DNA of 64,000 bases from Paraburkholderia nodosa DSM 21604 (GTDB lineage Bacteria > Pseudomonadota > Gammaproteobacteria > Burkholderiales > Burkholderiaceae). The stretch lies in assembly GCF_000519185.1 (NCBI RefSeq), contig NZ_JAFA01000005.1, positions 62,001 through 126,000 of the forward strand. The letters are read 5' to 3'. The translations under genes were made by a program, and so were the position numbers. The notes below the pieces were generated by a model, which was not told where the DNA came from, ran no database searches, and saw only the letters and a program-made list of their open reading frames with translations. This document shows, piece by piece, positions 1 to 64,000 of this stretch (position 1 is its first letter; each line of letters begins with the position of its first letter).

Positions 1-1
1 C

Positions 2-1072
2 TTCGGCGTGAGTCCGGCGCAGAGCAGCCTCTCGCTCTCGTTCACGACGGCCGCGCTCGCCATCGCGATCTTCGTCGCGGGCTTCGTCTCCGAAGGCTGG
101 AGCCGGCGCGGCATGATGACCGCGTCGCTGTGCGCCTCGTCGCTGCTCACGCTCGCCACTGCCTTCGTGCCGCACTGGCACCAGCTGCTCGTGCTGCGCA
201 CACTCCAGGGCATCGCGCTCGGCGGCGTGCCCGCCGTGGCCATGGCCTGGCTCGCCGAGGAAATGCACCCGGACGGCCTCGGCCTCTCGATGGGCCTCTA
301 CGTGGGCGGCACGGCGATCGGCGGCATGGCCGGACGCGTGATCACGGGCATCGCCACCGACCTGTTCGGCTGGCGCGCGGCCGTGGCCGTGATCGGCGTG
401 CTCGGGCTCGCCTCCATGTTCGCGTTCCGCTCGCTCCTGCCGCCCTCGCGCCACTTCGTGCCGAAGAGCGGCCTCGGTTTCGCGCATCACCGCGCGGCGC
501 TGCTGCGCCATTTCGCGCGGCCGGGCCTGCCCATGCTGTTCGCCATGGGCTTCGTCCTGATGGGCAGCTTCGTCACGCTCTACAACTACATCGGCTACCG
601 GTTGATCGCGGCGCCTTATCACATGAGCCAGGCGGCCATCGGCGCGATTTTCCTCGTCTACCTGACCGGCGTGGTCGCCTCGCCGTGGTCGGGCCGCATG
701 GCCGACACGTTCGGGCGCGGCCGCGTGCTGATCGCCAGTCTCGCGCTGATGCTCACGGGCGTCGTGCTCACACTGTTCACGCCGCTCTCGGCGATTGCGG
801 CGGGCATCGCCTGCCTGACCATCGGCTTCTTCGCGGGGCACGCGGTGGCGAGCGGCTGGGTCGGCCGGCTCGCGCGCGAAGCGAAGGGCCAGGCCGCCGC
901 GCTTTACCTGCTCGCCTATTACCTCGGGTCGAGCGTGATGGGGTCGATCGGCGGACACTTCTGGGCCGGTGCAGGCTGGGGCGGCGTGGCCGGCCTCGTG
1001 ATCGTGCTACTGGTCGTGGGGCTCGCGCTGGCGCTCACGTTGCGCGGGCGCGAGCGCGCCGGAGCGGCCTGA
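2..1072 (+). CDS. MFS transporter, 5'-truncated by the window edge
   Basis: The reading frame is open from the first bases (F-G-V-S-P-A-Q), so the start lies upstream; the GTG at 8 is probably internal. About 356 residues remain, built of many hydrophobic helices with Gly-rich turns. A motif-A-like loop (GRMADTFGRGRV) sits between two helices in the second half, as expected of a major facilitator superfamily member. It resembles drug or arabinose-type efflux members of the DHA group, but the substrate cannot be read from the sequence. It acts in the inner membrane. The frame ends TGA at 1070-1072, followed by a 333-bp gap. Confidence 0.85.
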   Translation, partial: FGVSPAQSSLSLSFTTAALAIAIFVAGFVSEGWSRRGMMTASLCASSLLTLATAFVPHWHQLLVLRTLQGIALGGVPAVAMAWLAEEMHPDGLGLSMGLYVGGTAIGGMAGRVITGIATDLFGWRAAVAVIGVLGLASMFAFRSLLPPSRHFVPKSGLGFAHHRAALLRHFARPGLPMLFAMGFVLMGSFVTLYNYIGYRLIAAPYHMSQAAIGAIFLVYLTGVVASPWSGRMADTFGRGRVLIASLALMLTGVVLTLFTPLSAIAAGIACLTIGFFAGHAVASGWVGRLAREAKGQAAALYLLAYYLGSSVMGSIGGHFWAGAGWGGVAGLVIVLLVVGLALALTLRGRERAGAA

Positions 1073-1405
1073 GCCCGCGAAGCCGCCCGCGCGGCATGCA
1101 ACCTGCGCACTCGCGCCTTTGTGTGCTGCGTGCGACCGCGAATCGAAAGGCGTCCGTAATATTCAGACGACTCGCGATTTGCGGGTCGCGCGTATCGGAC
1201 TGCAGCGCAACGCCGCCTCTGGCGGGCTTTTTCGGCGCGGCATCTGCTTCACGGGGAGCCTCGCGGCGCACACGCGCGCCGCCGTGCGCGCCGCCCTCAC
1301 CTATACTCGATTTCAGGCCCGGGGCCGCAGCGCCATGCCATTGACATGGCGACGAGAACGACAACCACTGCGAGCCTTCGTCGCCCATACGATAAGGAGA
1401 CGAGC
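1073..1405. other. Intergenic region between MFS gene and small membrane protein
   Basis: No convincing gene lies here; frames that cross it are shadows. A TATACT hexamer at 1302-1307 could serve as the -10 box for the small ORF at 1406, with a leader near 95 nt, but no good -35 stands upstream. A TTGACA at 1341-1346 has no matching -10 box 16-18 bp downstream. Confidence 0.4.
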
Positions 1406-1591
1406 ATGGAAGGTTATTTCACGATCGGCGATTTCGTGATGATCATCCCGATGGCCCTCGCTGGCGCGCTCTTTCTTGGCGCCGTGCCGTGCGCGACGGA
1501 ATTCAGACACAACACGCTGCGCGTGATCGGCGCGCTGATCGGCGTACTCGCGGCCGTTGCGCTCGTCGAGACACTACCGGCGCTGATGTAG
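1406..1591 (+). CDS. Small hydrophobic membrane protein (61 aa), unknown function
   Basis: The ATG at 1406 was chosen because a strong ribosome site (AAGGAG at 1394-1399) stands 6 nt before it; a longer frame from 1346 lacks one. The product has two hydrophobic stretches (about residues 8-25 and 36-55) separated by a short polar hairpin with T-E-F-R-H-N, so a two-helix inner-membrane hairpin is likely. I do not recognise a family. It stands alone, convergent with the desaturase downstream. The clear ribosome site and transmembrane character argue for a real gene. Confidence 0.6.
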   Translation: MEGYFTIGDFVMIIPMALAGALFLGAVPCATEFRHNTLRVIGALIGVLAAVALVETLPALM

Positions 1592-1730
1592 CGGACGTTT
1601 GCCGTACGCTTCATACGCACGGCGTTCGTGATGCGCCGGCGCGCGAGGTGACGAAGCGACGAAGCGGCATCCTCGCGGCTCGAAGCGCCGCGGCTTGCGC
1701 GCACGCGCGCCACTCGCTCGCCCCTCCCTC

Positions 1731-2759
1731 TCAGCCGGAATCGACGCCCGGCTGCAAGCCCTTGAACTGACGCAACGCAGCAGCCAGATATCCCGTTCGC
1801 GCGGCAGCGCCTGCGGCCTCTTCGGCGTGCACGAGCGCGGGCAGCGCCGTCCACGGCAGCGTCGGATGCAGATGATGCTGGCGATGCAGATGATGATTCA
1901 TCAGCAGCACGCCCAGCGCGCGCGGCACGCGAAAATCCCGCGCGCGTCCCGGTTCGTCGAGCGCGACGCCGTAGTGCGGCAGGTTGTCGGCAAGCGAGAG
2001 CCACAGTCCGCGCAGGTACAGCGCCGCGAGCAGCACGGGCCAGGCCTTGCCGTAGAGGGCGAACGAAGCCGCATAAAGGGCGAGCGACGCAAGCCAGTCG
2101 CGCCGCGCGCGGCGGCGCCTCACGGGATCGGCGGCGTGGTTCGCGAAGAGCCGCTGCACCTGCACGCCTTCGCGGCCATGCGTGCCCACGCCGCGCACAA
2201 TGACGGCGCGCGCGAGCCGCACCGGCACAAACGCCAGAAGCGGCAGCAGCAATTCGGCGAGGTACAGGCCGCCCATCAGCCGCCCGTAGTACGCCACGCG
2301 CCGACGCCAGCGCGAGCCGCTCGCGTCGTGCGTGTCGTGCACATCGGGCCGGTCGAACGGCTCGCGCGTGAAGCGGTGATGCATCAGGTGTCCGAAACGC
2401 ACGGCGTCGAACGGCATCGCCAGACCGATCGAGAGCGCGCGGGCGAGCCACTCGTTCACGCGCCGGTCGCGCGCCAGTTGTCCGTGTATGCCTTCGTGAA
2501 TGAGGCCCCAGTGGATCGGCGTGGCAAGCACGACGGGCGCAAGCGTCGCCAGCAGCGCGAGCGTCGGTCCGCCCGCCGCGTCCAGCAAGAGCGGCAATCC
2601 GATGAGTTCGTAGCTAAGCGCCGTGAACGCGAACGCGATCAGCGCGGCGTTCATGCGGGCCGCCGTTGCGGGCTGGGGTGAGTGGGTTGGCCGCCTGGCG
2701 GGTTCAGCGCGGGTGGCGGACGGGGAAAGCGCTTCAGTTTCGGCGCTCAAGGACTCCAT
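1731..2759 (-). CDS. Fatty acid desaturase family protein
   Basis: A 342-aa di-iron membrane desaturase. Three histidine boxes are visible: HEGIH at residues 88-92, HLMHH at 124-128 and HLHRQHH near residue 290, the usual eight-histidine di-iron set (Pfam FA_desaturase). Hydrophobic segments flank the boxes, giving an inner-membrane enzyme with a cytosolic active site. It would oxidise an acyl chain or related lipid; the exact substrate is unknown. The start MESLSAETEA at 2759 was preferred to an upstream in-frame Met at 2918 because the extra N-terminus is Arg/Ser-rich and lies over the neighbouring terminator. It appears monocistronic. Confidence 0.82.
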   Translation of the reverse strand: MESLSAETEALSPSATRAEPARRPTHSPQPATAARMNAALIAFAFTALSYELIGLPLLLDAAGGPTLALLATLAPVVLATPIHWGLIHEGIHGQLARDRRVNEWLARALSIGLAMPFDAVRFGHLMHHRFTREPFDRPDVHDTHDASGSRWRRRVAYYGRLMGGLYLAELLLPLLAFVPVRLARAVIVRGVGTHGREGVQVQRLFANHAADPVRRRRARRDWLASLALYAASFALYGKAWPVLLAALYLRGLWLSLADNLPHYGVALDEPGRARDFRVPRALGVLLMNHHLHRQHHLHPTLPWTALPALVHAEEAAGAAARTGYLAAALRQFKGLQPGVDSG

Positions 2760-2868
2760 GGTGATTCCTCGCGGCAAAGGCTGCCGCGACGTTAGCAGGG
2801 CCACATGACAAAGCGAAGAACGGCGCGCCGTGCGGCCATGGCCGATCTGCGCCCGGGCGTTCGCGCAT

Positions 2869-2899
2869 AAAAAAACCGCCTCGCGAGGAGACGGTTTTT
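2869..2899 (-). terminator. Rho-independent terminator after the aldo/keto reductase
   Basis: Read on the minus strand, an inverted repeat with CCG and CTC-type arms around a short loop is followed by a run of seven T. The A-run on the other side makes it nearly symmetric. It lies just past the reductase stop at 2928. Confidence 0.8.
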
Positions 2900-2927
2900 G
2901 GCGCCGGGAAGCAGGCAAGCGTGACGC

Positions 2928-3971
2928 TCAGATGGGCTGATCGGTCGACGGCTTCTCCCACAGGTTCACGCCGCCCTCGGTCGCATAGCGGTCGATCTCT
3001 GCGAGTTCTTCCTTCGAAAACTCGAGGTTCTTCAGCGCGGCGACGTTCTCGCGCACCTGTTCCGCTCGGCTCGCGCCGATCAGCGCCGAGGTCACGCGGC
3101 CGCCGCGCAGCGTCCAGGCGATCGCCATCTGCGCGAGGCTCTGGCCGCGACGCAGCGCGAGGTCGTTGAGCTTGCGCACGTGCCCGATGTTCTGCTCGCT
3201 CAGGTGCTCGCTCTTGAGCGAGCCGCCGCCCGGACGGTTCACGCGCGCGTCTTCGGGCACGCCGTTCAGGTACTTGTTCGTGAGCACGCCCTGCGCGAGC
3301 GGCGTGAACGCAATGCTGCCCGTGCCCAGGTCCTCGAGCGTGTCGAGCAGTTCTTCCTCGACCCAGCGGTTGAGCATGTTGTAAGACGGCTGGTGAATGA
3401 GCAGCGGCACCTTGTACTCGGCGAGGAGCTTGGCCATTTCGCGCGTCTTCGCGGGCGAATACGACGAGATGCCGACATAGAGCGCCTTGCCCTGCTGCAC
3501 GGCCGTGGCCAGCGCGCCCGCCGTCTCTTCGAGCGGCGTTTCCACGTCGAAGCGGTGCGAATAGAAGATGTCGACGTAGTCGAGGCCCATGCGCTGCAGG
3601 CTCTGGTCGAGGCTCGCGAGCACGTACTTGCGCGAGCCGCCGCCCTGGCCGTACGGACCCGGCCACATGTCCCAGCCGGCCTTCGACGAGATCAGGAGTT
3701 CGTCGCGGTACGGACGGAAATCGTCCTTGAAAATGCGGCCGAAGTTGGTTTCGGCGCTGCCGTACGGCGGGCCGTAGTTGTTCGCGAGGTCGAAGTGCGT
3801 GATGCCGAGATCGAACGCGGTGCGCAGGATATCGCGCTGGGTCGAGATCGGCGTGGTGTCGCCGAAGTTGTGCCACAGACCGAGCGACAGCGCGGGCAGC
3901 TTGAGCCCCGACTTGCCGCAAAAGCGGTACTGCATGTCCGAATAGCGTTCTGAGGCTGCTTCGTAAGCCAT
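2928..3971 (-). CDS. mgrA: Aldo/keto reductase, L-glyceraldehyde 3-phosphate reductase type
   Basis: A 347-aa (alpha/beta)8-barrel NADPH oxidoreductase of the AKR14 (YghZ/Gpr) type, which reduces L-glyceraldehyde 3-phosphate and detoxifies methylglyoxal. The N-terminal strand YRFCGKSGLKLPALSLG and the segment FDLANNYGPPYGSAE (Asp61 and Tyr66 of the catalytic tetrad) match the family, with the catalytic Lys in SSKAGWD and His in YSHRFD. The C-terminal cofactor loop IGASRAEQVREN is present. Length equals E. coli YghZ (346 aa). It is a single gene with its own terminator. Confidence in the family is high; in the precise physiological substrate, moderate. Confidence 0.88.
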   Translation of the reverse strand: MAYEAASERYSDMQYRFCGKSGLKLPALSLGLWHNFGDTTPISTQRDILRTAFDLGITHFDLANNYGPPYGSAETNFGRIFKDDFRPYRDELLISSKAGWDMWPGPYGQGGGSRKYVLASLDQSLQRMGLDYVDIFYSHRFDVETPLEETAGALATAVQQGKALYVGISSYSPAKTREMAKLLAEYKVPLLIHQPSYNMLNRWVEEELLDTLEDLGTGSIAFTPLAQGVLTNKYLNGVPEDARVNRPGGGSLKSEHLSEQNIGHVRKLNDLALRRGQSLAQMAIAWTLRGGRVTSALIGASRAEQVRENVAALKNLEFSKEELAEIDRYATEGGVNLWEKPSTDQPI

Positions 3972-4205
3972 GGTCTGAATCCTCGGCGAAAACGGGAAGT
4001 GAGCGAAGGGATGGGTGCGACGCGCCGTGGGGCGCGCCGCTCGCGTGAGGCAGCTATGTTAGCCAATCCGCCCAAGCCGTGCAGATGCCCACTATGCGGG
4101 AAAGGCGATGGAGAGCGCGTGTCAGGCCGGTGGAAAACCCGCACCCTGGACGCGCCGCGGCCACTCGCCTACACTGCGGCGTCCATCCTTTGCGAGAGGT
4201 TGTTC

Positions 4206-4412
4206 ATGGCCAAAGCGATTTCGATCGCGCTCATCGCCTGTGGCGTCGTCCTGTTGTACTTCGGCGGCCAGTCGCTCCATTCGTTCGCGAACGACATGTC
4301 GCGTCTGTTCACCGGCGCGCCCACCGACCGCACGATCCTCCTGATTGGGGGCGGCATCGCCGCGACGCTCGCGGGCATCACCGGGCTCGCGATGTCGGGG
4401 CGCCGGCGCTAG
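4206..4412 (+). CDS. DUF3185 family small membrane protein
   Basis: A 68-aa protein starting MAKAISIALIACG. The ATG at 4206 follows GAGAGG with good spacing, so the longer frame from 3999 was rejected. There are two hydrophobic helices (about residues 4-20 and 44-62) joined by a polar loop with GGQSLHSFANDMSRLF and GAPTDRT. This layout fits the DUF3185 family, seen widely in betaproteobacteria and of unknown role. It is divergent from the reductase and convergent with the dioxygenase. Confidence 0.75.
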   Translation: MAKAISIALIACGVVLLYFGGQSLHSFANDMSRLFTGAPTDRTILLIGGGIAATLAGITGLAMSGRRR

Positions 4413-4434
4413 GCGCAAGCACGGCGGCGTCGGC

Positions 4435-5196
4435 TCAGAACTTCACCTCGGGCTTCGACGCCGAGCGCGTGCCCGGCAGCGGCACGTTGCTCGCGCCGTG
4501 ATAGGTGTACACGAGCGAAAACTTCACCTGATCGCTCTGGTTTTGCCCCGCCGAATGCAGCGTGTTGCAGTGGAAGAAGACCACATCGCCGGCGGCGAGC
4601 GTCGGGGCGATGGCGCGATCGATCCACACCTTGTTCTCGGGCAGGTCGGCGCGGAAGAATTTCGCGGGGTCGAACTTGTCCGAAGTGAACGGCGCGTCGT
4701 GCGAGCCCGGCACGAACCACAGGCCGCCGTTTTCCATCTTCTCCGGCCCGAGCGCGAGCCACACCGACACGAGGTCGTCGCGCTCGAACGACCAGTAGCG
4801 CACGTCGCGGTGCCAGCCCGTCAGGCTGCCGAAGTGCGGGTGCTTCGTCATCATGCAGTTGTGATGCGCGCACGACAGCACCGGCTCCTCGCCGAAATAC
4901 AGCTCCATCCACCCCGCGATTTCCGGCGACGTGGCCCACTCGCGATACAGCGCGTGGCGCGAATAGGCGTCGAGCAGGCGCCGCACCGTATGGCCGCCAG
5001 GGGCATCCTTCGATTCGGGCGCGCCGGGGTAGCGCAGATCGGCTTCGAATTCGAGCGGCGCGGCGGCCGCCTGCAACTGCTCCTGCGCAACCCGCTTGAT
5101 CGCCTCGCAGCGCTCGGGCGAGACGAGCCCCGGCACGACCACGAAGCCGCGCTCGCGCAGCGCCTGCACCTGTTCTTTCTTTGAATGGACTGACAT
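4435..5196 (-). CDS. Phytanoyl-CoA dioxygenase (PhyH) family protein
   Basis: A 253-aa non-haem Fe(II)/2-oxoglutarate dioxygenase fold. The iron ligands are visible as HRD in TGWHRDVRYW and the distal His in HCNTLHSAG; PGSH and the C-terminal strand with FSLVYTYHG are typical of PhyH. It would hydroxylate an unknown small substrate in the cytoplasm with 2-oxoglutarate. The start MSVHSKKEQV at 5196 was chosen over an upstream in-frame ATG (5430) because the family begins with such a short lead into a helix and the extension is low-complexity. A perfect 15-bp inverted repeat lies about 40 nt upstream of this start. Confidence 0.82.
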   Translation of the reverse strand: MSVHSKKEQVQALRERGFVVVPGLVSPERCEAIKRVAQEQLQAAAAPLEFEADLRYPGAPESKDAPGGHTVRRLLDAYSRHALYREWATSPEIAGWMELYFGEEPVLSCAHHNCMMTKHPHFGSLTGWHRDVRYWSFERDDLVSVWLALGPEKMENGGLWFVPGSHDAPFTSDKFDPAKFFRADLPENKVWIDRAIAPTLAAGDVVFFHCNTLHSAGQNQSDQVKFSLVYTYHGASNVPLPGTRSASKPEVKF

Positions 5197-5717
5197 GGGA
5201 CTTCCGTATGCGATCTCGATGCGAGCAAGGGCCGCAGCCCTGGTCGCTTCGTTAAGCGACCAGGGCTGAGGCGTCGGCGCGCGCCGACTCATCGATTGTA
5301 AAGCGTGCCGGCACGACGGGAAGGACCACGCGCTCACACGAGGTGGCTCCATGCGCGCCGCAAATCGAGCTGCACGCGAATGGCGCGCGCGCACCGCGAT
5401 GAGGACAAAGGGCGGGATCGTGTGCATCAAAGACGCGCAGGGCCGGGTATTAACCGACTTTCTGCCGTCATGAATCGCGTGTAGCCTGCCGTGATGTTGT
5501 TTTACGTCGCCGAATTCTCATCGCACGCTCGGATCGCCGTGAACGCCTTGCCACCCAAGGCGCTCCAACAGAAGAATCCGTCGCGTCGCGTCTTACGCCG
5601 CGCCATGCGGCCTGTCTCCCGTCCACCCAGATCGTGACGCCCTGGAAGACAGGCACGTTTGCTGCTCGATGCAAAGCGTCGCGCAAGGCGCACCTCGAAC
5701 CCGATTGCTCAACCGCC
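5197..5717. other. Intergenic region between dioxygenase and Arg-rich ORF
   Basis: Apart from the 15-bp inverted repeat at 5235-5268, which probably belongs to the dioxygenase leader, nothing convincing is seen. Small frames here (for example 5468-5719 minus) lack ribosome sites and recognisable products. Confidence 0.4.
5235..5268 (-). repeat. Perfect 15-bp inverted repeat with 4-nt loop upstream of the PhyH gene
   Basis: The arms CAGCCCTGGTCGCTT and AAGCGACCAGGGCTG are exact reverse complements around CGTT. No T-run follows on either strand, so it is not a standard terminator. It sits 39 nt before the dioxygenase start and would form a very stable hairpin in its 5' leader, or an operator. 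Confidence 0.75.
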
Positions 5718-6086
5718 ATGCATACCCTCTTCGATACTCAACGCATGACCCACGCCGCCCACACAGCCCTGAAAGCGGCACGCCCCGCCCGCCGTCACCT
5801 GGTGCGCGCACTGCGACACCACGCCGCCCGCACCCGCGCGCTCACGCAACAAGTGCGCGAAGTGAAGCCCGTCGACAATATGCGCAGCTGGTTCCACTCG
5901 TTCTTCGCCGTGCTGCGCATGCGCTCGGGCACGCGTCATTTCTCGCTGCGCACGCTGCTCTATCGCCCGAATGCGCCGCTGCGCACGCTGGCCGCGCCTT
6001 CCACGGTTCATGTGGCGCGCAGCACGCGCAAGCCGCGCCGGATGGCCGCGAGCAGCGCGGGCTGGTTCGGCTTCGCGATGCGCTGA
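5718..6086 (+). CDS. Arg/His-rich basic hypothetical protein (122 aa)
   Basis: I do not recognise this protein. From the ATG at 5718 it runs 122 residues with many Arg, His and Ala and very few acidic residues, so the pI is very high. A central stretch MRSWFHSFFAVLRMRSG may be an amphipathic helix. Third codon positions are strongly G/C and a clear terminator follows, both of which support translation. An in-frame GTG at 5634 could extend it. No signal peptide is evident. DNA, RNA or membrane-surface binding would suit the charge, but that is inference. Confidence 0.5.
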   Translation: MHTLFDTQRMTHAAHTALKAARPARRHLVRALRHHAARTRALTQQVREVKPVDNMRSWFHSFFAVLRMRSGTRHFSLRTLLYRPNAPLRTLAAPSTVHVARSTRKPRRMAASSAGWFGFAMR

Positions 6087-6124
6087 GCCCGCGCGCGACC
6101 CACGCCGCGCGATCCGCAGAAAAC

Positions 6125-6162
6125 AAAAAACCCCGCACGGGCTTGCGCCCTGCGGGGTTTTT
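6125..6162. terminator. Bidirectional terminator between Arg-rich ORF and metK
   Basis: A-run, then arms CCCCGCA(C)GGGC and GCCCTGCGGGG around TTGC, then a T-run. It can serve both convergent genes. Confidence 0.88.
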
Positions 6163-6201
6163 CTTCGCTCGAGCCGGCGCGAGGCCGGCTTTTGCGAACG
6201 C

Positions 6202-7392
<1,191 letters not shown>

Positions 7393-7459
7393 GTGTCAGG
7401 CTCCTTATAGCTGGTGACGGTTGAGTTCACGTAGCCAGCTTCGGGAGCTTTGAAGCGGC

Positions 7460-7556
7460 GACGCTTTAGCGGAATTGCTGCCCAGTTGCCATGATTTGCG
7501 ATCGATCATGGTCATCCGGCTTCGCCCCGCAAGTTGTCTATTAACTCGGCGAAGCC
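7460..7556 (-). promoter_or_regulatory. Candidate SAM-II-like riboswitch in the metK leader
   Basis: Read on the minus strand: a perfect 9-bp P1 (GGCTTCGCC / GGCGAAGCC), a 21-nt loop beginning GAGTT and containing GAC and TTGCGG, then GATGA, an inserted hairpin CCATGAT / ATCATGG (7489-7511), then CCGCTAAAG and GTC. The metX SAM-II element here has the same order: P1, loop GATTT..GAC..TTGCG, TGA, inserted hairpin, GGCTAAAG, GTC. GAC/GTC and GCGG/CCGC could form the P2 pseudoknot. It departs from SAM-II at the A-rich linker, and the -10 box at 7560-7565 would place the start of transcription just inside P1. Confidence 0.45.
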
Positions 7557-7559
7557 CTT

Positions 7560-7565
7560 ATTATA
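7560..7565 (-). promoter_or_regulatory. Putative -10 box (TATAAT) for metK
   Basis: A perfect TATAAT on the minus strand, about 170 nt before the metK start. No strong -35 is seen 16-18 bp upstream. Confidence 0.45.
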
Positions 7566-7652
7566 GCGACTTCCTTAAATTGTCGCAGAGTACCCTCGCG
7601 TGCCGTTCGTCGCCTTCCCCACAGTTCGCAAGCCGTGCCGCGGAGTTGCCGC

Positions 7653-8540
7653 ATGCTAGGCAAACTCGGCTCTCGTTTCGCCATCGGCTTGCTCAAGCTG
7701 TTCGCGATCCTGCCCTATGGCTTCGTCGCGCGTCTGGGCGACGGCCTCGGCTGGCTGCTCTACCAGATCCCGAGCCGGCGCAAGCGCGTCGTTCATACGA
7801 ATCTGCGCCTGTGCTTCCCCGAGTGGAGCGACGAAAAGCGCGAGGAAGTGGCGGGGCTGCACTTCCGTCACGCCATTCGCAGCTACATGGAGCGCAGCGT
7901 GCAATGGTTCGCCTCGGCGAAGAAGCTCGAAAAAATCGTCGAGCTCGACAGCGAGATCGATCTCACCGATCCGAACCTGCCGCCTACGCTCTTCCTCGGC
8001 CTGCATTTCGTGGGTATCGAGGCGGGCTCCATGTTCCTCAACTACTCGCTGCACCGGCCGTGCGGCTCGCTCTACCAGCCGTTCTCGAACCCAGAATTCG
8101 AAGCCGCGGCCAAGGCGGGACGCAGCCGTTTCGGCGCGGAAATGGTGAGCCGCGCGGACAGCGCGCGCGCCGTGCTGCGCTGGCTGCGCGACAAGAAACC
8201 CGTGATGCTCGGCGCCGACATGGACTACGGCATGCGCAATTCCACGTTCGTGCCCTTCTTCGGCGTGCCGGCGTGCACGCTCACTGCTGTGGGGCGTCTG
8301 GCGAAGGTGGGTCATGCGCAGGTCGTACCGTTCATCGGCGAGGTGTTGCCCAATTACAAGGGTTATCGGCTGAAAGTGTTCAAACCTTGGGAAAATTATC
8401 CAACCGGCGACGACGATCTCGACGCACGCCGCATGAACGCCTTCCTCGAAGAACAGATTCCGCGCATTCCCGAGCAGTACTACTGGGTCCACAGGCGCTT
8501 CAAGACGCGGCCGCCAGGCGAGCCGAGCGTCTACCGCTGA
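7653..8540 (+). CDS. LpxL/HtrB-family lipid A late acyltransferase
   Basis: A 295-aa inner-membrane acyltransferase that adds a secondary acyl chain to Kdo2-lipid IVA. The HX4E catalytic signature is seen as H118-FVGI-E123 in [10 protein letters not shown], and further family blocks are [23 protein letters not shown] and the C-terminal [15 protein letters not shown]. The N-terminus has the usual short hydrophobic helix. The ATG at 7653 was preferred to the in-frame GTG at 7635. The gene lies between metK and dapF, as in other Burkholderiaceae, and is followed by a hairpin. Which acyl chain it transfers is not evident. Confidence 0.9.
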
Positions 8541-8557
8541 ACGTTGCACACACGATC

Positions 8558-8582
8558 GAGGCCCGGGTTTTCGCCCGGGCCT
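8558..8582 (+). terminator. Strong hairpin after the lpxL-like gene
   Basis: Arms GAGGCCCGGG and CCCGGGCCTC around TTTTCG form a 10-bp perfect stem. There is only a weak T content after it, so termination may be incomplete. Confidence 0.6.
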
Positions 8583-8586
8583 CGCT

Positions 8587-8592
8587 TACAAT
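8587..8592 (+). promoter_or_regulatory. Possible -10 box for a leaderless dapF transcript
   Basis: TACAAT ends 6 nt before the dapF ATG, so initiation would fall at or next to the start codon. No good -35 is seen; the position falls inside the preceding hairpin. Confidence 0.3.
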
Positions 8593-8598
8593 AACGGC

Positions 8599-9465
8599 AT
8601 GAAACTCAAATTCACCAAGATGCACGGCGCGGGCAACGACTTCGTCGTGCTCGACGGCTACAGCCAGGACCTCGCGCTCTCGCCCGAGCGCGTGCGCGCG
8701 CTCGCCGATCGCCACTTCGGCATCGGCGCGGACCAGTTGCTGCTGGTCGAGAAGCCGACCGTCGAAGGCGTGGACTTCCGCTATCGCATCTTCAATTGCG
8801 ACGGCGGCGAGGTCGAGCACTGCGGCAACGGCGCGCGCTGCTTCGTGAAATTCGTGCGCGACCGCAAGCTCACCGATTCGAACCGCGTGCGCGTGCAGGT
8901 GCAGAAGGGCACGATCACGCTCGTCGTGCAGGAAAACGGTGAAGTCGTCGTCGACATGGACCGCCCCGAGTTCGAGCCGGCGCTCGTGCCGTTCAACGCG
9001 AACGGCCTCGAAGGCCGCCGCGAAGGCAACGACACGCTCTGGCCGCTCGACGTGAACGGCGCCCGGCGCTGGGTGTCGGTCGTCTCGATGGGCAACCCGC
9101 ACGCGGTGCAGGTCGTGGACGACGTCGAGGCGTACCCGGTGAAGGCCGAAGGCGCGGTCATCGAAACGCATGCGCGTTTCCCGAACAAGGTGAATGCCGG
9201 TTTCATGCAGATCGTTTCGCGCCACGAAGTGAAGCTGCGCGTATTCGAGCGCGGCGCGGGCGAAACGCTCGCGTGCGGCACGGGCGCGTGCGCGGCCGTG
9301 GCGGCGGGTATTCGCCGCGGGCTGCTCGACACGCCCGTGAAGGTGCATACCCACGGCGGCCTGCTGACCATCGCCTGGGACGGCGCGCGCGACGAATCCA
9401 CCGCGCTCACCATGGCGGGCCCGGCCACCACGGTATTCGAAGGCGAGATCGAGCTGGCCGACTAG
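8599..9465 (+). CDS. dapF: Diaminopimelate epimerase
   Basis: A 288-aa cofactor-independent racemase converting L,L- to meso-diaminopimelate for lysine and peptidoglycan synthesis. The two catalytic cysteines are in [16 protein letters not shown] (Cys75) and ACGTGACA (Cys226). Length and the N-terminus [14 protein letters not shown] are standard. No Shine-Dalgarno precedes the ATG, and a TACAAT hexamer at 8587-8592 ends only 6 nt before it, so the transcript from that site would be nearly leaderless. Confidence 0.97.
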
Positions 9466-9595
9466 CGCGCACCATCGGCGTCGTGCGGCGTGCGCAACGA
9501 GAGAACGTCGCGCCGCACGATTACGCAAAAACAATCAACCGCATGACAGCCTGCGCGCCGCCGTGCGCGCCTCACAACTACAACGCGTCCACAAC

Positions 9596-10279
9596 ATGAA
9601 CGATCGCGAAGTTGCCGACTATCTGCTCGCCCACCCCGATTTTTTCGTTGAGCACGCCGAACTGCTCGCGACGATCAAGCTAGGCAATCCTCACGGCAAG
9701 GCTGCCGTCTCGCTGCAGGAACGCCAGATGGAAATGCTGCGCGAGAAGAACAAGCATCTCGAGCGGCGTCTTTCGGAGCTGCTTCGCTACGGTCACGAGA
9801 ACGATTCGATCGCCGCGAAGTTCAACCGCTGGACCACGCGCATGATCGCCGAGCGCGATCCGTACGCGCTGCCGCGCTCGATCACGCAGAACCTGCGCGA
9901 CGTGTTCGACATGCCGCAGGCCGCGCTGCGCGTGTGGGACGTGGCCGAGGCCTACAGCCAGGCCGATTTCGCGCGCCATACCGGCGAGGAAGTGCGCATC
10001 TTCGCGAACAGTCTCGACACGCCGTATTGCGGCGCGAACACCGGCTTCGAGGCCGCCCAATGGCTCGACTCGAGCGACGGCGCCGCCGAATCGGTCGCGA
10101 TCATCGCGCTGCGCGCCCCCGCTGTCGCCTCGAACGACGCGCCAGTGGCCGAAGCCTTTGGCCTGCTGGTGATGGGCTCGCCCGACCCGCGCCGCTTCCA
10201 CGAAGGCATGGCCACCGACTTTCTCACGCAGATCGGTGCACTCGCGAGCGCGGCGCTCTCGCGCCTGCTGCCGCACTGA
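9596..10279 (+). CDS. DUF484 family protein
   Basis: A 227-aa protein beginning MNDREVADYLLAHPDFFVEH, the hallmark of DUF484. The family has an N-terminal helical region, a coiled-coil stretch (about residues 38-65, rich in Glu, Arg and Leu) and a C-terminal GAF-like domain ending in FLTQIGALASAALSRLL. It is almost always encoded between dapF and xerC; its role is unknown, though a link to XerC is often assumed from this synteny. It is followed 21 nt later by xerC, so they are probably cotranscribed. Confidence 0.9.
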   Translation: MNDREVADYLLAHPDFFVEHAELLATIKLGNPHGKAAVSLQERQMEMLREKNKHLERRLSELLRYGHENDSIAAKFNRWTTRMIAERDPYALPRSITQNLRDVFDMPQAALRVWDVAEAYSQADFARHTGEEVRIFANSLDTPYCGANTGFEAAQWLDSSDGAAESVAIIALRAPAVASNDAPVAEAFGLLVMGSPDPRRFHEGMATDFLTQIGALASAALSRLLPH

Positions 10280-10300
10280 CACCCACCCAGGCCGCCCAAC

Positions 10301-11239
10301 GTGAACCCGACCGACCCGATCGCCGACTACCTCGCGACGCTCGAACACGAGCGGCGGCTCTCGGAGCACACGCTGCGCGGCTACACGCATGAACTCGACG
10401 AGCTGAAGAAGCTCGCCAACGGCAAGCCGCTCGAAACGGTCAACGCCGCGCAAGTGCGCGGCGCGGTGGCGCGCGCGCATGCGGGCGGCCTCTCGGCGCG
10501 CTCGATCGCGCACCGGCTCTCGGCCTGGCGCGCCTTCTATCGCTGGCTCGCGGGGCGCATCGAGATGGACGCGAATCCCGTGGCCGCCGTGCGTGCGCCC
10601 AAGCGCGCCAAAACGCTGCCGAAGGCGCTTTCCGTCGACGACGCCGCGCATCTCATGGAAGCGCCCGCCATCGCCGGCACTCAGGAAGGCGGTCCCGAGG
10701 CGCTGCGCGACCACGCGATGCTCGAGTTGTTCTACTCGTCGGGGCTGCGGCTCGCCGAGCTCGTGGGACTCGACGTGCGTTACGTCAAGCGCGACGGCTA
10801 CGAATCGGCGGGCTGGCTCAAGCGCGACGCCGCCGAAGTCGAGGTGCTGGGCAAGGGCAACCGTCACCGCATGGTGCCGGTCGGGCGCAAGGCGCTCGTC
10901 GCGCTCGACGCGTGGCTCGCCGCCCGCGGCGCCCTCGTGAAGCACGACGACGCCCCGCTCTTTCTCTCCGTGCGCGGCAACCGCATGGCGCCCGGCGTGG
11001 TGCGCGAGCGCGTGAAGCGCGCCGCCATTGCGGCGGGCATTCCCGCGAACGTGCACCCGCACGTGCTGCGGCACTCGTTCGCCACCCATCTGCTGCAGTC
11101 GAGCGGCGACCTGCGCGCCGTGCAGGAACTGCTCGGCCACGCGAGCATCTCGGCCACCCAGGTCTATACGTCGCTCGACTTTCAGCACCTCGCGAAGGTC
11201 TACGACACCGCGCATCCGCGCGCCAAAAAGCGCGATTGA
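10301..11239 (+). CDS. xerC: Tyrosine recombinase XerC
   Basis: A 312-aa site-specific recombinase that with XerD resolves chromosome dimers at dif. All catalytic residues are visible: Arg150 in SGLRLAEL, Lys185 in GKGNRHRM, His254 and Arg257 in HVLRHSF, His280 in LLGHASI and the nucleophile Tyr289 in QVYTSLD. The N-terminal SAM-like core-binding domain occupies about residues 1-100. The start codon is GTG at 10301. It follows DUF484 closely, the usual dapF-DUF484-xerC arrangement. Confidence 0.95.
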
Positions 11240-11302
11240 TACGCCACGGCGCTCGCGCAACGCTGCGCGACACCAGTGCCGTTACCCTGCATCGAACCCA
11301 TC

Positions 11303-12505
11303 ATGAATATCGTCACCCTCAAGCCGTCCAAAGAAAAATCCCTGCTGCGCCGCCATCCGTGGGTCTACGCGAACGCGATCGACCGCGTGGAAGGCAAGCC
11401 CGCGCCAGGCGCCACCGTCATCGTGCGCGCGGCCGACGGCCGCTTTCTCGGGCGCGCCGCCTACAGCCCGCATTCGCAGATCCGCGCGCGCGTGTGGAGC
11501 TTCGACGAAAACGAGCCGATCGACCACGCGTTCTTCAAGCGGCGCGTGCAGCGCGCCGTGGCCGACCGCCGTGCGATGGTGAGCGGCACGGGCGCGGTGC
11601 GCCTGATCTTCGGCGAGGCCGACGGTCTGCCTGGCCTGATCGTCGACTACTACATCGAGGATGGCGGCGACGGCCGCGGCCAGCTCGTGTGCCAGTTCAT
11701 GGCGGCGGGCGTCGAGGCGTGGAAGGACGCGATCGTCGCCGCGCTCACGTCGGCCACGGGCTGCCCGAACGTCTACGAGCGCTCGGACGTGTCGATCCGC
11801 GAGAAGGAAGGGCTCGAACAGATCACCGGCCTGCTCGCCGGCGACGAACCGCCCGCAACGATCATCACGAGCGAGAACGGCGTGCGCTATCACGTCGACG
11901 TGCGCAACGGCCACAAGACCGGCTTCTACGTGGATCAGCGCGACAACCGCGCACTCGTGCAGACGTACGCGCGCGAGCGCGAGGTGCTCAACTGCTTCTG
12001 CTACACCGGCGGCTTCTCGCTCGCGGCCATGAAGGGCGGCGCGAAACGCGTGGTGTCGATCGATTCCTCGGGCGAAGCGCTCGCCACGGCGCAGAAGAAC
12101 GTCGAGGCGAACGGCTTCGACGCCGCGCTCGCCGCCTGGCTCGACGCGGACGCCTTCAAGACGCTGCGCCGCCTCCACGACGAAGGCGAGCGCTTCGATC
12201 TCGTGGTGCTCGATCCGCCCAAGTTCGCGGCCTCGCGCGAACACGTGGACCGCGCCGCGCGCGCCTACAAGGACATCAATCTCACGGGTTTCAAGCTGCT
12301 GCGCCCGGGCGGCCTGCTGTTCACGTACTCGTGCTCGGGTGCGATCGATTCGGCGCTGTTCCAGAAGATCGTGGCCGGCGCCGCCGCCGACGCCAGGGTG
12401 GACGCGCGTATTCTCAAGCGCCTTGGCGCGGGTGTGGATCACCCGCTGCTCACGGCGTTCCCGGAAGGCGAATATCTGAAGGGCCTGCTGTTGCAAATCG
12501 CCTGA
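11303..12505 (+). CDS. rlmI: 23S rRNA (cytosine-C5) methyltransferase RlmI family
   Basis: A 400-aa class I SAM-dependent methyltransferase. The N-terminal PUA-like RNA-binding domain ([21 protein letters not shown]) is followed by an EEHEA-like central domain and a Rossmann methyltransferase with [13 protein letters not shown] (SAM-binding) and the catalytic-loop motif [14 protein letters not shown] holds the catalytic Cys. E. coli RlmI (396 aa) modifies 23S C1962. The start MNIVTLKPS at 11303 matches the family; a 9-residue upstream extension was rejected. It is downstream of xerC with a 63-nt gap. Confidence 0.9.
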
Positions 12506-12631
12506 GACGGCCTTACTTGAGCTTTTTCGGCGGCGCGCTGGAGCACCTTTCGAATCGCTCGTTCGCGCCCCGATTGGGTCTCGCGCCCGGCCGCCGCATG
12601 CGGGCGCGGCGCAGATATGTTTCAATAGAAA

Positions 12632-12644
12632 GTTATGTCGTAAC
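12632..12644 (+). promoter_or_regulatory. Zur-box-like palindrome upstream of the COG0523 GTPase
   Basis: GTTATGTCGTAAC has matching GTTA/TAAC ends and resembles the core of known proteobacterial Zur boxes (GTTAT-N3-ATAAC) at 9 of 10 arm positions. It stands 70 nt before the GTPase start. This is a single-site resemblance only. Confidence 0.4.
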
Positions 12645-12714
12645 ACTCGAAGGCAGCGACAGCACGAAGCGGCGCGCCTGAACGTACCCCTCGAACACCT
12701 ACCAGGCAGACAGC

Positions 12715-13812
12715 ATGGCAACCAGCATGATTCCCGTCACCATCCTGACCGGCTTTCTCGGCAGCGGCAAAACCACGCTGCTCAAGCGCATCCTGAACGA
12801 GAAGCACGGCATGAAGATCGCCGTGATCGAGAACGAGTTCGGCGAAGAGAACATCGACAACGAAATCCTCGTGCAGGACAGCACCGAGCAGATCATCCAG
12901 ATGAGCAACGGCTGCATCTGCTGCACGATTCGCGGCGACCTCGCGCGCGTGCTCGGCGACCTCGTGCAGCAAAAGCGCGATGGCAAGCTGGACTTCGACC
13001 GCGTGGTGATCGAAACCACCGGCCTCGCCAATCCGGGCCCGGTCGCGCAGACGTTCTTCATGGATAACGAGATCGCCGACGAATTCCTGCTCGACGCGAT
13101 CATCACGCTCGTGGACGCCAAGCACGGCAACCATCAGCTCGACGAGCACGAAGTGGTGCAGCGCCAGGTGGGTTTCGCCGACCGCCTCTTCATCACGAAG
13201 GCCGACCTCGTCGACGAAAACGAACTCGCCGACCTGCGTCATCGCGTGCTGCACATGAACCCGAAGGCGCAGATCCGCCAGGTGAATTTCGGCGAGGCCG
13301 ACATCAAGGAAGTGTTCGACCTGCGCGGCTTCAACCTGAACGCTAAGCTCGAAATCGACCCCGACTTCCTCGCCGAAGACGATCACGCTCACGCGCATCA
13401 CGATCATGACCATGATCACGCGCATGATCATGACCACGCCGATTGCGACCACGATCACGGCCAGTGCAGCCACGAAGGCCACGATCACGCCCACCACCAT
13501 CACGCGCACCACGACGACAAGATCAAGTCGTTCGTCTACCGCAGCGACCGTCCGTTCGATCCGAACCGCCTGGAAGACTTCCTCGGCGGCATCCTGCAGA
13601 TCTACGGCGAGCGCCTCTTGCGCTACAAGGGCGTGCTCTACATGAAGGGCGTGGACCGCAAGGTGGTATTTCAGGGCGTGCACCAGATGATGGGCAGCGA
13701 CCTAGCCGCCAAATGGCTGCCGATCGAGAAGAAGGGCAGCAAGATGGTGTTCATCGGCATCGAGCTGCCGCAGGACCTCATCACCGACGGGCTCGACGCC
13801 TGCCTCGCCTGA
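12715..13812 (+). CDS. COG0523 (CobW/ZNG1-like) GTPase with His-rich metal-binding loop
   Basis: A 365-aa G3E-family P-loop GTPase. The Walker A is GFLGSGKT (13-20), the metal-binding GCICC has Cys67, Cys69 and Cys70, and ENEFG, ETTGLANP and the NKXD-equivalent TKAD follow. A His/Asp-rich segment (about residues 224-268, over 20 His) precedes the C-terminal CobW_C domain. Family members act as metallochaperones, several of them for zinc. A Zur-like palindrome upstream and the cysteine-poor dksA downstream both point to zinc. A cobalamin role is less likely because no cobalt genes are near. Confidence 0.88.
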   Translation: MATSMIPVTILTGFLGSGKTTLLKRILNEKHGMKIAVIENEFGEENIDNEILVQDSTEQIIQMSNGCICCTIRGDLARVLGDLVQQKRDGKLDFDRVVIETTGLANPGPVAQTFFMDNEIADEFLLDAIITLVDAKHGNHQLDEHEVVQRQVGFADRLFITKADLVDENELADLRHRVLHMNPKAQIRQVNFGEADIKEVFDLRGFNLNAKLEIDPDFLAEDDHAHAHHDHDHDHAHDHDHADCDHDHGQCSHEGHDHAHHHHAHHDDKIKSFVYRSDRPFDPNRLEDFLGGILQIYGERLLRYKGVLYMKGVDRKVVFQGVHQMMGSDLAAKWLPIEKKGSKMVFIGIELPQDLITDGLDACLA

Positions 13813-13835
13813 CAGACTTCCCCGCTTTTCCCGAT

Positions 13836-13862
13836 ACGCCCGGCCCGCTGCCGGGCGTTTTC
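13836..13862 (+). terminator. Terminator after the COG0523 GTPase
   Basis: Arms CGCCCGG and CCGGGCG around CCCGCTG are followed by TTTTCGT. Confidence 0.75.
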
Positions 13863-14407
13863 GTCTGGAGTTTGTGCACTGCGACGCGGCCCGAGACTGA
13901 GTTTGCGGCCCGCGCAAGGAATTCCTGCCGGCTTCGTGCGTCAAATAACGTACCCGACCATCGCTTTTTCACGATTGGCGCGTTATATTTTCTGGATATC
14001 GACCGGTTCACAAACGGCATGGCGACAGGCGGGCCACCGCAGGGATTTCCCGCTTGCGGCGCGAGTTTGCGGTTCGGTTACAATACGGCCCCACTGGAAG
14101 AGAGGTGCCCCGGAATTCAGCCGAGGGACGCCCCGCCGGCAGCGCATCGCGTCGCAGCGCGCAGTCGGTACGATATATGCCTCAGGAGCATCTGATGACC
14201 GGTTTCCAGAGGAGTTCGGCCCCGCAGCGGCGCTTCGGGCGTCACGACAGTTCATCGTCCGTGCCCGCCAGCGCGCATATAACGGCGCGGTAACTGCGCC
14301 TGGCAAAGTGGTAAAGGTTGGTAAAGGCCACCGCGGCCACTGCGGGCAACACAAAAGTGCAGGCAAGATGTGCCAGTTTTGCCTCACTCATTGAAGAAGC
14401 AAGCCAG
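13863..14407 (+). other. Long dksA leader with candidate promoter and short ORFs
   Basis: This 545-bp stretch has no standard gene. A candidate promoter is TTGCGG (14054-14059) and TACAAT (14079-14084), spacing 19. Downstream lie a 32-codon ORF with a good ribosome site (14195-14293) and, in another frame, an open stretch ending at 14394 whose last residues are Cys/His-rich. The in-frame extension of dksA back to 14318 has no ribosome site and was not used. Confidence 0.4.
14195..14293 (+). CDS. Possible 32-aa leader ORF upstream of dksA
   Basis: AGGAG at 14184-14188 stands 6 nt before the ATG. The predicted peptide starts MTGFQRSSAPQRRFG and is basic and Ser/Arg-rich. It has no recognisable domain. 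It lies between the candidate dksA promoter and dksA, so it could be an upstream ORF or chance. Confidence 0.3.
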   Translation: MTGFQRSSAPQRRFGRHDSSSSVPASAHITAR

Positions 14408-14827
14408 ATGACGACGAAACGACTCTTGACCGAAGCCGAAATCCTGAAGATGAGCGACAAGGATTACATGAACGAGGATCAGCTCGCCTTCTTCAAGAAC
14501 CGGCTCGAACAGCTGCAGGCGGAAATCCTCCGCAATGCGGGCCAGACCACCGAGAATCTGCGCGAAACCGTGATCGTTCCCGATCCGGCCGACCGCGCGA
14601 CCATCGAAGAAGAGCATGCGCTCGAGCTGCGTACGCGCGACCGCGAACGCAAGCTGCTCAAGAAGGTGCAGCAATCGCTCGCTCGCATCGATTCCGGCGA
14701 CTACGGCTGGTGCGAAGAAACGGGCGAGCCGATCGGCATCCCGCGTCTGCTCGCGCGTCCGACCGCCACGCTCTCGCTCGAAGCGCAAGAGCGCCGCGAA
14801 CTGCGCCAGAAGCTGTTCGGCGATTGA
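14408..14827 (+). CDS. dksA: DksA-family RNA polymerase regulator lacking the C4 zinc finger
   Basis: A 139-aa RNA polymerase secondary-channel protein that works with ppGpp. The coiled-coil tip motif DPADRA (DxxDxA) and the RNAP-binding coiled coil are intact. The C-terminal globular region has the DksA layout but keeps only Cys102; the other zinc ligands are Thr105, Ser123 and Ala126 (CxxT-x17-SxxA). It should therefore fold without zinc, as reported for P. aeruginosa DksA2. The start at 14408 was chosen because the next 20 residues align with DksA. It has its own terminator. Burkholderiaceae may carry several dksA paralogues, so this need not be the only one. Confidence 0.9.
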   Translation: MTTKRLLTEAEILKMSDKDYMNEDQLAFFKNRLEQLQAEILRNAGQTTENLRETVIVPDPADRATIEEEHALELRTRDRERKLLKKVQQSLARIDSGDYGWCEETGEPIGIPRLLARPTATLSLEAQERRELRQKLFGD

Positions 14828-14886
14828 GCTTTTTTCTGGCCGCGCAGCCCTGCTTGCGCGGCTAGCGACTTGCCTTCCCTGTCGAA

Positions 14887-14916
14887 GCGCACGGAGCCCC
14901 GTGCGCTTTTTTCTTT
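14887..14916 (+). terminator. Terminator after dksA
   Basis: Perfect arms GCGCACGG and CCGTGCGC around AGCC, then TTTTTTCTTTT. Confidence 0.9.
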
Positions 14917-14968
14917 TGCGCGCGCCGTTGCACGCCCGGCCGCCGTGCCGTTTTCTGTGCCTGCGGGC

Positions 14969-14996
14969 CTTGATATGCCCATCGCCGCCCTAAACT
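14969..14996 (+). promoter_or_regulatory. Candidate sigma-32 promoter for hslVU
   Basis: CTTGATA (14969-14975) and CCCTAAAC (14988-14995), 12 nt apart, resemble the heat-shock consensus CTTGAAA / CCCCATNT. The -35 fits well, the -10 only partly. hslVU is a classical heat-shock operon. Confidence 0.4.
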
Positions 14997-15164
14997 CCAG
15001 GTGATATGCGCTCGCGGCGCCCGAGAGGCGCGCGCAGCGCACCCGGATTCAGGGCGGCGGCGCCCGCAGCGTGCACGACGCGCGAGCACCGCGGCGCCCA
15101 CCCGAAAGCGGCAGGCACACCACCTTCGCACCCAACCCGGCATCAACGGTAAAAAGGAACGCAC

Positions 15165-15701
15165 ATGGAGCAATTTCACGGCACGACGATCGTATCCGTG
15201 CGGCGCGGCGACAAGGTCGCGCTCGGCGGCGACGGCCAGGTCACCCTCGGCAACATCGTCATGAAGGGTGGCGCGAAGAAGGTCCGGCGCATTTACGGCG
15301 GCAAGGTCATGGTCGGCTTCGCCGGCGGCACCGCCGACGCGTTCTCGCTGCTCGACCGCTTCGAAGCCAAGCTCGAAAAGCATCAGGGCAACCTCACGCG
15401 CGCCGCCGTCGAACTCGCCAAGGACTGGCGCACCGACCGCATGCTGCGCCGCCTCGAAGCCATGCTGATCGCCGCCGACCCGACCACCACGCTCGTGATC
15501 ACCGGCAACGGCGACGTGCTCGACCCCGAAGAAGGCATCTGCGCGATCGGTTCGGGCGGCGCGTATGCGCAGGCCGCGGCCCGCGCGCTCCTGGAGAACA
15601 CCGAACTCTCGCCGCGCGAGATCGTCGAAAAATCGCTCGAGATCGCGGGCGACATGTGTATCTACACGAACCACAATCGCGTGATCGAAACCATCGAATA
15701 A
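15165..15701 (+). CDS. hslV: ATP-dependent protease HslV, peptidase subunit
   Basis: A 178-aa proteasome-beta-like peptidase that forms the core of the HslUV (ClpQY) protease. The short prosequence MEQFHG is removed to expose the catalytic Thr7 of [21 protein letters not shown]. The segments GGTADAF and [11 protein letters not shown] are standard. A ribosome site (AAAAGGAA) precedes the ATG. hslU follows after 36 nt, so the two are cotranscribed. Confidence 0.97.
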
Positions 15702-15737
15702 CTCGCCAACCGACCGCACAGACGAGAAGGAATCAGG

Positions 15738-17087
15738 ATGAGCACCATGACCCCCGCCGAGATCGTCTCGGAACTCGACAAGCACATCATCGGCCAGGCG
15801 AACGCGAAGAAGGCCGTGGCCGTCGCGCTGCGCAACCGCTGGCGCCGCCAGCAGGTCGCCGATCCGCTGCGCCAGGAAATCACGCCGAAGAACATCCTCA
15901 TGATCGGGCCGACGGGCGTCGGCAAGACCGAAATCGCGCGCCGTCTCGCGAAGCTCGCGGACGCGCCGTTCATCAAGATCGAAGCGACCAAGTTCACCGA
16001 AGTGGGCTACGTGGGCCGCGACGTGGACAGCATCGTGCGCGACCTCATCGAAATCTCGGTGAAGCAGACGCGCGAAACCGAAATGCGCAAGGTGCGCAGC
16101 AAGGCCACGGATCAGGCCGAAGACCGCATCCTCGACATCCTGCTGCCGACGGCGCGCCCGGTAGGCTTCGGTTCGTCCGATGCGGCGAGCCACGCCGAAA
16201 GCGGCGACAACGCCACGCGTCAGACCTTCCGCAAACGCCTGCGCGAAGGCCAGCTGGACGACAAGGAAATCGAGCTGGACGTCGAGCAGCCGCAAGTCGG
16301 CATGGACATCATGGGCCCCCCGGGCATGGAAGACATGACCGAGCAGATCCGCTCGATGTTCGCCAATCTGGGCGGCGGCAAGAAAACGCGCCGCAAGCTC
16401 AAGGTGAAGGAAGCGCTCAAGGTCCTCACCGACGAAGAAGCGGCGAAGATGCTCAACGACGAAGAGGTCAAGCAAAAGGCCGTGCAGAACGTCGAGCAGA
16501 ACGGCATCGTGTTCCTCGACGAAATCGACAAGATCGCCTCGCGCAACAACGAAGGCAGCGGCGGCGAAGTTTCGCGTCAGGGCGTGCAGCGCGATCTGCT
16601 GCCGCTCGTGGAAGGCACGACCATCAACACGAAATACGGGATGGTGAAGACCGATCACGTTCTGTTCATCGCGAGCGGCGCGTTCCATCTTTCGAGGCCG
16701 AGCGATCTGATTCCCGAACTGCAGGGCCGTTTCCCGATTCGCGTGGAACTCGACTCGCTCTCCGTGAAGGACTTCGAAGCGATTCTGGTCTCGACCGACG
16801 CGAGCCTCGTGAAGCAGTATCAGGCGCTGCTCGCAACCGAGGACGTGCATCTCGATTTCGCCGAAGACGGCATTCGCCGCCTCGCGGAAATCGCCTTCTC
16901 CGTGAACGAGAAGACCGAGAACATCGGCGCGCGCCGTCTCTACACGGTGATCGAAAAGCTGCTGGAAGATGTGTCGTTCGCGGCCGGCAATCACGCGGGC
17001 CAGAGTGTGACGATCGACGCCGCCTATGTCGACAAGGCGCTCGGCGAAGTGGCGCAGGACGAAGACCTGTCGCGTTACGTGCTCTAA
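15738..17087 (+). CDS. hslU: ATP-dependent protease HslU, ATPase subunit
   Basis: A 449-aa AAA+ (ClpY) unfoldase that feeds HslV. Walker A is GPTGVGKT (57-64), Walker [12 protein letters not shown], the pore motif GYVG follows shortly after Walker A, and sensor-2 sits in [10 protein letters not shown] near the C-terminus. The I-domain lies between. The C-terminus ends SRYVL, the tail that inserts into HslV. The AAGGAA site precedes the ATG at 15738. A terminator follows. Confidence 0.98.
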
Positions 17088-17106
17088 ACGTTACGCATGG
17101 CGCATG

Positions 17107-17138
17107 AAAAAGGGACCCCGCGGGGTCCCTTTTCTTTT
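17107..17138. terminator. Bidirectional terminator between hslU and regA
   Basis: A-run, arms AGGGACCCC and GGGGTCCCT, then TTTTCTTTT. It serves hslVU and the convergent regBA pair. Confidence 0.9.
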
Positions 17139-17155
17139 GCCGCGCCGGGCTGTGC

Positions 17156-17698
17156 TTACTGGCGCACCGGGCGCTTCGCGAGCTTGCGCTGCAGCGTGCG
17201 CCGGTGCATGTTGAGCGCGCGCGCCGTGGCCGAGATGTTGCCGTTGTGCTCGGCCAGCACGCGCTGGATGTGCTCCCATTCGAGGCGCGCGACCGAGAGC
17301 GGCGCCGGGTGCTCGATGGCCTCTTCGGCCTGCATGGCGCTCGCATCGCTTTGGAGTGCCGAGAGAATCATCTCGACGTTGGCGGGCTTGGCCAGATAGT
17401 TGTCCGCGCCGTCCTTCACGGCCTGCACCGCCGTGGCGATGCTCGCATAGCCCGTGAGCACGAGCATGCGTGCGTCCGGCTGCAGTTCGCGCAGCGGCGC
17501 GATGAGCGACAGGCCTGAGTCGTTGCCGAGATGCAGGTCCACGGTGATCTGCGAGAACTTCTGCTGGTTGGCGAAGCGAATCGCCTCTTCCGCATTGTGT
17601 GCCTGCTTCACCTCGAAGCCGCGCCGCGTGAGGCCGCGCGTGAGGATGTCGGAGAACACTTCGTCGTCGTCGATGACCAGAAAACTCATATCGCTCAT
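17156..17698 (-). CDS. regA: Redox response regulator, RegA/PrrA/ActR type
   Basis: A 180-aa response regulator with an N-terminal receiver domain (acidic pocket D10-D12, phosphoacceptor Asp54 in ITVDLHLG, Lys in LAKP) and a C-terminal Fis-type helix-turn-helix (GNISATARALNMHRRTLQRKL), the distinctive RegA recognition helix. Length equals the family. In other proteobacteria RegA controls respiration, carbon and redox genes when oxygen falls. It is directly downstream of the kinase gene regB (18 nt), forming a regBA operon. Confidence 0.9.
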   Translation of the reverse strand: MSDMSFLVIDDDEVFSDILTRGLTRRGFEVKQAHNAEEAIRFANQQKFSQITVDLHLGNDSGLSLIAPLRELQPDARMLVLTGYASIATAVQAVKDGADNYLAKPANVEMILSALQSDASAMQAEEAIEHPAPLSVARLEWEHIQRVLAEHNGNISATARALNMHRRTLQRKLAKRPVRQ

Positions 17699-17716
17699 GC
17701 CTAATTCTCCGTGTTG

Positions 17717-19153
17717 TTACGCGGCGTCGGGCCGGGTCGGCCCCTCGCCTGATCCAATCTCCGAACCCGCGGGCGCTGCGCCCTCGCGCGCCGCCGCCGC
17801 GGGGCTCGCCTGACCCGCCTTGATCTGCTTCGCCGGCAGGCGCAGCACCGCACGGGTGCCGCGCGGGCGGCGCGGGTGCATGCCGCTGCCGGTTACGACG
17901 CCGGCCGACGTCTCGTCATCCGCGCCGCTCACTTCACCCGATGCGCTGCCGGGCGGCGTGACGTCGTTGAGCTCGATCGAGCCGCCAAGCCGCGCCGCCG
18001 ACGAAAACGCCAGATACAGCCCGACGCCGTGGCCACCCTGAGTGCTGTCCACGGGCGCGGCGCCGATCGAGGCGCGCAGCGACGACGGAATGCCGGGCCC
18101 GGCATCGCAAACTTCGAAATCGACGTACCCGGCCCGCGCGGCCGCATAGGCGCGCAGCGTCACGAAATCGCGGCTGGCGCGCGCAGCGTTGTCGAGCAGG
18201 ATGGTGAGGATCTGGCCGACGGCGACGGTGTCGTCGAGGGCGAAGTCGCCCGGTCCATTGTCGAGGAGTTCGAACTTCACGTGCGGATGGCGCAGGCGCC
18301 ATTGCTCGACGAACGGCCCGAGCCATTCGCTCACGACCTGGCGGGCGCCCGTGGACGACGCGCGGCTTCTCAGCCGTGCGAGCGCCGAGGTGCAAAGCGA
18401 GATCTGCTTGTCGAGCAGTTCGAGGTCGGCGGCATACGGATCGAGGCCCTTGTCCGTGCGCGCGACGTCGCGCAGCTCCTCGGTGAGCATGGCGATGGTC
18501 GAGAGCGGCGTGCCGATCTCGTGCGCCACGGTGGCGGCCTGCACGCCCAGCGCCACGGCGCGCTCGTCGCGCAGCAGGCGCTGCTGCGCATCGCCGAGCG
18601 CGGTGTCGCGCTGGCGCAGCGCGCGCGACATGCGCGCAACGAACCACACGATCAGGCACACGCTCACCATGAAGTTCACCCACATGCCCGCGCGATAGTA
18701 GTCGAACAGGTTGGCGGGATTGTCGAGATTGAGCGGCACGTTGTCGAAGCCGAGCAGCACATAGCAGGCCACCGCGAAGGCCGCGAGCCAGGCGGTGAGA
18801 TACCACGGCAGCACGGCGGCCGCGATGGCGAGCGAGGGCAGGTAGAGCGAGACGAACGGATTGGTCGTGCCGCCGGAAAGAAAAAGCAGCGCGGAAAGCG
18901 CGCCGAGATCGACCCAGAGCTGGCCGAACAGTTCGAGATTCGACTCGGGACGATCCTGCGTGACGCGCAGCCAGGTCACGCCGTTGAACGCCACTTCCAT
19001 GGCGATCACGAACAGCATGGCGGGCAGCGGCAACTGCACGCCGATGAAGAGTTGCACGAATGCGATCGTACAGAGCTGGCCGATGATGGCGAGACTGCGC
19101 AGCCAGAACAGATGGCTGAGATTGACGCGAGCACTGACGGTTATGCGATGCAT
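17717..19153 (-). CDS. regB: Redox sensor histidine kinase, RegB/PrrB/RoxS type
   Basis: A 478-aa inner-membrane kinase. About six N-terminal helices include the ubiquinone-binding heptad GGTTNPF at residues 94-100. The H-box ATVAHEIGTPLS carries His211, and Cys254 (ISLCTSAL) aligns with the redox-active cysteine of Rhodobacter RegB. The HATPase domain has N-box LLDNAARAS and DAGPGIP. An Ala/Gly-rich insertion of some 40 residues sits between the ATP lid and the last strand, and there is a low-complexity C-tail. It should read quinone redox state and phosphorylate RegA. Confidence 0.9.
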   Translation of the reverse strand: MHRITVSARVNLSHLFWLRSLAIIGQLCTIAFVQLFIGVQLPLPAMLFVIAMEVAFNGVTWLRVTQDRPESNLELFGQLWVDLGALSALLFLSGGTTNPFVSLYLPSLAIAAAVLPWYLTAWLAAFAVACYVLLGFDNVPLNLDNPANLFDYYRAGMWVNFMVSVCLIVWFVARMSRALRQRDTALGDAQQRLLRDERAVALGVQAATVAHEIGTPLSTIAMLTEELRDVARTDKGLDPYAADLELLDKQISLCTSALARLRSRASSTGARQVVSEWLGPFVEQWRLRHPHVKFELLDNGPGDFALDDTVAVGQILTILLDNAARASRDFVTLRAYAAARAGYVDFEVCDAGPGIPSSLRASIGAAPVDSTQGGHGVGLYLAFSSAARLGGSIELNDVTPPGSASGEVSGADDETSAGVVTGSGMHPRRPRGTRAVLRLPAKQIKAGQASPAAAAREGAAPAGSEIGSGEGPTRPDAA

Positions 19154-19270
19154 GCTGTCAGTTTACCGGTTAAGACTTATCTGATTCATCATCTTGAAAG
19201 GGTTTGCTTCAATCTATGTCATCCGCCGACCACATTCGCTTCGGCGCTTTCTGACAAGCAAGACGGAACA

Positions 19271-20920
19271 ATGCAAGCCTCGCCCCCTGACGTACTTCAC
19301 ACTGTGCGCAATCTCTTTCTCGATTTCATCGACGCTGCCACCGCCAGTGGAACCGACAAGGCGACCGATGCGTCCGCACACGAATTGCTGGCCGCCACGC
19401 GCGCCGAGCTGCGCGGCCTGGACGACGACACGCTCGTGCTCATCGCCGCTCGCGCACAGGACAGCGCCCTGGCGCAAGAAGCCGTACGCCTGAGCGCCGC
19501 GATCGCCCGGCTCGCACCGGAGCGGGCCGCCGCGTGGTTCGCAGCGGGCCTCGCGCTGCAGTTTGCAAACCGTCACGCCGAAGCGGTAGAACCTTACCGC
19601 CACGCGCTGGGAATCGCGCGTACGTTTCCAAATCTGCGCAACAATCTTGCAACAGCTTTGATGCAGATCAATTTTGGAGACCGCGAGATTCTGCCGCTGC
19701 TCGAAGAAACGGTCGCCGAAGAGCCCGACAACGTCAACGCCTGGATCAACCTGGCCCGCGTGTTCCCAACCGATACCGACACGGCGCGGCCACTTCACGC
19801 CAGCCGCCGCGCGCTCGATCTCGCGCCGCAAAGCGCGCTCGCCCTGAACAACCATGCGATGGCCTGCAAGGAAACGCAGCAGTGGGACGAGGTCGAACGC
19901 GCCGCGCGCGCCGCCTGCCAGTATGCGCCCAACGACGCATCGCTACGCTTGAACCTGTCGATGACCCAGCTTCTGCGCGGCAACTATGCCGAAGGCTGGC
20001 CCGGACACGAGATGCGCTGGCAGGGGTCGAGTGAGCTGGCCATGGGCCGCCCGGTGTTCCCGAAGCCCGGGTGGCGAGGCGAGCCGCTCGCGGGCCGCAC
20101 ATTGCTGGTATGGGGCGAACAGGGCATGGGCGACCTGCTGCAATTCTGCCGCTACGTGCCCATGCTCGCCGAACGCGTGCATCGCGAAGGCGGCCGGCTC
20201 GTCTGGAATTCGTTTCCGCAGATGGGCGCGCTGCTCGCGCGCAGCCTGGGCAGCCATTGCGATCTGTACTGCGCGGGTGGCCCCGTCGAAAACCTGCCGC
20301 CCTACGATTGCGAAGTGTCGCTGTTGAGCCTGCCGCTCATTTTCGGCACCGAGGAAGCCACGATCCCGGGCCCCACGGGTTATCTCAAGGCCGATCCCGA
20401 GGCGGCGGCGCGCTGGCGCGAACGCCTTGCGGGTGAACAGCGCCTGAAGGTCGGGCTCGCGTGGACGGGCAGCCTCACGCACAAACGCAACCCGTTTCGT
20501 CGCGTCGGGCTCGAGCGGTACGCCCGGCATTTCGGCGGCATCGAGAGCGTGGCGTTCTATTCACTGCAGCCCGGCGCAGGGCAAGACATCGCCGCGGCGC
20601 GCGACGCGGGCTTCGAGGTGGCCGACTTCAGCGCTCAGTGGAAGACCTTCGACGACACCGCCGCGTTCGTCGACACGCTCGACCTGGTGATTTCCGTGTG
20701 CACGTCGAGCGCACACCTTGCGGGCGCGCTCGGCAAGCGCGCCTAGGTGCTGCTGGACGTGAATCCGCATTGGGTCTGGCTGCTGGATCGGCGCGACAGT
20801 CCGTGGTATCCGAATACCCGGCTGTACCGTCAAAAGGCGTTCAGACAGTGGGAGCCCGTGCTCGACGAAGTCGGCGCCGATCTCGCGGCGCTCGCGCGGA
20901 GTGCGCAACGCAGCGCGTAA
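19271..20920 (+). pseudogene. TPR protein with glycosyltransferase-like C-terminus, interrupted by an amber codon
   Basis: The frame opens at ATG 19271 (MQASPPDVLHTVRNL) and carries TPR-like helix pairs (about residues 60-245) followed by a domain with LLVWGEQGMGDLLQFCRYVPML and VGLAWTGSLTHKRNPFR, typical of TPR proteins with a GT41/GT9-like C-terminus. Translation stops at TAG 20744-20746 after 491 residues. The same frame then runs on to TAA 20918-20920 with VLLDVNPHWVWLLDRRDSPWYP, a conserved family ending. The usual text is GKPxWVLL, so TGG to TAG is likely. The full protein would be 549 aa. It may be a recent pseudogene, a strain lesion or a sequencing error. Confidence 0.8.
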
Positions 20921-20933
20921 GTCAGCGTGCACT

Positions 20934-22378
<1,445 letters not shown>

Positions 22379-22430
22379 GCCCCTTCCTCCCGGCGGCGGC
22401 GCCGTGCCGCCGCCGCGTCTCACGTCCGCG

Positions 22431-23204
22431 ATGACCGACTCCAGCCTTCATGCCAGGCGTGCCCGGCGCCGGCCGCGCCGCGTCGCCCGCACAGCGGGCG
22501 GCCCCAGCTATGGCGCCCCCACCTTGCGCGGCCCCGTCTGGCTCTTCGACCTCGACAACACGCTGCACAATGCGTCGCGCGCGATCTTCCCGGCCATCAA
22601 CGCCGGCATGACGCAGTACATCGTCGACGCGCTCGGCGTGAGCCGCGACGAAGCCAATCATCTGCGCACGAGCTACACGCGCCGCTACGGCGCGACGCTG
22701 CTCGGCCTCACGCGCCATCATCCGATCGACCCGCACGACTTCCTCAAGGTCGTGCACACCTTCGACGACCTGCAGGGCATGCTGCACGCCGAGCGCGGCC
22801 TCGCCCGCACGCTCGCCGCCCTGCCCGGACGCAAGATCGTTCTCACCAACGGTCCCGAGGACTACGCGCACGCAGTGCTCGCGGCGCTCGGCATCGAGCG
22901 GCTGTTCGAACGCGTGATCGCCATCGAAGGCATGCGCTCGCGCAGCCACTGGCGCGCCAAGCCCGACTGCGCGATGCTGCGCGGCACGCTGCGCCGGGCG
23001 GGCGTGGCGCTCGCCGATGCGATCCTGATCGAAGACACGCGCAGCCACCTCAAGCGCTACCGGCGCCTCGGCATCCGCACCGTCTGGATCACCGGGCATT
23101 TGCCGCCGCATCTGCCGGGCACCGGCAGGCCTCACTATGTCGATCGTCGCATTCGTTCGCTAAAATCTCTGAAACCAGGCCTGCAGTCGGGACGCTCGAA
23201 GTAA
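22431..23204 (+). CDS. HAD-superfamily pyrimidine 5'-nucleotidase
   Basis: A 257-aa hydrolase. The HAD motifs are in order: FDLDNTLHN (nucleophile Asp), LTNGP (motif II), Lys in WRAKPD (motif III) and ILIEDTRSHL (motif IV). The small helical cap after motif I fits the SDT1/pyrimidine 5'-nucleotidase subgroup. It would dephosphorylate UMP/CMP or related nucleotides in the cytosol. The ATG at 22431 was preferred to an in-frame ATG at 22404. An Arg-rich N-terminal stretch (residues 7-22) is unusual. It sits between argB and slmA, an order common in this family of bacteria. Confidence 0.88.
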   Translation: MTDSSLHARRARRRPRRVARTAGGPSYGAPTLRGPVWLFDLDNTLHNASRAIFPAINAGMTQYIVDALGVSRDEANHLRTSYTRRYGATLLGLTRHHPIDPHDFLKVVHTFDDLQGMLHAERGLARTLAALPGRKIVLTNGPEDYAHAVLAALGIERLFERVIAIEGMRSRSHWRAKPDCAMLRGTLRRAGVALADAILIEDTRSHLKRYRRLGIRTVWITGHLPPHLPGTGRPHYVDRRIRSLKSLKPGLQSGRSK

Positions 23205-23249
23205 AACGGGGGAGCGCACACCCAGAGGCCAACGCCAGGGACGATATCC

Positions 23250-23936
23250 ATGCAGCCGACACAAACGCGTGAAGCAGTCGAAGCAGCAGATTCGCCGGGC
23301 GCGGCCCGCCGCGCCCCCCGCCCGAAACCGGGCGAACGCCGTATCCACATTCTCCAGACGCTCGCCAGCATGCTCGAGGCGCCGCGCGGCGAAAAAATCA
23401 CCACCGCGGCGCTGGCCGCGCGCCTGGGGGTTTCCGAGGCCGCGCTGTATCGCCATTTCGCGAGCAAGGCCCAGATGTACGAGGGCCTGATCGATTTCAT
23501 CGAGCAGACACTCTTCGGGCTCATCAACCAGATCGTCGAAAAAGAGCCGAGCGGCGTCCTGCAGGCGCGCGCAATCGCCCTGATGCTCGTCAACTTTTCG
23601 ACACGCAACGCCGGCATGACCCGCGTACTGACCTGCGAAGCCCTCGTGGGCGAGCACGAGCGCCTCGCCGAGCGCGTGAACCAGATGCTCGATCGCGTCG
23701 AGGCGTCGCTGCGCCAGTGCCTGCGCGTCGACCTCGCGCAGGAGGCCGAGCGCAAGGCAATTTCGGGGTCTGACCATGTCAACGCGAAGGCTGCCGCCAA
23801 AGGATACGATCCAACGGTCCGGGCGAATCTGGTCGTGCGCTATGTGATCGGTTGCTGGCATCGCTATGCGCAAAGCGGCTTCACGCGTTCACCGAGCGAG
23901 CACGCCGACGAGCAGATCCGCATCATTCTTCAATAG
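23250..23936 (+). CDS. slmA: Nucleoid occlusion factor SlmA (TetR family)
   Basis: A 228-aa DNA-binding FtsZ antagonist that blocks septum formation over the nucleoid. The TetR helix-turn-helix lies at about residues 42-75 (ITTAALAARLGVSEAALYRHF), followed by the SlmA ligand/dimer domain (KAQMYEGLIDFIEQTLF, STRNAGMTRVLTCEALVGEHERL). It differs from generic TetR proteins by these segments. It is slightly longer than E. coli SlmA (198 aa) through an N-terminal Pro/Arg-rich lead. Linkage with argB supports the call. Confidence 0.9.
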   Translation: MQPTQTREAVEAADSPGAARRAPRPKPGERRIHILQTLASMLEAPRGEKITTAALAARLGVSEAALYRHFASKAQMYEGLIDFIEQTLFGLINQIVEKEPSGVLQARAIALMLVNFSTRNAGMTRVLTCEALVGEHERLAERVNQMLDRVEASLRQCLRVDLAQEAERKAISGSDHVNAKAAAKGYDPTVRANLVVRYVIGCWHRYAQSGFTRSPSEHADEQIRIILQ

Positions 23937-23996
23937 CGCGGCCGCGCGGCGTCTTTCCGCGGCGGTGGCTCGCGTCGCTACCAGGAGAACCGCCGC

Positions 23997-24587
23997 ATGA
24001 ACCGTCCCGTTCCTCCCCTCGGCCTGCCGCCCATCCTGATGGGCCTGTCCGCCCATTGGGGCTGGCTCGTCGCGCGCGGCATCGCCGCCATCCTCTTCGG
24101 CGTGCTCGCCTTCTCGCTGCCCGGTCTCACCGTGCTCACGCTCGCCATCGTCTGGGGCGCCTACGCCATCGTCGACGGCGCGTTCGCGCTCATCTACGGT
24201 GCGCGGGGCGGCGGCCGGCGGCGCTGGACCTACGTCATCATCGGTCTGATCGGCGTGATCGCGGGCCTCGTGGCGTTCTTCTGGCCCGGCGAGACCGCCA
24301 TCGTCCTCGTGATGATCATCGGCGTGTGGGCGTTCTTCACTGGCATCTTCGAAATCGTCTACGCGATCCAGTACCGGCACGCCATCGCGCATCCGTGGGC
24401 GGTCGGGATTTCGGGGCTGCTCTCGGCAACGGTGGGCTTCTTCTTCGCGATGTTCCCCGGCGCAGGCGCGCTCTCGCTGATCTGGGTGATCGCCGCCTAT
24501 GCGGTCCTCTACGGCCTCCTGATGATCATCGCGGCCTTGCAGCTGCGGCGCTGGCGCAACGCGCATCCTTCTGCGCCCGGGAAGTGA
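23997..24587 (+). CDS. HdeD/DUF308 family membrane protein
   Basis: A 196-aa protein with six predicted transmembrane helices, in repeats of the form WxxxxxRGIxAILFGVLAF and GLIGVIAGLVAFFWPG, characteristic of the HdeD/DUF308 family linked with acid resistance in E. coli. The start MNRPVPPLGLPP follows CAGGAGAACC. It lies between slmA and metX and appears monocistronic. Confidence 0.85.
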   Translation: MNRPVPPLGLPPILMGLSAHWGWLVARGIAAILFGVLAFSLPGLTVLTLAIVWGAYAIVDGAFALIYGARGGGRRRWTYVIIGLIGVIAGLVAFFWPGETAIVLVMIIGVWAFFTGIFEIVYAIQYRHAIAHPWAVGISGLLSATVGFFFAMFPGAGALSLIWVIAAYAVLYGLLMIIAALQLRRWRNAHPSAPGK

Positions 24588-24708
24588 TAAGGCTTCGCGG
24601 CCTCGCGCGGTGCGCGGGCACGTGAAGCGGCGGTGCCAATGCGCCGGGCGGCAGCGCGCCGCCCGGGCCGCCTTTCCCTTGCTCCGCGTCGCTTTGCACT
24701 TTTTCCGA

Positions 24709-24714
24709 TATACT
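24709..24714 (+). promoter_or_regulatory. Putative -10 box (TATACT) for metXW
   Basis: It would start a transcript near 24721, 16 nt before the SAM-II P1 stem, consistent with a riboswitch leader. The -35 is weak. Confidence 0.4.
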
Positions 24715-24736
24715 CTGCGTTCCTTTTGCAATACCC

Positions 24737-24823
24737 ACGCGCCGATTTGCTGACTCGATTGCGGGCGCGTGAACTCCCAGGGCCTGGGCCCCGGAGTTCG
24801 ATATAAATGCGGCTAAAGAGGTC
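24737..24823 (+). promoter_or_regulatory. SAM-II riboswitch with an inserted hairpin, upstream of metX
   Basis: Matches the SAM-II consensus in order: P1 ACGCGCC (24737-24743) / GGCGCGT (24764-24770), loop GATTTG..GACTCGATTGCG, then GA, and finally TATAAATGCGGCTAAAGAGG. UUGC can pair with GCGG, and GACUC with GAGGUC, forming the P2 pseudoknot. Between the GA and UAUAAAU is an extra hairpin (24772-24798; AACTCC / GGAGTT with inner GGGC / GCCC). SAM-II senses S-adenosylmethionine and typically lies before metX/metA genes. The metX ribosome site is about 65 nt further on, so the off-switch may not be simple SD masking. Confidence 0.85.
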
Positions 24824-24898
24824 GTCAGCTGCGCCAATCCTTTCGCACTCCGCGCCCGCCGACACCGTTTAGCCGCCCGAAAAACCAAGGCGGAACGA

Positions 24899-26040
<1,142 letters not shown>

Positions 26041-26044
<4 letters not shown>

Positions 26045-26649
26045 ACCAGAGCGCTTTCGACAGTCTTTCCGCCCGTCCCGACTTTCGCACCATCGCGCGC
26101 TGGATCGAACCGCGCGCGAAGGTGCTCGACCTCGGCTGCGGCGACGGCTCGCTGCTCTCGCTGCTCACCGAGGAGCTGGAGTGCACGGGCTACGGCATCG
26201 AGATCAACGACGCGGGTGTGCTCGCTTCGGTGAAGAACGGCATCAACGTGATCCAGCAGAATCTGGAAGACGGCCTGCGCCTGTTCGAGGACGCGAGCTT
26301 CGATTTCGCGGTCCTCTCGCAAACGCTGCAGACCATTCACCAGACGGCCGCCATCCTGCGCGAGACGGCGCGCGTGGGCAAGGAGTGCATCGTCTCGTTC
26401 CCGAACTTCGGCTACTGGCCGCACCGGCTCTCGGTGCTGCGCGGACGCATGCCGGTCTCGAAGTCGCTGCCCTACCAGTGGCACAACACGCCGAACGTGC
26501 GTGTTCTCACGGTGAAGGACTTCGAGGCGCTCGCGCCCGAGGTGGGCATCGAAATTCTCGACCGCGCCGTGCTCCATGGGGGTCAGACCGTTAGATGGGG
26601 TGTGAACTGGCGTGGTAGTCTTGCGGTCTATCGCGTGAGAAAAAAATGA
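26041..26649 (+). CDS. metW: Methionine biosynthesis protein MetW
   Basis: A 202-aa methyltransferase-fold protein. [12 protein letters not shown] is the SAM-binding motif I and [10 protein letters not shown] and [21 protein letters not shown] are MetW signatures. MetW is nearly always encoded with metX and is needed for full homoserine acyltransferase activity, probably as a partner of MetX. Its ATG lies inside the metX stop (ATGA overlap), so the two are translationally coupled. Confidence 0.93.
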
Positions 26650-26676
26650 CGCCGTGCGCGGCGTCGCGTGTTTTTC
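26648..26676 (+). terminator. Hairpin after metW, possible weak terminator
   Basis: Arms GACGCC and GGCGTC just past the stop codon, then GCGTG and a five-T run. The gap before the T-run makes it weak. Confidence 0.45.
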
Positions 26677-26730
26677 TGCCCGACCGGTTCGCCAGGAACC
26701 GCACCCAACACCGCCGCCGCTAACGACGAC

Positions 26731-28125
26731 ATGCAGAATCCGCCCCACGAGGCACCCGCTCTTACCGCTCACGAATCCCACCCCGGCTGGCGTGCGTATC
26801 TGAATACGCACATGCTGATCTGCGTGTTCCTCGGCTTTACCTCCGGGCTGCCGCTCTTCACACTCGTCTATCTGGTGCAGGCGTGGCTGCGCTCGGAGGG
26901 CGTCAATCTCAAGGAGATCGGCCTCTTCGCGCTGATCCAGTTCCCCTACACCTGGAAGTTCGTCTGGGCGCCGCTCATGGACCGCTACGTGCCGCGCCTG
27001 CCCGGCTGGCGCCCGGGGCGGCGGCGCGGCTGGATGCTCGTCACGCAGATTCTCGTGGCGCTCGCCATCGGCACGCTAGGCTACGTTTCGCCGAAAGATT
27101 CGATCTGGACCGTGGCCGCGCTCACCGCGCTGGTGGCGTTCTTCGGCGCGAGCCAGGACATCTCCATCGACGCCTACCGGCGCGAACTGCTGACCGATAC
27201 GCAGCAGGGCCTCGGCAACGCCGTGCACGTGAATGCCTACAAGATCGCGGCGCTCGTGCCGGGCTCGCTCGCGCTGATCCTCTCCGACCACCTGCCGTGG
27301 AGCACCGTGTTCGTCGTGACGGCGGTGTTCATGATTCCCGGCATGATCATGACGCTCGTGGTGAAAGAGCCCGAAGTGCACGGCGCGCCGCCCAGGAATC
27401 TGCGCGAAGCGATCGTGCAGCCGTTCGCCGAATTCGTGCGCCGCGATGGTCTCGCCGCGGCACTGTTTGTGCTCGCCTTCATCTTCCTCTACAAACTCGG
27501 CGACACGATGGCGACCACCCTGTCCACATCGTTCTTCCTCGACATCGGCTATTCGCGCACCGAGATCGGCGTGATCGCCAAGATGACGGCGTTCGGCGCG
27601 AGCCTCGCGGGCGGCATTATCGGCGGCGTGGCGCTCGTGAAGATCGGCATTGGGCGCGGGCTGTGGATCTTCGGTTTCCTGCAAATGATTTCTACTCTGG
27701 GTTTCGCGTGGCTCGCGCAACTCGGCGCAGGGTCGCCCTCGCTCGCCGCCATCTACGATGCCGTGCTCGCCGTGAGCCACGCGGTTTCGTGGGCCGCGGG
27801 TCTCTTCGGCGCCACCGTGCAGTTCACGCTCGACCCGCGCGCCGTTGCGCTCGCGCTCGTGTACGGCTTCGAGACCTTTGCAACGGGGCTCACACTCGCC
27901 GCGTTCACTGCCTATATTGCAAGCACGACCGATCCGCGTTACACCGCCACGCAGTTCGCACTCTTCACGAGCCTCGCCTCCGTGCCGCGCACGCTGGCCT
28001 CCGCCGCAAGCGGCTACGTGGTCGCGAAGATCGGCTGGTTCGACTATTTCATCGTCTGCACGGTGCTCGCGGTACCGGGTATGCTCCTGCTCATTCGTAT
28101 TGCCCCGTGGAGAATCCGGTCGTGA
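26731..28125 (+). CDS. ampG: AmpG-type muropeptide permease (MFS)
   Basis: A 464-aa inner-membrane transporter of about 12-14 helices. N-terminal FLGFTSGLPLFTLVYLVQAWLR, KFVWAPLMDRY and ASQDISIDAYRRELL are hallmarks of AmpG, which imports GlcNAc-anhydro-muropeptides for peptidoglycan recycling and beta-lactamase induction. The start MQNPPHEAPA at 26731 was chosen over an upstream TTG/GTG frame. Its stop overlaps the start of the M48 protease gene (GTGA), suggesting a coupled operon. Confidence 0.88.
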   Translation: MQNPPHEAPALTAHESHPGWRAYLNTHMLICVFLGFTSGLPLFTLVYLVQAWLRSEGVNLKEIGLFALIQFPYTWKFVWAPLMDRYVPRLPGWRPGRRRGWMLVTQILVALAIGTLGYVSPKDSIWTVAALTALVAFFGASQDISIDAYRRELLTDTQQGLGNAVHVNAYKIAALVPGSLALILSDHLPWSTVFVVTAVFMIPGMIMTLVVKEPEVHGAPPRNLREAIVQPFAEFVRRDGLAAALFVLAFIFLYKLGDTMATTLSTSFFLDIGYSRTEIGVIAKMTAFGASLAGGIIGGVALVKIGIGRGLWIFGFLQMISTLGFAWLAQLGAGSPSLAAIYDAVLAVSHAVSWAAGLFGATVQFTLDPRAVALALVYGFETFATGLTLAAFTAYIASTTDPRYTATQFALFTSLASVPRTLASAASGYVVAKIGWFDYFIVCTVLAVPGMLLLIRIAPWRIRS

Positions 28126-29249
28126 GCACGTATGAGACCGCCGCGCAAAGCCCGCGTGCGCCGCAGCGCAGCGGCGCACGCGCTCGCGCACTCGTGCTGG
28201 CGCTTGCCGCGGCCTTGCCGGGCCTTTCTGCATGGAATGCGTGGGGTGCCGAGAACCCGGCCGCCACGAGCGCCCCGGCGAGCGTGCCGGGCAACCCTGC
28301 CACGCCGCCAGCAGGCAGCGTCGCGAGCGGAAGCAATGTCGCTATCAACCCAACGAATAACGCGAACGGCGCAGCAAACAGCGGCGCGAACGCAAGCGCC
28401 TCGCCGGGCAACGTCGCGCCCGGTGCGCCGAACACGGGCCGCGTGGTGCGCTTCGGCAACGCCGCCGTGTACCGCAACCTGATTCCTTCGCCGATGCTCG
28501 AAGCGCAGGCCACGGCCGAGTTCAACGAGATCGTGCGCGGCGCGGCACATTCGAACCGCCTCTATGCCGAAAGCGATCCGCACGTGCAGCGCGTGCGGGC
28601 GTTCGTCGACCGGCTCGCGCCTTACTCATTGAAGTGGAGCGATCGCGTCAAGAACTGGAAGTGGGAAGTGGCGGTGATCCGCTCGAACGACATCCGCATG
28701 TATGCGCTGCCAGGCGGCAAGATCGTCGTGTACGGCGGCCTGCTCGACCGCGTGAAGCTCAACGACAACGAGTTCGGCATGCTGCTCGGCCACGAGATCG
28801 CGCATGCGGTGCGCGAGCACGTGCGCGAGCGCCTTGGCGAACAACAGGCCGCGCAGATCGAATCGGGCTCCGTGCCGCAGCTATTCGGGCTCGCGGATCT
28901 CGGCGTGTTTCCGCTCGGCATCGGCTCGCAGCTCGTGGAGATGCACTACGGCCGCGCCGACGAAACCGAAGCCGACGTGATCGGCAGCGATATCGCCTCG
29001 CGCGCAGGCTTCGATCCGCGCGCGGCGCTCACGCTGTGGGACAAGCTCGCGGTGGCGACGCGCGCCGACCGCGACCAGGGCTTCATCTACGTGCACCCGT
29101 ACACGCCGGCGCGGCGCGCCGATATCGCCAAGCGCCTTGCCGACATGATGCCGCTCTACGCAAAGGCCATCGGCAAGCCGCTCGCCGAGTTGCCCGACTA
29201 CGAGGGCATCCCGGCGGTGCAGAAGCGCAAGGTGGTATCGGCGCCCTGA
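28122..29249 (+). CDS. Periplasmic M48 family metalloprotease
   Basis: A 375-aa secreted zinc protease. A signal peptide of Arg-rich start and hydrophobic core (ARALVLALAAALPGLSAWNAWGA) is followed by a low-complexity Ala/Asn/Pro linker (about 45-95) and the protease domain. HEIAH (His224, Glu225, His228) and the downstream ETEAD provide the zinc site. This resembles LoiP/YcaL-like periplasmic members. The GTG start overlaps the ampG stop. It could be membrane- or cell-wall-associated, but no lipobox is seen. Confidence 0.85.
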   Translation: MSTYETAAQSPRAPQRSGARARALVLALAAALPGLSAWNAWGAENPAATSAPASVPGNPATPPAGSVASGSNVAINPTNNANGAANSGANASASPGNVAPGAPNTGRVVRFGNAAVYRNLIPSPMLEAQATAEFNEIVRGAAHSNRLYAESDPHVQRVRAFVDRLAPYSLKWSDRVKNWKWEVAVIRSNDIRMYALPGGKIVVYGGLLDRVKLNDNEFGMLLGHEIAHAVREHVRERLGEQQAAQIESGSVPQLFGLADLGVFPLGIGSQLVEMHYGRADETEADVIGSDIASRAGFDPRAALTLWDKLAVATRADRDQGFIYVHPYTPARRADIAKRLADMMPLYAKAIGKPLAELPDYEGIPAVQKRKVVSAP

Positions 29250-29279
29250 AAGCGGTTTCACAGCGCGCCGCGGTGAGCG

Positions 29280-30059
29280 TCAGCTCTTGACCTTGTAGTC
29301 GTAGTCGATGGTCAGCGGTGCGTGGTCGCTGAACTTGATGTCCTTGAAGATCGACGTCTTTTTCGCCTTGTGCGCAATGCCGGGCGTCGCGATCTGATAG
29401 TCGATACGCCACCCCACGTTCTTCGCATACGCCTGGCCGCGATTGCTCCACCACGTGTATTGCTCGGGACGCGGGTCGAGCGTGCGGAACACGTCCACGT
29501 AGCCCACGTCGTCGAAGAGGCTCGTGAGCCATGCGCGCTCTTCGGGCAGGCAGCCGGAGTTCTTCTGGTTGCCCTTCCAGTTCTTGATGTCGATTTCCTT
29601 GTGGACGATGTTCACGTCGCCGCACAGGATCACTTCGCGCTCACGCTTGAGTTCCGCGAGATGCGGCATGAATTCGTCCATGAAGCGGTACTTCGCGGCC
29701 TGACGCTCGTCGCCGCTCGAGCCCGAAGGCACGTACACCGAAATCACCGAGAGCTTGCCGAAGCGCGTTTCCACATAGCGCCCTTCCGGGTCGAACTCCT
29801 CGCTGCCAAAGCCGATGATGACGTCGTCGGGCTCGTGGCGCGAATAGACGCCCGCGCCGCTATAGCCCTTCTTCACCGCATGCTGGAAGTAGCCGGTGAA
29901 GTCGTGCGGGGCGAGGAATTCGGGCGTCATGTCGTCCTGCGAGCACTTGATTTCCTGCACGCAGAGCACGTCGGCCTTCTGTTCGCCGAACCATTCGAAA
30001 AAGCCCTTCTTCGCCGCCGAGCGGATGCCGTTCAGATTCGCGGTGATCACACGCAACAT
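29280..30059 (-). CDS. xthA: Exodeoxyribonuclease III (AP endonuclease)
   Basis: A 259-aa EEP-superfamily nuclease for base excision repair. Conserved residues are in ITANLNGIRSA, CVQEIKC (metal Glu), CGDVNIVHKEID (Asp/Asn), and SDHAPLTIDYDY (catalytic Asp-His). It begins MLRVITANLN at 30059 after AGAGGAAAGAAG. The long in-frame upstream extension is a shadow of the PPK2 gene. It is 86 nt downstream of ppk2 on the same strand. Confidence 0.95.
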   Translation of the reverse strand: MLRVITANLNGIRSAAKKGFFEWFGEQKADVLCVQEIKCSQDDMTPEFLAPHDFTGYFQHAVKKGYSGAGVYSRHEPDDVIIGFGSEEFDPEGRYVETRFGKLSVISVYVPSGSSGDERQAAKYRFMDEFMPHLAELKREREVILCGDVNIVHKEIDIKNWKGNQKNSGCLPEERAWLTSLFDDVGYVDVFRTLDPRPEQYTWWSNRGQAYAKNVGWRIDYQIATPGIAHKAKKTSIFKDIKFSDHAPLTIDYDYKVKS

Positions 30060-30145
30060 GTCTTCTTTCCTCTTGATTGTGCGTTGCCTCACGCGGCGCG
30101 CCGAACCGGACCTGCGCTGCGCCCCGCGAGGGAATTGGGTCGGTC

Positions 30146-30982
30146 TCAGTCGATCTTGAGACCCTTGAGTTCGGCCTTGGCCGGCGGAAATTCGAGCTTC
30201 AGACTTTCCATCAGGCGCAGCAGCAGTTCGGCGACCATGACGTTGCGATGCGACTTCGAGTTCGCGGGAATCACGTACCACGGCGCGTATTCCGTGGAGG
30301 TGGCCGCGAGCGCGTCGTGGTACGCGGCCTGATAGGCGTCCCAATGCTTGCGCGCTTCGAGATCGGATACGTCGAATTTCCAGTGCTTGGTGGGGTCGTC
30401 GATGCGCGCCTGGATGCGGCTGCGCTGCTCGTCCTTCGAGATGTGCAGCATGCACTTGATGATCGACGTGCCGCTCTGCGCGAGCAGCGCCTCGAAATGG
30501 CGAATCTGCCGGTAGCGGCGCTCGCACTCGGCCGAGTCGATCTGGCCGATCACGCGCGGCACGAGCACGTCTTCGTAGTGGCTGCGGTTGAAGATCGCCA
30601 GTTCGCCCGCCGCGGGCACCTGCAGGTGCACGCGCCAGAGAAAGTCGCGCGCGGCCTCGATGGGCGTGGGCGCGCGAAACGGCACGATGCGCAGGCCGAG
30701 CGGATCGACCTCGTGAAACACGCCGCGGATCGTGCCGTCCTTGCCGCTCGTGTCCATGCCCTGCAGCACGAGCAGCACGCGCTGATGGCGCTGCGAATGC
30801 AGACGCTCCTGCAACACGTCGAGCTTGTTGCCAATCTCGGCGAGCCGGTTGCGGTCGCCGTCCTTGCTGCCGCTCGAGAACGGTTTCACGGCGGGGTCGA
30901 GCGCGCTGAGCGAGAACGTCTCCGGCTTCTTGTCGCTGAAGTACGGCACGCGGAAATCGTCGAGACTCGGGATATGGGACAT
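30146..30982 (-). CDS. ppk2: Polyphosphate kinase 2 family protein
   Basis: A 278-aa PPK2-family P-loop kinase using polyphosphate to phosphorylate nucleotides. Walker A is GMDTSGKDG (75-83), then FRAPTPIEAARDFLWRVH and FNRSHYEDVLVPRV, with lid-region KCMLHISKDEQRSRIQ. N-terminal and core sequence suggests class III or I; the precise nucleotide (AMP, ADP or GMP) is not evident. The start MSHIPSLDDF at 30982 has GAGGAG 9 nt upstream. It follows gatB by 146 nt. Confidence 0.9.
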   Translation of the reverse strand: MSHIPSLDDFRVPYFSDKKPETFSLSALDPAVKPFSSGSKDGDRNRLAEIGNKLDVLQERLHSQRHQRVLLVLQGMDTSGKDGTIRGVFHEVDPLGLRIVPFRAPTPIEAARDFLWRVHLQVPAAGELAIFNRSHYEDVLVPRVIGQIDSAECERRYRQIRHFEALLAQSGTSIIKCMLHISKDEQRSRIQARIDDPTKHWKFDVSDLEARKHWDAYQAAYHDALAATSTEYAPWYVIPANSKSHRNVMVAELLLRLMESLKLEFPPAKAELKGLKID

Positions 30983-31128
30983 GCGTTGTTCTCCTCTCTC
31001 TCGTGAATTTGACGGCGCCAGCGCCGTTGCCGGCCTAAAGCGGCAAGGCGGCGCCGCACTGCTACGCACGACGCCGCCTCGCAAGCATGCCCGAATCAGG
31101 CCGGCACTTCATCCAAACTCGCCCAGAC

Positions 31129-32606
31129 TCAGCCCAGCTTCTTCTTCAGCAGCTCGTTGACCTGCTGCGGGTTCGCCTTGCCCTTGGTGGCCTTCATGGC
31201 CTGGCCGATCAGCGCGTTGAACGCCTTTTCCTTGCCGGCGCGGAATTCTTCCACCGACTTCGGGTTCGCGGCGAGCACCTCGTCGATGATCGCTTCGAGC
31301 GCGCCGGTGTCCGAGATCTGCTTGAGGCCCTTCGCTTCGATGATGCGGTCGGCAGCGTCGACGTCCGCGGCCTTCTCGTCCCACATCGCCTGGAACACTT
31401 CCTTGGCGATCTTGTTCGAGATCGTGCCGTCGGCGATGCGCGCGAGCAGCACGGCGAACTGCGCGGCCGATACCGGCGAAGCGGCGATGTCGAGGCCTTC
31501 GCGGTTGAGCTGCGACGAGACTTCGCCCATCAGCCAGTTGGCGGCGGCCTTGGCTTGCGCCGCGCCCGCCTTCGCCACGACCGCTTCGAAGTAAGCCGCC
31601 ATCGCCTTGCTCGACGTGAGCACGTTCGCGTCATACGGCGTCACGCCATACTGCTCGATGAAGCGCGTTTGCATCGTCGCGGGCAGCTCGGGCAGCTCGC
31701 CCTTCACGCGCTCGACCCATGCGGCATCGATCACAAGCGGCATGAGGTCGGGGTCGGGGAAATAGCGATAATCGTGCGCGTCTTCCTTGCTGCGCATCGA
31801 ACGCGTCTCGCGCTTGTCCGGATCGTAGAGGCGGGTTTCCTGCACCACCGTGCCGCCGTCTTCGATCAGCTCGATCTGGCGGCGCACTTCATACTGGATC
31901 GCCTCTTCGAGGAAGCGGAACGAGTTCAGGTTCTTGATCTCGGCGCGCGTGCCGAATTCCTTCTGGCCGACCGGACGCACAGAGACGTTCGCGTCGCAAC
32001 GGAACGAGCCTTCCTGCATGTTGCCGTCGCAAATGCCGAGCCACACGACGAGCGTGTGCAGCGACTTCGCGTACGCAACCGCTTCGGCGGCGCTGCGCAT
32101 TTCGGGTTCCGTGACGATTTCGAGCAGCGGCGTGCCGGCGCGGTTCAGGTCAATGCCCGTCATGCCCGCGAAGTCTTCGTGCAGCGACTTGCCCGCGTCT
32201 TCTTCGAGGTGCGCGCGCGTGAGGTTGACGGTCTTCTCGTACGCTTCCTTGCCGGCCTTTTCGTTGGCCGGAACCTGGATCGTGATACTCCCGCCCTGCA
32301 CGACCGGAATCTCGTACTGGCTGATCTGATAGCCCTTCGGCAGGTCCGGGTAGAAGTAGTTCTTGCGCGCGAAGATGCTGCGCGGCGCGATCGTCGAGCC
32401 GATCGCGAGGCCGAACTGGATCGCGCGCTCAACGGCGCCGCGGTTCATCACCGGCAGCACGCCCGGCAGCGCGAGGTCGACGGGGCAGGCCTGCGTATTG
32501 GGCGCGGCGCCGAACTGCGTCGATGCGCCGGAGAAGATCTTCGACGCCGTCGACAATTGCGCGTGCGTTTCGAGACCGATAACAACTTCCCACTGTGTTG
32601 CCATGT

Positions 32607-32610
<4 letters not shown>
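31129..32610 (-). CDS. gatB: Glu-tRNA(Gln)/Asp-tRNA(Asn) amidotransferase subunit B
   Basis: A 493-aa subunit of GatCAB, which makes Gln-tRNA and/or Asn-tRNA by transamidation. Family motifs are [44 protein letters not shown] and, in the YqeY-like tail, [26 protein letters not shown]. The start is the ATG at 32610, overlapping the gatA stop (ATGA), with a second Met two codons on. Proper length. Confidence 0.96.
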
Positions 32611-34097
<1,487 letters not shown>

Positions 34098-34289
34098 TGC
34101 GTGATTCCTGGAAGAACGTCACGGCGTGGTCGAAATCAGATCGTTGCGCCGTCCGAAAGCGGCTCGAACGACGTTGGCAAACGTGTCGGCCACTGCTCGG
34201 AAAACCCCGGAAAACTCGGGAGTCCGTGCCTTTTCGAACGGTTCCGACGACTCGAAAGGATTCGAAAAGGGCGAAAAAATCCTGCGTGT
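34098..34289 (-). other. Long gatC-gatA spacer with a 10-bp inverted repeat
   Basis: It contains CCTTTTCGAA (34229-34238) and its exact complement TTCGAAAAGG (34261-34270), plus scattered CGAAA units. No coding frame is convincing. Confidence 0.5.
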
Positions 34290-34589
34290 TTACTCAATCA
34301 CGCGCGGTACGAGGTAAAGTCCGTCCTGCACCGCGGGCGCGGGACGCTGCAGCGCTTCACGGTCCACGATTTCGGTCACGGCGTCCTCGCGCAGACGCAG
34401 CGCGACGTCCTCGATCTGCTCGATCGGGTGGGCGAGCGGGGCAATGCCGGTCGTGTCCACGGCCTGCATCTGCTCGACGAGGCCGAAGAAGTCGTTCAGG
34501 CGTTCGAGCGTATTGCCGGCTTCGGCGTCGGCCAGTTCGAGGCGCGCAAGATGCGCGATGCGCTTCACATCGTTCAGGGTCAGGGCCAT
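34290..34589 (-). CDS. gatC: Glu-tRNA(Gln)/Asp-tRNA(Asn) amidotransferase subunit C
   Basis: A 99-aa helical linker subunit stabilising GatA-Gat[44 protein letters not shown] and LREDAVTE are typical. The ATG at 34589 is chosen by family length; the upstream Met at 34640 adds a non-conserved stretch. It is the first gene of gatC-gatA-gatB. Confidence 0.95.
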
Positions 34590-35020
34590 GCGGTCACCGG
34601 AAAAAAGGGGCTGCGGCAGTGCGGAAATTCGGTGCTGCAACAGCGGTTTATCGCGCCGGATCCGGCTCTGGAGGAAAGCTTCGATGAGGTCAAAAACTGC
34701 CTTCCGGATCCTGCAAAACAGGCAAAATTATAAGGTATCATTACGCGTTCGACCCAAACCCGGACCGCCTTGCATCCGCCTTTCAGTTCTGACCGCAGCA
34801 CAATGCGGCCAGACAAGATCAAACGGGCGGCGCAGCCAGGCTGCCTCCGGTAACCATCCCCGCAGTCTCAGGCCCCTCGTGGCGCCCCTTGCGACGCCCT
34901 CCGCCGTGATTTCGGAGTGCTCTCGTGACGGAGCATGTCGCCCTGAGGCTGTTAATTTTTCCGCTGCCGCCCTCGCCCACGAAGCTGGAAGGACGGCCAC
35001 AAGCGAGACAGGATTTTTGA
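34590..35020. other. Divergent gatC / mreB promoter region
   Basis: It contains a perfect minus-strand TATAAT at 34727-34732 and otherwise no gene. No clear mreB promoter could be assigned. Confidence 0.5.
34727..34732 (-). promoter_or_regulatory. Putative -10 box (TATAAT) for gatCAB
   Basis: It lies about 140 nt before the gatC start. The -35 (TTGGGT, spacing 19) is poor. Confidence 0.4.
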
Positions 35021-36064
<1,044 letters not shown>

Positions 36065-36255
36065 GCGCGCCGCGCACCGCTGCGCTCGCCCGCGGCGCGG
36101 TTTCGGCGTCGCCGCGCCACTGATGGCGTGGCGGCACGCGCGCCGCCACGGCGCCCGCAACGGGGCGTCCTTCGGGGCGCCGAAGTTTCACGCTTCGTTG
36201 TGCCCTCCGTTACACCCTCTGTTTCACCGAACCGCACACGCCCCCGGCGCCGACC

Positions 36256-37386
36256 ATGGAATACAGTCCGCCGCCCCTCTTTAGACAGGGCCCATCGGCA
36301 CTCGCACGGCTGATTTTCTTCGTCGTGCTGTCGCTCGCGCTCCTCGTCTCCGACGCGCGTTTCAAGACGCTCGAAATCGTGCGTGGCGTGCTCGGCGCGG
36401 GCCTCTACCCGCTGCAACGCGCGGCCCTCGTGCCGCGTGACTTCTTTATGGGCGCCGCCGATCTGGCCGTGACGAGTTCCACGCTGCGCACCGAAAACAC
36501 GCAGCTGCACGCGCGCAATCTCCAGCTTTCGCAGCAGGCCAACGCGGCCGCTTCGCTCGCCGCCGAAAATGCGCACCTGCGCGCGCTTCTGCAGCTCTCG
36601 CAGCGCATCGGCGCGCAAACCACGCCAGCGAACATCCAGTACGACACGCGCGACCCGTTCACGCAGAAGGTCGTGATCGGCGGCGGCTCGCAGCAGGGTA
36701 TCCAGAACGGTTCGCCGGTATTGAGCGAGGACGGCGTGATCGGCCAGATCACGCGCGTGTTCCCCATGCAGTCCGAAGTCACGCTCGTCACCGACAAGGA
36801 CCAGGCCGTGCCGGTCGAAGTCGTGCGCACGGGTCTGCGCAGCGTGATCTACGGCACGGCGAAGGGCGACCTGCTCGATCTGCGCTTCGTGCCGATCAGC
36901 GCCGATCTGCAAGTCGGCGACGAACTCGTGACGAGCGGACTCGACGGCATCTATCCGCAGGGGCTGCCGGTCGCGAAGGTGTTGCGCGTGGACAAGCAGG
37001 CCGACACCGCATTCGCACGCGTGGTCTGCCTGCCGCTCGCCGCCGTGCGCGGGGCGCGCCAGGTGCTCGTGCTGCACTACGTCCCGCAGGTGCCGCCCAA
37101 CCCGATCGCCGCCGAAGAAGCCGCAGCGGCCGCCGAGGCGAAGGACGCGAAGAAGAAGCCCGCCAAGGGCGCGGACAAGAAGAGCGACAAGAAGGCCGAT
37201 GACGCGAAGGCGAAACCCGCCGCCGCCGCATCGGGCGCAGCGCCGGCCCCGGCGCAGCAGGCGAAGCCGGCAGCGAACGCAGCCGCAGCCGACACCAGGC
37301 CGGCGGAGAAAAAGCAGCCCGAGAGAAGGCCCAGGGAGAGCCTGCGGGAAGAGGCAGCGAAGGCCGTCGAGAAAGGGGGCCATTGA
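36256..37386 (+). CDS. mreC: Rod-shape-determining protein MreC with a Lys/Ala-rich tail
   Basis: A 376-aa periplasmic scaffold anchored by one N-terminal helix (about residues 18-38). A coiled coil (LRTENTQLHARNLQLSQQANA) leads to the two beta-barrels with VTLVTDKDQAVPVEV and DELVTSGLDGIYPQGLPVA. After about residue 284 there is a low-complexity Lys/Ala/Pro tail of some 90 residues absent from E. coli MreC. mreD begins within the stop (TGATG). Confidence 0.93.
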   Translation: MEYSPPPLFRQGPSALARLIFFVVLSLALLVSDARFKTLEIVRGVLGAGLYPLQRAALVPRDFFMGAADLAVTSSTLRTENTQLHARNLQLSQQANAAASLAAENAHLRALLQLSQRIGAQTTPANIQYDTRDPFTQKVVIGGGSQQGIQNGSPVLSEDGVIGQITRVFPMQSEVTLVTDKDQAVPVEVVRTGLRSVIYGTAKGDLLDLRFVPISADLQVGDELVTSGLDGIYPQGLPVAKVLRVDKQADTAFARVVCLPLAAVRGARQVLVLHYVPQVPPNPIAAEEAAAAAEAKDAKKKPAKGADKKSDKKADDAKAKPAAAASGAAPAPAQQAKPAANAAAADTRPAEKKQPERRPRESLREEAAKAVEKGGH

Positions 37387-37898
37387 TGCCGCGTCCGCAA
37401 TACATCCTCCAGCCGGTCAATCCGTACTTCATCGTTTTCAGCCTCGCGGCGGCGTTCCTGCTGAACCTGCTGCCCTGGGGCAAGCTACCCGGCGTGCCCG
37501 ACTTCGTCGCGCTCGTGCTGCTGTTCTGGAACATTCACCAGCCGCGCAAGGTCGGCATGGGCGTCGCGTTCCTCCTCGGGCTCCTGATGGACGTCCACAA
37601 CGCGAACCTGCTCGGCGAGCACGCGCTCGCGTACACGCTGCTTTCGTATGGCGCGATCACCATTCACCGCCGCGTGCTGTGGATGTCGATCGGCCTGCAA
37701 ATGTTCGCCGTCACGCCCATGCTGGTCGGCGCGCAGGTCGTGCCGTTCGTGATCCGCCTGCTGATGGGCGCGTCGTTTCCTGGCTGGGGTTACCTCATCA
37801 GCGGCTTCGTCGAGGCCATCCTCTGGCCGATCGCGAGCGTGTTGCTGCTCCTGCCGCAGCGCCGCCCCGTCGATCCCGACGACACCCGGCCCATTTGA
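37386..37898 (+). CDS. mreD: Rod-shape-determining protein MreD
   Basis: A 170-aa membrane protein with five helices. PRPQYILQPVNPYFIVFSL, and GLLMDVHNANLLGEHALAYTLLSY are family signatures. The ATG at 37386 overlaps the mreC stop by one base; an in-frame TTG just before is less likely. Confidence 0.93.
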   Translation: MPRPQYILQPVNPYFIVFSLAAAFLLNLLPWGKLPGVPDFVALVLLFWNIHQPRKVGMGVAFLLGLLMDVHNANLLGEHALAYTLLSYGAITIHRRVLWMSIGLQMFAVTPMLVGAQVVPFVIRLLMGASFPGWGYLISGFVEAILWPIASVLLLLPQRRPVDPDDTRPI

Positions 37899-37999
37899 GC
37901 GGCGCGCCGCCCGCCGCTGGAAGACTCGCTTGACTACCTCTTACGCACCCCGGCCCGCCGTTCCTCGCGATTGGAACCGCGGAGCCTGGGTCTGACAGC

Positions 38000-40474
38000 A
38001 TGACCGAATTCAAGGACACCCAGCAGCAGCTCACGAAGTTCCGCCTGCGCGTCGCGGCGGCGGGGCTGTTCGTGTTCGTCTGCTTCGGGCTGATCGCGTT
38101 CCGTTTCCTCTATCTGCAGGTCTGGAACCACAGCAAGTACTCGCTGCAGGCGGACGAAAACCGCATTTCCGTCGCGCCGATCGTGCCGAACCGCGGCATC
38201 ATCACCGACCGCAACGGCGTCGTGCTCGCGAAGAACTACTCGGCGTACACGCTCGAAATCACGCCCTCGAAGCTCACCGATACGCTCGACGACACGATCG
38301 ACCAGCTCTCGACCGTGATTCCAATCGATGCGCGCGACCGCCGCCGCTTCAAGAAGCTGCTCGAAGACTCGAAGAACTTCGAGAGCCTGCCGATCCGCAC
38401 GCGCCTGACCGACGACGAAGTCGCGCGCTTCACCGCCCAGCGCTTCCGCTTCCCCGGCGTGGAAGTGCGCGCGCGCCTGTTCCGTCAGTATCCGCTCGGG
38501 CCCACAGCCGCGCACGTGATCGGCTATATCGGCCGGATTTCGCAGCGCGACCAGGAGCGCATCGACGATCTCTCCGACAAGAACGACAGCGACCCCGAGC
38601 ACTACGATCCGCGTCTTGACGCGAACAACTACAACGGCACCGACTACATCGGCAAGATCGGCGTCGAGCAAAGTTACGAAACCGAACTGCACGGCCTGAC
38701 CGGCTTCGAGGAAGTGGAAGTGACGGCGGGCGGCCGCCCCGTGCGCACGCTCTCGCGCACCCAGGCTACGCCCGGCAACAACCTCGTGCTGTCGATCGAC
38801 ATTGGCCTGCAACAGGTGGCCGAGCAGGCATTCGCGGGCAAGCGCGGCGCGCTCGTCGCGATCGAGCCTTCCACGGGCGACGTTCTTGCGTTCGTCTCGG
38901 CGCCGAGCTTCGACCCGAACTCGTTCGTGGATGGCATCGACCAGCAGACCTGGGACGAGCTCAACAACTCGCCCGATCACCCGCTCCTGAACCGTCCGCT
39001 GCACGGCACCTACCCGCCGGGCTCGACCTACAAGCCGTTCATGGCGCTCGCCGCGCTCACGCTGCACAAGCGCACGCCGCAGTGGGGCTTCTCGGACCCC
39101 GGCTACTATATGTTCGGCGGCCATCGCTTCAACAACGACGTGCGCTCGGGCCAGGGCTGGGTCGACATGAACCGCGCGATCATGGTGTCGAACGACACCT
39201 ACTTCTTCATGCTCGCGCACGACCTGGGCGTGGACAACATCGCGAACTTCATGAAGCCGCTCGGCTTCGGCCAGCTCACCGGCATCGACATCGCGGGCGA
39301 GGCGCGCGGCATCCTGCCCTCCACCGAATGGAAGCGCAAGGCGTACCGCAAGCCCGAGCAGCAGCGTTGGTACGAGGGCGAGACGGTCAGCCTGGGTATT
39401 GGCCAGGGCTACAACTCGTTCACGATCCTGCAGCTCGCGCACGCCACGGCCACGCTCGCCGACAATGGCATCCTGATGAAGCCCCACCTCGTGAAGGAGA
39501 TCGAGAATCCGATCACGAAGCAGGAGCGCCTCACGGTGCCGAGCGAAAGCGGGCGCCTGAACGTGAGCCAGGCCGATATCGACGTGGTGAAGCGCGGCAT
39601 GGAAAACGTGACGATGAATCCCTCGGGCACGGCCTACCAGGTGTTCCGCAACGCGCCGTACACCTCGGCGGGCAAGACCGGCACGGCGCAGGTGTTCTCG
39701 CTGCAGGGCGGCAAGTACAAGGCGCATGCGCTCGCCGAAAATCTGCGCGACCACGCGCTCTTCATCGCGTTCGCGCCGGCCGAGAAGCCGCAGATTGCCG
39801 TCGCGCTGATCGTCGAAAACGGCGGCTGGGGCGCGCAGGCCGCAGGCCCGATCGCCCGCCGCGTGCTTGATTACTACCTCGTCGATCGCTTGAAGCCGGG
39901 CGTCGAGCAGGCGGCCGTGAGCGCGGCGGCTTCGGCCACGGAGGACGCGTCCGCGCCCGTGATCGGCGCGCCGCCCGAGGCGGCGTCGGGCGCTGCCTCG
40001 GGCACGCCCGCCACACCCACCACACCCGCCGTACAGCCTGTGAGGGTCGCCGCCGGCTTCACGCCGCTGCCGATTCCCGGCGCGGCATCTGCAGCCGCGG
40101 CGGCTTCGGCTGCGGCTGCGGCGGCGGCTTCGCAAGCCTCGGGCGCGGCCGCTGCTGGTCCGGCTTCGGCCGCTGCTGCGGCTCCGGCCTCCGGCGCGGC
40201 GGCGCGGCCCACGCCCGCAAGCAGCGCAGCCGGCAAGGCTCGCAAGCCCCGCCAGAACGTTAGCCCCGATGCGCCCGCTGCAACCGACGCCGTGAACGGC
40301 GGCACCGCTGGAGCGGGCGGCACGCCCGACACGGGCGCCGCCCGCCCTGCGCCCGCTTCTGTGCCCCGCCACTTCGGCCCTGGCCCCCATCGCCCGCGCC
40401 GCCCCGCCAGCGCGAGCGACGCGGCCACGCTCGCACCGCCGCCCAAGCCCGCAACGGGCGGCATCGACGAGTAA
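38000..40474 (+). CDS. mrdA: Penicillin-binding protein 2 (MrdA) with a long Ala/Pro-rich tail
   Basis: An 824-aa elongation transpeptidase; E. coli PBP2 has 633. One N-terminal helix (about 20-42), a pedestal domain, and the transpeptidase with SxxK at Ser342-Lys345 (GSTYKPF), SND in MVSNDTYFF and the KTG triad (GKTGTAQV). From about residue 640 there are some 185 residues of Ala/Pro/Gly low complexity, ending in basic HRPRRPAS and GGIDE. That tail is periplasmic. Cotranscribed with rodA, 9 nt downstream. Confidence 0.95.
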   Translation: MTEFKDTQQQLTKFRLRVAAAGLFVFVCFGLIAFRFLYLQVWNHSKYSLQADENRISVAPIVPNRGIITDRNGVVLAKNYSAYTLEITPSKLTDTLDDTIDQLSTVIPIDARDRRRFKKLLEDSKNFESLPIRTRLTDDEVARFTAQRFRFPGVEVRARLFRQYPLGPTAAHVIGYIGRISQRDQERIDDLSDKNDSDPEHYDPRLDANNYNGTDYIGKIGVEQSYETELHGLTGFEEVEVTAGGRPVRTLSRTQATPGNNLVLSIDIGLQQVAEQAFAGKRGALVAIEPSTGDVLAFVSAPSFDPNSFVDGIDQQTWDELNNSPDHPLLNRPLHGTYPPGSTYKPFMALAALTLHKRTPQWGFSDPGYYMFGGHRFNNDVRSGQGWVDMNRAIMVSNDTYFFMLAHDLGVDNIANFMKPLGFGQLTGIDIAGEARGILPSTEWKRKAYRKPEQQRWYEGETVSLGIGQGYNSFTILQLAHATATLADNGILMKPHLVKEIENPITKQERLTVPSESGRLNVSQADIDVVKRGMENVTMNPSGTAYQVFRNAPYTSAGKTGTAQVFSLQGGKYKAHALAENLRDHALFIAFAPAEKPQIAVALIVENGGWGAQAAGPIARRVLDYYLVDRLKPGVEQAAVSAAASATEDASAPVIGAPPEAASGAASGTPATPTTPAVQPVRVAAGFTPLPIPGAASAAAAASAAAAAAASQASGAAAAGPASAAAAAPASGAAARPTPASSAAGKARKPRQNVSPDAPAATDAVNGGTAGAGGTPDTGAARPAPASVPRHFGPGPHRPRRPASASDAATLAPPPKPATGGIDE

Positions 40475-40483
40475 GGAGTCACC

Positions 40484-41650
40484 ATGCCTTTCCTTCAGTT
40501 CGACAAGATCGACAAGCGCGCCGTGCTCGACACGCTGCGCAAGATGTTCCTCGGCTTCGACCGCCCGCTCGCGCTCACCGTGTTCCTGCTGCTGTGCGTG
40601 GGCATCGTCACGCTGTACAGCGCGAGCCTCGACGTGCCGGGCCGCGTAGAAGACCAGCTGCGCAACATCATGCTCACCTTCGTGCTGATGTGGGCGCTGG
40701 CCAATGTGCCGCCCAACACGCTCATGCGCTTCGCGGTGCCGATGTATACCTTCGGCATCGCGCTGCTCGTTGCCGTGGCGCTATTCGGCCTCACGCGCAA
40801 GGGCGCAAAGCGCTGGATCAACGTGGGCGTCGTGATTCAGCCCTCGGAAATCCTCAAGATCGCCACGCCGCTCATGCTCGCCTGGTACTACCAGCGCCGC
40901 GAAGGCGTGATGCGCTGGTACGACTTCGTCGTCGGCTTCGTGATCCTGCTCGTGCCGGTGGGACTCATCGCCAAGCAGCCGGACCTCGGCACCGCCGTGC
41001 TCGTGTTCGCGTCGGGCCTCTTCGTCATCTATTTCGCGGGGCTCTCGTTCAAGCTGATCGTGCCGGTGCTGATCGCGGGCGTGATCGCCGTGGCCTCGAT
41101 CGCGGCGTTCCAGGACAAGATCTGCCAGCCGCAGGTGAACTGGCCGCTCATGCACGACTACCAGAAGCACCGCATCTGCACGCTGCTCGACCCGACCTCC
41201 GATCCGCTCGGCAAGGGCTTCCACACCATCCAGGCCGTGATCGCGATCGGCTCAGGCGGCCCGCTCGGCAAGGGCTGGTTGAAGGGCACACAGTCGCACC
41301 TGGAGTTCATCCCCGAAAAGCACACCGACTTCATCTTCGCGGTGTTCTCCGAAGAGTTCGGCCTGGCGGGCGGCCTCGTGCTGCTCACGCTCTACATGTG
41401 TCTGATTGCGCGCGGGCTCTATATCGCCGCGAACGGCGCGACGCTGTTCGGGCGATTACTGGCCGGTTCGCTCACGATGGCGTTCTTTACCTATGCGTTC
41501 GTCAACATCGGCATGGTGAGCGGCATCCTGCCCGTGGTGGGCGTGCCGCTGCCGTTCATGAGTTATGGCGGCACGGCGCTCACCACGCTCGGCGTGGCGA
41601 TCGGACTCATCATGAGCGTGGGACGCCAGAAGCGGTTGATGCAGAGTTGA
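40484..41650 (+). CDS. rodA: Peptidoglycan glycosyltransferase RodA
   Basis: A 388-aa SEDS polymerase with ten helices that works with PBP2. Conserved blocks are KGAKRWI, QPSEILKIATPL, KQPDLGTA and, in the long periplasmic loop and last helices, FIPEKHTDFIFAVFSEEFGL and VGVPLPFMSYGGT. AAGGAG precedes the ATG. It ends the operon and a strong terminator follows. Confidence 0.97.
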   Translation: MPFLQFDKIDKRAVLDTLRKMFLGFDRPLALTVFLLLCVGIVTLYSASLDVPGRVEDQLRNIMLTFVLMWALANVPPNTLMRFAVPMYTFGIALLVAVALFGLTRKGAKRWINVGVVIQPSEILKIATPLMLAWYYQRREGVMRWYDFVVGFVILLVPVGLIAKQPDLGTAVLVFASGLFVIYFAGLSFKLIVPVLIAGVIAVASIAAFQDKICQPQVNWPLMHDYQKHRICTLLDPTSDPLGKGFHTIQAVIAIGSGGPLGKGWLKGTQSHLEFIPEKHTDFIFAVFSEEFGLAGGLVLLTLYMCLIARGLYIAANGATLFGRLLAGSLTMAFFTYAFVNIGMVSGILPVVGVPLPFMSYGGTALTTLGVAIGLIMSVGRQKRLMQS

Positions 41651-41688
41651 GGGCACGGCGGGCGGCCATGCCCGCTCGATCGCAGCAG

Positions 41689-41729
41689 CAAAAAAAACGC
41701 GCCGGCATTGTCCGGCGCGTTTTCGTTTC
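41689..41729. terminator. Bidirectional terminator between rodA and the Sel1 gene
   Basis: Eight A, arms CGCGCCGG and CCGGCGCG around CATTGT, then TTTTCGTTT. Confidence 0.9.
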
Positions 41730-41748
41730 GGCGTTCGCTTTCTGGCGC

Positions 41749-42501
41749 TTACTGCGTGGGCGCCGACTTCATTAGCTGTGCGCTCAACTGCTGGTACTTC
41801 AGGCGCGCCACGGGATCGCCCTGGGCCGCCGCCGCGGCATAGTACGCACGCGCGACGTTGAGGTTCTTCGGCACACCGTCGCCGCCGCGCTCATAGAACG
41901 AGCCGGTTACGTATTGCGCCGTCATGTCGCCGCCCTCCGCGGCCTTCTTGTACCAGTAAAACGCCTGCTTGTTGTCGCGCGTGGTGCCGCGACCGTCCAG
42001 GTACTGGTTCGCGAGCGCAAGCTCCGCCTGCACATGGCCCTGCTTGGCCGCCTTGAGAAACCACTGGTGCGCCTGCACCGGATCGCGCTCGACGAAGTCG
42101 CCGTCGTCGTACATCTTGCCGTACACGTACTGCGCGTGCGACATGTTCGCGTCCGCCGCCTTGCGCAGCCACTTGCGACCCTCGCCCACGTCGGCGGCTC
42201 CGCCTTCGCCGTTCACGAGCATCATCGCGTAATTGAATTCCGCCAGCCGGTTGCCGCGCTCGGCCGCCGCCTGGAACTCGGTGCGCGCCGCGCTGAGGTT
42301 GCCCGCGTTGTAGTCGGCAACCGCGTTGGCCGTTTGCGGATCGGCTTCCGCGCCCGCGGTGGCGCTAGCGGCGTCGGCGGCTGCCGCCACTCCGCTCACG
42401 CCGAGCGCCGCGGCCGCGAAACAGCCGATGGCGAGCGCGCGCGCGGTCCGCTCAAAAAGCCGCTCGAAATGCCACCCCAAAAGCGCTTTCAGACGCTTCA
42501 T
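41749..42501 (-). CDS. Sel1-like repeat protein, exported
   Basis: A 250-aa protein with a signal peptide (ALAIGCFAAAALGVSGVAAAADA) and about five Sel1/TPR-like repeats of the type AQYVYGKMYDDGDFVERDPVQAHQWFLKAA. Such proteins scaffold periplasmic or envelope complexes. A strong AGGAGG stands 8 nt before the ATG. That ATG overlaps the stop of the aldolase gene (ATGA), so the pair is coupled despite unrelated roles. Confidence 0.85.
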   Translation of the reverse strand: MKRLKALLGWHFERLFERTARALAIGCFAAAALGVSGVAAAADAASATAGAEADPQTANAVADYNAGNLSAARTEFQAAAERGNRLAEFNYAMMLVNGEGGAADVGEGRKWLRKAADANMSHAQYVYGKMYDDGDFVERDPVQAHQWFLKAAKQGHVQAELALANQYLDGRGTTRDNKQAFYWYKKAAEGGDMTAQYVTGSFYERGGDGVPKNLNVARAYYAAAAAQGDPVARLKYQQLSAQLMKSAPTQ

Positions 42502-43280
42502 GATCTCGCCTCCTGGAGCGCCTGGCGTGTCGCGCGCACGAGCCACATCACGTCGGCGGCCAGGGCGATGAAGCTGAAGCCCATCTCGCGATACTGCCTG
42601 GCGGCGGCCGCATCCATTGCGAAGATGCCCGCTGCGACGCCCGCCTCGCGCGCGGCCGCGACGATGCGCTGCACGGCGGCAACCACGTCCGGATGCTTCG
42701 AGTCGCCGAGATGGCCGAGGCTCGCCGCCAGATCGGCGGGACCCACGAACAGGCAGTCGACGCCCGGCACCTGCGCGATCTGCTCGACTTCGGCCAGCGC
42801 CGCCGCCGACTCGATCTGCACGATCGTCGCGATCTGCGCGTTCGCGCCCTGAAGATAATCGCGACGCATGCCATAGGCCGCCGCGCGTACCGCGCCCGCC
42901 ACGCCGCGCTGGCCGCCGGGCGTGCGCGCATCGGGGTACTGCGTGAGGCTCACGGCGCGCGCCGCTTCTTCAGCCGAGGCCACGTTGGGGAACATCACCG
43001 TGCGCGCGCCCGCGTCGAGCACGTGCTTCACGAGCCACGGCTCGCTGTCGGGCAGACGCACCACGGGCTCGGTGGGCAGATGCGCGGCGGCGATGGCGCG
43101 CAGTTGCGCGATGGTGTCGGCGCTGTCGTTGGGGGTGTGCTCCATGTCGATCAGCAGCCAGTCGAAGCCGGCGTGCGCGAGCGCCTCGGCGGCGGTCTCG
43201 CTGCCCATCGACAGCCATAGGCCGAATAGCGGGTCCGCCTCCTTGAGGCGTTCCTTGAGGGGATTGGTGAAGGTGCTCAT
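42498..43280 (-). CDS. HpcH/HpaI family aldolase
   Basis: A 260-aa class II (metal-dependent) aldolase. WLLIDMEHTPND, ARTVMFPNVASAEEA and IVQIESAAALAEVEQIAQVPGVDCLFVGPADL carry the conserved Glu/Asp metal ligands and the pyruvate-binding loop. It resembles 4-hydroxy-2-oxoheptanedioate or 2-keto-3-deoxy-L-rhamnonate aldolase, but no sugar or aromatic pathway genes lie near, so the substrate is open. Start MSTFTNPLKERL at 43280. Confidence 0.87.
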   Translation of the reverse strand: MSTFTNPLKERLKEADPLFGLWLSMGSETAAEALAHAGFDWLLIDMEHTPNDSADTIAQLRAIAAAHLPTEPVVRLPDSEPWLVKHVLDAGARTVMFPNVASAEEAARAVSLTQYPDARTPGGQRGVAGAVRAAAYGMRRDYLQGANAQIATIVQIESAAALAEVEQIAQVPGVDCLFVGPADLAASLGHLGDSKHPDVVAAVQRIVAAAREAGVAAGIFAMDAAAARQYREMGFSFIALAADVMWLVRATRQALQEARS

Positions 43281-43508
43281 CGCCGTGCTCCCGGCGAGAC
43301 TGCGGGGCGCACGCGCCAGGTGCGGGCGGTGTCGCCCGGCAGCGCGGCAGCCGGCAGGTCTCGCTCCGTTATGTGTTTGTCGGGCCGCGCGCGGGGATGC
43401 GCAGGCCTTGCGGCAATGATCATACCGCGACAAAAACCTGGCGGTCGGCACGGAAAACCCGCCTTGCGCGGGCCGCCGGAGCGAGGGTGAGGCGGGGCCC
43501 TGCGCGCG

Positions 43509-43955
43509 TCAGTCGCGCGTGACTTCGGCCCAGCAGTTCGGCGTCTCGTACAGGCGCAGCTTGTGCAGGCGCAGATTCACGCCATAGTGCGCGTCGTACA
43601 CGTTCGCGAGAATGTCGAACGCGATGGCGGCGAGGTTTTCCACGGTCGGAATGCGGTCGATCACGACCGTCTTGTGGCCCGGCAGCGTTTCGAGAAAGCC
43701 GCGCACCTGCGTATCGCCCGCGAAGACGAGGAACGCGTGATCCCACAGATCGACGAGATGCTGGTTCGCGAGCGACTTCACATCGGCGAAGTCCATCACC
43801 ATGCCGCGGTCGGGCGCGCCCTCGGTTTCGACGAGGTCGCCTTCCAGCGTGATTTCGAGCACGTAGCGATGGCCGTGCAGATTGCGGCACTGGCTGCGGT
43901 GGTCGGGGATGCGGTGGCCCGCGTCGAATTCGAGTTTTCGGGTGATCGTCAGCAC
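43509..43955 (-). CDS. queD: 6-carboxy-5,6,7,8-tetrahydropterin synthase QueD
   Basis: A 148-aa T-fold enzyme in queuosine precursor synthesis. Zinc ligands are His14 (DAGHRI), His27 and His29 (NLHGHRY); Cys23 is the catalytic cysteine. The last gene of a queC-queE-queD cluster on the minus strand, which builds preQ0. Confidence 0.93.
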   Translation of the reverse strand: MLTITRKLEFDAGHRIPDHRSQCRNLHGHRYVLEITLEGDLVETEGAPDRGMVMDFADVKSLANQHLVDLWDHAFLVFAGDTQVRGFLETLPGHKTVVIDRIPTVENLAAIAFDILANVYDAHYGVNLRLHKLRLYETPNCWAEVTRD

Positions 43956-43983
43956 GGCGCTTCTTCAGGTAAATTCGCGTGAA

Positions 43984-44616
43984 TCAGGGAATGTTCAGGT
44001 ATTTGTGGGTCTGCATCGACAGGCGCCACTGCGGATGGCGCTTGCACCAGTCGATGGCGAGCTTCGTGTTCAGGTCGCGCGATGGGCCGTCCATGGGCTG
44101 CACGAGAAAATACTCGAAATCGAGCTTCGCGTAGTCGGCGAGACGCTGGTTTTCCTGCGGCACGACAACCTTCAACTCGTTGCCCTTCGTGACGACGAGC
44201 GGCGCGTCGGCCTTGGGGCTCACGCAGATCCAGTCGATGGTTTCCAGCACCGGCAGCGAGCCGTTGGTTTCGATCGCGATCTCGAAACCGGCGGCGTGCA
44301 GCGCGTCGACGAACGGCGCGTCGATCTGCAGCATCGGCTCGCCGCCCGTGCAGACCACGAAGCGGTTGCCCTCGCCTTCTGGCCACAGCGAGGCGATCTT
44401 CGCGGCGAGCTCTTCCGGCGTGCGGAATTTGCCGCCGTTTTCGCCATCGGTGCCGACGAAGTCGGTGTCGCAGAAGCGGCAAACAGCTTGCTCGCGATCT
44501 TCCTCGCGGCCCGACCAGAGATTGCAGCCGGCGAACCGGCAGAACACGGCCGGACGCCCGGCGTTCGCGCCCTCGCCCTGCAACGTGTAGAAAATTTCCT
44601 TTACCGCGTAAGTCAT
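43984..44616 (-). CDS. queE: 7-carboxy-7-deazaguanine synthase QueE
   Basis: A 210-aa radical-SAM enzyme. The iron-sulphur cluster motif is CX14CX2C (Cys31, Cys46, Cys49), the variant known from Burkholderia multivorans QueE rather than the usual CX3CX2C. CTGGEPMLQ and ETNGS are also typical. The ATG at 44616 is used; the upstream Met at 44658 adds an unconserved stretch. Confidence 0.94.
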   Translation of the reverse strand: MTYAVKEIFYTLQGEGANAGRPAVFCRFAGCNLWSGREEDREQAVCRFCDTDFVGTDGENGGKFRTPEELAAKIASLWPEGEGNRFVVCTGGEPMLQIDAPFVDALHAAGFEIAIETNGSLPVLETIDWICVSPKADAPLVVTKGNELKVVVPQENQRLADYAKLDFEYFLVQPMDGPSRDLNTKLAIDWCKRHPQWRLSMQTHKYLNIP

Positions 44617-44773
44617 CGTGCAGCCTGGTTCTGGCTCATGCGCGCAAGGCGCGTGCAAAGCCGGTTGGTCTCGGGCGCGAAATCATCGTGTCGGCGGGGG
44701 GGCGCGCCGCCCGTGCGCGGCCCTGGCCATATTCTTCACCGCGAAAGTCACGCGTGCAGCCCGAGGCTCACGC

Positions 44774-45505
44774 TCAGACCGGGGCTTCCGTCACGTTCTC
44801 GCCGGCGAGATACGCTTCATACCCGCGCTTGCGCAACTTGCACGCCGGGCACTCGCCGCAGCCGAAGCCCCACGCGTGAAGCTCGGCGCGCTCGCCCACG
44901 TAGCAGGTGTGCGTTTCCACGCGGACCATGTCCACCAGCGCTTCGCCGCCCAGCTGTTCGGCGAGCCGCCATGTGTCGGCCTTGTCGAGCCACATGAGCG
45001 GCGTTTCCAGCACGAAGCGCGTGTCCATGCCAAGATTGAGCACCACCTGCAGCGCCTTCATCGTGTCGTCGCGGCAGTCGGGGTAGCCCGAGAAGTCCGT
45101 TTCGCACATCCCGCCCACAAGCACCTTGAGCCCGCGACGATAAGCGATCGCCGCGGCGATCTGCATGAACATCAGGTTGCGGCCCGGCACAAAGGTGTTC
45201 GGCAAGCCGCTCGCGGCGGTCTCGATCTCGATTTCGCGCGTCATGGCCGTGTCGCTGATCGAGCCTAGCACCGACAGATCGATCATGTGATCGTCGCCAA
45301 GACGCTCGCCCCATTCGGGAAACGTGCTGGCGATCGCCGCGCGAAAGCCCTCGCGGCATTCCAGTTCGACGCGATGACGCTGGCCGTAATCGAAGCCGAG
45401 CGTTTCGACGCTCTCATAGCGGTCGAGCGCCCATGCGAGGCACGTGGCCGAATCCTGGCCGCCGGAAAACAGTACGAGCGCGCCCTTGGCTTCTGTTCGA
45501 GTCAC
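44774..45505 (-). CDS. queC: 7-cyano-7-deazaguanine synthase QueC
   Basis: A 243-aa ATP-dependent enzyme that converts CDG to preQ0. The PP-loop [14 protein letters not shown] and the four zinc cysteines (THTCYVG and [11 protein letters not shown]) are visible. The start is GTG at 45505 with GGAG upstream. The 157-nt gap to queE holds no other gene. A preQ1 riboswitch was not recognised upstream. Confidence 0.94.
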
Positions 45506-45709
45506 CGTGAAACTCCGTGTATGAGGTTTCCGCGCGAATGCCTTCGTTGCTGGCTTGTGTTGCTCGATGCGCCCGGGCGGACCGGCAGGGACAACCCCCG
45601 CGCCGGCTCATGCAGTATAGGCCGGGGCCTCTACACGGGCATCGGCGCACCCTTATACCCTGGATACCGCCGATGTCTGGAATGCGAACCGCAAGACAAT
45701 GAGCACAAC

Positions 45710-45745
45710 GAAAAAGCCCCAGGAATCGAACGATCTCCTGGGGCT
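45710..45745 (-). terminator. Terminator after tRNA-Phe
   Basis: On the minus strand, perfect arms AGCCCCAGGA and TCCTGGGGCT, then TTTTCGTT, just past the tRNA 3' end. Confidence 0.9.
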
Positions 45746-45751
45746 GCATTC

Positions 45752-45827
45752 TGGTGGCCTGGGACGGAATCGAACCATCGACACGCGGATTTTCAATCCG
45801 CTGCTCTACCAACTGAGCTACCGGGCC
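45752..45827 (-). tRNA. tRNA-Phe (GAA)
   Basis: A 76-nt cloverleaf with encoded CCA. The D-loop has AGTTGGTAGA, the anticodon loop TTGAAAA reads GAA, and the T-loop is TTCGATT. The acceptor stem GGCCCGG / CCAGGCC has a C5-A68 mismatch; all other pairs are sound. Confidence 0.95.
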
Positions 45828-45921
45828 AACGAAGAAAAAAGATTATAGCGATGAATGTGGCGTTTGCCAAGTGGCTTTCACAAAATTGATGCGTCTGGCC
45901 ACGCCGCTCACTTTCACGCGT

Positions 45922-46623
45922 TCATTCGCCCTTGCTCTTGCCGAGGTCCACGCCGAGCTGCTTGAGCTTGCGATACAGGTGCGTACGCTCAAGCCCCGTT
46001 TTTTCAGCCACGCGCGTCATGCTGCCGTTCTCGCGCGCGAGGTGGTACTCGAAGTAGGCGCGCTCGAACGCATCGCGCGCATCACGCAGCGGGATGTCGA
46101 ACGAGATCGATGCGGTTTGCGTGGCCGCGCCCGTCTGCATGCCATGCACGCCGTCGGCGCCCAGCACCGGCAGCGCCGCCGCCGATGCCACGACCGCCGG
46201 TCCGCCCGCAGCCGTCTTCCCCGCCGCCGCCGATGTAGCCGGCGCGACCGGCGCGGCCGTGCCGCGCGCGAGCCCCTGCTCGACCGCCTTCAACAGCTTT
46301 TGCAGCGCGATCGGCTTTTCGAGGAAGTTGAGCGCGCCGATCTTCGTCGCCTCGACGGCGGTGTCGATGGTCGCGTGCCCCGACATCATGATGACGGGCA
46401 TCGTGAGATGCCCCTGCGCGGCCCATTCCTTGAGCAGCGTCACGCCATCGGTGTCCGGCATCCAGATATCGAGCAGCACGAGGTCCGGCACGTGGCGCTG
46501 CCGGAAGTCGCGCGCCTGTTGCGCATCTTCCGCGAGCTCCACGACGTGTCCTTCGTCGCTGAGGATCTCCGAGAGCAATTCCCGGATGCCCATTTCATCA
46601 TCTACCACCAGGATGGTTGCCAT
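45922..46623 (-). CDS. NtrX-like response regulator lacking the AAA+ domain
   Basis: A 233-aa protein: receiver domain (residues 1-120; phosphoacceptor Asp52 in LVLLDIWMPD, TSGH-like MMSGHAT, Lys in EKPI), an Ala/Gly-rich linker (about 125-175) and a Fis-type helix-turn-helix (GSMTRVAEKTGLERTHLYRKLKQLGV). NtrX in alphaproteobacteria is about 450 aa with a sigma-54 AAA+ module in between; here it is absent. It is the last gene of the rsmB-DUF4390-ntrY run and should be the partner of NtrY. It would act as a plain DNA-binding regulator. Confidence 0.85.
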   Translation of the reverse strand: MATILVVDDEMGIRELLSEILSDEGHVVELAEDAQQARDFRQRHVPDLVLLDIWMPDTDGVTLLKEWAAQGHLTMPVIMMSGHATIDTAVEATKIGALNFLEKPIALQKLLKAVEQGLARGTAAPVAPATSAAAGKTAAGGPAVVASAAALPVLGADGVHGMQTGAATQTASISFDIPLRDARDAFERAYFEYHLARENGSMTRVAEKTGLERTHLYRKLKQLGVDLGKSKGE

Positions 46624-49044
46624 TTACGCTGCCCTTGTCTGCACTGTTGCTTTTGATCCCTGCTCCGCTTCGGCATGCGCCTGCCCCTCCCCGGATCGGC
46701 CGGGTCCGGGCGTGGCGGCATCGTCTGCCAACTGGAGAAAGAGAATCGAGATCTGCGCGCCTTCGATCGCGTCGCCCGCTCTCATGCGATTGCGGATGTC
46801 GATGCGCGCGCCGTGCTCGTCGACGATCTTCTTGACCATCGCAAGCCCAAGTCCTGTTCCTTTGGCCTTGGTCGTCACATAGGGTTCGAACGCGCGCGTG
46901 AGGATGCGCGCCGGGAAACCCGGGCCGTTGTCCGATACCGTGAGACGCACCGCCACGTGCGTGCGGCCTTGCGCGTCGGGGTCTCCGTATTCTACGGCGC
47001 GGGTCTCGAGCGTCACGCGAGGATTCTGCGTATCGGCCACTGCGTCCTGCGCGTTTTGCAGCAGGTTGTGGATCACCTGGCGCAATTGCGTCGCGTCGCC
47101 GCATATCACCGGCAAGTCGGAGAGCTCGACCTTGATCGCGCTCTTGCCTTCTTCCGCGCCGTAGAGCGTGAGCACTTCGCTCACGAGATCGTTGAGCTGC
47201 AGATGCGCGAGCACGGCCGGCGGCGTGCGCGCGTAATCGCGGAAGTCGTCGACCATCTGCTTCATCGCCGCGACCTGATTGACGATGGTGGTCGCGCCGC
47301 GCCTGAGCACTTCGGCGTCGGTTGGCGCGAGCTTGTCGGTGAGCTTCATCTGCAGGCGTTCGGCCGAGAGCTGGATCGGCGTGAGCGGATTCTTGATCTC
47401 GTGCGCAAGACGCCGCGCGACTTCGCCCCACGCGACCGAGCGCTGCGCCGAGATCACGTCGGAGATGTCGTCGAACACCACGACGTAGCCCGAGGTCTGC
47501 ATGTCGCCCGCGTCGCGGCCCGTGTCGGATACGAGGCGCGCGCCGCGCACGAGCAGCGTGAGCGGATCGGTCTCGCCCGGAATCGGCACGGAGAACTGCT
47601 GCTGCCAGTGGCCGCGCCCCTGATCGCCATCGCCGCGCGAAGCTTCCTGATCGGCGAAGGCCTTGCGCACCATCGCGCCGAACTCCGTGAGCGCGCCGAT
47701 ATGATCGAGCGCGACGCCGAGCTCCGTCTGGAACGGCTGACGGAAAATGCGCTCCGCACCGGGGTTCGCCGTCGTGAGGCGGAACTGCCGGTCGAACACG
47801 AACACGCCCGCCGTGAGGTTCGCGAGAATGCTCTCGAGGTACGCCTTCGAATGCTCGAGCGCGACGCGGTTCTTCTCCACAGCCTGACGCGCTTCGGAAA
47901 GCTGGCGCGTCATCGCGTTGAACGACTGCGTAAGGAAGCCCAGTTCGTCGCGCGACTTGATTTCGCGCTTGGGCGTGTAGTCGCCCTCCGTCACTTCCTT
48001 CGTGCCCTGCGCGAGCAGGAAGAGCGGCCTGGCAAGCTGGTTGCCGAGCGCGAGCGCGAGCATCATCGCGACGAAGGTGGCGAGGAAGAGCGCGAGCGTG
48101 AGCGTGCCGATATACATCTTGCGCAGGCCCGTGCGGCCCAGCGCCTTCTCCTGATACTCGCGATACGCGCGCTGCACGGCGTCGGCATTGCGCGCGAGCG
48201 CGGACGGCACCGGCTGCTCGAGCTGCAGGAAGCGCTCGACCGGCTGCAGATCCGTTGTGTTCGCATCGGGAATGCGCGTGACCACGCGCAATCGGAGCGC
48301 GCCCTTCGAGCCAAGCTGATGCGGGTCGCCGTCCACTTCGCCCTCGATCGCCGCATAGCCGCGCCCGCGTGCCTGATCGATCATGAGCGACGTGGGCATA
48401 TCGGCGGGCATGAGCGACGAGAAGTTGCTCGACGCCTGCGCCACCACGTGCATGTCGGGCGCCGCGCCCGACATGCTGCGCACCGGTTCGACGATCATCG
48501 CGTCCTGCACGCCGAACTGGTCGCGCGCACGCAGGAGCGTGAGCGTCGTGCCCGCGGCGTCGCCGCTCGCGATCTGCTCGGCCATCAGACGGCCCTTGGT
48601 TTGCAGGTCGGAGAGCGAGGCGTCGAGCATGCCGCGGCCGAGATTCAGACCGGCGGTGAGCGCGGTTTCCACGTTCACGTCGAACCACGACTCGATCGAG
48701 CGCGAGACGAACTGATACGAAACGATATAGATGATGCCGCCCGGCACCACGCCCACGAGCGCGAAGAAGAACGCGAGCTTGGCGAGCAGCCGCGTGCCGA
48801 ACTTGCCGCGCCTCAAGCGCACGACGATCACGATCATGAGCGCCGTGACCACCGACAGGAAGATCAGCGCGACGATGATATTGGCCGCGTAGAGCCAGCC
48901 GTAGTAGCGGTCGAAGAACTCGGTGTTCGCGCTTGCCGCGGCGAGCAGGACGAGCAGCAGCGTCGCGGTGAACGCGACGGTGGAAACGAGCAGCTTGACG
49001 ACGACGCTGCTGAAGCTGGTGGCACGGCGTACTTTATCTAGCAC
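46624..49044 (-). CDS. ntrY: NtrY-type sensor histidine kinase
   Basis: An 806-aa membrane kinase. About four N-terminal helices with a large periplasmic loop, then HAMP (GNQLARPLFLLAQGTKEVTEGDY), PAS (FVFDRQFRLTTANPGAERI), the H-box LAHEIKNPLTPIQLSAERLQ and the ATPase domain (NLLQNAQDA, DNGPGFP). The C-tail is Ala/Glu-rich. Its start overlaps the DUF4390 gene by 11 nt. NtrYX systems respond to nitrogen or redox/oxygen cues elsewhere. Confidence 0.9.
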   Translation of the reverse strand: MLDKVRRATSFSSVVVKLLVSTVAFTATLLLVLLAAASANTEFFDRYYGWLYAANIIVALIFLSVVTALMIVIVVRLRRGKFGTRLLAKLAFFFALVGVVPGGIIYIVSYQFVSRSIESWFDVNVETALTAGLNLGRGMLDASLSDLQTKGRLMAEQIASGDAAGTTLTLLRARDQFGVQDAMIVEPVRSMSGAAPDMHVVAQASSNFSSLMPADMPTSLMIDQARGRGYAAIEGEVDGDPHQLGSKGALRLRVVTRIPDANTTDLQPVERFLQLEQPVPSALARNADAVQRAYREYQEKALGRTGLRKMYIGTLTLALFLATFVAMMLALALGNQLARPLFLLAQGTKEVTEGDYTPKREIKSRDELGFLTQSFNAMTRQLSEARQAVEKNRVALEHSKAYLESILANLTAGVFVFDRQFRLTTANPGAERIFRQPFQTELGVALDHIGALTEFGAMVRKAFADQEASRGDGDQGRGHWQQQFSVPIPGETDPLTLLVRGARLVSDTGRDAGDMQTSGYVVVFDDISDVISAQRSVAWGEVARRLAHEIKNPLTPIQLSAERLQMKLTDKLAPTDAEVLRRGATTIVNQVAAMKQMVDDFRDYARTPPAVLAHLQLNDLVSEVLTLYGAEEGKSAIKVELSDLPVICGDATQLRQVIHNLLQNAQDAVADTQNPRVTLETRAVEYGDPDAQGRTHVAVRLTVSDNGPGFPARILTRAFEPYVTTKAKGTGLGLAMVKKIVDEHGARIDIRNRMRAGDAIEGAQISILFLQLADDAATPGPGRSGEGQAHAEAEQGSKATVQTRAA

Positions 49045-49627
49045 GTTCGGTCACCGTGAAGTTGAAGCGCTTCCAGTCGGAAGCGAGGTTCCAGTCGCGG
49101 TTGTTCACGGCGTCGATCTGGAACGGCTTGGGCATCAGCGCGACGTCGAGCTGCATGCGCACCGAGGCCGTGTACGTTTCGCCGGCATGCACGTCGTTGC
49201 GGTCGATCACGTGCCACGAGGTGACGTGCTTGATGACCGCGAGCGCGTCCGCGAGCGTCGAGAAGCCGAGCTGCAGGCCGCCGCTCGACACGCGGTACTC
49301 GCGCGTGAGCGGCTGGAACGACAGGCGAATGCTTTGCGAAATGCTCACCGGCTGTTCGTCGAACCAGTACCAGCGCGCGCGCGTGAGCTCGAAGTCAGTG
49401 GTGAAGTAAAGCGGAATGCCCTTGTTGACCGCGTCTTCCAGGCTGCTGTTGAGGTCGAAGTCGAAACGGGCGTCGAGGCTCCAGCCGTTGCTGTCGGCCT
49501 GGAGCGACGCGCGCTGCACCGAGATCGAGTCGGCGCGAGCCGGCGCGGCGGCCACCAGGCCGACGACGGCAAGCATCAGCCAGATCAGGGCCGCGAACCG
49601 CAGCGGGAAGAAGCGTTTGATGGTCAC
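49034..49627 (-). CDS. DUF4390 domain-containing protein
   Basis: A 197-aa protein with a signal peptide or N-terminal anchor (FAALIWLMLAVVGLVAAAPARA) and a beta-rich domain (QADSNGWSLDARFDFDLNSSLEDAVNKGIPLYFTTDFEL), matching DUF4390, which is regularly encoded between rsmB and ntrY in betaproteobacteria. Unknown role, probably periplasmic. It overlaps rsmB by 4 nt and ntrY by 11 nt. Confidence 0.85.
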   Translation of the reverse strand: MTIKRFFPLRFAALIWLMLAVVGLVAAAPARADSISVQRASLQADSNGWSLDARFDFDLNSSLEDAVNKGIPLYFTTDFELTRARWYWFDEQPVSISQSIRLSFQPLTREYRVSSGGLQLGFSTLADALAVIKHVTSWHVIDRNDVHAGETYTASVRMQLDVALMPKPFQIDAVNNRDWNLASDWKRFNFTVTERAR

Positions 49628-51162
49628 CGTTTCTGAAAGCGCGCGTAGAAGAATCCGTCGTGATCTGCGGTGCGATCGGGAACGGGAAAGACAGTTGTCG
49701 TCACTTCGGCCTTTGCAGCGGCCTCGTGCCGCGCCTCGCCGGCTGCGCCGTCTTCTGGCCCCCGGGCCGGCGCGCCGAACGCCTCGGGCAGCAGTTGCCC
49801 CGGCGCGCCCAATCGTACCGCATCCGCATGGGTGCTTTCAAACCAGCGCGCCTGCGCCTCGCCTTCCTCGGGGAAGATCGAGCAGGTCACGTAGAGCAGT
49901 TCGCCGCCCGGCTTCACGAGCGGCCACAGCGCATCGACGATGCGGCGCTGCTCGGCGGCAAGCGCCGCGATGTCGCTCTCGCGGCGCAGCCAGCGAATGT
50001 CCGGATGGCGGCGCACGATGCCCGAGGCCGAGCACGGGACGTCGGCGAGGATGCGATCGAAGCCTTCGCCGTCGTGCCACGCGGCAGGATTGCCCGCGTC
50101 GCCGACCACGATCTTTGCGCGCCGCATGGGGTGCGCGGGATCGTCTTGCGTAAAGCCGAGGCGCGCGAAGTTTTCGCCGATGCGCGCGGCGCGCGTGGCG
50201 TCGCTTTCGAGCGCAACCAGGTCGATGTCGGCAAGCTCGAGCAGATGGCCGCTCTTGCCGCCGGGCGCCGCGCACGCGTCGAGCACGCGCATGCCGTCAC
50301 GCACGTCGAGGATTTGCGCGGCCACTTGCGCACCGGCATCCTGCACGGACACATCGCCCGCGAGGAATCCGGGGATGCGATCCACCGGCAACGCAGCGGC
50401 GAGACGCACGGCGTGTTCGCCGATCTGCGTGGCGGCGATGTTTTCAGCGGCGAGCCGCCGGACGTATTCGGCAGCGCTCGCACGGCGCGCGTTCACGCGC
50501 AGCGTGAGCGGGCCTTGCGTGTTGCCCGCGGTGAGAATCGCCTGCCACTGGGTGGGCCACGCGGCGCGGACCGCGTCGATCCACCAGCGCGGATAGTTCC
50601 AGTGGGCGGTCTCATCGGCCCCTGCTGCGGCAAGCGCGGTGTCGCGCTCGCGCAAAAAGCCGCGCAGCACCGCATTGACGAGCCCCTTCGCGAAGGCGAC
50701 CTCGCGGCGCGCAGCCACGGCGCGCACGGCCTGATCGACGACCGTAAACGGCGTGTAGGCCGCGCTCGCCTCGTCTTCGGCGAGCAACGCCAGCGCGCAG
50801 GCCAGCAGGTTCGCGACGAGCGGCGGCGGCGCCTTGCTCACGCGCTGCCGGATCAGCCAGTCGACCGTGCCGAGCCGCCGCATCGTGCGGTACGCGATGT
50901 CCTGCACGGCACCGCGAGCCTGCGGCGCGAAGTCGGCGGGCAACGCGGCGAACGCGCTCGCGAGCGCGGCGGGCAGCGCCGCACCGGCGCGCACCGCGCC
51001 GATCGCATGAGCGGCCTGGTCGAGCGCAAAGCCCAGCGATTCGGGGGCCAGGTGCACGGCGTGGCTGCGCGCAGGCGCTGCGCCCTGCTGGCGCGCGGGC
51101 GATGCGGAACTCTTTTTGCCGTGAGACGGCTTGCTGGGTCGCCGGGATGGGCTCGATGTCAT
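49624..51162 (-). CDS. rsmB: 16S rRNA (cytosine-967-C5) methyltransferase
   Basis: A 512-aa enzyme. An N-terminal NusB-like domain (about 45-190) precedes the SAM-dependent methyltransferase with VLDACAAPGGKSGHLLEL (motif I, SAM) and ILADVPCSASGIVRRHPDIRW (PCS catalytic Cys); the second Cys is in YVTCSIFPEEG. A Ser/Lys/Arg-rich lead of about 40 residues is extra. First gene of this four-gene run. Confidence 0.94.
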   Translation of the reverse strand: MTSSPSRRPSKPSHGKKSSASPARQQGAAPARSHAVHLAPESLGFALDQAAHAIGAVRAGAALPAALASAFAALPADFAPQARGAVQDIAYRTMRRLGTVDWLIRQRVSKAPPPLVANLLACALALLAEDEASAAYTPFTVVDQAVRAVAARREVAFAKGLVNAVLRGFLRERDTALAAAGADETAHWNYPRWWIDAVRAAWPTQWQAILTAGNTQGPLTLRVNARRASAAEYVRRLAAENIAATQIGEHAVRLAAALPVDRIPGFLAGDVSVQDAGAQVAAQILDVRDGMRVLDACAAPGGKSGHLLELADIDLVALESDATRAARIGENFARLGFTQDDPAHPMRRAKIVVGDAGNPAAWHDGEGFDRILADVPCSASGIVRRHPDIRWLRRESDIAALAAEQRRIVDALWPLVKPGGELLYVTCSIFPEEGEAQARWFESTHADAVRLGAPGQLLPEAFGAPARGPEDGAAGEARHEAAAKAEVTTTVFPVPDRTADHDGFFYARFQKR

Positions 51163-51348
51163 GAAAAAACCGGATGCGGGCCGCGGTGAAGTGCGGCGTC
51201 AATGATGCACAAGCGAGCCATTGTAGCGTGGCGAGCGCGCAACACTGCCAGCCGGCGCGATTCCCGTTGACGGCACCGCGCCCGCAGGCAAACAGCGGCG
51301 AAAAGCGCAGAGATACATATTGGCGGATACCGACTAACGGCTCGCCGC

Positions 51349-52581
51349 ATGATGGCGACAGAAAATGCCCCTCCTCCCTGCGTCGTAGCGGCCATCATGA
51401 AACTACTCGGGAAGAAACAAGACTTCGCGTTCCTCGCCTTCGTTGCGCTTTTTTCCGTGTACCAGCAGGGACGGGGAAAGCTGTTCTCGCCCTTCTGGGA
51501 CTACAAGGTGTACGCGTACGCGCTGGATCAGTTCAAGCGCGGCGCGAACCCGTATATCCCGCACGGATTCCCCTTCGTCTATCCGCCCCTCTTCCTGAAT
51601 CTCTTTTCGCGCGTGCCGTTTCACTGGCTTTATCTGGCATTCGTTGTCGCGTCGCTGATCTATCTCGCCTACAGCATCCGGCATGCGGATTTCGTCGTCG
51701 CAGGTGCGTTGGGGTTTCTGACCGGCGGCTCGGGCGTGGGCGGCATCCTCACGGGGAATTTTGCGATCTTCGGCCACTTGCTGATCATTGCGCTTTTTTA
51801 TGCGGCTTCGCGGGACGCTTCACCGCATTCTTCGCAGCAAAGCGGCAACGCGACGGCAAAGTACTGCGCGCTGGCTTTTTTCATCGCCCTGTTTGCCTCG
51901 ATCAAGATCTATTTCCTGACCTACGCCGTCGTGTTCTTTTTTATCCCCAAAGGCACGCGCTACTTCTTCGCCGTGCCCTTGTGTGTTGCGCTCGCAACCA
52001 TCGCGCAGCTCGCGCTGGAACCGCGTCTGTGGACCGACTTCGAAACCCTGCTGCGCTGGCAGATGCTCGCCCAGAACGATTCCGGGCTCGTGCTGTTCGG
52101 GATACTCGAACAACACGTGCGCGCGTTATCGACCCTGGAGGACGTCCTGTTCTACGAACTGGTGGTCGTGGCGCTATTCGCGTACGCGGTCAATCCATTG
52201 CGCGGGCGACGGCTCATGGTTGCCGAAAACGAAAGCGTGCCCGGCAGGCTGTTCTATGTGCTCGCGTTCTGTCTCGCGCTGAATCCGAGAATGAAGGAAT
52301 ACGACATCGCGCCGTTTTTTGCGTGCTGCTACGTTTCGCTCTTCCAGAGCAGCAACGACGATAACCGGATGGATCGCGTGTTTTTCTACGCCGTACCACT
52401 GGCGTTCATCGCCGCGTGGATCGTCGTCAAGTTCGGGCACGTCTACTACGCGCTCGACGTGTCCTGGTTCATCGGCGTTTATTTCGTGTTCTTCGTGGTT
52501 TCGCTGCGTCAACGGGCATTGCGGGTTTCGGCCCGAGCGGGCGCTCGACACGTGGACGGCGACGCCGCGGCGACGGGCTGA
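51349..52581 (+). CDS. GT87 (DUF2029)-like multi-pass membrane protein
   Basis: A 410-aa protein with about ten helices. The periplasmic motif FWDYKVYAYALDQFKRGANPY followed by FVYPPLFLNLF resembles GT87 lipid-linked mannosyl/arabinosyltransferases, with the acidic WD as candidate catalytic site. It is a single gene on the plus strand, set between rsmB and htpX on the minus strand. Its base composition seems lower in G+C than its neighbours and no clear ribosome site is present; an in-frame Met at 51397 is an alternative start. Likely acquired; role unknown. Confidence 0.65.
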   Translation: MMATENAPPPCVVAAIMKLLGKKQDFAFLAFVALFSVYQQGRGKLFSPFWDYKVYAYALDQFKRGANPYIPHGFPFVYPPLFLNLFSRVPFHWLYLAFVVASLIYLAYSIRHADFVVAGALGFLTGGSGVGGILTGNFAIFGHLLIIALFYAASRDASPHSSQQSGNATAKYCALAFFIALFASIKIYFLTYAVVFFFIPKGTRYFFAVPLCVALATIAQLALEPRLWTDFETLLRWQMLAQNDSGLVLFGILEQHVRALSTLEDVLFYELVVVALFAYAVNPLRGRRLMVAENESVPGRLFYVLAFCLALNPRMKEYDIAPFFACCYVSLFQSSNDDNRMDRVFFYAVPLAFIAAWIVVKFGHVYYALDVSWFIGVYFVFFVVSLRQRALRVSARAGARHVDGDAAATG

Positions 52582-52582
52582 A

Positions 52583-52614
52583 TAAAAAAACGCCTCCGAA
52601 GAGGCGTTTTTTTC
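52583..52614. terminator. Bidirectional terminator between GT87-like gene and htpX
   Basis: Seven A, arms CGCCTC and GAGGCG around CGAA, then seven T. Confidence 0.9.
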
Positions 52615-52637
52615 GTTACCCGTTACCGGTCGTCGCT

Positions 52638-53492
52638 TTAGCGTCCGCCGCCTGCAGCCATCTCCATCAACCGGCGGATGCGCTCTTCCGTGGCCGGGTG
52701 CGTGCTAAAGAGGTTCTGCAAGCCGCCGCCGGAAAGCGGATTCATGATCATCATCTGCGCCGTGGCCGGATGCTGTTCGGCCGCCGGGAACGGAATGCCC
52801 TGCGCGTAGCGATGGATTTTGTCGAGCGCCGAGGCGAGCGCCTGCGGATCACCGGAAATCTCGGCGCCGCCGCGGTCTGCCTCGAACTCGCGCGCACGCG
52901 AAATCGCCATCTGGATCAGCGCGCCCGCGATCGGCGCGAGCAGCGCAACGGCAATGCTCGCGATGGGGTTCGCCCGGCGGCCGCTTTCGTCGCGGCCGCC
53001 GAAGATCATCGCAAAGTTGGCGAGCGCCGAGATCGCGCCGGCCATGGTGGCCGAGATGGTCGAGATGAGAATGTCCCGGTGCTTCACGTGCGACAGCTCG
53101 TGCGCCATGACGCCGCGCATTTCGCGCTCGGACAGCACGCGCAGGATGCCCGTGGTCGCCGCGACCGCGGCGTGCTCGGGGTTGCGGCCCGTGGCGAAGG
53201 CGTTGGGCGCGTCCTCGTTGATGAGGTAGACGCGCGGCATCGGCAAGCCCGCCCGCGTGGCCAGATCGCGGACCATGCGATAGAACTGCGGCGCCGTGGT
53301 CTCGTCGACTTCCTGCGCGTTGTACATGCGCAGGACCATCTTGTCCGAATACCAGTACGAGAAGAAGTTCATGGCGAGCGCGAAGAACAGCGCCAGCACC
53401 ATCCCGCGATGCCCGCCGATCAGCCCGCCAATCACGATGAAAAGGGCCGTAATCGCGGCCATCAACATCGCGGTTTTGACCCAGTTGAACAT
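52638..53492 (-). CDS. htpX: Protease HtpX
   Basis: A 284-aa inner-membrane M48B zinc protease that degrades misfolded membrane proteins. Two N-terminal helices, HELSH (zinc and catalytic Glu) in [13 protein letters not shown], two more helices, and a downstream Glu in [29 protein letters not shown] is the family N-terminus. It follows the lysE-like gene by 130 nt. Confidence 0.95.
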
Positions 53493-53622
53493 GTGCTGTG
53501 CTCCTTCACCCGCGAGGGCATCAAATCGATCGTTAAACGCCCGCCGCCAGCCGGTCAGCTGGCGCCAGGCGAGCGCATTGTAAGCGATTTGTTAGATATG
53601 GGCAGGTCCGAAAAATTCAATC

Positions 53623-54273
53623 TCAGCGCGTGGCGGTCGCGAGCTTCAGGCCCAGCCCGACGAACGCCGAACCGACCGTGCGGTCGAGCCACTTCTTCAC
53701 GCCCGGCTTGCCCGAGAAGCGCTGCGTGACGCTGCCCGCCACCCACGCGACGAAGCTGTTCCAGACCGTGCTCATCAGCAAGAACACGGCGCCGAGCGTG
53801 AGGAAAGCGAGGGCCTTGTGCTCCGTCCCCGTGGTCACGAACTGCGGGAAAAACGAGACGAAGAACAGCACCACCTTCGGATTGAGCACGTTGGTGCAGA
53901 AACCCGCAACGAACAGCTGGCGCAGCGGGCGCGGCGCGGCGGCAGGGGCCGCGGCCTGAGCGGCGCCTTCGGCTGGCCTGACATCGTGCTTCGTGAGCAC
54001 GAGGCGCACGCCGAGATACACGAGATAGATCGCGCCGACGATCTTGATGACCGTGAACGCGGTGGCCGACGCCGCGAGCAGCGCGGTCAAACCGAACGCG
54101 CAGGCGAGCGTGTGCACACAGCAGCCCGCCGAGATACCCAGTGCGGAAACGAGGCCCGCGCCGCGGCCCTGCGCGACGCTGCGGCCGACGATATAGGCCG
54201 TGTCGGGCCCCGGCGTCACGTTCAGGAGAAATACGGCGACGACGAAGAAACCGAAATGGGTAATGCCGAGCAT
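53623..54273 (-). CDS. LysE family translocator
   Basis: A 216-aa exporter with about six helices. The signature NVTPGPDTAYIVGRSVAQGRGAGLVSALGISAG is that of LysE/RhtB amino-acid exporters. Substrate unknown. It lies 125 nt downstream of fmt on the same strand. Confidence 0.9.
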   Translation of the reverse strand: MLGITHFGFFVVAVFLLNVTPGPDTAYIVGRSVAQGRGAGLVSALGISAGCCVHTLACAFGLTALLAASATAFTVIKIVGAIYLVYLGVRLVLTKHDVRPAEGAAQAAAPAAAPRPLRQLFVAGFCTNVLNPKVVLFFVSFFPQFVTTGTEHKALAFLTLGAVFLLMSTVWNSFVAWVAGSVTQRFSGKPGVKKWLDRTVGSAFVGLGLKLATATR

Positions 54274-54398
54274 GACAACCTCAAAATCGAAAAACGCGCT
54301 TCAAACGCCATTGATTCTAGCGCGCCGGGAACCGCGCGGCGTTTGGCGTACCTGCCATTTTCAGGTGAGGGCGTTCAGGCAATGGCGCGAGCCCTGGC

Positions 54399-55394
54399 TC
54401 AGGCCGCAGGGGTCTCGGGCAACTGGAACCTCTGCCCCGCCGTCAGCGGCATGCCGGCCAGGAATTCGCGCGCGGGCAGCCGCTTGCCGCCCGGCTTTTG
54501 CAGCTGCGTGAGGCGCAGCGCGCCCTCGCCGCAGGCCACCACCACGCCCGCCGGGCTCACTTCGAGAATCTCGCCCGGCTCGCCGGCGGTGCCCGCCGGA
54601 CGCGCTACCGGCTCGGCGGCCCACAGCTTGAGCTGCGCGCCGTCCAGCGTGGCCGCGCCGCCTGGGAACGGGTCGAACGCGCGAATCTGCCGCGCGAGCG
54701 CCACCGCTGGCCGGCGCCAGTCGAGCGCGGCTTCCTGCTTGCCGATCTTTTCGGCGTAAGTCGCGCCTTCTGCCGGCTGCGGCGTGGCGGGCAGCGCACC
54801 GTCGCGCTCGAGCGCGACGAGCCCATCCATGATCAGCTTTGCGCCGAGTTGCGCAAGGCGGTCGTGCAGCGTCGCCGTGGTGTCGCCCGGCGCGATCGGC
54901 GTGCGCACCTCGGAGATCATCGGGCCGGTGTCGAGCCCCGCGTCCATCTGCATGAGCGTGATGCCGGTTTCGGCGTCGCCGGCTTCGATCGCGCGATGAA
55001 TCGGCGCCGCGCCGCGCCAGCGCGGCAGGATAGATCCATGAATGTTGATACAGCCGCGCGGCGGGATGTCCAGCACTTCCTGCGGCAGCAACAGCCCGTA
55101 GGCCGCGACCACCATCACGTCGTGCGGCGTGGCGCGCAGCAGGTCCAGCGCCGCGGCGGCTTCCTGCGGGTACTTGCCCGTGCGGCGCAGCGACGGTGGC
55201 TGGGCGACGGCCATGCCGTGCTCCTGCGCATAGCGCTTGACCGGGCTTGCCTGGAGCTTCATGCCGCGGCCTGCCGGGCGGTCGGGCTGGGTCAGGACGA
55301 GCGGCACGGCGAAGCCCGCTTCGTGAATCGCCGCGAGCGCCGCGGCGGCGAATTCCGGCGTGCCGGCGAAGATGACGCGAAGGGTGTGGCTCAT
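54399..55394 (-). CDS. fmt: Methionyl-tRNA formyltransferase
   Basis: A 331-aa enzyme that formylates initiator Met-t[14 protein letters not shown], the active-site [15 protein letters not shown], and [10 protein letters not shown] are standard, with the C-terminal OB-like domain after about residue 210. def lies immediately upstream on the same strand (63 nt). Confidence 0.97.
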
Positions 55395-55457
55395 GGGCGC
55401 TCGGTGCTCAGTTCGCTGAAAGCGGGTTGATGAAGAAAGAGACGGCGCGGATCGCGC

Positions 55458-55961
55458 TTACATCGCCCGTTCGAGCTTCTTCATCTTGCTGCGGATGCGC
55501 GTCTGCTTGAGCGACGAGAGGTATTCGACGAACACCTTGCCCATCAGGTGATCCATTTCGTGCTGGATGCACACGGCGAGCAGCCCTTCGCAGTCGATCT
55601 CGTAGGTCTCGCCCTTTTCGTTCATCGCGCGCACGCGCACCTTTTCCGCGCGCTCGACTTCATCGTAGATGCCCGGCACGGAAAGACAGCCTTCCTCATG
55701 CACTTCGCGCTCGTCGCTCGACCAGATGATTTCCGGGTTGATGAACACGCGCAGTTCGTCGTGCGCGTCGGAAACGTCGATCACCACGACGCGCTCATGC
55801 ACGTCGACCTGGGTGGCCGCGAGACCGACGCCCGGCGCGGCGTACATGGTTTCGGCCATGTCGGCGACCAGTTTGCGGATGCGGTCATTGACCACCTCGA
55901 CCGGCTTCGCGACCTTGTGCAGACGCTTGTCCGGGTAATGAAGAATGTTCAGTAGAGCCAT
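55458..55961 (-). CDS. def: Peptide deformylase
   Basis: A 167-aa Fe/Zn hydrolase that removes the formyl group from new proteins. Motifs I-III are [18 protein letters not shown] (metal Cys) and QHEMDHLMG (HEXXH). It is paired with fmt. Divergent from dprA. Confidence 0.97.
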
Positions 55962-56246
55962 GATTTGACGGGTTTCTCGTTGGGCGCCTGAAAGAGCCAG
56001 GAACAGGGAACGATGCGCGGCCTGGCCATTCGGCCAGCTTGCGGGTCCCAGGCCGGATACGGAGGATATCTCCTCATATTCGGACGAAAGGGCCGCAATT
56101 CAACGTTGAACGCGCTTATCGCCCGTGCGGACGCGCTGCGCGCGAAGGCGTGCGCGCAATGCCACGGGTAAAGACGCCACGGTGTATTTCGGATGGTGAA
56201 AATTTTATCACGAGGTGCGGCAAACCGTCCGCGCCCGGGGAACGCA

Positions 56247-57509
56247 ATGCCGACGACCTTGCCGATATCTGCCGAGGAACTGGCCGCCTGGCTGCGCCTC
56301 GCTCTCGCGCGCGGTCTGAGGCCCGCTGCGCTGCGTGCGCTGCTCGGCGCGTTCGGTCTGCCTCAAAACGTGCTGGCCCAACCGTTCGCCGCACTCGCCG
56401 CGGTGGCGGGTGCGCAAGCCGCCCACGCCGCCCTCGCCGAGCCCCGGCCGGACTTCGCGGCACAACTCGAAGCCCTGCAGGCCTGGCGAGCGGCACCCGG
56501 CAACGCGCTCATCACGCTTGCCGACCCGGCCTATCCGGCCCGCCTGCTCGACATGCCCGATCCACCGCCGCTGCTCTATGCAAAGGGCCGGCTCGAACTG
56601 CTCCACGCACGCGCGGTAGCCGTCGTGGGCAGCCGCAACGCCACGCCGCAGGCCGTCGAGGACGCAGCGCGCTTCGCGCGCATGCTCGCCGCGTCGGGTC
56701 TCACGGTCGTCTCGGGGCTCGCGCTCGGCGTGGACGGCGCTGCGCATCGCGGCGCACTTCACGAGCAGGGCGGCACCGTCGCCGTGATCGGCACCGGCGC
56801 GGATCTCGTCTATCCCCCGGCGCATCATCCGCTCGCCACGCAGATCGCCGCGCACGGCGCGCTCGTCTCCGAATGGCCGCTCGGCACGCCGGCGCGCTCG
56901 GCGAACTTTCCGCAGCGCAACCGCGTGATTGCCGCGCTCGTCGAAGGCGTGGTGGTGGTCGAGGCCGCGCAACGTTCCGGCTCGCTCATCACGGCAAGGC
57001 TCGCCAACGAAATGGGACGCGACGTATTCGCGCTGCCCGGCTCGATTCATGCGCCGCTCACGCGCGGCTGCCACGGGCTCATCAAGCAGGGCGCGCAGCT
57101 GGTCGAATCGCCCGAAGAAGTGCTCGATGCGCTCAATGTTGGGCAACCCCCGGGTGCCGGGCGCGCGCTCGCGTCGCCGCGGGAACAACGCCGGCAGAAG
57201 GTCCCGGTTCCCGTCGATCGCATCCAGCGCGACGACACAAGCGAGACGCCACAGTTGGCGCTCGAATTGCCCCGTCCCGAGCCACCGACTGCACATCGCG
57301 CTGAAGCACGAAAATCGCTTGCCAGCCTTGGCGCCGAAGCCCGGCGCCTGCTCGAAGCGCTCGGTCACGCGCCGGCCACGGTTGAAATCCTCGCGCAGCG
57401 CACCGATATGGCCGAAGCGGTGCTGCAAGGCACGCTGCTGCAACTCGAACTCGCGGGACACCTCGACGCCCTGCCCGGCGGCTGGTTCGTGCGGGCTTCG
57501 TGCGGCTGA
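56247..57509 (+). CDS. dprA: DNA processing protein DprA
   Basis: A 420-aa single-strand DNA binding protein that loads RecA in natural transformation. The N-terminal SAM-like domain, the Rossmann core with VVGSRNATPQAVEDA, GLALGVDGAAHRGAL, GTGADLVYPPAHH and FPQRNRVIAAL, and a C-terminal winged helix (after about 340) are visible. Start MPTTLPISAEEL at 56247 was preferred over the longer frame. It is divergent from def. Confidence 0.92.
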   Translation: MPTTLPISAEELAAWLRLALARGLRPAALRALLGAFGLPQNVLAQPFAALAAVAGAQAAHAALAEPRPDFAAQLEALQAWRAAPGNALITLADPAYPARLLDMPDPPPLLYAKGRLELLHARAVAVVGSRNATPQAVEDAARFARMLAASGLTVVSGLALGVDGAAHRGALHEQGGTVAVIGTGADLVYPPAHHPLATQIAAHGALVSEWPLGTPARSANFPQRNRVIAALVEGVVVVEAAQRSGSLITARLANEMGRDVFALPGSIHAPLTRGCHGLIKQGAQLVESPEEVLDALNVGQPPGAGRALASPREQRRQKVPVPVDRIQRDDTSETPQLALELPRPEPPTAHRAEARKSLASLGAEARRLLEALGHAPATVEILAQRTDMAEAVLQGTLLQLELAGHLDALPGGWFVRASCG

Positions 57510-57605
57510 TGCCGCGGATTGGGGGAGCATCACCGCCCGCGCGCCGCCGTGATACATTCGCGCCAAATACCCCGCTCTATATATAAGAGAACGCAAGGAA
57601 CGACC

Positions 57606-57983
57606 ATGCCCGCGCTAGACCTCGACACCGACGCCGACCAGATCGCCGAGCGCGTCAGCAATCAGGACACGCTGTTCGTCGCGTGCCTGTGCGCGCAGTG
57701 GTGCGGGACGTGCCGCGACTACCGTGCCACGTTCGACCGCATCGCCGAGGCGCATCCCGACGTCTGCTTCGCGTACATCGACATCGAAACCCATGCCGAT
57801 CGCTTCGACGATCTCGATGTAGAGAACTTCCCGACCATCCTGATCGAGGACGGTCACGCCACGCGCTTTTTCGGCACGGTCCTGCCGCACGCCGCCGTGG
57901 TCGAGCGCATGCTCTCGGACCTCAGCGCGCTGCCGGGCGTGTCCGACGCGCCCAAGCTGCGACCCGCGCTGGCTGTAGTTTGA
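57606..57983 (+). CDS. Thioredoxin family protein
   Basis: A 125-aa thioredoxin fold without signal peptide. The active site is W32-C33-G-T-C36 and the cis-Pro is in ENFPTIL. The WCGTC sequence differs from the WCGPC of true thioredoxin, so another partner or reaction is possible. It lies 97 nt downstream of dprA, with TATATATAAG upstream. Confidence 0.82.
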   Translation: MPALDLDTDADQIAERVSNQDTLFVACLCAQWCGTCRDYRATFDRIAEAHPDVCFAYIDIETHADRFDDLDVENFPTILIEDGHATRFFGTVLPHAAVVERMLSDLSALPGVSDAPKLRPALAVV

Positions 57984-58240
57984 GCGCACTCCACATCTGA
58001 CCCCGCTCAGGCACACCGCTTGCCGCGCGGCGTGGCGCGCCCTTATGATTGGGCGCCCTGGCGGGTGCGCGGGTGTCGTCATGAGATGACGCAAAAATCG
58101 ACGCCGACGCGCCATGTGCTATAAAGCGGTCGAGAACGGCCCCCCGAGCGGGGCAGCAACGCCGGGCATCGCGCCCAAGCGCCCATTCAGGTGGCATCGG
58201 CCCCGGGGCGCCAACCGGATACACCCACAAGCAACCAGTC

Positions 58241-60901
58241 ATGTCCAAAGCTCTGATCATCGCCGAGAAGCCGTCCGTCGCGAACGACATCGCGCGCGCG
58301 CTGGGCGGTTTTACCAAGCATGACGAGTACTACGAGAGCGACGACTACGTACTCTCGTCGGCAGTCGGCCATCTGCTGGAAATCGCAGCGCCGGAAGAAT
58401 ACGAGGTCAAGCGCGGCAAGTGGAGCTTCGCTCACCTGCCCGTGATCCCGCCGCACTTCGACCTGAACCCGATCGCCAAGAGCGAATCGCGGCTCAAGGT
58501 GCTCAACAAGCTGATGAAGCGCAAGGACGTCACGCAACTCATCAACGCCTGCGACGCGGGGCGCGAGGGCGAGCTGATCTTCCGCCTCATCGCGCAGCAC
58601 GCAAAGGCGAAGCAGCCGGTCCAGCGCCTGTGGCTCCAGTCGATGACGCCGCAGGCGATCCGCGACGGCTTCGCGAACCTGCGCAGCGACCACGACATGC
58701 AGCCGCTCGCCGACGCCGCCCGCTGCCGCTCGGAAGCCGACTGGCTCGTCGGCATCAACGGCACGCGCGCGATGACCGCTTTCAACAGCAAGGGCGGTGG
58801 CTTCTTCCTCACGACCGTCGGCCGTGTTCAGACGCCAACGTTGTCAATCGTCGTCGAACGCGAAGAGAAAATTCGCCGTTTCATCCCGCGCGATTATTGG
58901 GAAGTGCGTGCGGAGTTCGTCTGCGCGGGTGGCTTCTACGAAGGCCGCTGGTACGACCCGAAATTCAAGAGGGACGAATTCGATCCGGAAAAGCGCGACT
59001 CGCGCCTCTGGAGCGTGCCGGCCGCCGAGAGCATCGTCGCCGCCTGCCACGGCCGCGAAGGCACGGTCAGCGAGGAATCGAAGCCGTCCACCCAGCTCTC
59101 GCCCGCGCTCTTCGACCTGACGAGCCTGCAGCGTGAAGCCAACGGCCGCTTCGGCTTTTCGGCCAAGAACACGCTCGGCCTCGCCCAGGCGCTGTACGAA
59201 AAGCACAAGGTGCTCACCTATCCGCGTACCGACGCGCGCGCGCTGCCCGAGGACTATCTCGAAACGGTCAAGCACACGCTCGAGATGCTCAAGGAGAGCA
59301 ACAACTACCTGCCGCACGCCAAGCAGGTGCTCGACAAGGGCTGGGTGAAGCCGAACAAGCGCATTTTCGACAACTCGAAGATCAGTGACCACTTCGCCAT
59401 CATCCCCACGCTGCAGGCGCCGAAGTCGCTCTCGGAGCCCGAACAGAAGCTGTACGACCTCGTCGTGAAGCGCTTCCTCGCCGTGTTCTTCCCGGCGGCG
59501 GAATATCGCGTCACCACGCGTATCACCGAAGTCGCCGGGCATCACTTCAAGACCGAAGGCAAGGTGCTGGTCGAGCCGGGCTGGCTGCAGGTCTACGGCC
59601 GCGACGCGGGCGGCGATGACGCCAACCTCGTGCCGGTGAAGAAGGACGAGAAGGTCAAGACCGACAAGATCGCGGCGCACCAGCTCGTGACCAAGCCGCC
59701 CGCGCGCTACAACGAAGCGACGCTGCTCTCGGCCATGGAAGGCGCGGGCAAGCTCGTCGACGACGAAGAGCTGCGCGAGGCCATGGCCGCCAAGGGCCTT
59801 GGCACGCCGGCCACGCGCGCGGCGATCATCGAGGGTCTGCTCGGCGAAAAGTATCTCGTGCGCGAAGGCCGCGAACTGATCCCCACGGCCAAGGCGTTCC
59901 AGCTCATGACGCTGCTGCGGGGTCTCGACGTGAAAGAACTCACCGCGCCGGAACTCACTGGCGAATGGGAGTACAAGCTTTCGCAGATGGAGCGCGGCAA
60001 GCTCCCGCGTGACGCGTTCATGCAGGAAATCGCCCGCATGACGCAGACCATCGTGAAGCGCGCGAAGGAATACGACTCGGACACGATCCCCGGCGACTAC
60101 GCGACGCTTCAAACGCCGTGTCCGAATTGCGGCGGCCAAGTGAAGGAAAACTACCGCCGCTTCGCATGCACGAAGTGCGAGTTCTCGATCTCGAAGATTC
60201 CGGGCGGCCGTCAGTTCGAAATCCCCGAAGTGGAAGAACTGCTCCAGAACAAGACGATTGGCCCGCTCTCGGGCTTCCGCAGCAAGATGGGCCGGCCGTT
60301 CTCGGCCATCCTCAAGCTCTCGTTCGACGACGAAATCAAGAACTACAAGCTCGAGTTCGATTTCGGCCAGGACTCTGGCGCGGAGGATGGCGAAGCGCCC
60401 GACTTCTCGCAGCAGGAACCGGTGGGCGCGTGCCCGAAATGCAAGGGGCGCGTGTACGAGCACGGCATGAGCTACGTGTGCGAGCACTCGGTTGCGAATC
60501 CGAAGAGCTGCGATTTCCGCTCGGGCAAGGTGATCCTGCAGCAGGAGATCGCGCGCGACCAGATGGCCAAGCTGCTGGCCGAGGGCCGCACCGACTTGCT
60601 GACCAACTTCAAGTCGTCGCGGACGGGCCGCAACTTCAAGGCTTTCCTCGTCAAGCAGCCGGACGGCAAGATCGGCTTCGAGTTCGAGAAGAAGGAACCG
60701 AGCGCGAAGACGGCGGCCAAGACAGCCGCAAAGAAGTCGGCTGCATCGGCTGAGGCCACCACGGACGATGCCGCGAACGACGCGGCAGATTCGGCGGAAG
60801 AAGGCAAGGCGAAGCCCGCGCGCAAGACGGCGGCCGCCAAAGCCGCACCGGCGCGCAAGACCGCCGCACGCAAGACACCGGCACGCAAGACGGGGTCGTA
60901 A
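58241..60901 (+). CDS. topB: DNA topoisomerase III with zinc ribbons and H1-like tail
   Basis: An 886-aa type IA topoisomerase. The Toprim motif is AEKPSVAND with DAGREGELIF; the nucleophile Tyr327 is in TYPRTD. C-terminal to the core are zinc ribbons (CPNCGGQVKENYRRFACTKC and CPKCKGRVYEHGMSYVC) and, after about 830, a Lys/Ala/Pro tail with repeated ARKTAA-type units like histone H1. E. coli TopB has 653 aa. A strong terminator follows. Confidence 0.94.
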   Translation: MSKALIIAEKPSVANDIARALGGFTKHDEYYESDDYVLSSAVGHLLEIAAPEEYEVKRGKWSFAHLPVIPPHFDLNPIAKSESRLKVLNKLMKRKDVTQLINACDAGREGELIFRLIAQHAKAKQPVQRLWLQSMTPQAIRDGFANLRSDHDMQPLADAARCRSEADWLVGINGTRAMTAFNSKGGGFFLTTVGRVQTPTLSIVVEREEKIRRFIPRDYWEVRAEFVCAGGFYEGRWYDPKFKRDEFDPEKRDSRLWSVPAAESIVAACHGREGTVSEESKPSTQLSPALFDLTSLQREANGRFGFSAKNTLGLAQALYEKHKVLTYPRTDARALPEDYLETVKHTLEMLKESNNYLPHAKQVLDKGWVKPNKRIFDNSKISDHFAIIPTLQAPKSLSEPEQKLYDLVVKRFLAVFFPAAEYRVTTRITEVAGHHFKTEGKVLVEPGWLQVYGRDAGGDDANLVPVKKDEKVKTDKIAAHQLVTKPPARYNEATLLSAMEGAGKLVDDEELREAMAAKGLGTPATRAAIIEGLLGEKYLVREGRELIPTAKAFQLMTLLRGLDVKELTAPELTGEWEYKLSQMERGKLPRDAFMQEIARMTQTIVKRAKEYDSDTIPGDYATLQTPCPNCGGQVKENYRRFACTKCEFSISKIPGGRQFEIPEVEELLQNKTIGPLSGFRSKMGRPFSAILKLSFDDEIKNYKLEFDFGQDSGAEDGEAPDFSQQEPVGACPKCKGRVYEHGMSYVCEHSVANPKSCDFRSGKVILQQEIARDQMAKLLAEGRTDLLTNFKSSRTGRNFKAFLVKQPDGKIGFEFEKKEPSAKTAAKTAAKKSAASAEATTDDAANDAADSAEEGKAKPARKTAAAKAAPARKTAARKTPARKTGS

Positions 60902-60945
60902 AGCCGTCCTTTCGCGGGCCGTCACCGGCCCGCGCGCAAGCAGGC

Positions 60946-60982
60946 AAAAAGGCGCAGCTTCTCACGAAGCTGCGCCTTTTTT
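60946..60982. terminator. Bidirectional terminator between topB and the LysR gene
   Basis: Five A, perfect arms GGCGCAGCTTC / GAAGCTGCGCC around TCAC, then six T. Confidence 0.92.
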
Positions 60983-61009
60983 ATCGACCGATGGACGGGG
61001 ATAACGGGC

Positions 61010-62119
61010 TTATAGCGGCGAAATCGCCGAAGTCCGGGTGCGCGCCGCCGAAGCGCGCGCGGCCTTCGGTGCACGCTCGCCGTCCATGCCGTTGTGCTCG
61101 CCGTCGTGCAGGCTGCCACCCGGCGCGGGCTGCACGCCATCGTAGTCGTCGCTTGCAACGCCATTGCGAGCCGCGACAGCGGGGCGCGCGAGGCCGTCCT
61201 TGACCCACTGCTCGCCGAGCTGGCTGTTCGGCGTCTGGCTGAAGTGCTCGACGAGGTGGTCGATAAACGTGCGCACCTTGGCCGGCAGGTGACGGCGGCT
61301 CGGATACGCGACGTTGATCTCCACCTGCGGCAGACGATAGTCGCCAAGCAGCCGTACGAGGCGCCCGCGCGTCATGTCGCGGCCGATCAGATAGCTCGGC
61401 AGGATCGCGATGCCCATGCCGAGCAGCGCGAACTGGCGCAGCATCTCGGTGTTGTTCGCCACGATCACGTTGGTCGGGCGTACGCGGATTTCGCCGTCCG
61501 GACCCGTGAACACGCGCTCGTCACCCCAGTACTCGGAGGGCAGCGAGAGGCTCGGGTGCTCCATGAGGTGCTCGGGGCGCGTGGGCGTGCCGTGCTTTTC
61601 GAGGTACGCGGGCGTGGCGCACACGGTCATGCAACCCGTGGTGAGGCGGCGCGTGACGATGCTGGCGCTGCGCATCTGGCGCGCGGTCACGACGCCCAGA
61701 TCGAAGCCCTCTTCGACGAGATCGACCTGACGGTCCACCAGCGTGACGTCGGGAATGACCTGCGGATAGCGCTGCGTGTACGTCTGCAGCACCGGAGCGA
61801 GATTATGGAGCCCGAACACGACCGGCGCGACGATACGCAGCGTGCCGACGGGTTCGTGATTGCGCGCGACGACCATCTGTTCGACATCCTCGAGCTCATC
61901 GAGAATCTGGCGGGCGCGCTCGAGATAGACCTGACCCGATTCGGTCAGGGAGAGACTGCGGGTCGTGCGATTGAGCAGACGCGTGCCGAGTCGACCTTCG
62001 AGGTCGGCAACATGCCGCGTCGCAACCGCGTTGGAGATATCCATCGCAGAAGCAGCCCGGGCGAAACTGCCGAGGTCGGCCACTTTGACGAATACTCGCA
62101 TCGACTGCAAATGATCCAT
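61010..62119 (-). CDS. LysR-family transcriptional regulator
   Basis: A 369-aa regulator: winged helix-turn-helix at 1-60 (SFARAASAMDISNAVATRHVADLEGRLGTRLLNR), then a periplasmic-binding-protein-like effector domain to about 305. A low-complexity tail of about 55 residues follows, unusual for the family. The effector and targets are unknown; pckG is the upstream neighbour on the same strand. A palindrome (62145-62161) lies 26 nt upstream of its start and may be an operator. Confidence 0.9.
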   Translation of the reverse strand: MDHLQSMRVFVKVADLGSFARAASAMDISNAVATRHVADLEGRLGTRLLNRTTRSLSLTESGQVYLERARQILDELEDVEQMVVARNHEPVGTLRIVAPVVFGLHNLAPVLQTYTQRYPQVIPDVTLVDRQVDLVEEGFDLGVVTARQMRSASIVTRRLTTGCMTVCATPAYLEKHGTPTRPEHLMEHPSLSLPSEYWGDERVFTGPDGEIRVRPTNVIVANNTEMLRQFALLGMGIAILPSYLIGRDMTRGRLVRLLGDYRLPQVEINVAYPSRRHLPAKVRTFIDHLVEHFSQTPNSQLGEQWVKDGLARPAVAARNGVASDDYDGVQPAPGGSLHDGEHNGMDGERAPKAARASAARTRTSAISPL

Positions 62120-62380
62120 GAGACAACTCCTGCCTGTTACTACCCCGCTGTTAATCAGCGGAGGAAACCGCGAATTCTCCTACGACAGCAGAAATCCTGC
62201 AGAAGTTGCCTCCGAAGCCCTTATTTTCTTTACGAATTCTTCGACTGCACCCCAAAATGCATTAACAGTGGTCCGATTGTTACCTCAAACGAAACAATTT
62301 TGCGCATTGCAGCGAAATAACCGCTCAGGTGCCGAACAGACGGGCCTCTGCACTGCACCAATGCATTCGACCCCGGAAAT
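62120..62380. other. AT-richer region between LysR gene and pckG
   Basis: It carries the LysR promoter and the palindrome CCGCTG-TTAAT-CAGCGG. No gene is seen; it is richer in A+T than its neighbours. Confidence 0.5.
62145..62161 (-). promoter_or_regulatory. Palindrome upstream of the LysR gene
   Basis: CCGCTG and CAGCGG are exact inverted arms around TTAAT, 26 nt upstream of the regulator start. Autoregulation is possible. Confidence 0.35.
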
Positions 62381-62407
62381 AAAAATGGCCGCCCGAAGGC
62401 GGCCATT
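62381..62407 (-). terminator. Terminator after pckG
   Basis: On the minus strand, perfect arms AATGGCCGCC and GGCGGCCATT around TTCG, then TTTATTT. Confidence 0.9.
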
Positions 62408-62434
62408 CAGTTAGCGAGCGCTCACATCACATGC

Positions 62435-64000
<1,566 letters not shown>

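Follow-up and report, generated by a model that had tools for sequence, protein, structure and literature searches.

The metK leader in the window (the whole stretch of 64,000 nt that was analysed) contains a SAM-II-type pseudoknot core, which probably binds SAM and is predicted to block metK translation by releasing a strand that would then pair with both the Shine-Dalgarno sequence (SD) and the GUG start codon. The core is present beyond chance: it was found in 67 of the 70 metK leaders read, the window's included (21-22 genera), and with R1, a covariance model built from metK leaders alone (38 leaders, again including the window's), the window scores 87.4 bits, against only 20.1 bits (E 0.035) for the next place in the 9.6-Mb genome. 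Since metK is a key gene for SAM supply, a SAM-II-type switch acting on its translation would, if real, close a gap that the survey of methionine regulation in proteobacteria leaves for a large beta-proteobacterial family, place feedback at both ends of the pathway (entry at metX, exit at metK) and provide a natural test of how one nucleotide of the pocket (U8 to G) acts in an aptamer fold that has been crystallised. The model from metK leaders would also add elements that are unrecognised by Rfam 15 here.

The element before metK and its conservation

Inspection of the sequence located the leader on the minus strand at about 7557-7388, where all of the parts named in the earlier note were found in the order given there, including a P1 of 9 bp and a loop of 21 nt where 20-21 nt had been reported (Table 1). 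The order is TATAAT, P1, GAGUUAAUAGACAACUUGCGG, the inserted hairpin, CCGCUAAAGCGUC, a further hairpin, and then GGAG and GUG. The second-best R1 place in the genome of the window (C30, 20.1 bits) was rejected as an element, being a terminator-like repeat. A second metK-like gene, 55% identical, is present in the same genome (G000:C89:11187-12176), and its contig is without any R1 match.

Table 1. Coordinates of features in the window; the last row gives positions within the leaders of other genomes.
Feature	Position	Strand	Basis
-10 promoter box TATAAT	7560..7565	-	sequence
P1 5' strand GGCUUCGCC	7548..7556	-	sequence, covariation
P1 3' strand GGCGAAGCC	7518..7526	-	pairs with GGCUUCGCC, 9 bp
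L1 loop GAGUUAAUAGACAACUUGCGG (21 nt)	7527..7547	-	sequence, covariation, pocket equivalents
L1 third strand GAGUU, with G in the place of SAM-II U8	7545 (G)	-	position names as in the SAM-V structure (PMC6061858)
L1 P2a strand GAC	7538-7536	-	
L1 P2 strand UUGCGG	7532-7527	-	
Inserted linker hairpin, 7-bp stem CCAUGAU/AUCAUGG	7489..7511 (7511-7505 / 7495-7489)	-	
CCGCUAAAG	7472-7464	-	sequence
P2/P2a 3' strand CCGC-U-AAA-GC-GUC	7460..7472	-	U47 A48 A49 A50 equivalents at 7468-7465
P2a 3' strand GUC	7462-7460	-	sequence
P4, predicted anti-sequestor hairpin GCGU-C-GCC-GCUUC / GAAGC-U-GGC-U-ACGU	7429..7464	-	local MFE
Predicted sequestor 5' strand	7443..7459	-	complementarity test over 21 genera; window MFE
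Predicted sequestor GCCGC, for the start codon	7459-7455	-	
Predicted sequestor GCUCC, for the SD	7448-7444	-	
Predicted sequestor 3' strand: SD GGAGC (7404-7400) and GUG start plus two following bases (7392-7388)	7388..7404	-	
metK, methionine adenosyltransferase, GUG start	6202..7392	-	ORF; NCBIfam TIGR01034, 611 bits, cut-off 309
Second SAM-II element, before metX: P1, 21-nt loop GAUUU..., inserted hairpin, AUAAAUGCGGCUAAAG	24734..24829	+	
metX, homoserine O-succinyl/acetyltransferase	24899..26044	+	ORF; NCBIfam NF047916 MetX_succinyl, 695 bits, cut-off 560
RF02424 matches (other genomes)	L085 1576-1698; L088 1583-1691; L109 1457-1585; L124 1322-1492; L135 1340-1517; L137 1359-1486	opposite the SAM-II elements	sub-threshold Rfam matches

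A profile search gave a metK match in 146 of 150 family genomes. Leaders were read in 70 of these 146, comprising the 30 best loci and 40 chosen to cover further genera, which together represent 22 of the 23 genera with metK (genus g15 was left out). The core was absent from three leaders. Two of them (L048, L049) belong to small genomes of genus g8, in which the element has decayed and metK is retained; in the third (L071) most of the core is retained, but not the third strand GAGUU.

The linker between P1 and CCGCUAAAG ranged from 13 to 76 nt. It was at least 25 nt in 62 of the 67 leaders and 13, 13, 13, 14 and 24 nt in the remaining five, four of which have a compact form with a 13-14-nt A-rich linker as in SAM-II. 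Compared with mononucleotide shuffles, the 62 long linkers have more stable predicted folds (mean z -2.59, with 58 below -1), and the sequence of the inserted hairpin is not conserved among leaders. The departure from the SAM-II consensus had earlier been placed at the A-rich linker; that linker is instead kept in the compact, hairpin-less metK leaders, and the real departure is the change of U8 to G in the third strand.

Covariation was scored in two alignments, A1, which consists of 38 of the 67 cores selected for diversity, and A3, which has 59 rows (26 from the family and 33 hits from outside) and includes SAM-II-like R1 hits that are not linked to metK. In A1, 92.1% of cells were paired and 8 of 18 pairs changed on both sides, giving a score of 0.189 against 0.088 +/- 0.009 for shuffled and at most 0.100 for slid versions. 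The corresponding values for A3 were 89.6%, 13 of 18, and 0.293 against 0.122 +/- 0.008 and at most 0.096. None of 500 shuffles reached the A1 or A3 score; because shuffles ignore relatedness, more weight falls on the slid controls and on the occurrence of ACGG/CCGU and GCAG/CUGC in separate lineages than on this count. Changes on both sides affected six of the nine P1 pairs in A1 and eight in A3, three of the six P2 pairs in A3, and two of the three P2a pairs in A3, with none of the latter in the family set A1. The P2 pairing GCGG/CCGC was replaced by ACGG/CCGU in two genera and by GCAG/CUGC in others. The test named in the earlier note, covariation of P1 and P2 across metK leaders, thus did not refute the element, with P1, P2 and P2a above both shuffled and slid controls; the pseudoknot it had proposed from GAC/GUC and GCGG/CCGC is supported, with changes on both sides of P2a in A3 only, and within the GCUAAAG that it expected to be conserved, UAAA is invariant in 59 of 59 rows of A3.

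Pocket, ligand and transcription start

Pocket positions were named after the SAM-V crystal structure, the report of which describes U47 as pairing with the SAM adenine, U8 as bonding U47 via its N3, U20:A48.U9 as half-surrounding the sulfonium, U19:A49.U10 as a further triple and A50 as holding the amino acid, with SAM binding in SAM-II said to be virtually identical (PMC6061858). The equivalents of U9, U10, U19, U20, U47, A48, A49 and A50 are invariant (59 of 59 rows of A3). The U8 equivalent is a G in 63 of 67 family leaders, the window's among them; within A3 it is G in 39, U in 18 and A in 2 of the 59 rows, and the A in the last two (L101, L107) probably reflects an alignment shift. G might replace U8 by donating its own N-H to U47. 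With U8, a base that bonds U47 in SAM-V, changed in 63 of 67 leaders, affinity or specificity could differ. The flank-site equivalents G21 and C46 change in 4 and 3 of the 59 rows, respectively, three times together. Position 18 holds A in SAM-V and C in 57 of the 59 rows of A3; this was not considered a departure, because C also occupies it in the RF00521 consensus and in nearly all canonical elements of set A2 (described below).

The G at this position would be explained by a SAM-II-derived riboswitch that has shifted to another ligand, e.g. SAH or another adenosyl compound, a kind of change for which SAM-I variants that moved to spermidine provide a precedent (PMC10853860). Such a shift is nevertheless unlikely, since neither the uridines beside the sulfonium (U9, U20) nor the bases that contact the adenine (U47) and the amino acid (A50) vary in A3, the third strand reads GAUUU (L109, L119, L128, L132) or GGUUU (L114, L115) in metK leaders of other families, and the gene context is SAM synthesis. 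The best reading is a divergent SAM-II-type element rather than a standard SAM-II member. It is a tentative extension of this reading, possible and on the doubtful side, that the metK branch forms a distinct SAM-II-type class in which the change at U8 retunes affinity or ligand choice, the set points of metK and of metX (with normal U8) differ, and the platform sequesters the GUG itself.

A leader that is read by a protein, such as MetK itself, or that encodes a leader peptide, in place of one that senses a metabolite, is very improbable. Any conserved leader could serve as a protein site, and a short ATG frame is present in the window leader, but the core corresponds to an aptamer already known to bind a metabolite, just 14 of the 67 leaders have an ATG frame of at least 15 codons that ends before the start codon, and linker lengths are spread over all three frames (26, 21, 20). 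The leader peptide was rejected because ATG frames are not conserved.

A perfect TATAAT is found just upstream of the core in 58 of the 67 leaders. With at most one mismatch the box is present in 63; its end lies 6 nt ahead of the 6-bp minimal P1 in 52 of these and 7 nt ahead in 7, so that the transcript would start at about the P1 foot. In A1 the six inner pairs of P1 are formed in 95-100% of rows and the three outer ones in 46-63%, which is the pattern expected from a start at that point. A promoter just before P1, with a start near the P1 foot, is usual for SAM-II according to Corbino 2005 (PMC1273637); in the window this trait was found for the -10 box only, and the -35 was considered poor because a strict scan of the metK leader gave no promoter-like pair at TATAAT. 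The earlier note had cautioned that this box would start transcription inside P1. The box is real (7565-7560), but with its 6-nt spacing fixed P1 is unaffected, and a start well inside P1 was set aside as unlikely given that spacing; nor does the box position (52 of 63 leaders) point to a start downstream of P1, which had been named as evidence against the element. A DNA operator, in which a metK repressor binds the 9-bp inverted repeat around the start site, would suit a repeat at the -10 box and is very improbable, the least likely of the readings weighed, because P1 covaries with many pair types, as do the pseudoknot strands across 13-76-nt linkers, and a DNA site needs neither GCUAAAG nor complementarity to the SD.

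Predicted expression platform

For a SAM-binding element of this kind, the simplest switch is predicted to be translational and OFF with SAM. GCUAAA is followed by GCGUCGCCGCUUC, a strand with three possible pairings. Its GUC can pair with GAC (P2a). GCGU-GCC-GCUUC can fold on GAAGC-GGC-ACGU to form P4, which is the local MFE structure in 48 of 67 leaders, including that of the window; P4 was judged from single-sequence folds, because its loop was aligned too badly for pair counts in the MAFFT alignment A4. Finally, GCC-GCUUC and the following bases can pair with the SD, the spacer or the start codon, over 15-16 bp in genus g10, 10-13 bp in g17, g8 and g11, 8 bp in many others and 5 + 5 bp in the window.

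The best helix between this strand and the SD-start region had a mean score of 19.83 over 21 genera, compared with 15.4 +/- 0.99 for strands swapped between genera (highest of 300: 18.22) and 12.8 +/- 0.49 for shuffled strands, in a test region that was chosen post hoc, its 3' part having been widened to the start codon after a narrower result. The narrower test, which considered pairing near the SD only, gave p <=0.05 in 24 of 65 leaders (L068 and L069 have no SD there). Example helices are GUCGCCGCUUCAA/UUGAAGUGGCGAC, GCCACUUCA/UGAAGUGGC and GCUGCUCA/UGAGCAGC. The position of the best helix varies between genera, and the partners change together: the more common GCCGC with GUGGC is replaced by GCUGCUCA with AUGAGCAGC.

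Without ligand, P4 (base GCGU/ACGU) would hold the sequestor strand and leave the SD free. With SAM, P2a would take the GUC at the base of P4, P4 would lose its foot, and the freed strand GCCGCUUC...CUCC would pair with GGAG and GUGGC, blocking metK translation. In the window leader the P4 base overlaps the P2a strand GUC, and P2a and the P4 foot are mutually exclusive, as are P4 and the sequestor. In equilibrium folds of this leader the SD was paired whether or not the aptamer strands were blocked, and the same was found in most of 8 other leaders folded. Such folding thus does not reveal the switch, which would need to be kinetic or to rely on P4; we infer that, for the ON state, P4 would form first as the RNA is transcribed. 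The window metK leader contains no intrinsic terminator. An exchange of UCGCC/GGCGA involving P1 and the 3' strand was also considered; since genera with other P1 sequences do not retain it, this idea was abandoned.

Related elements and known systems

No Rfam 15 family, RF00521 and SAM-V included, matched positions 7300-7700 even at a relaxed cut-off of E <=10, which weighs against the SAM-II-type reading. A second model, R2, was built from 34 canonical SAM-II elements (set A2, without the metK-linked L109, L178 and L187 but including L199, which also precedes metK) and was run on 53 loci. In the window, the metX element was its best match (22.4 bits, E 1.8e-4), and the next two were weak matches to the 3' and 5' halves of the metK leader (E 0.19 and 0.22), which are split by the inserted hairpin. 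At E <=0.01, R2 detected 9 of 29 family metK leaders and missed 20, and it detected 9 of 13 metK leaders from other families and all five metX loci. The compact family leaders L070, L059 and L060 matched at E 1e-8 to 5e-8 (L070 with 38.8 bits), within a range of 1e-8 to 9e-6 for the metK matches L070, L059, L097, L060, L090, L058 and L127.

R1 detected L109 (E 0.0014), a metK leader which is also accepted by RF00521 (36.7 bits); L178, a metK leader from another family, passes RF00521 at 38.8 bits, so SAM-II before metK is already within the reach of Rfam outside this order. L199, before metK, has 34.5 bits, just below the cut-off. In L178, L187 (identical to L109) and L199, from other families of the class, a canonical SAM-II lies directly before metK. 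R1 also recovered elements found by RF00521 in other families of the class (L095, L098, L102), and the eight R1 loci tested for their downstream gene (L095, L098, L099, L100, L104, L106, L110, L112) all precede O-succinylhomoserine sulfhydrylase. Among new loci, 21 of 29 in the order-wide R1 search precede metK, and only 5 of 29 in the class-wide search do so (L087, L090, L097, L101, L109), the rest being SAM-II elements before O-succinylhomoserine sulfhydrylase, second elements of tandems, and weak matches that resemble chance (L105, L111). Two weak RF00521 places in the genome of the window (C37, C61) were rejected, being without the SAM-II core. The metK leaders and canonical SAM-II grade into each other. 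The window leader alone would not pass, and standard SAM-II membership is not claimed for it because its U8 position is G and it has no Rfam match.

A metX match was found in 87 of 100 family genomes, and the leaders of the best 30 of these 87, from six genera, were read. All 30 contain the SAM-II core, with an inserted stretch that resembles a hairpin. The metX element in the window, which the earlier note called a clear SAM-II, is genuine, though RF00521 gives it only 18 bits (cut-off 36). An SD GGCGG and an intervening U[UC]UAGC[CU]G strand, which is also able to pair with aptamer GCGGCUAAAG, are present in 28 of the 30 leaders (not in L162 and L164). Within the leader at 24734-24899, each of GCGGCUAAAG, a UUUAGCCGCC further on and the SD GGCGG is complementary to the other two, which suggests a three-strand translational switch; from these complementarities, a SAM-controlled SD is likely at metX too. 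The element is probably the metXZ RNA of Leyn 2014 (PMC4239095).

Tandem leaders were observed at about positions 1501-1600 of L085, L088, L089, L107, L124, L131, L135, L137 and L139, in which a canonical SAM-II with a terminator-like hairpin is followed by a metK-type element near the start codon. The first element is listed by RF00521 in L085, L088, L124, L135 and L137 and was recognised by eye in the others; the second aptamers of L085, L088, L124, L131, L135, L137 and L139 match R1. Downstream frames encode a MoxR-like AAA protein (L088, bpMoxR), an HD-domain protein (L107) and small proteins without a Pfam match. An AAA protein also follows in L084, where only the second element is in view. 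The tandem type is already known, and these downstream genes are odd as SAM targets. Sub-threshold matches to RF02424 (Bp2_287), of 22-35 bits against a cut-off of 70, lie on the strand opposite SAM-II elements (Table 1); RF02424 may represent a SAM-II leader in reverse complement. In L109, L119 and L127 a SAH riboswitch (RF01057, above cut-off) is located downstream of metK on the same strand, which places two related metabolite switches in a row. Single metK-type elements without a recognisable downstream gene were seen in other families of the class in L091 (a frame without Pfam match), L092 (no frame) and L096 (a distant frame).

Among systems described previously, the metXZ RNA is a pseudoknot of conserved regions before metX or metZ in beta-proteobacteria, for which the available text presents a terminator-antiterminator model and names no ligand (PMC4239095). 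It occurs in the same bacteria as the metK element but is reported for metX and metZ; in the available part of that survey of proteobacterial methionine regulation, no RNA element is given for metK in beta-proteobacteria, and none was recognised in the open-access literature searched. The alignment of Corbino 2005 includes a Bordetella element (PMC1273637). Some tandem SAM-II doublets are described with a terminator-linked first aptamer and a second that apparently controls the ribosome-binding site (PMC9481103); the metK element, unlike these, stands alone, before metK.

SAM-V, as its report describes it, shares the fold and the SAM contacts with SAM-II and exerts translational control (PMC6061858), the kind predicted here for metK, and it is used as a second, translational switch after SAM-II in tandem leaders (PMC9481103). 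Its SD lies within P2a, directly 3' of the pseudoknot. In the window leader, which has no Rfam SAM-V match, the SD is not in that place: GGAG (7404-7401) is about 55 nt beyond the P2a strand (7462-7460) and would be reached by a separate strand. The differences of the metK element from SAM-II (RF00521, metA motif; Corbino 2005, PMC1273637) are the G in place of U8, a linker of at least 25 nt that is predicted to fold in 62 of 67 leaders, a GAC/GUC P2a that is nearly invariant in the family, the lack of a terminator together with the predicted sequestration of the SD and start codon, and the lack of an Rfam match at E <=10. The two share P1 with pseudoknot P2 and the CUUGC...GCUAAAG core, the third-strand UU, a promoter just before P1 and an association with methionine and SAM synthesis genes, and compact metK leaders are detected by the model of canonical elements. 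The metK leader likely functions like a SAM-II/SAM-V riboswitch.
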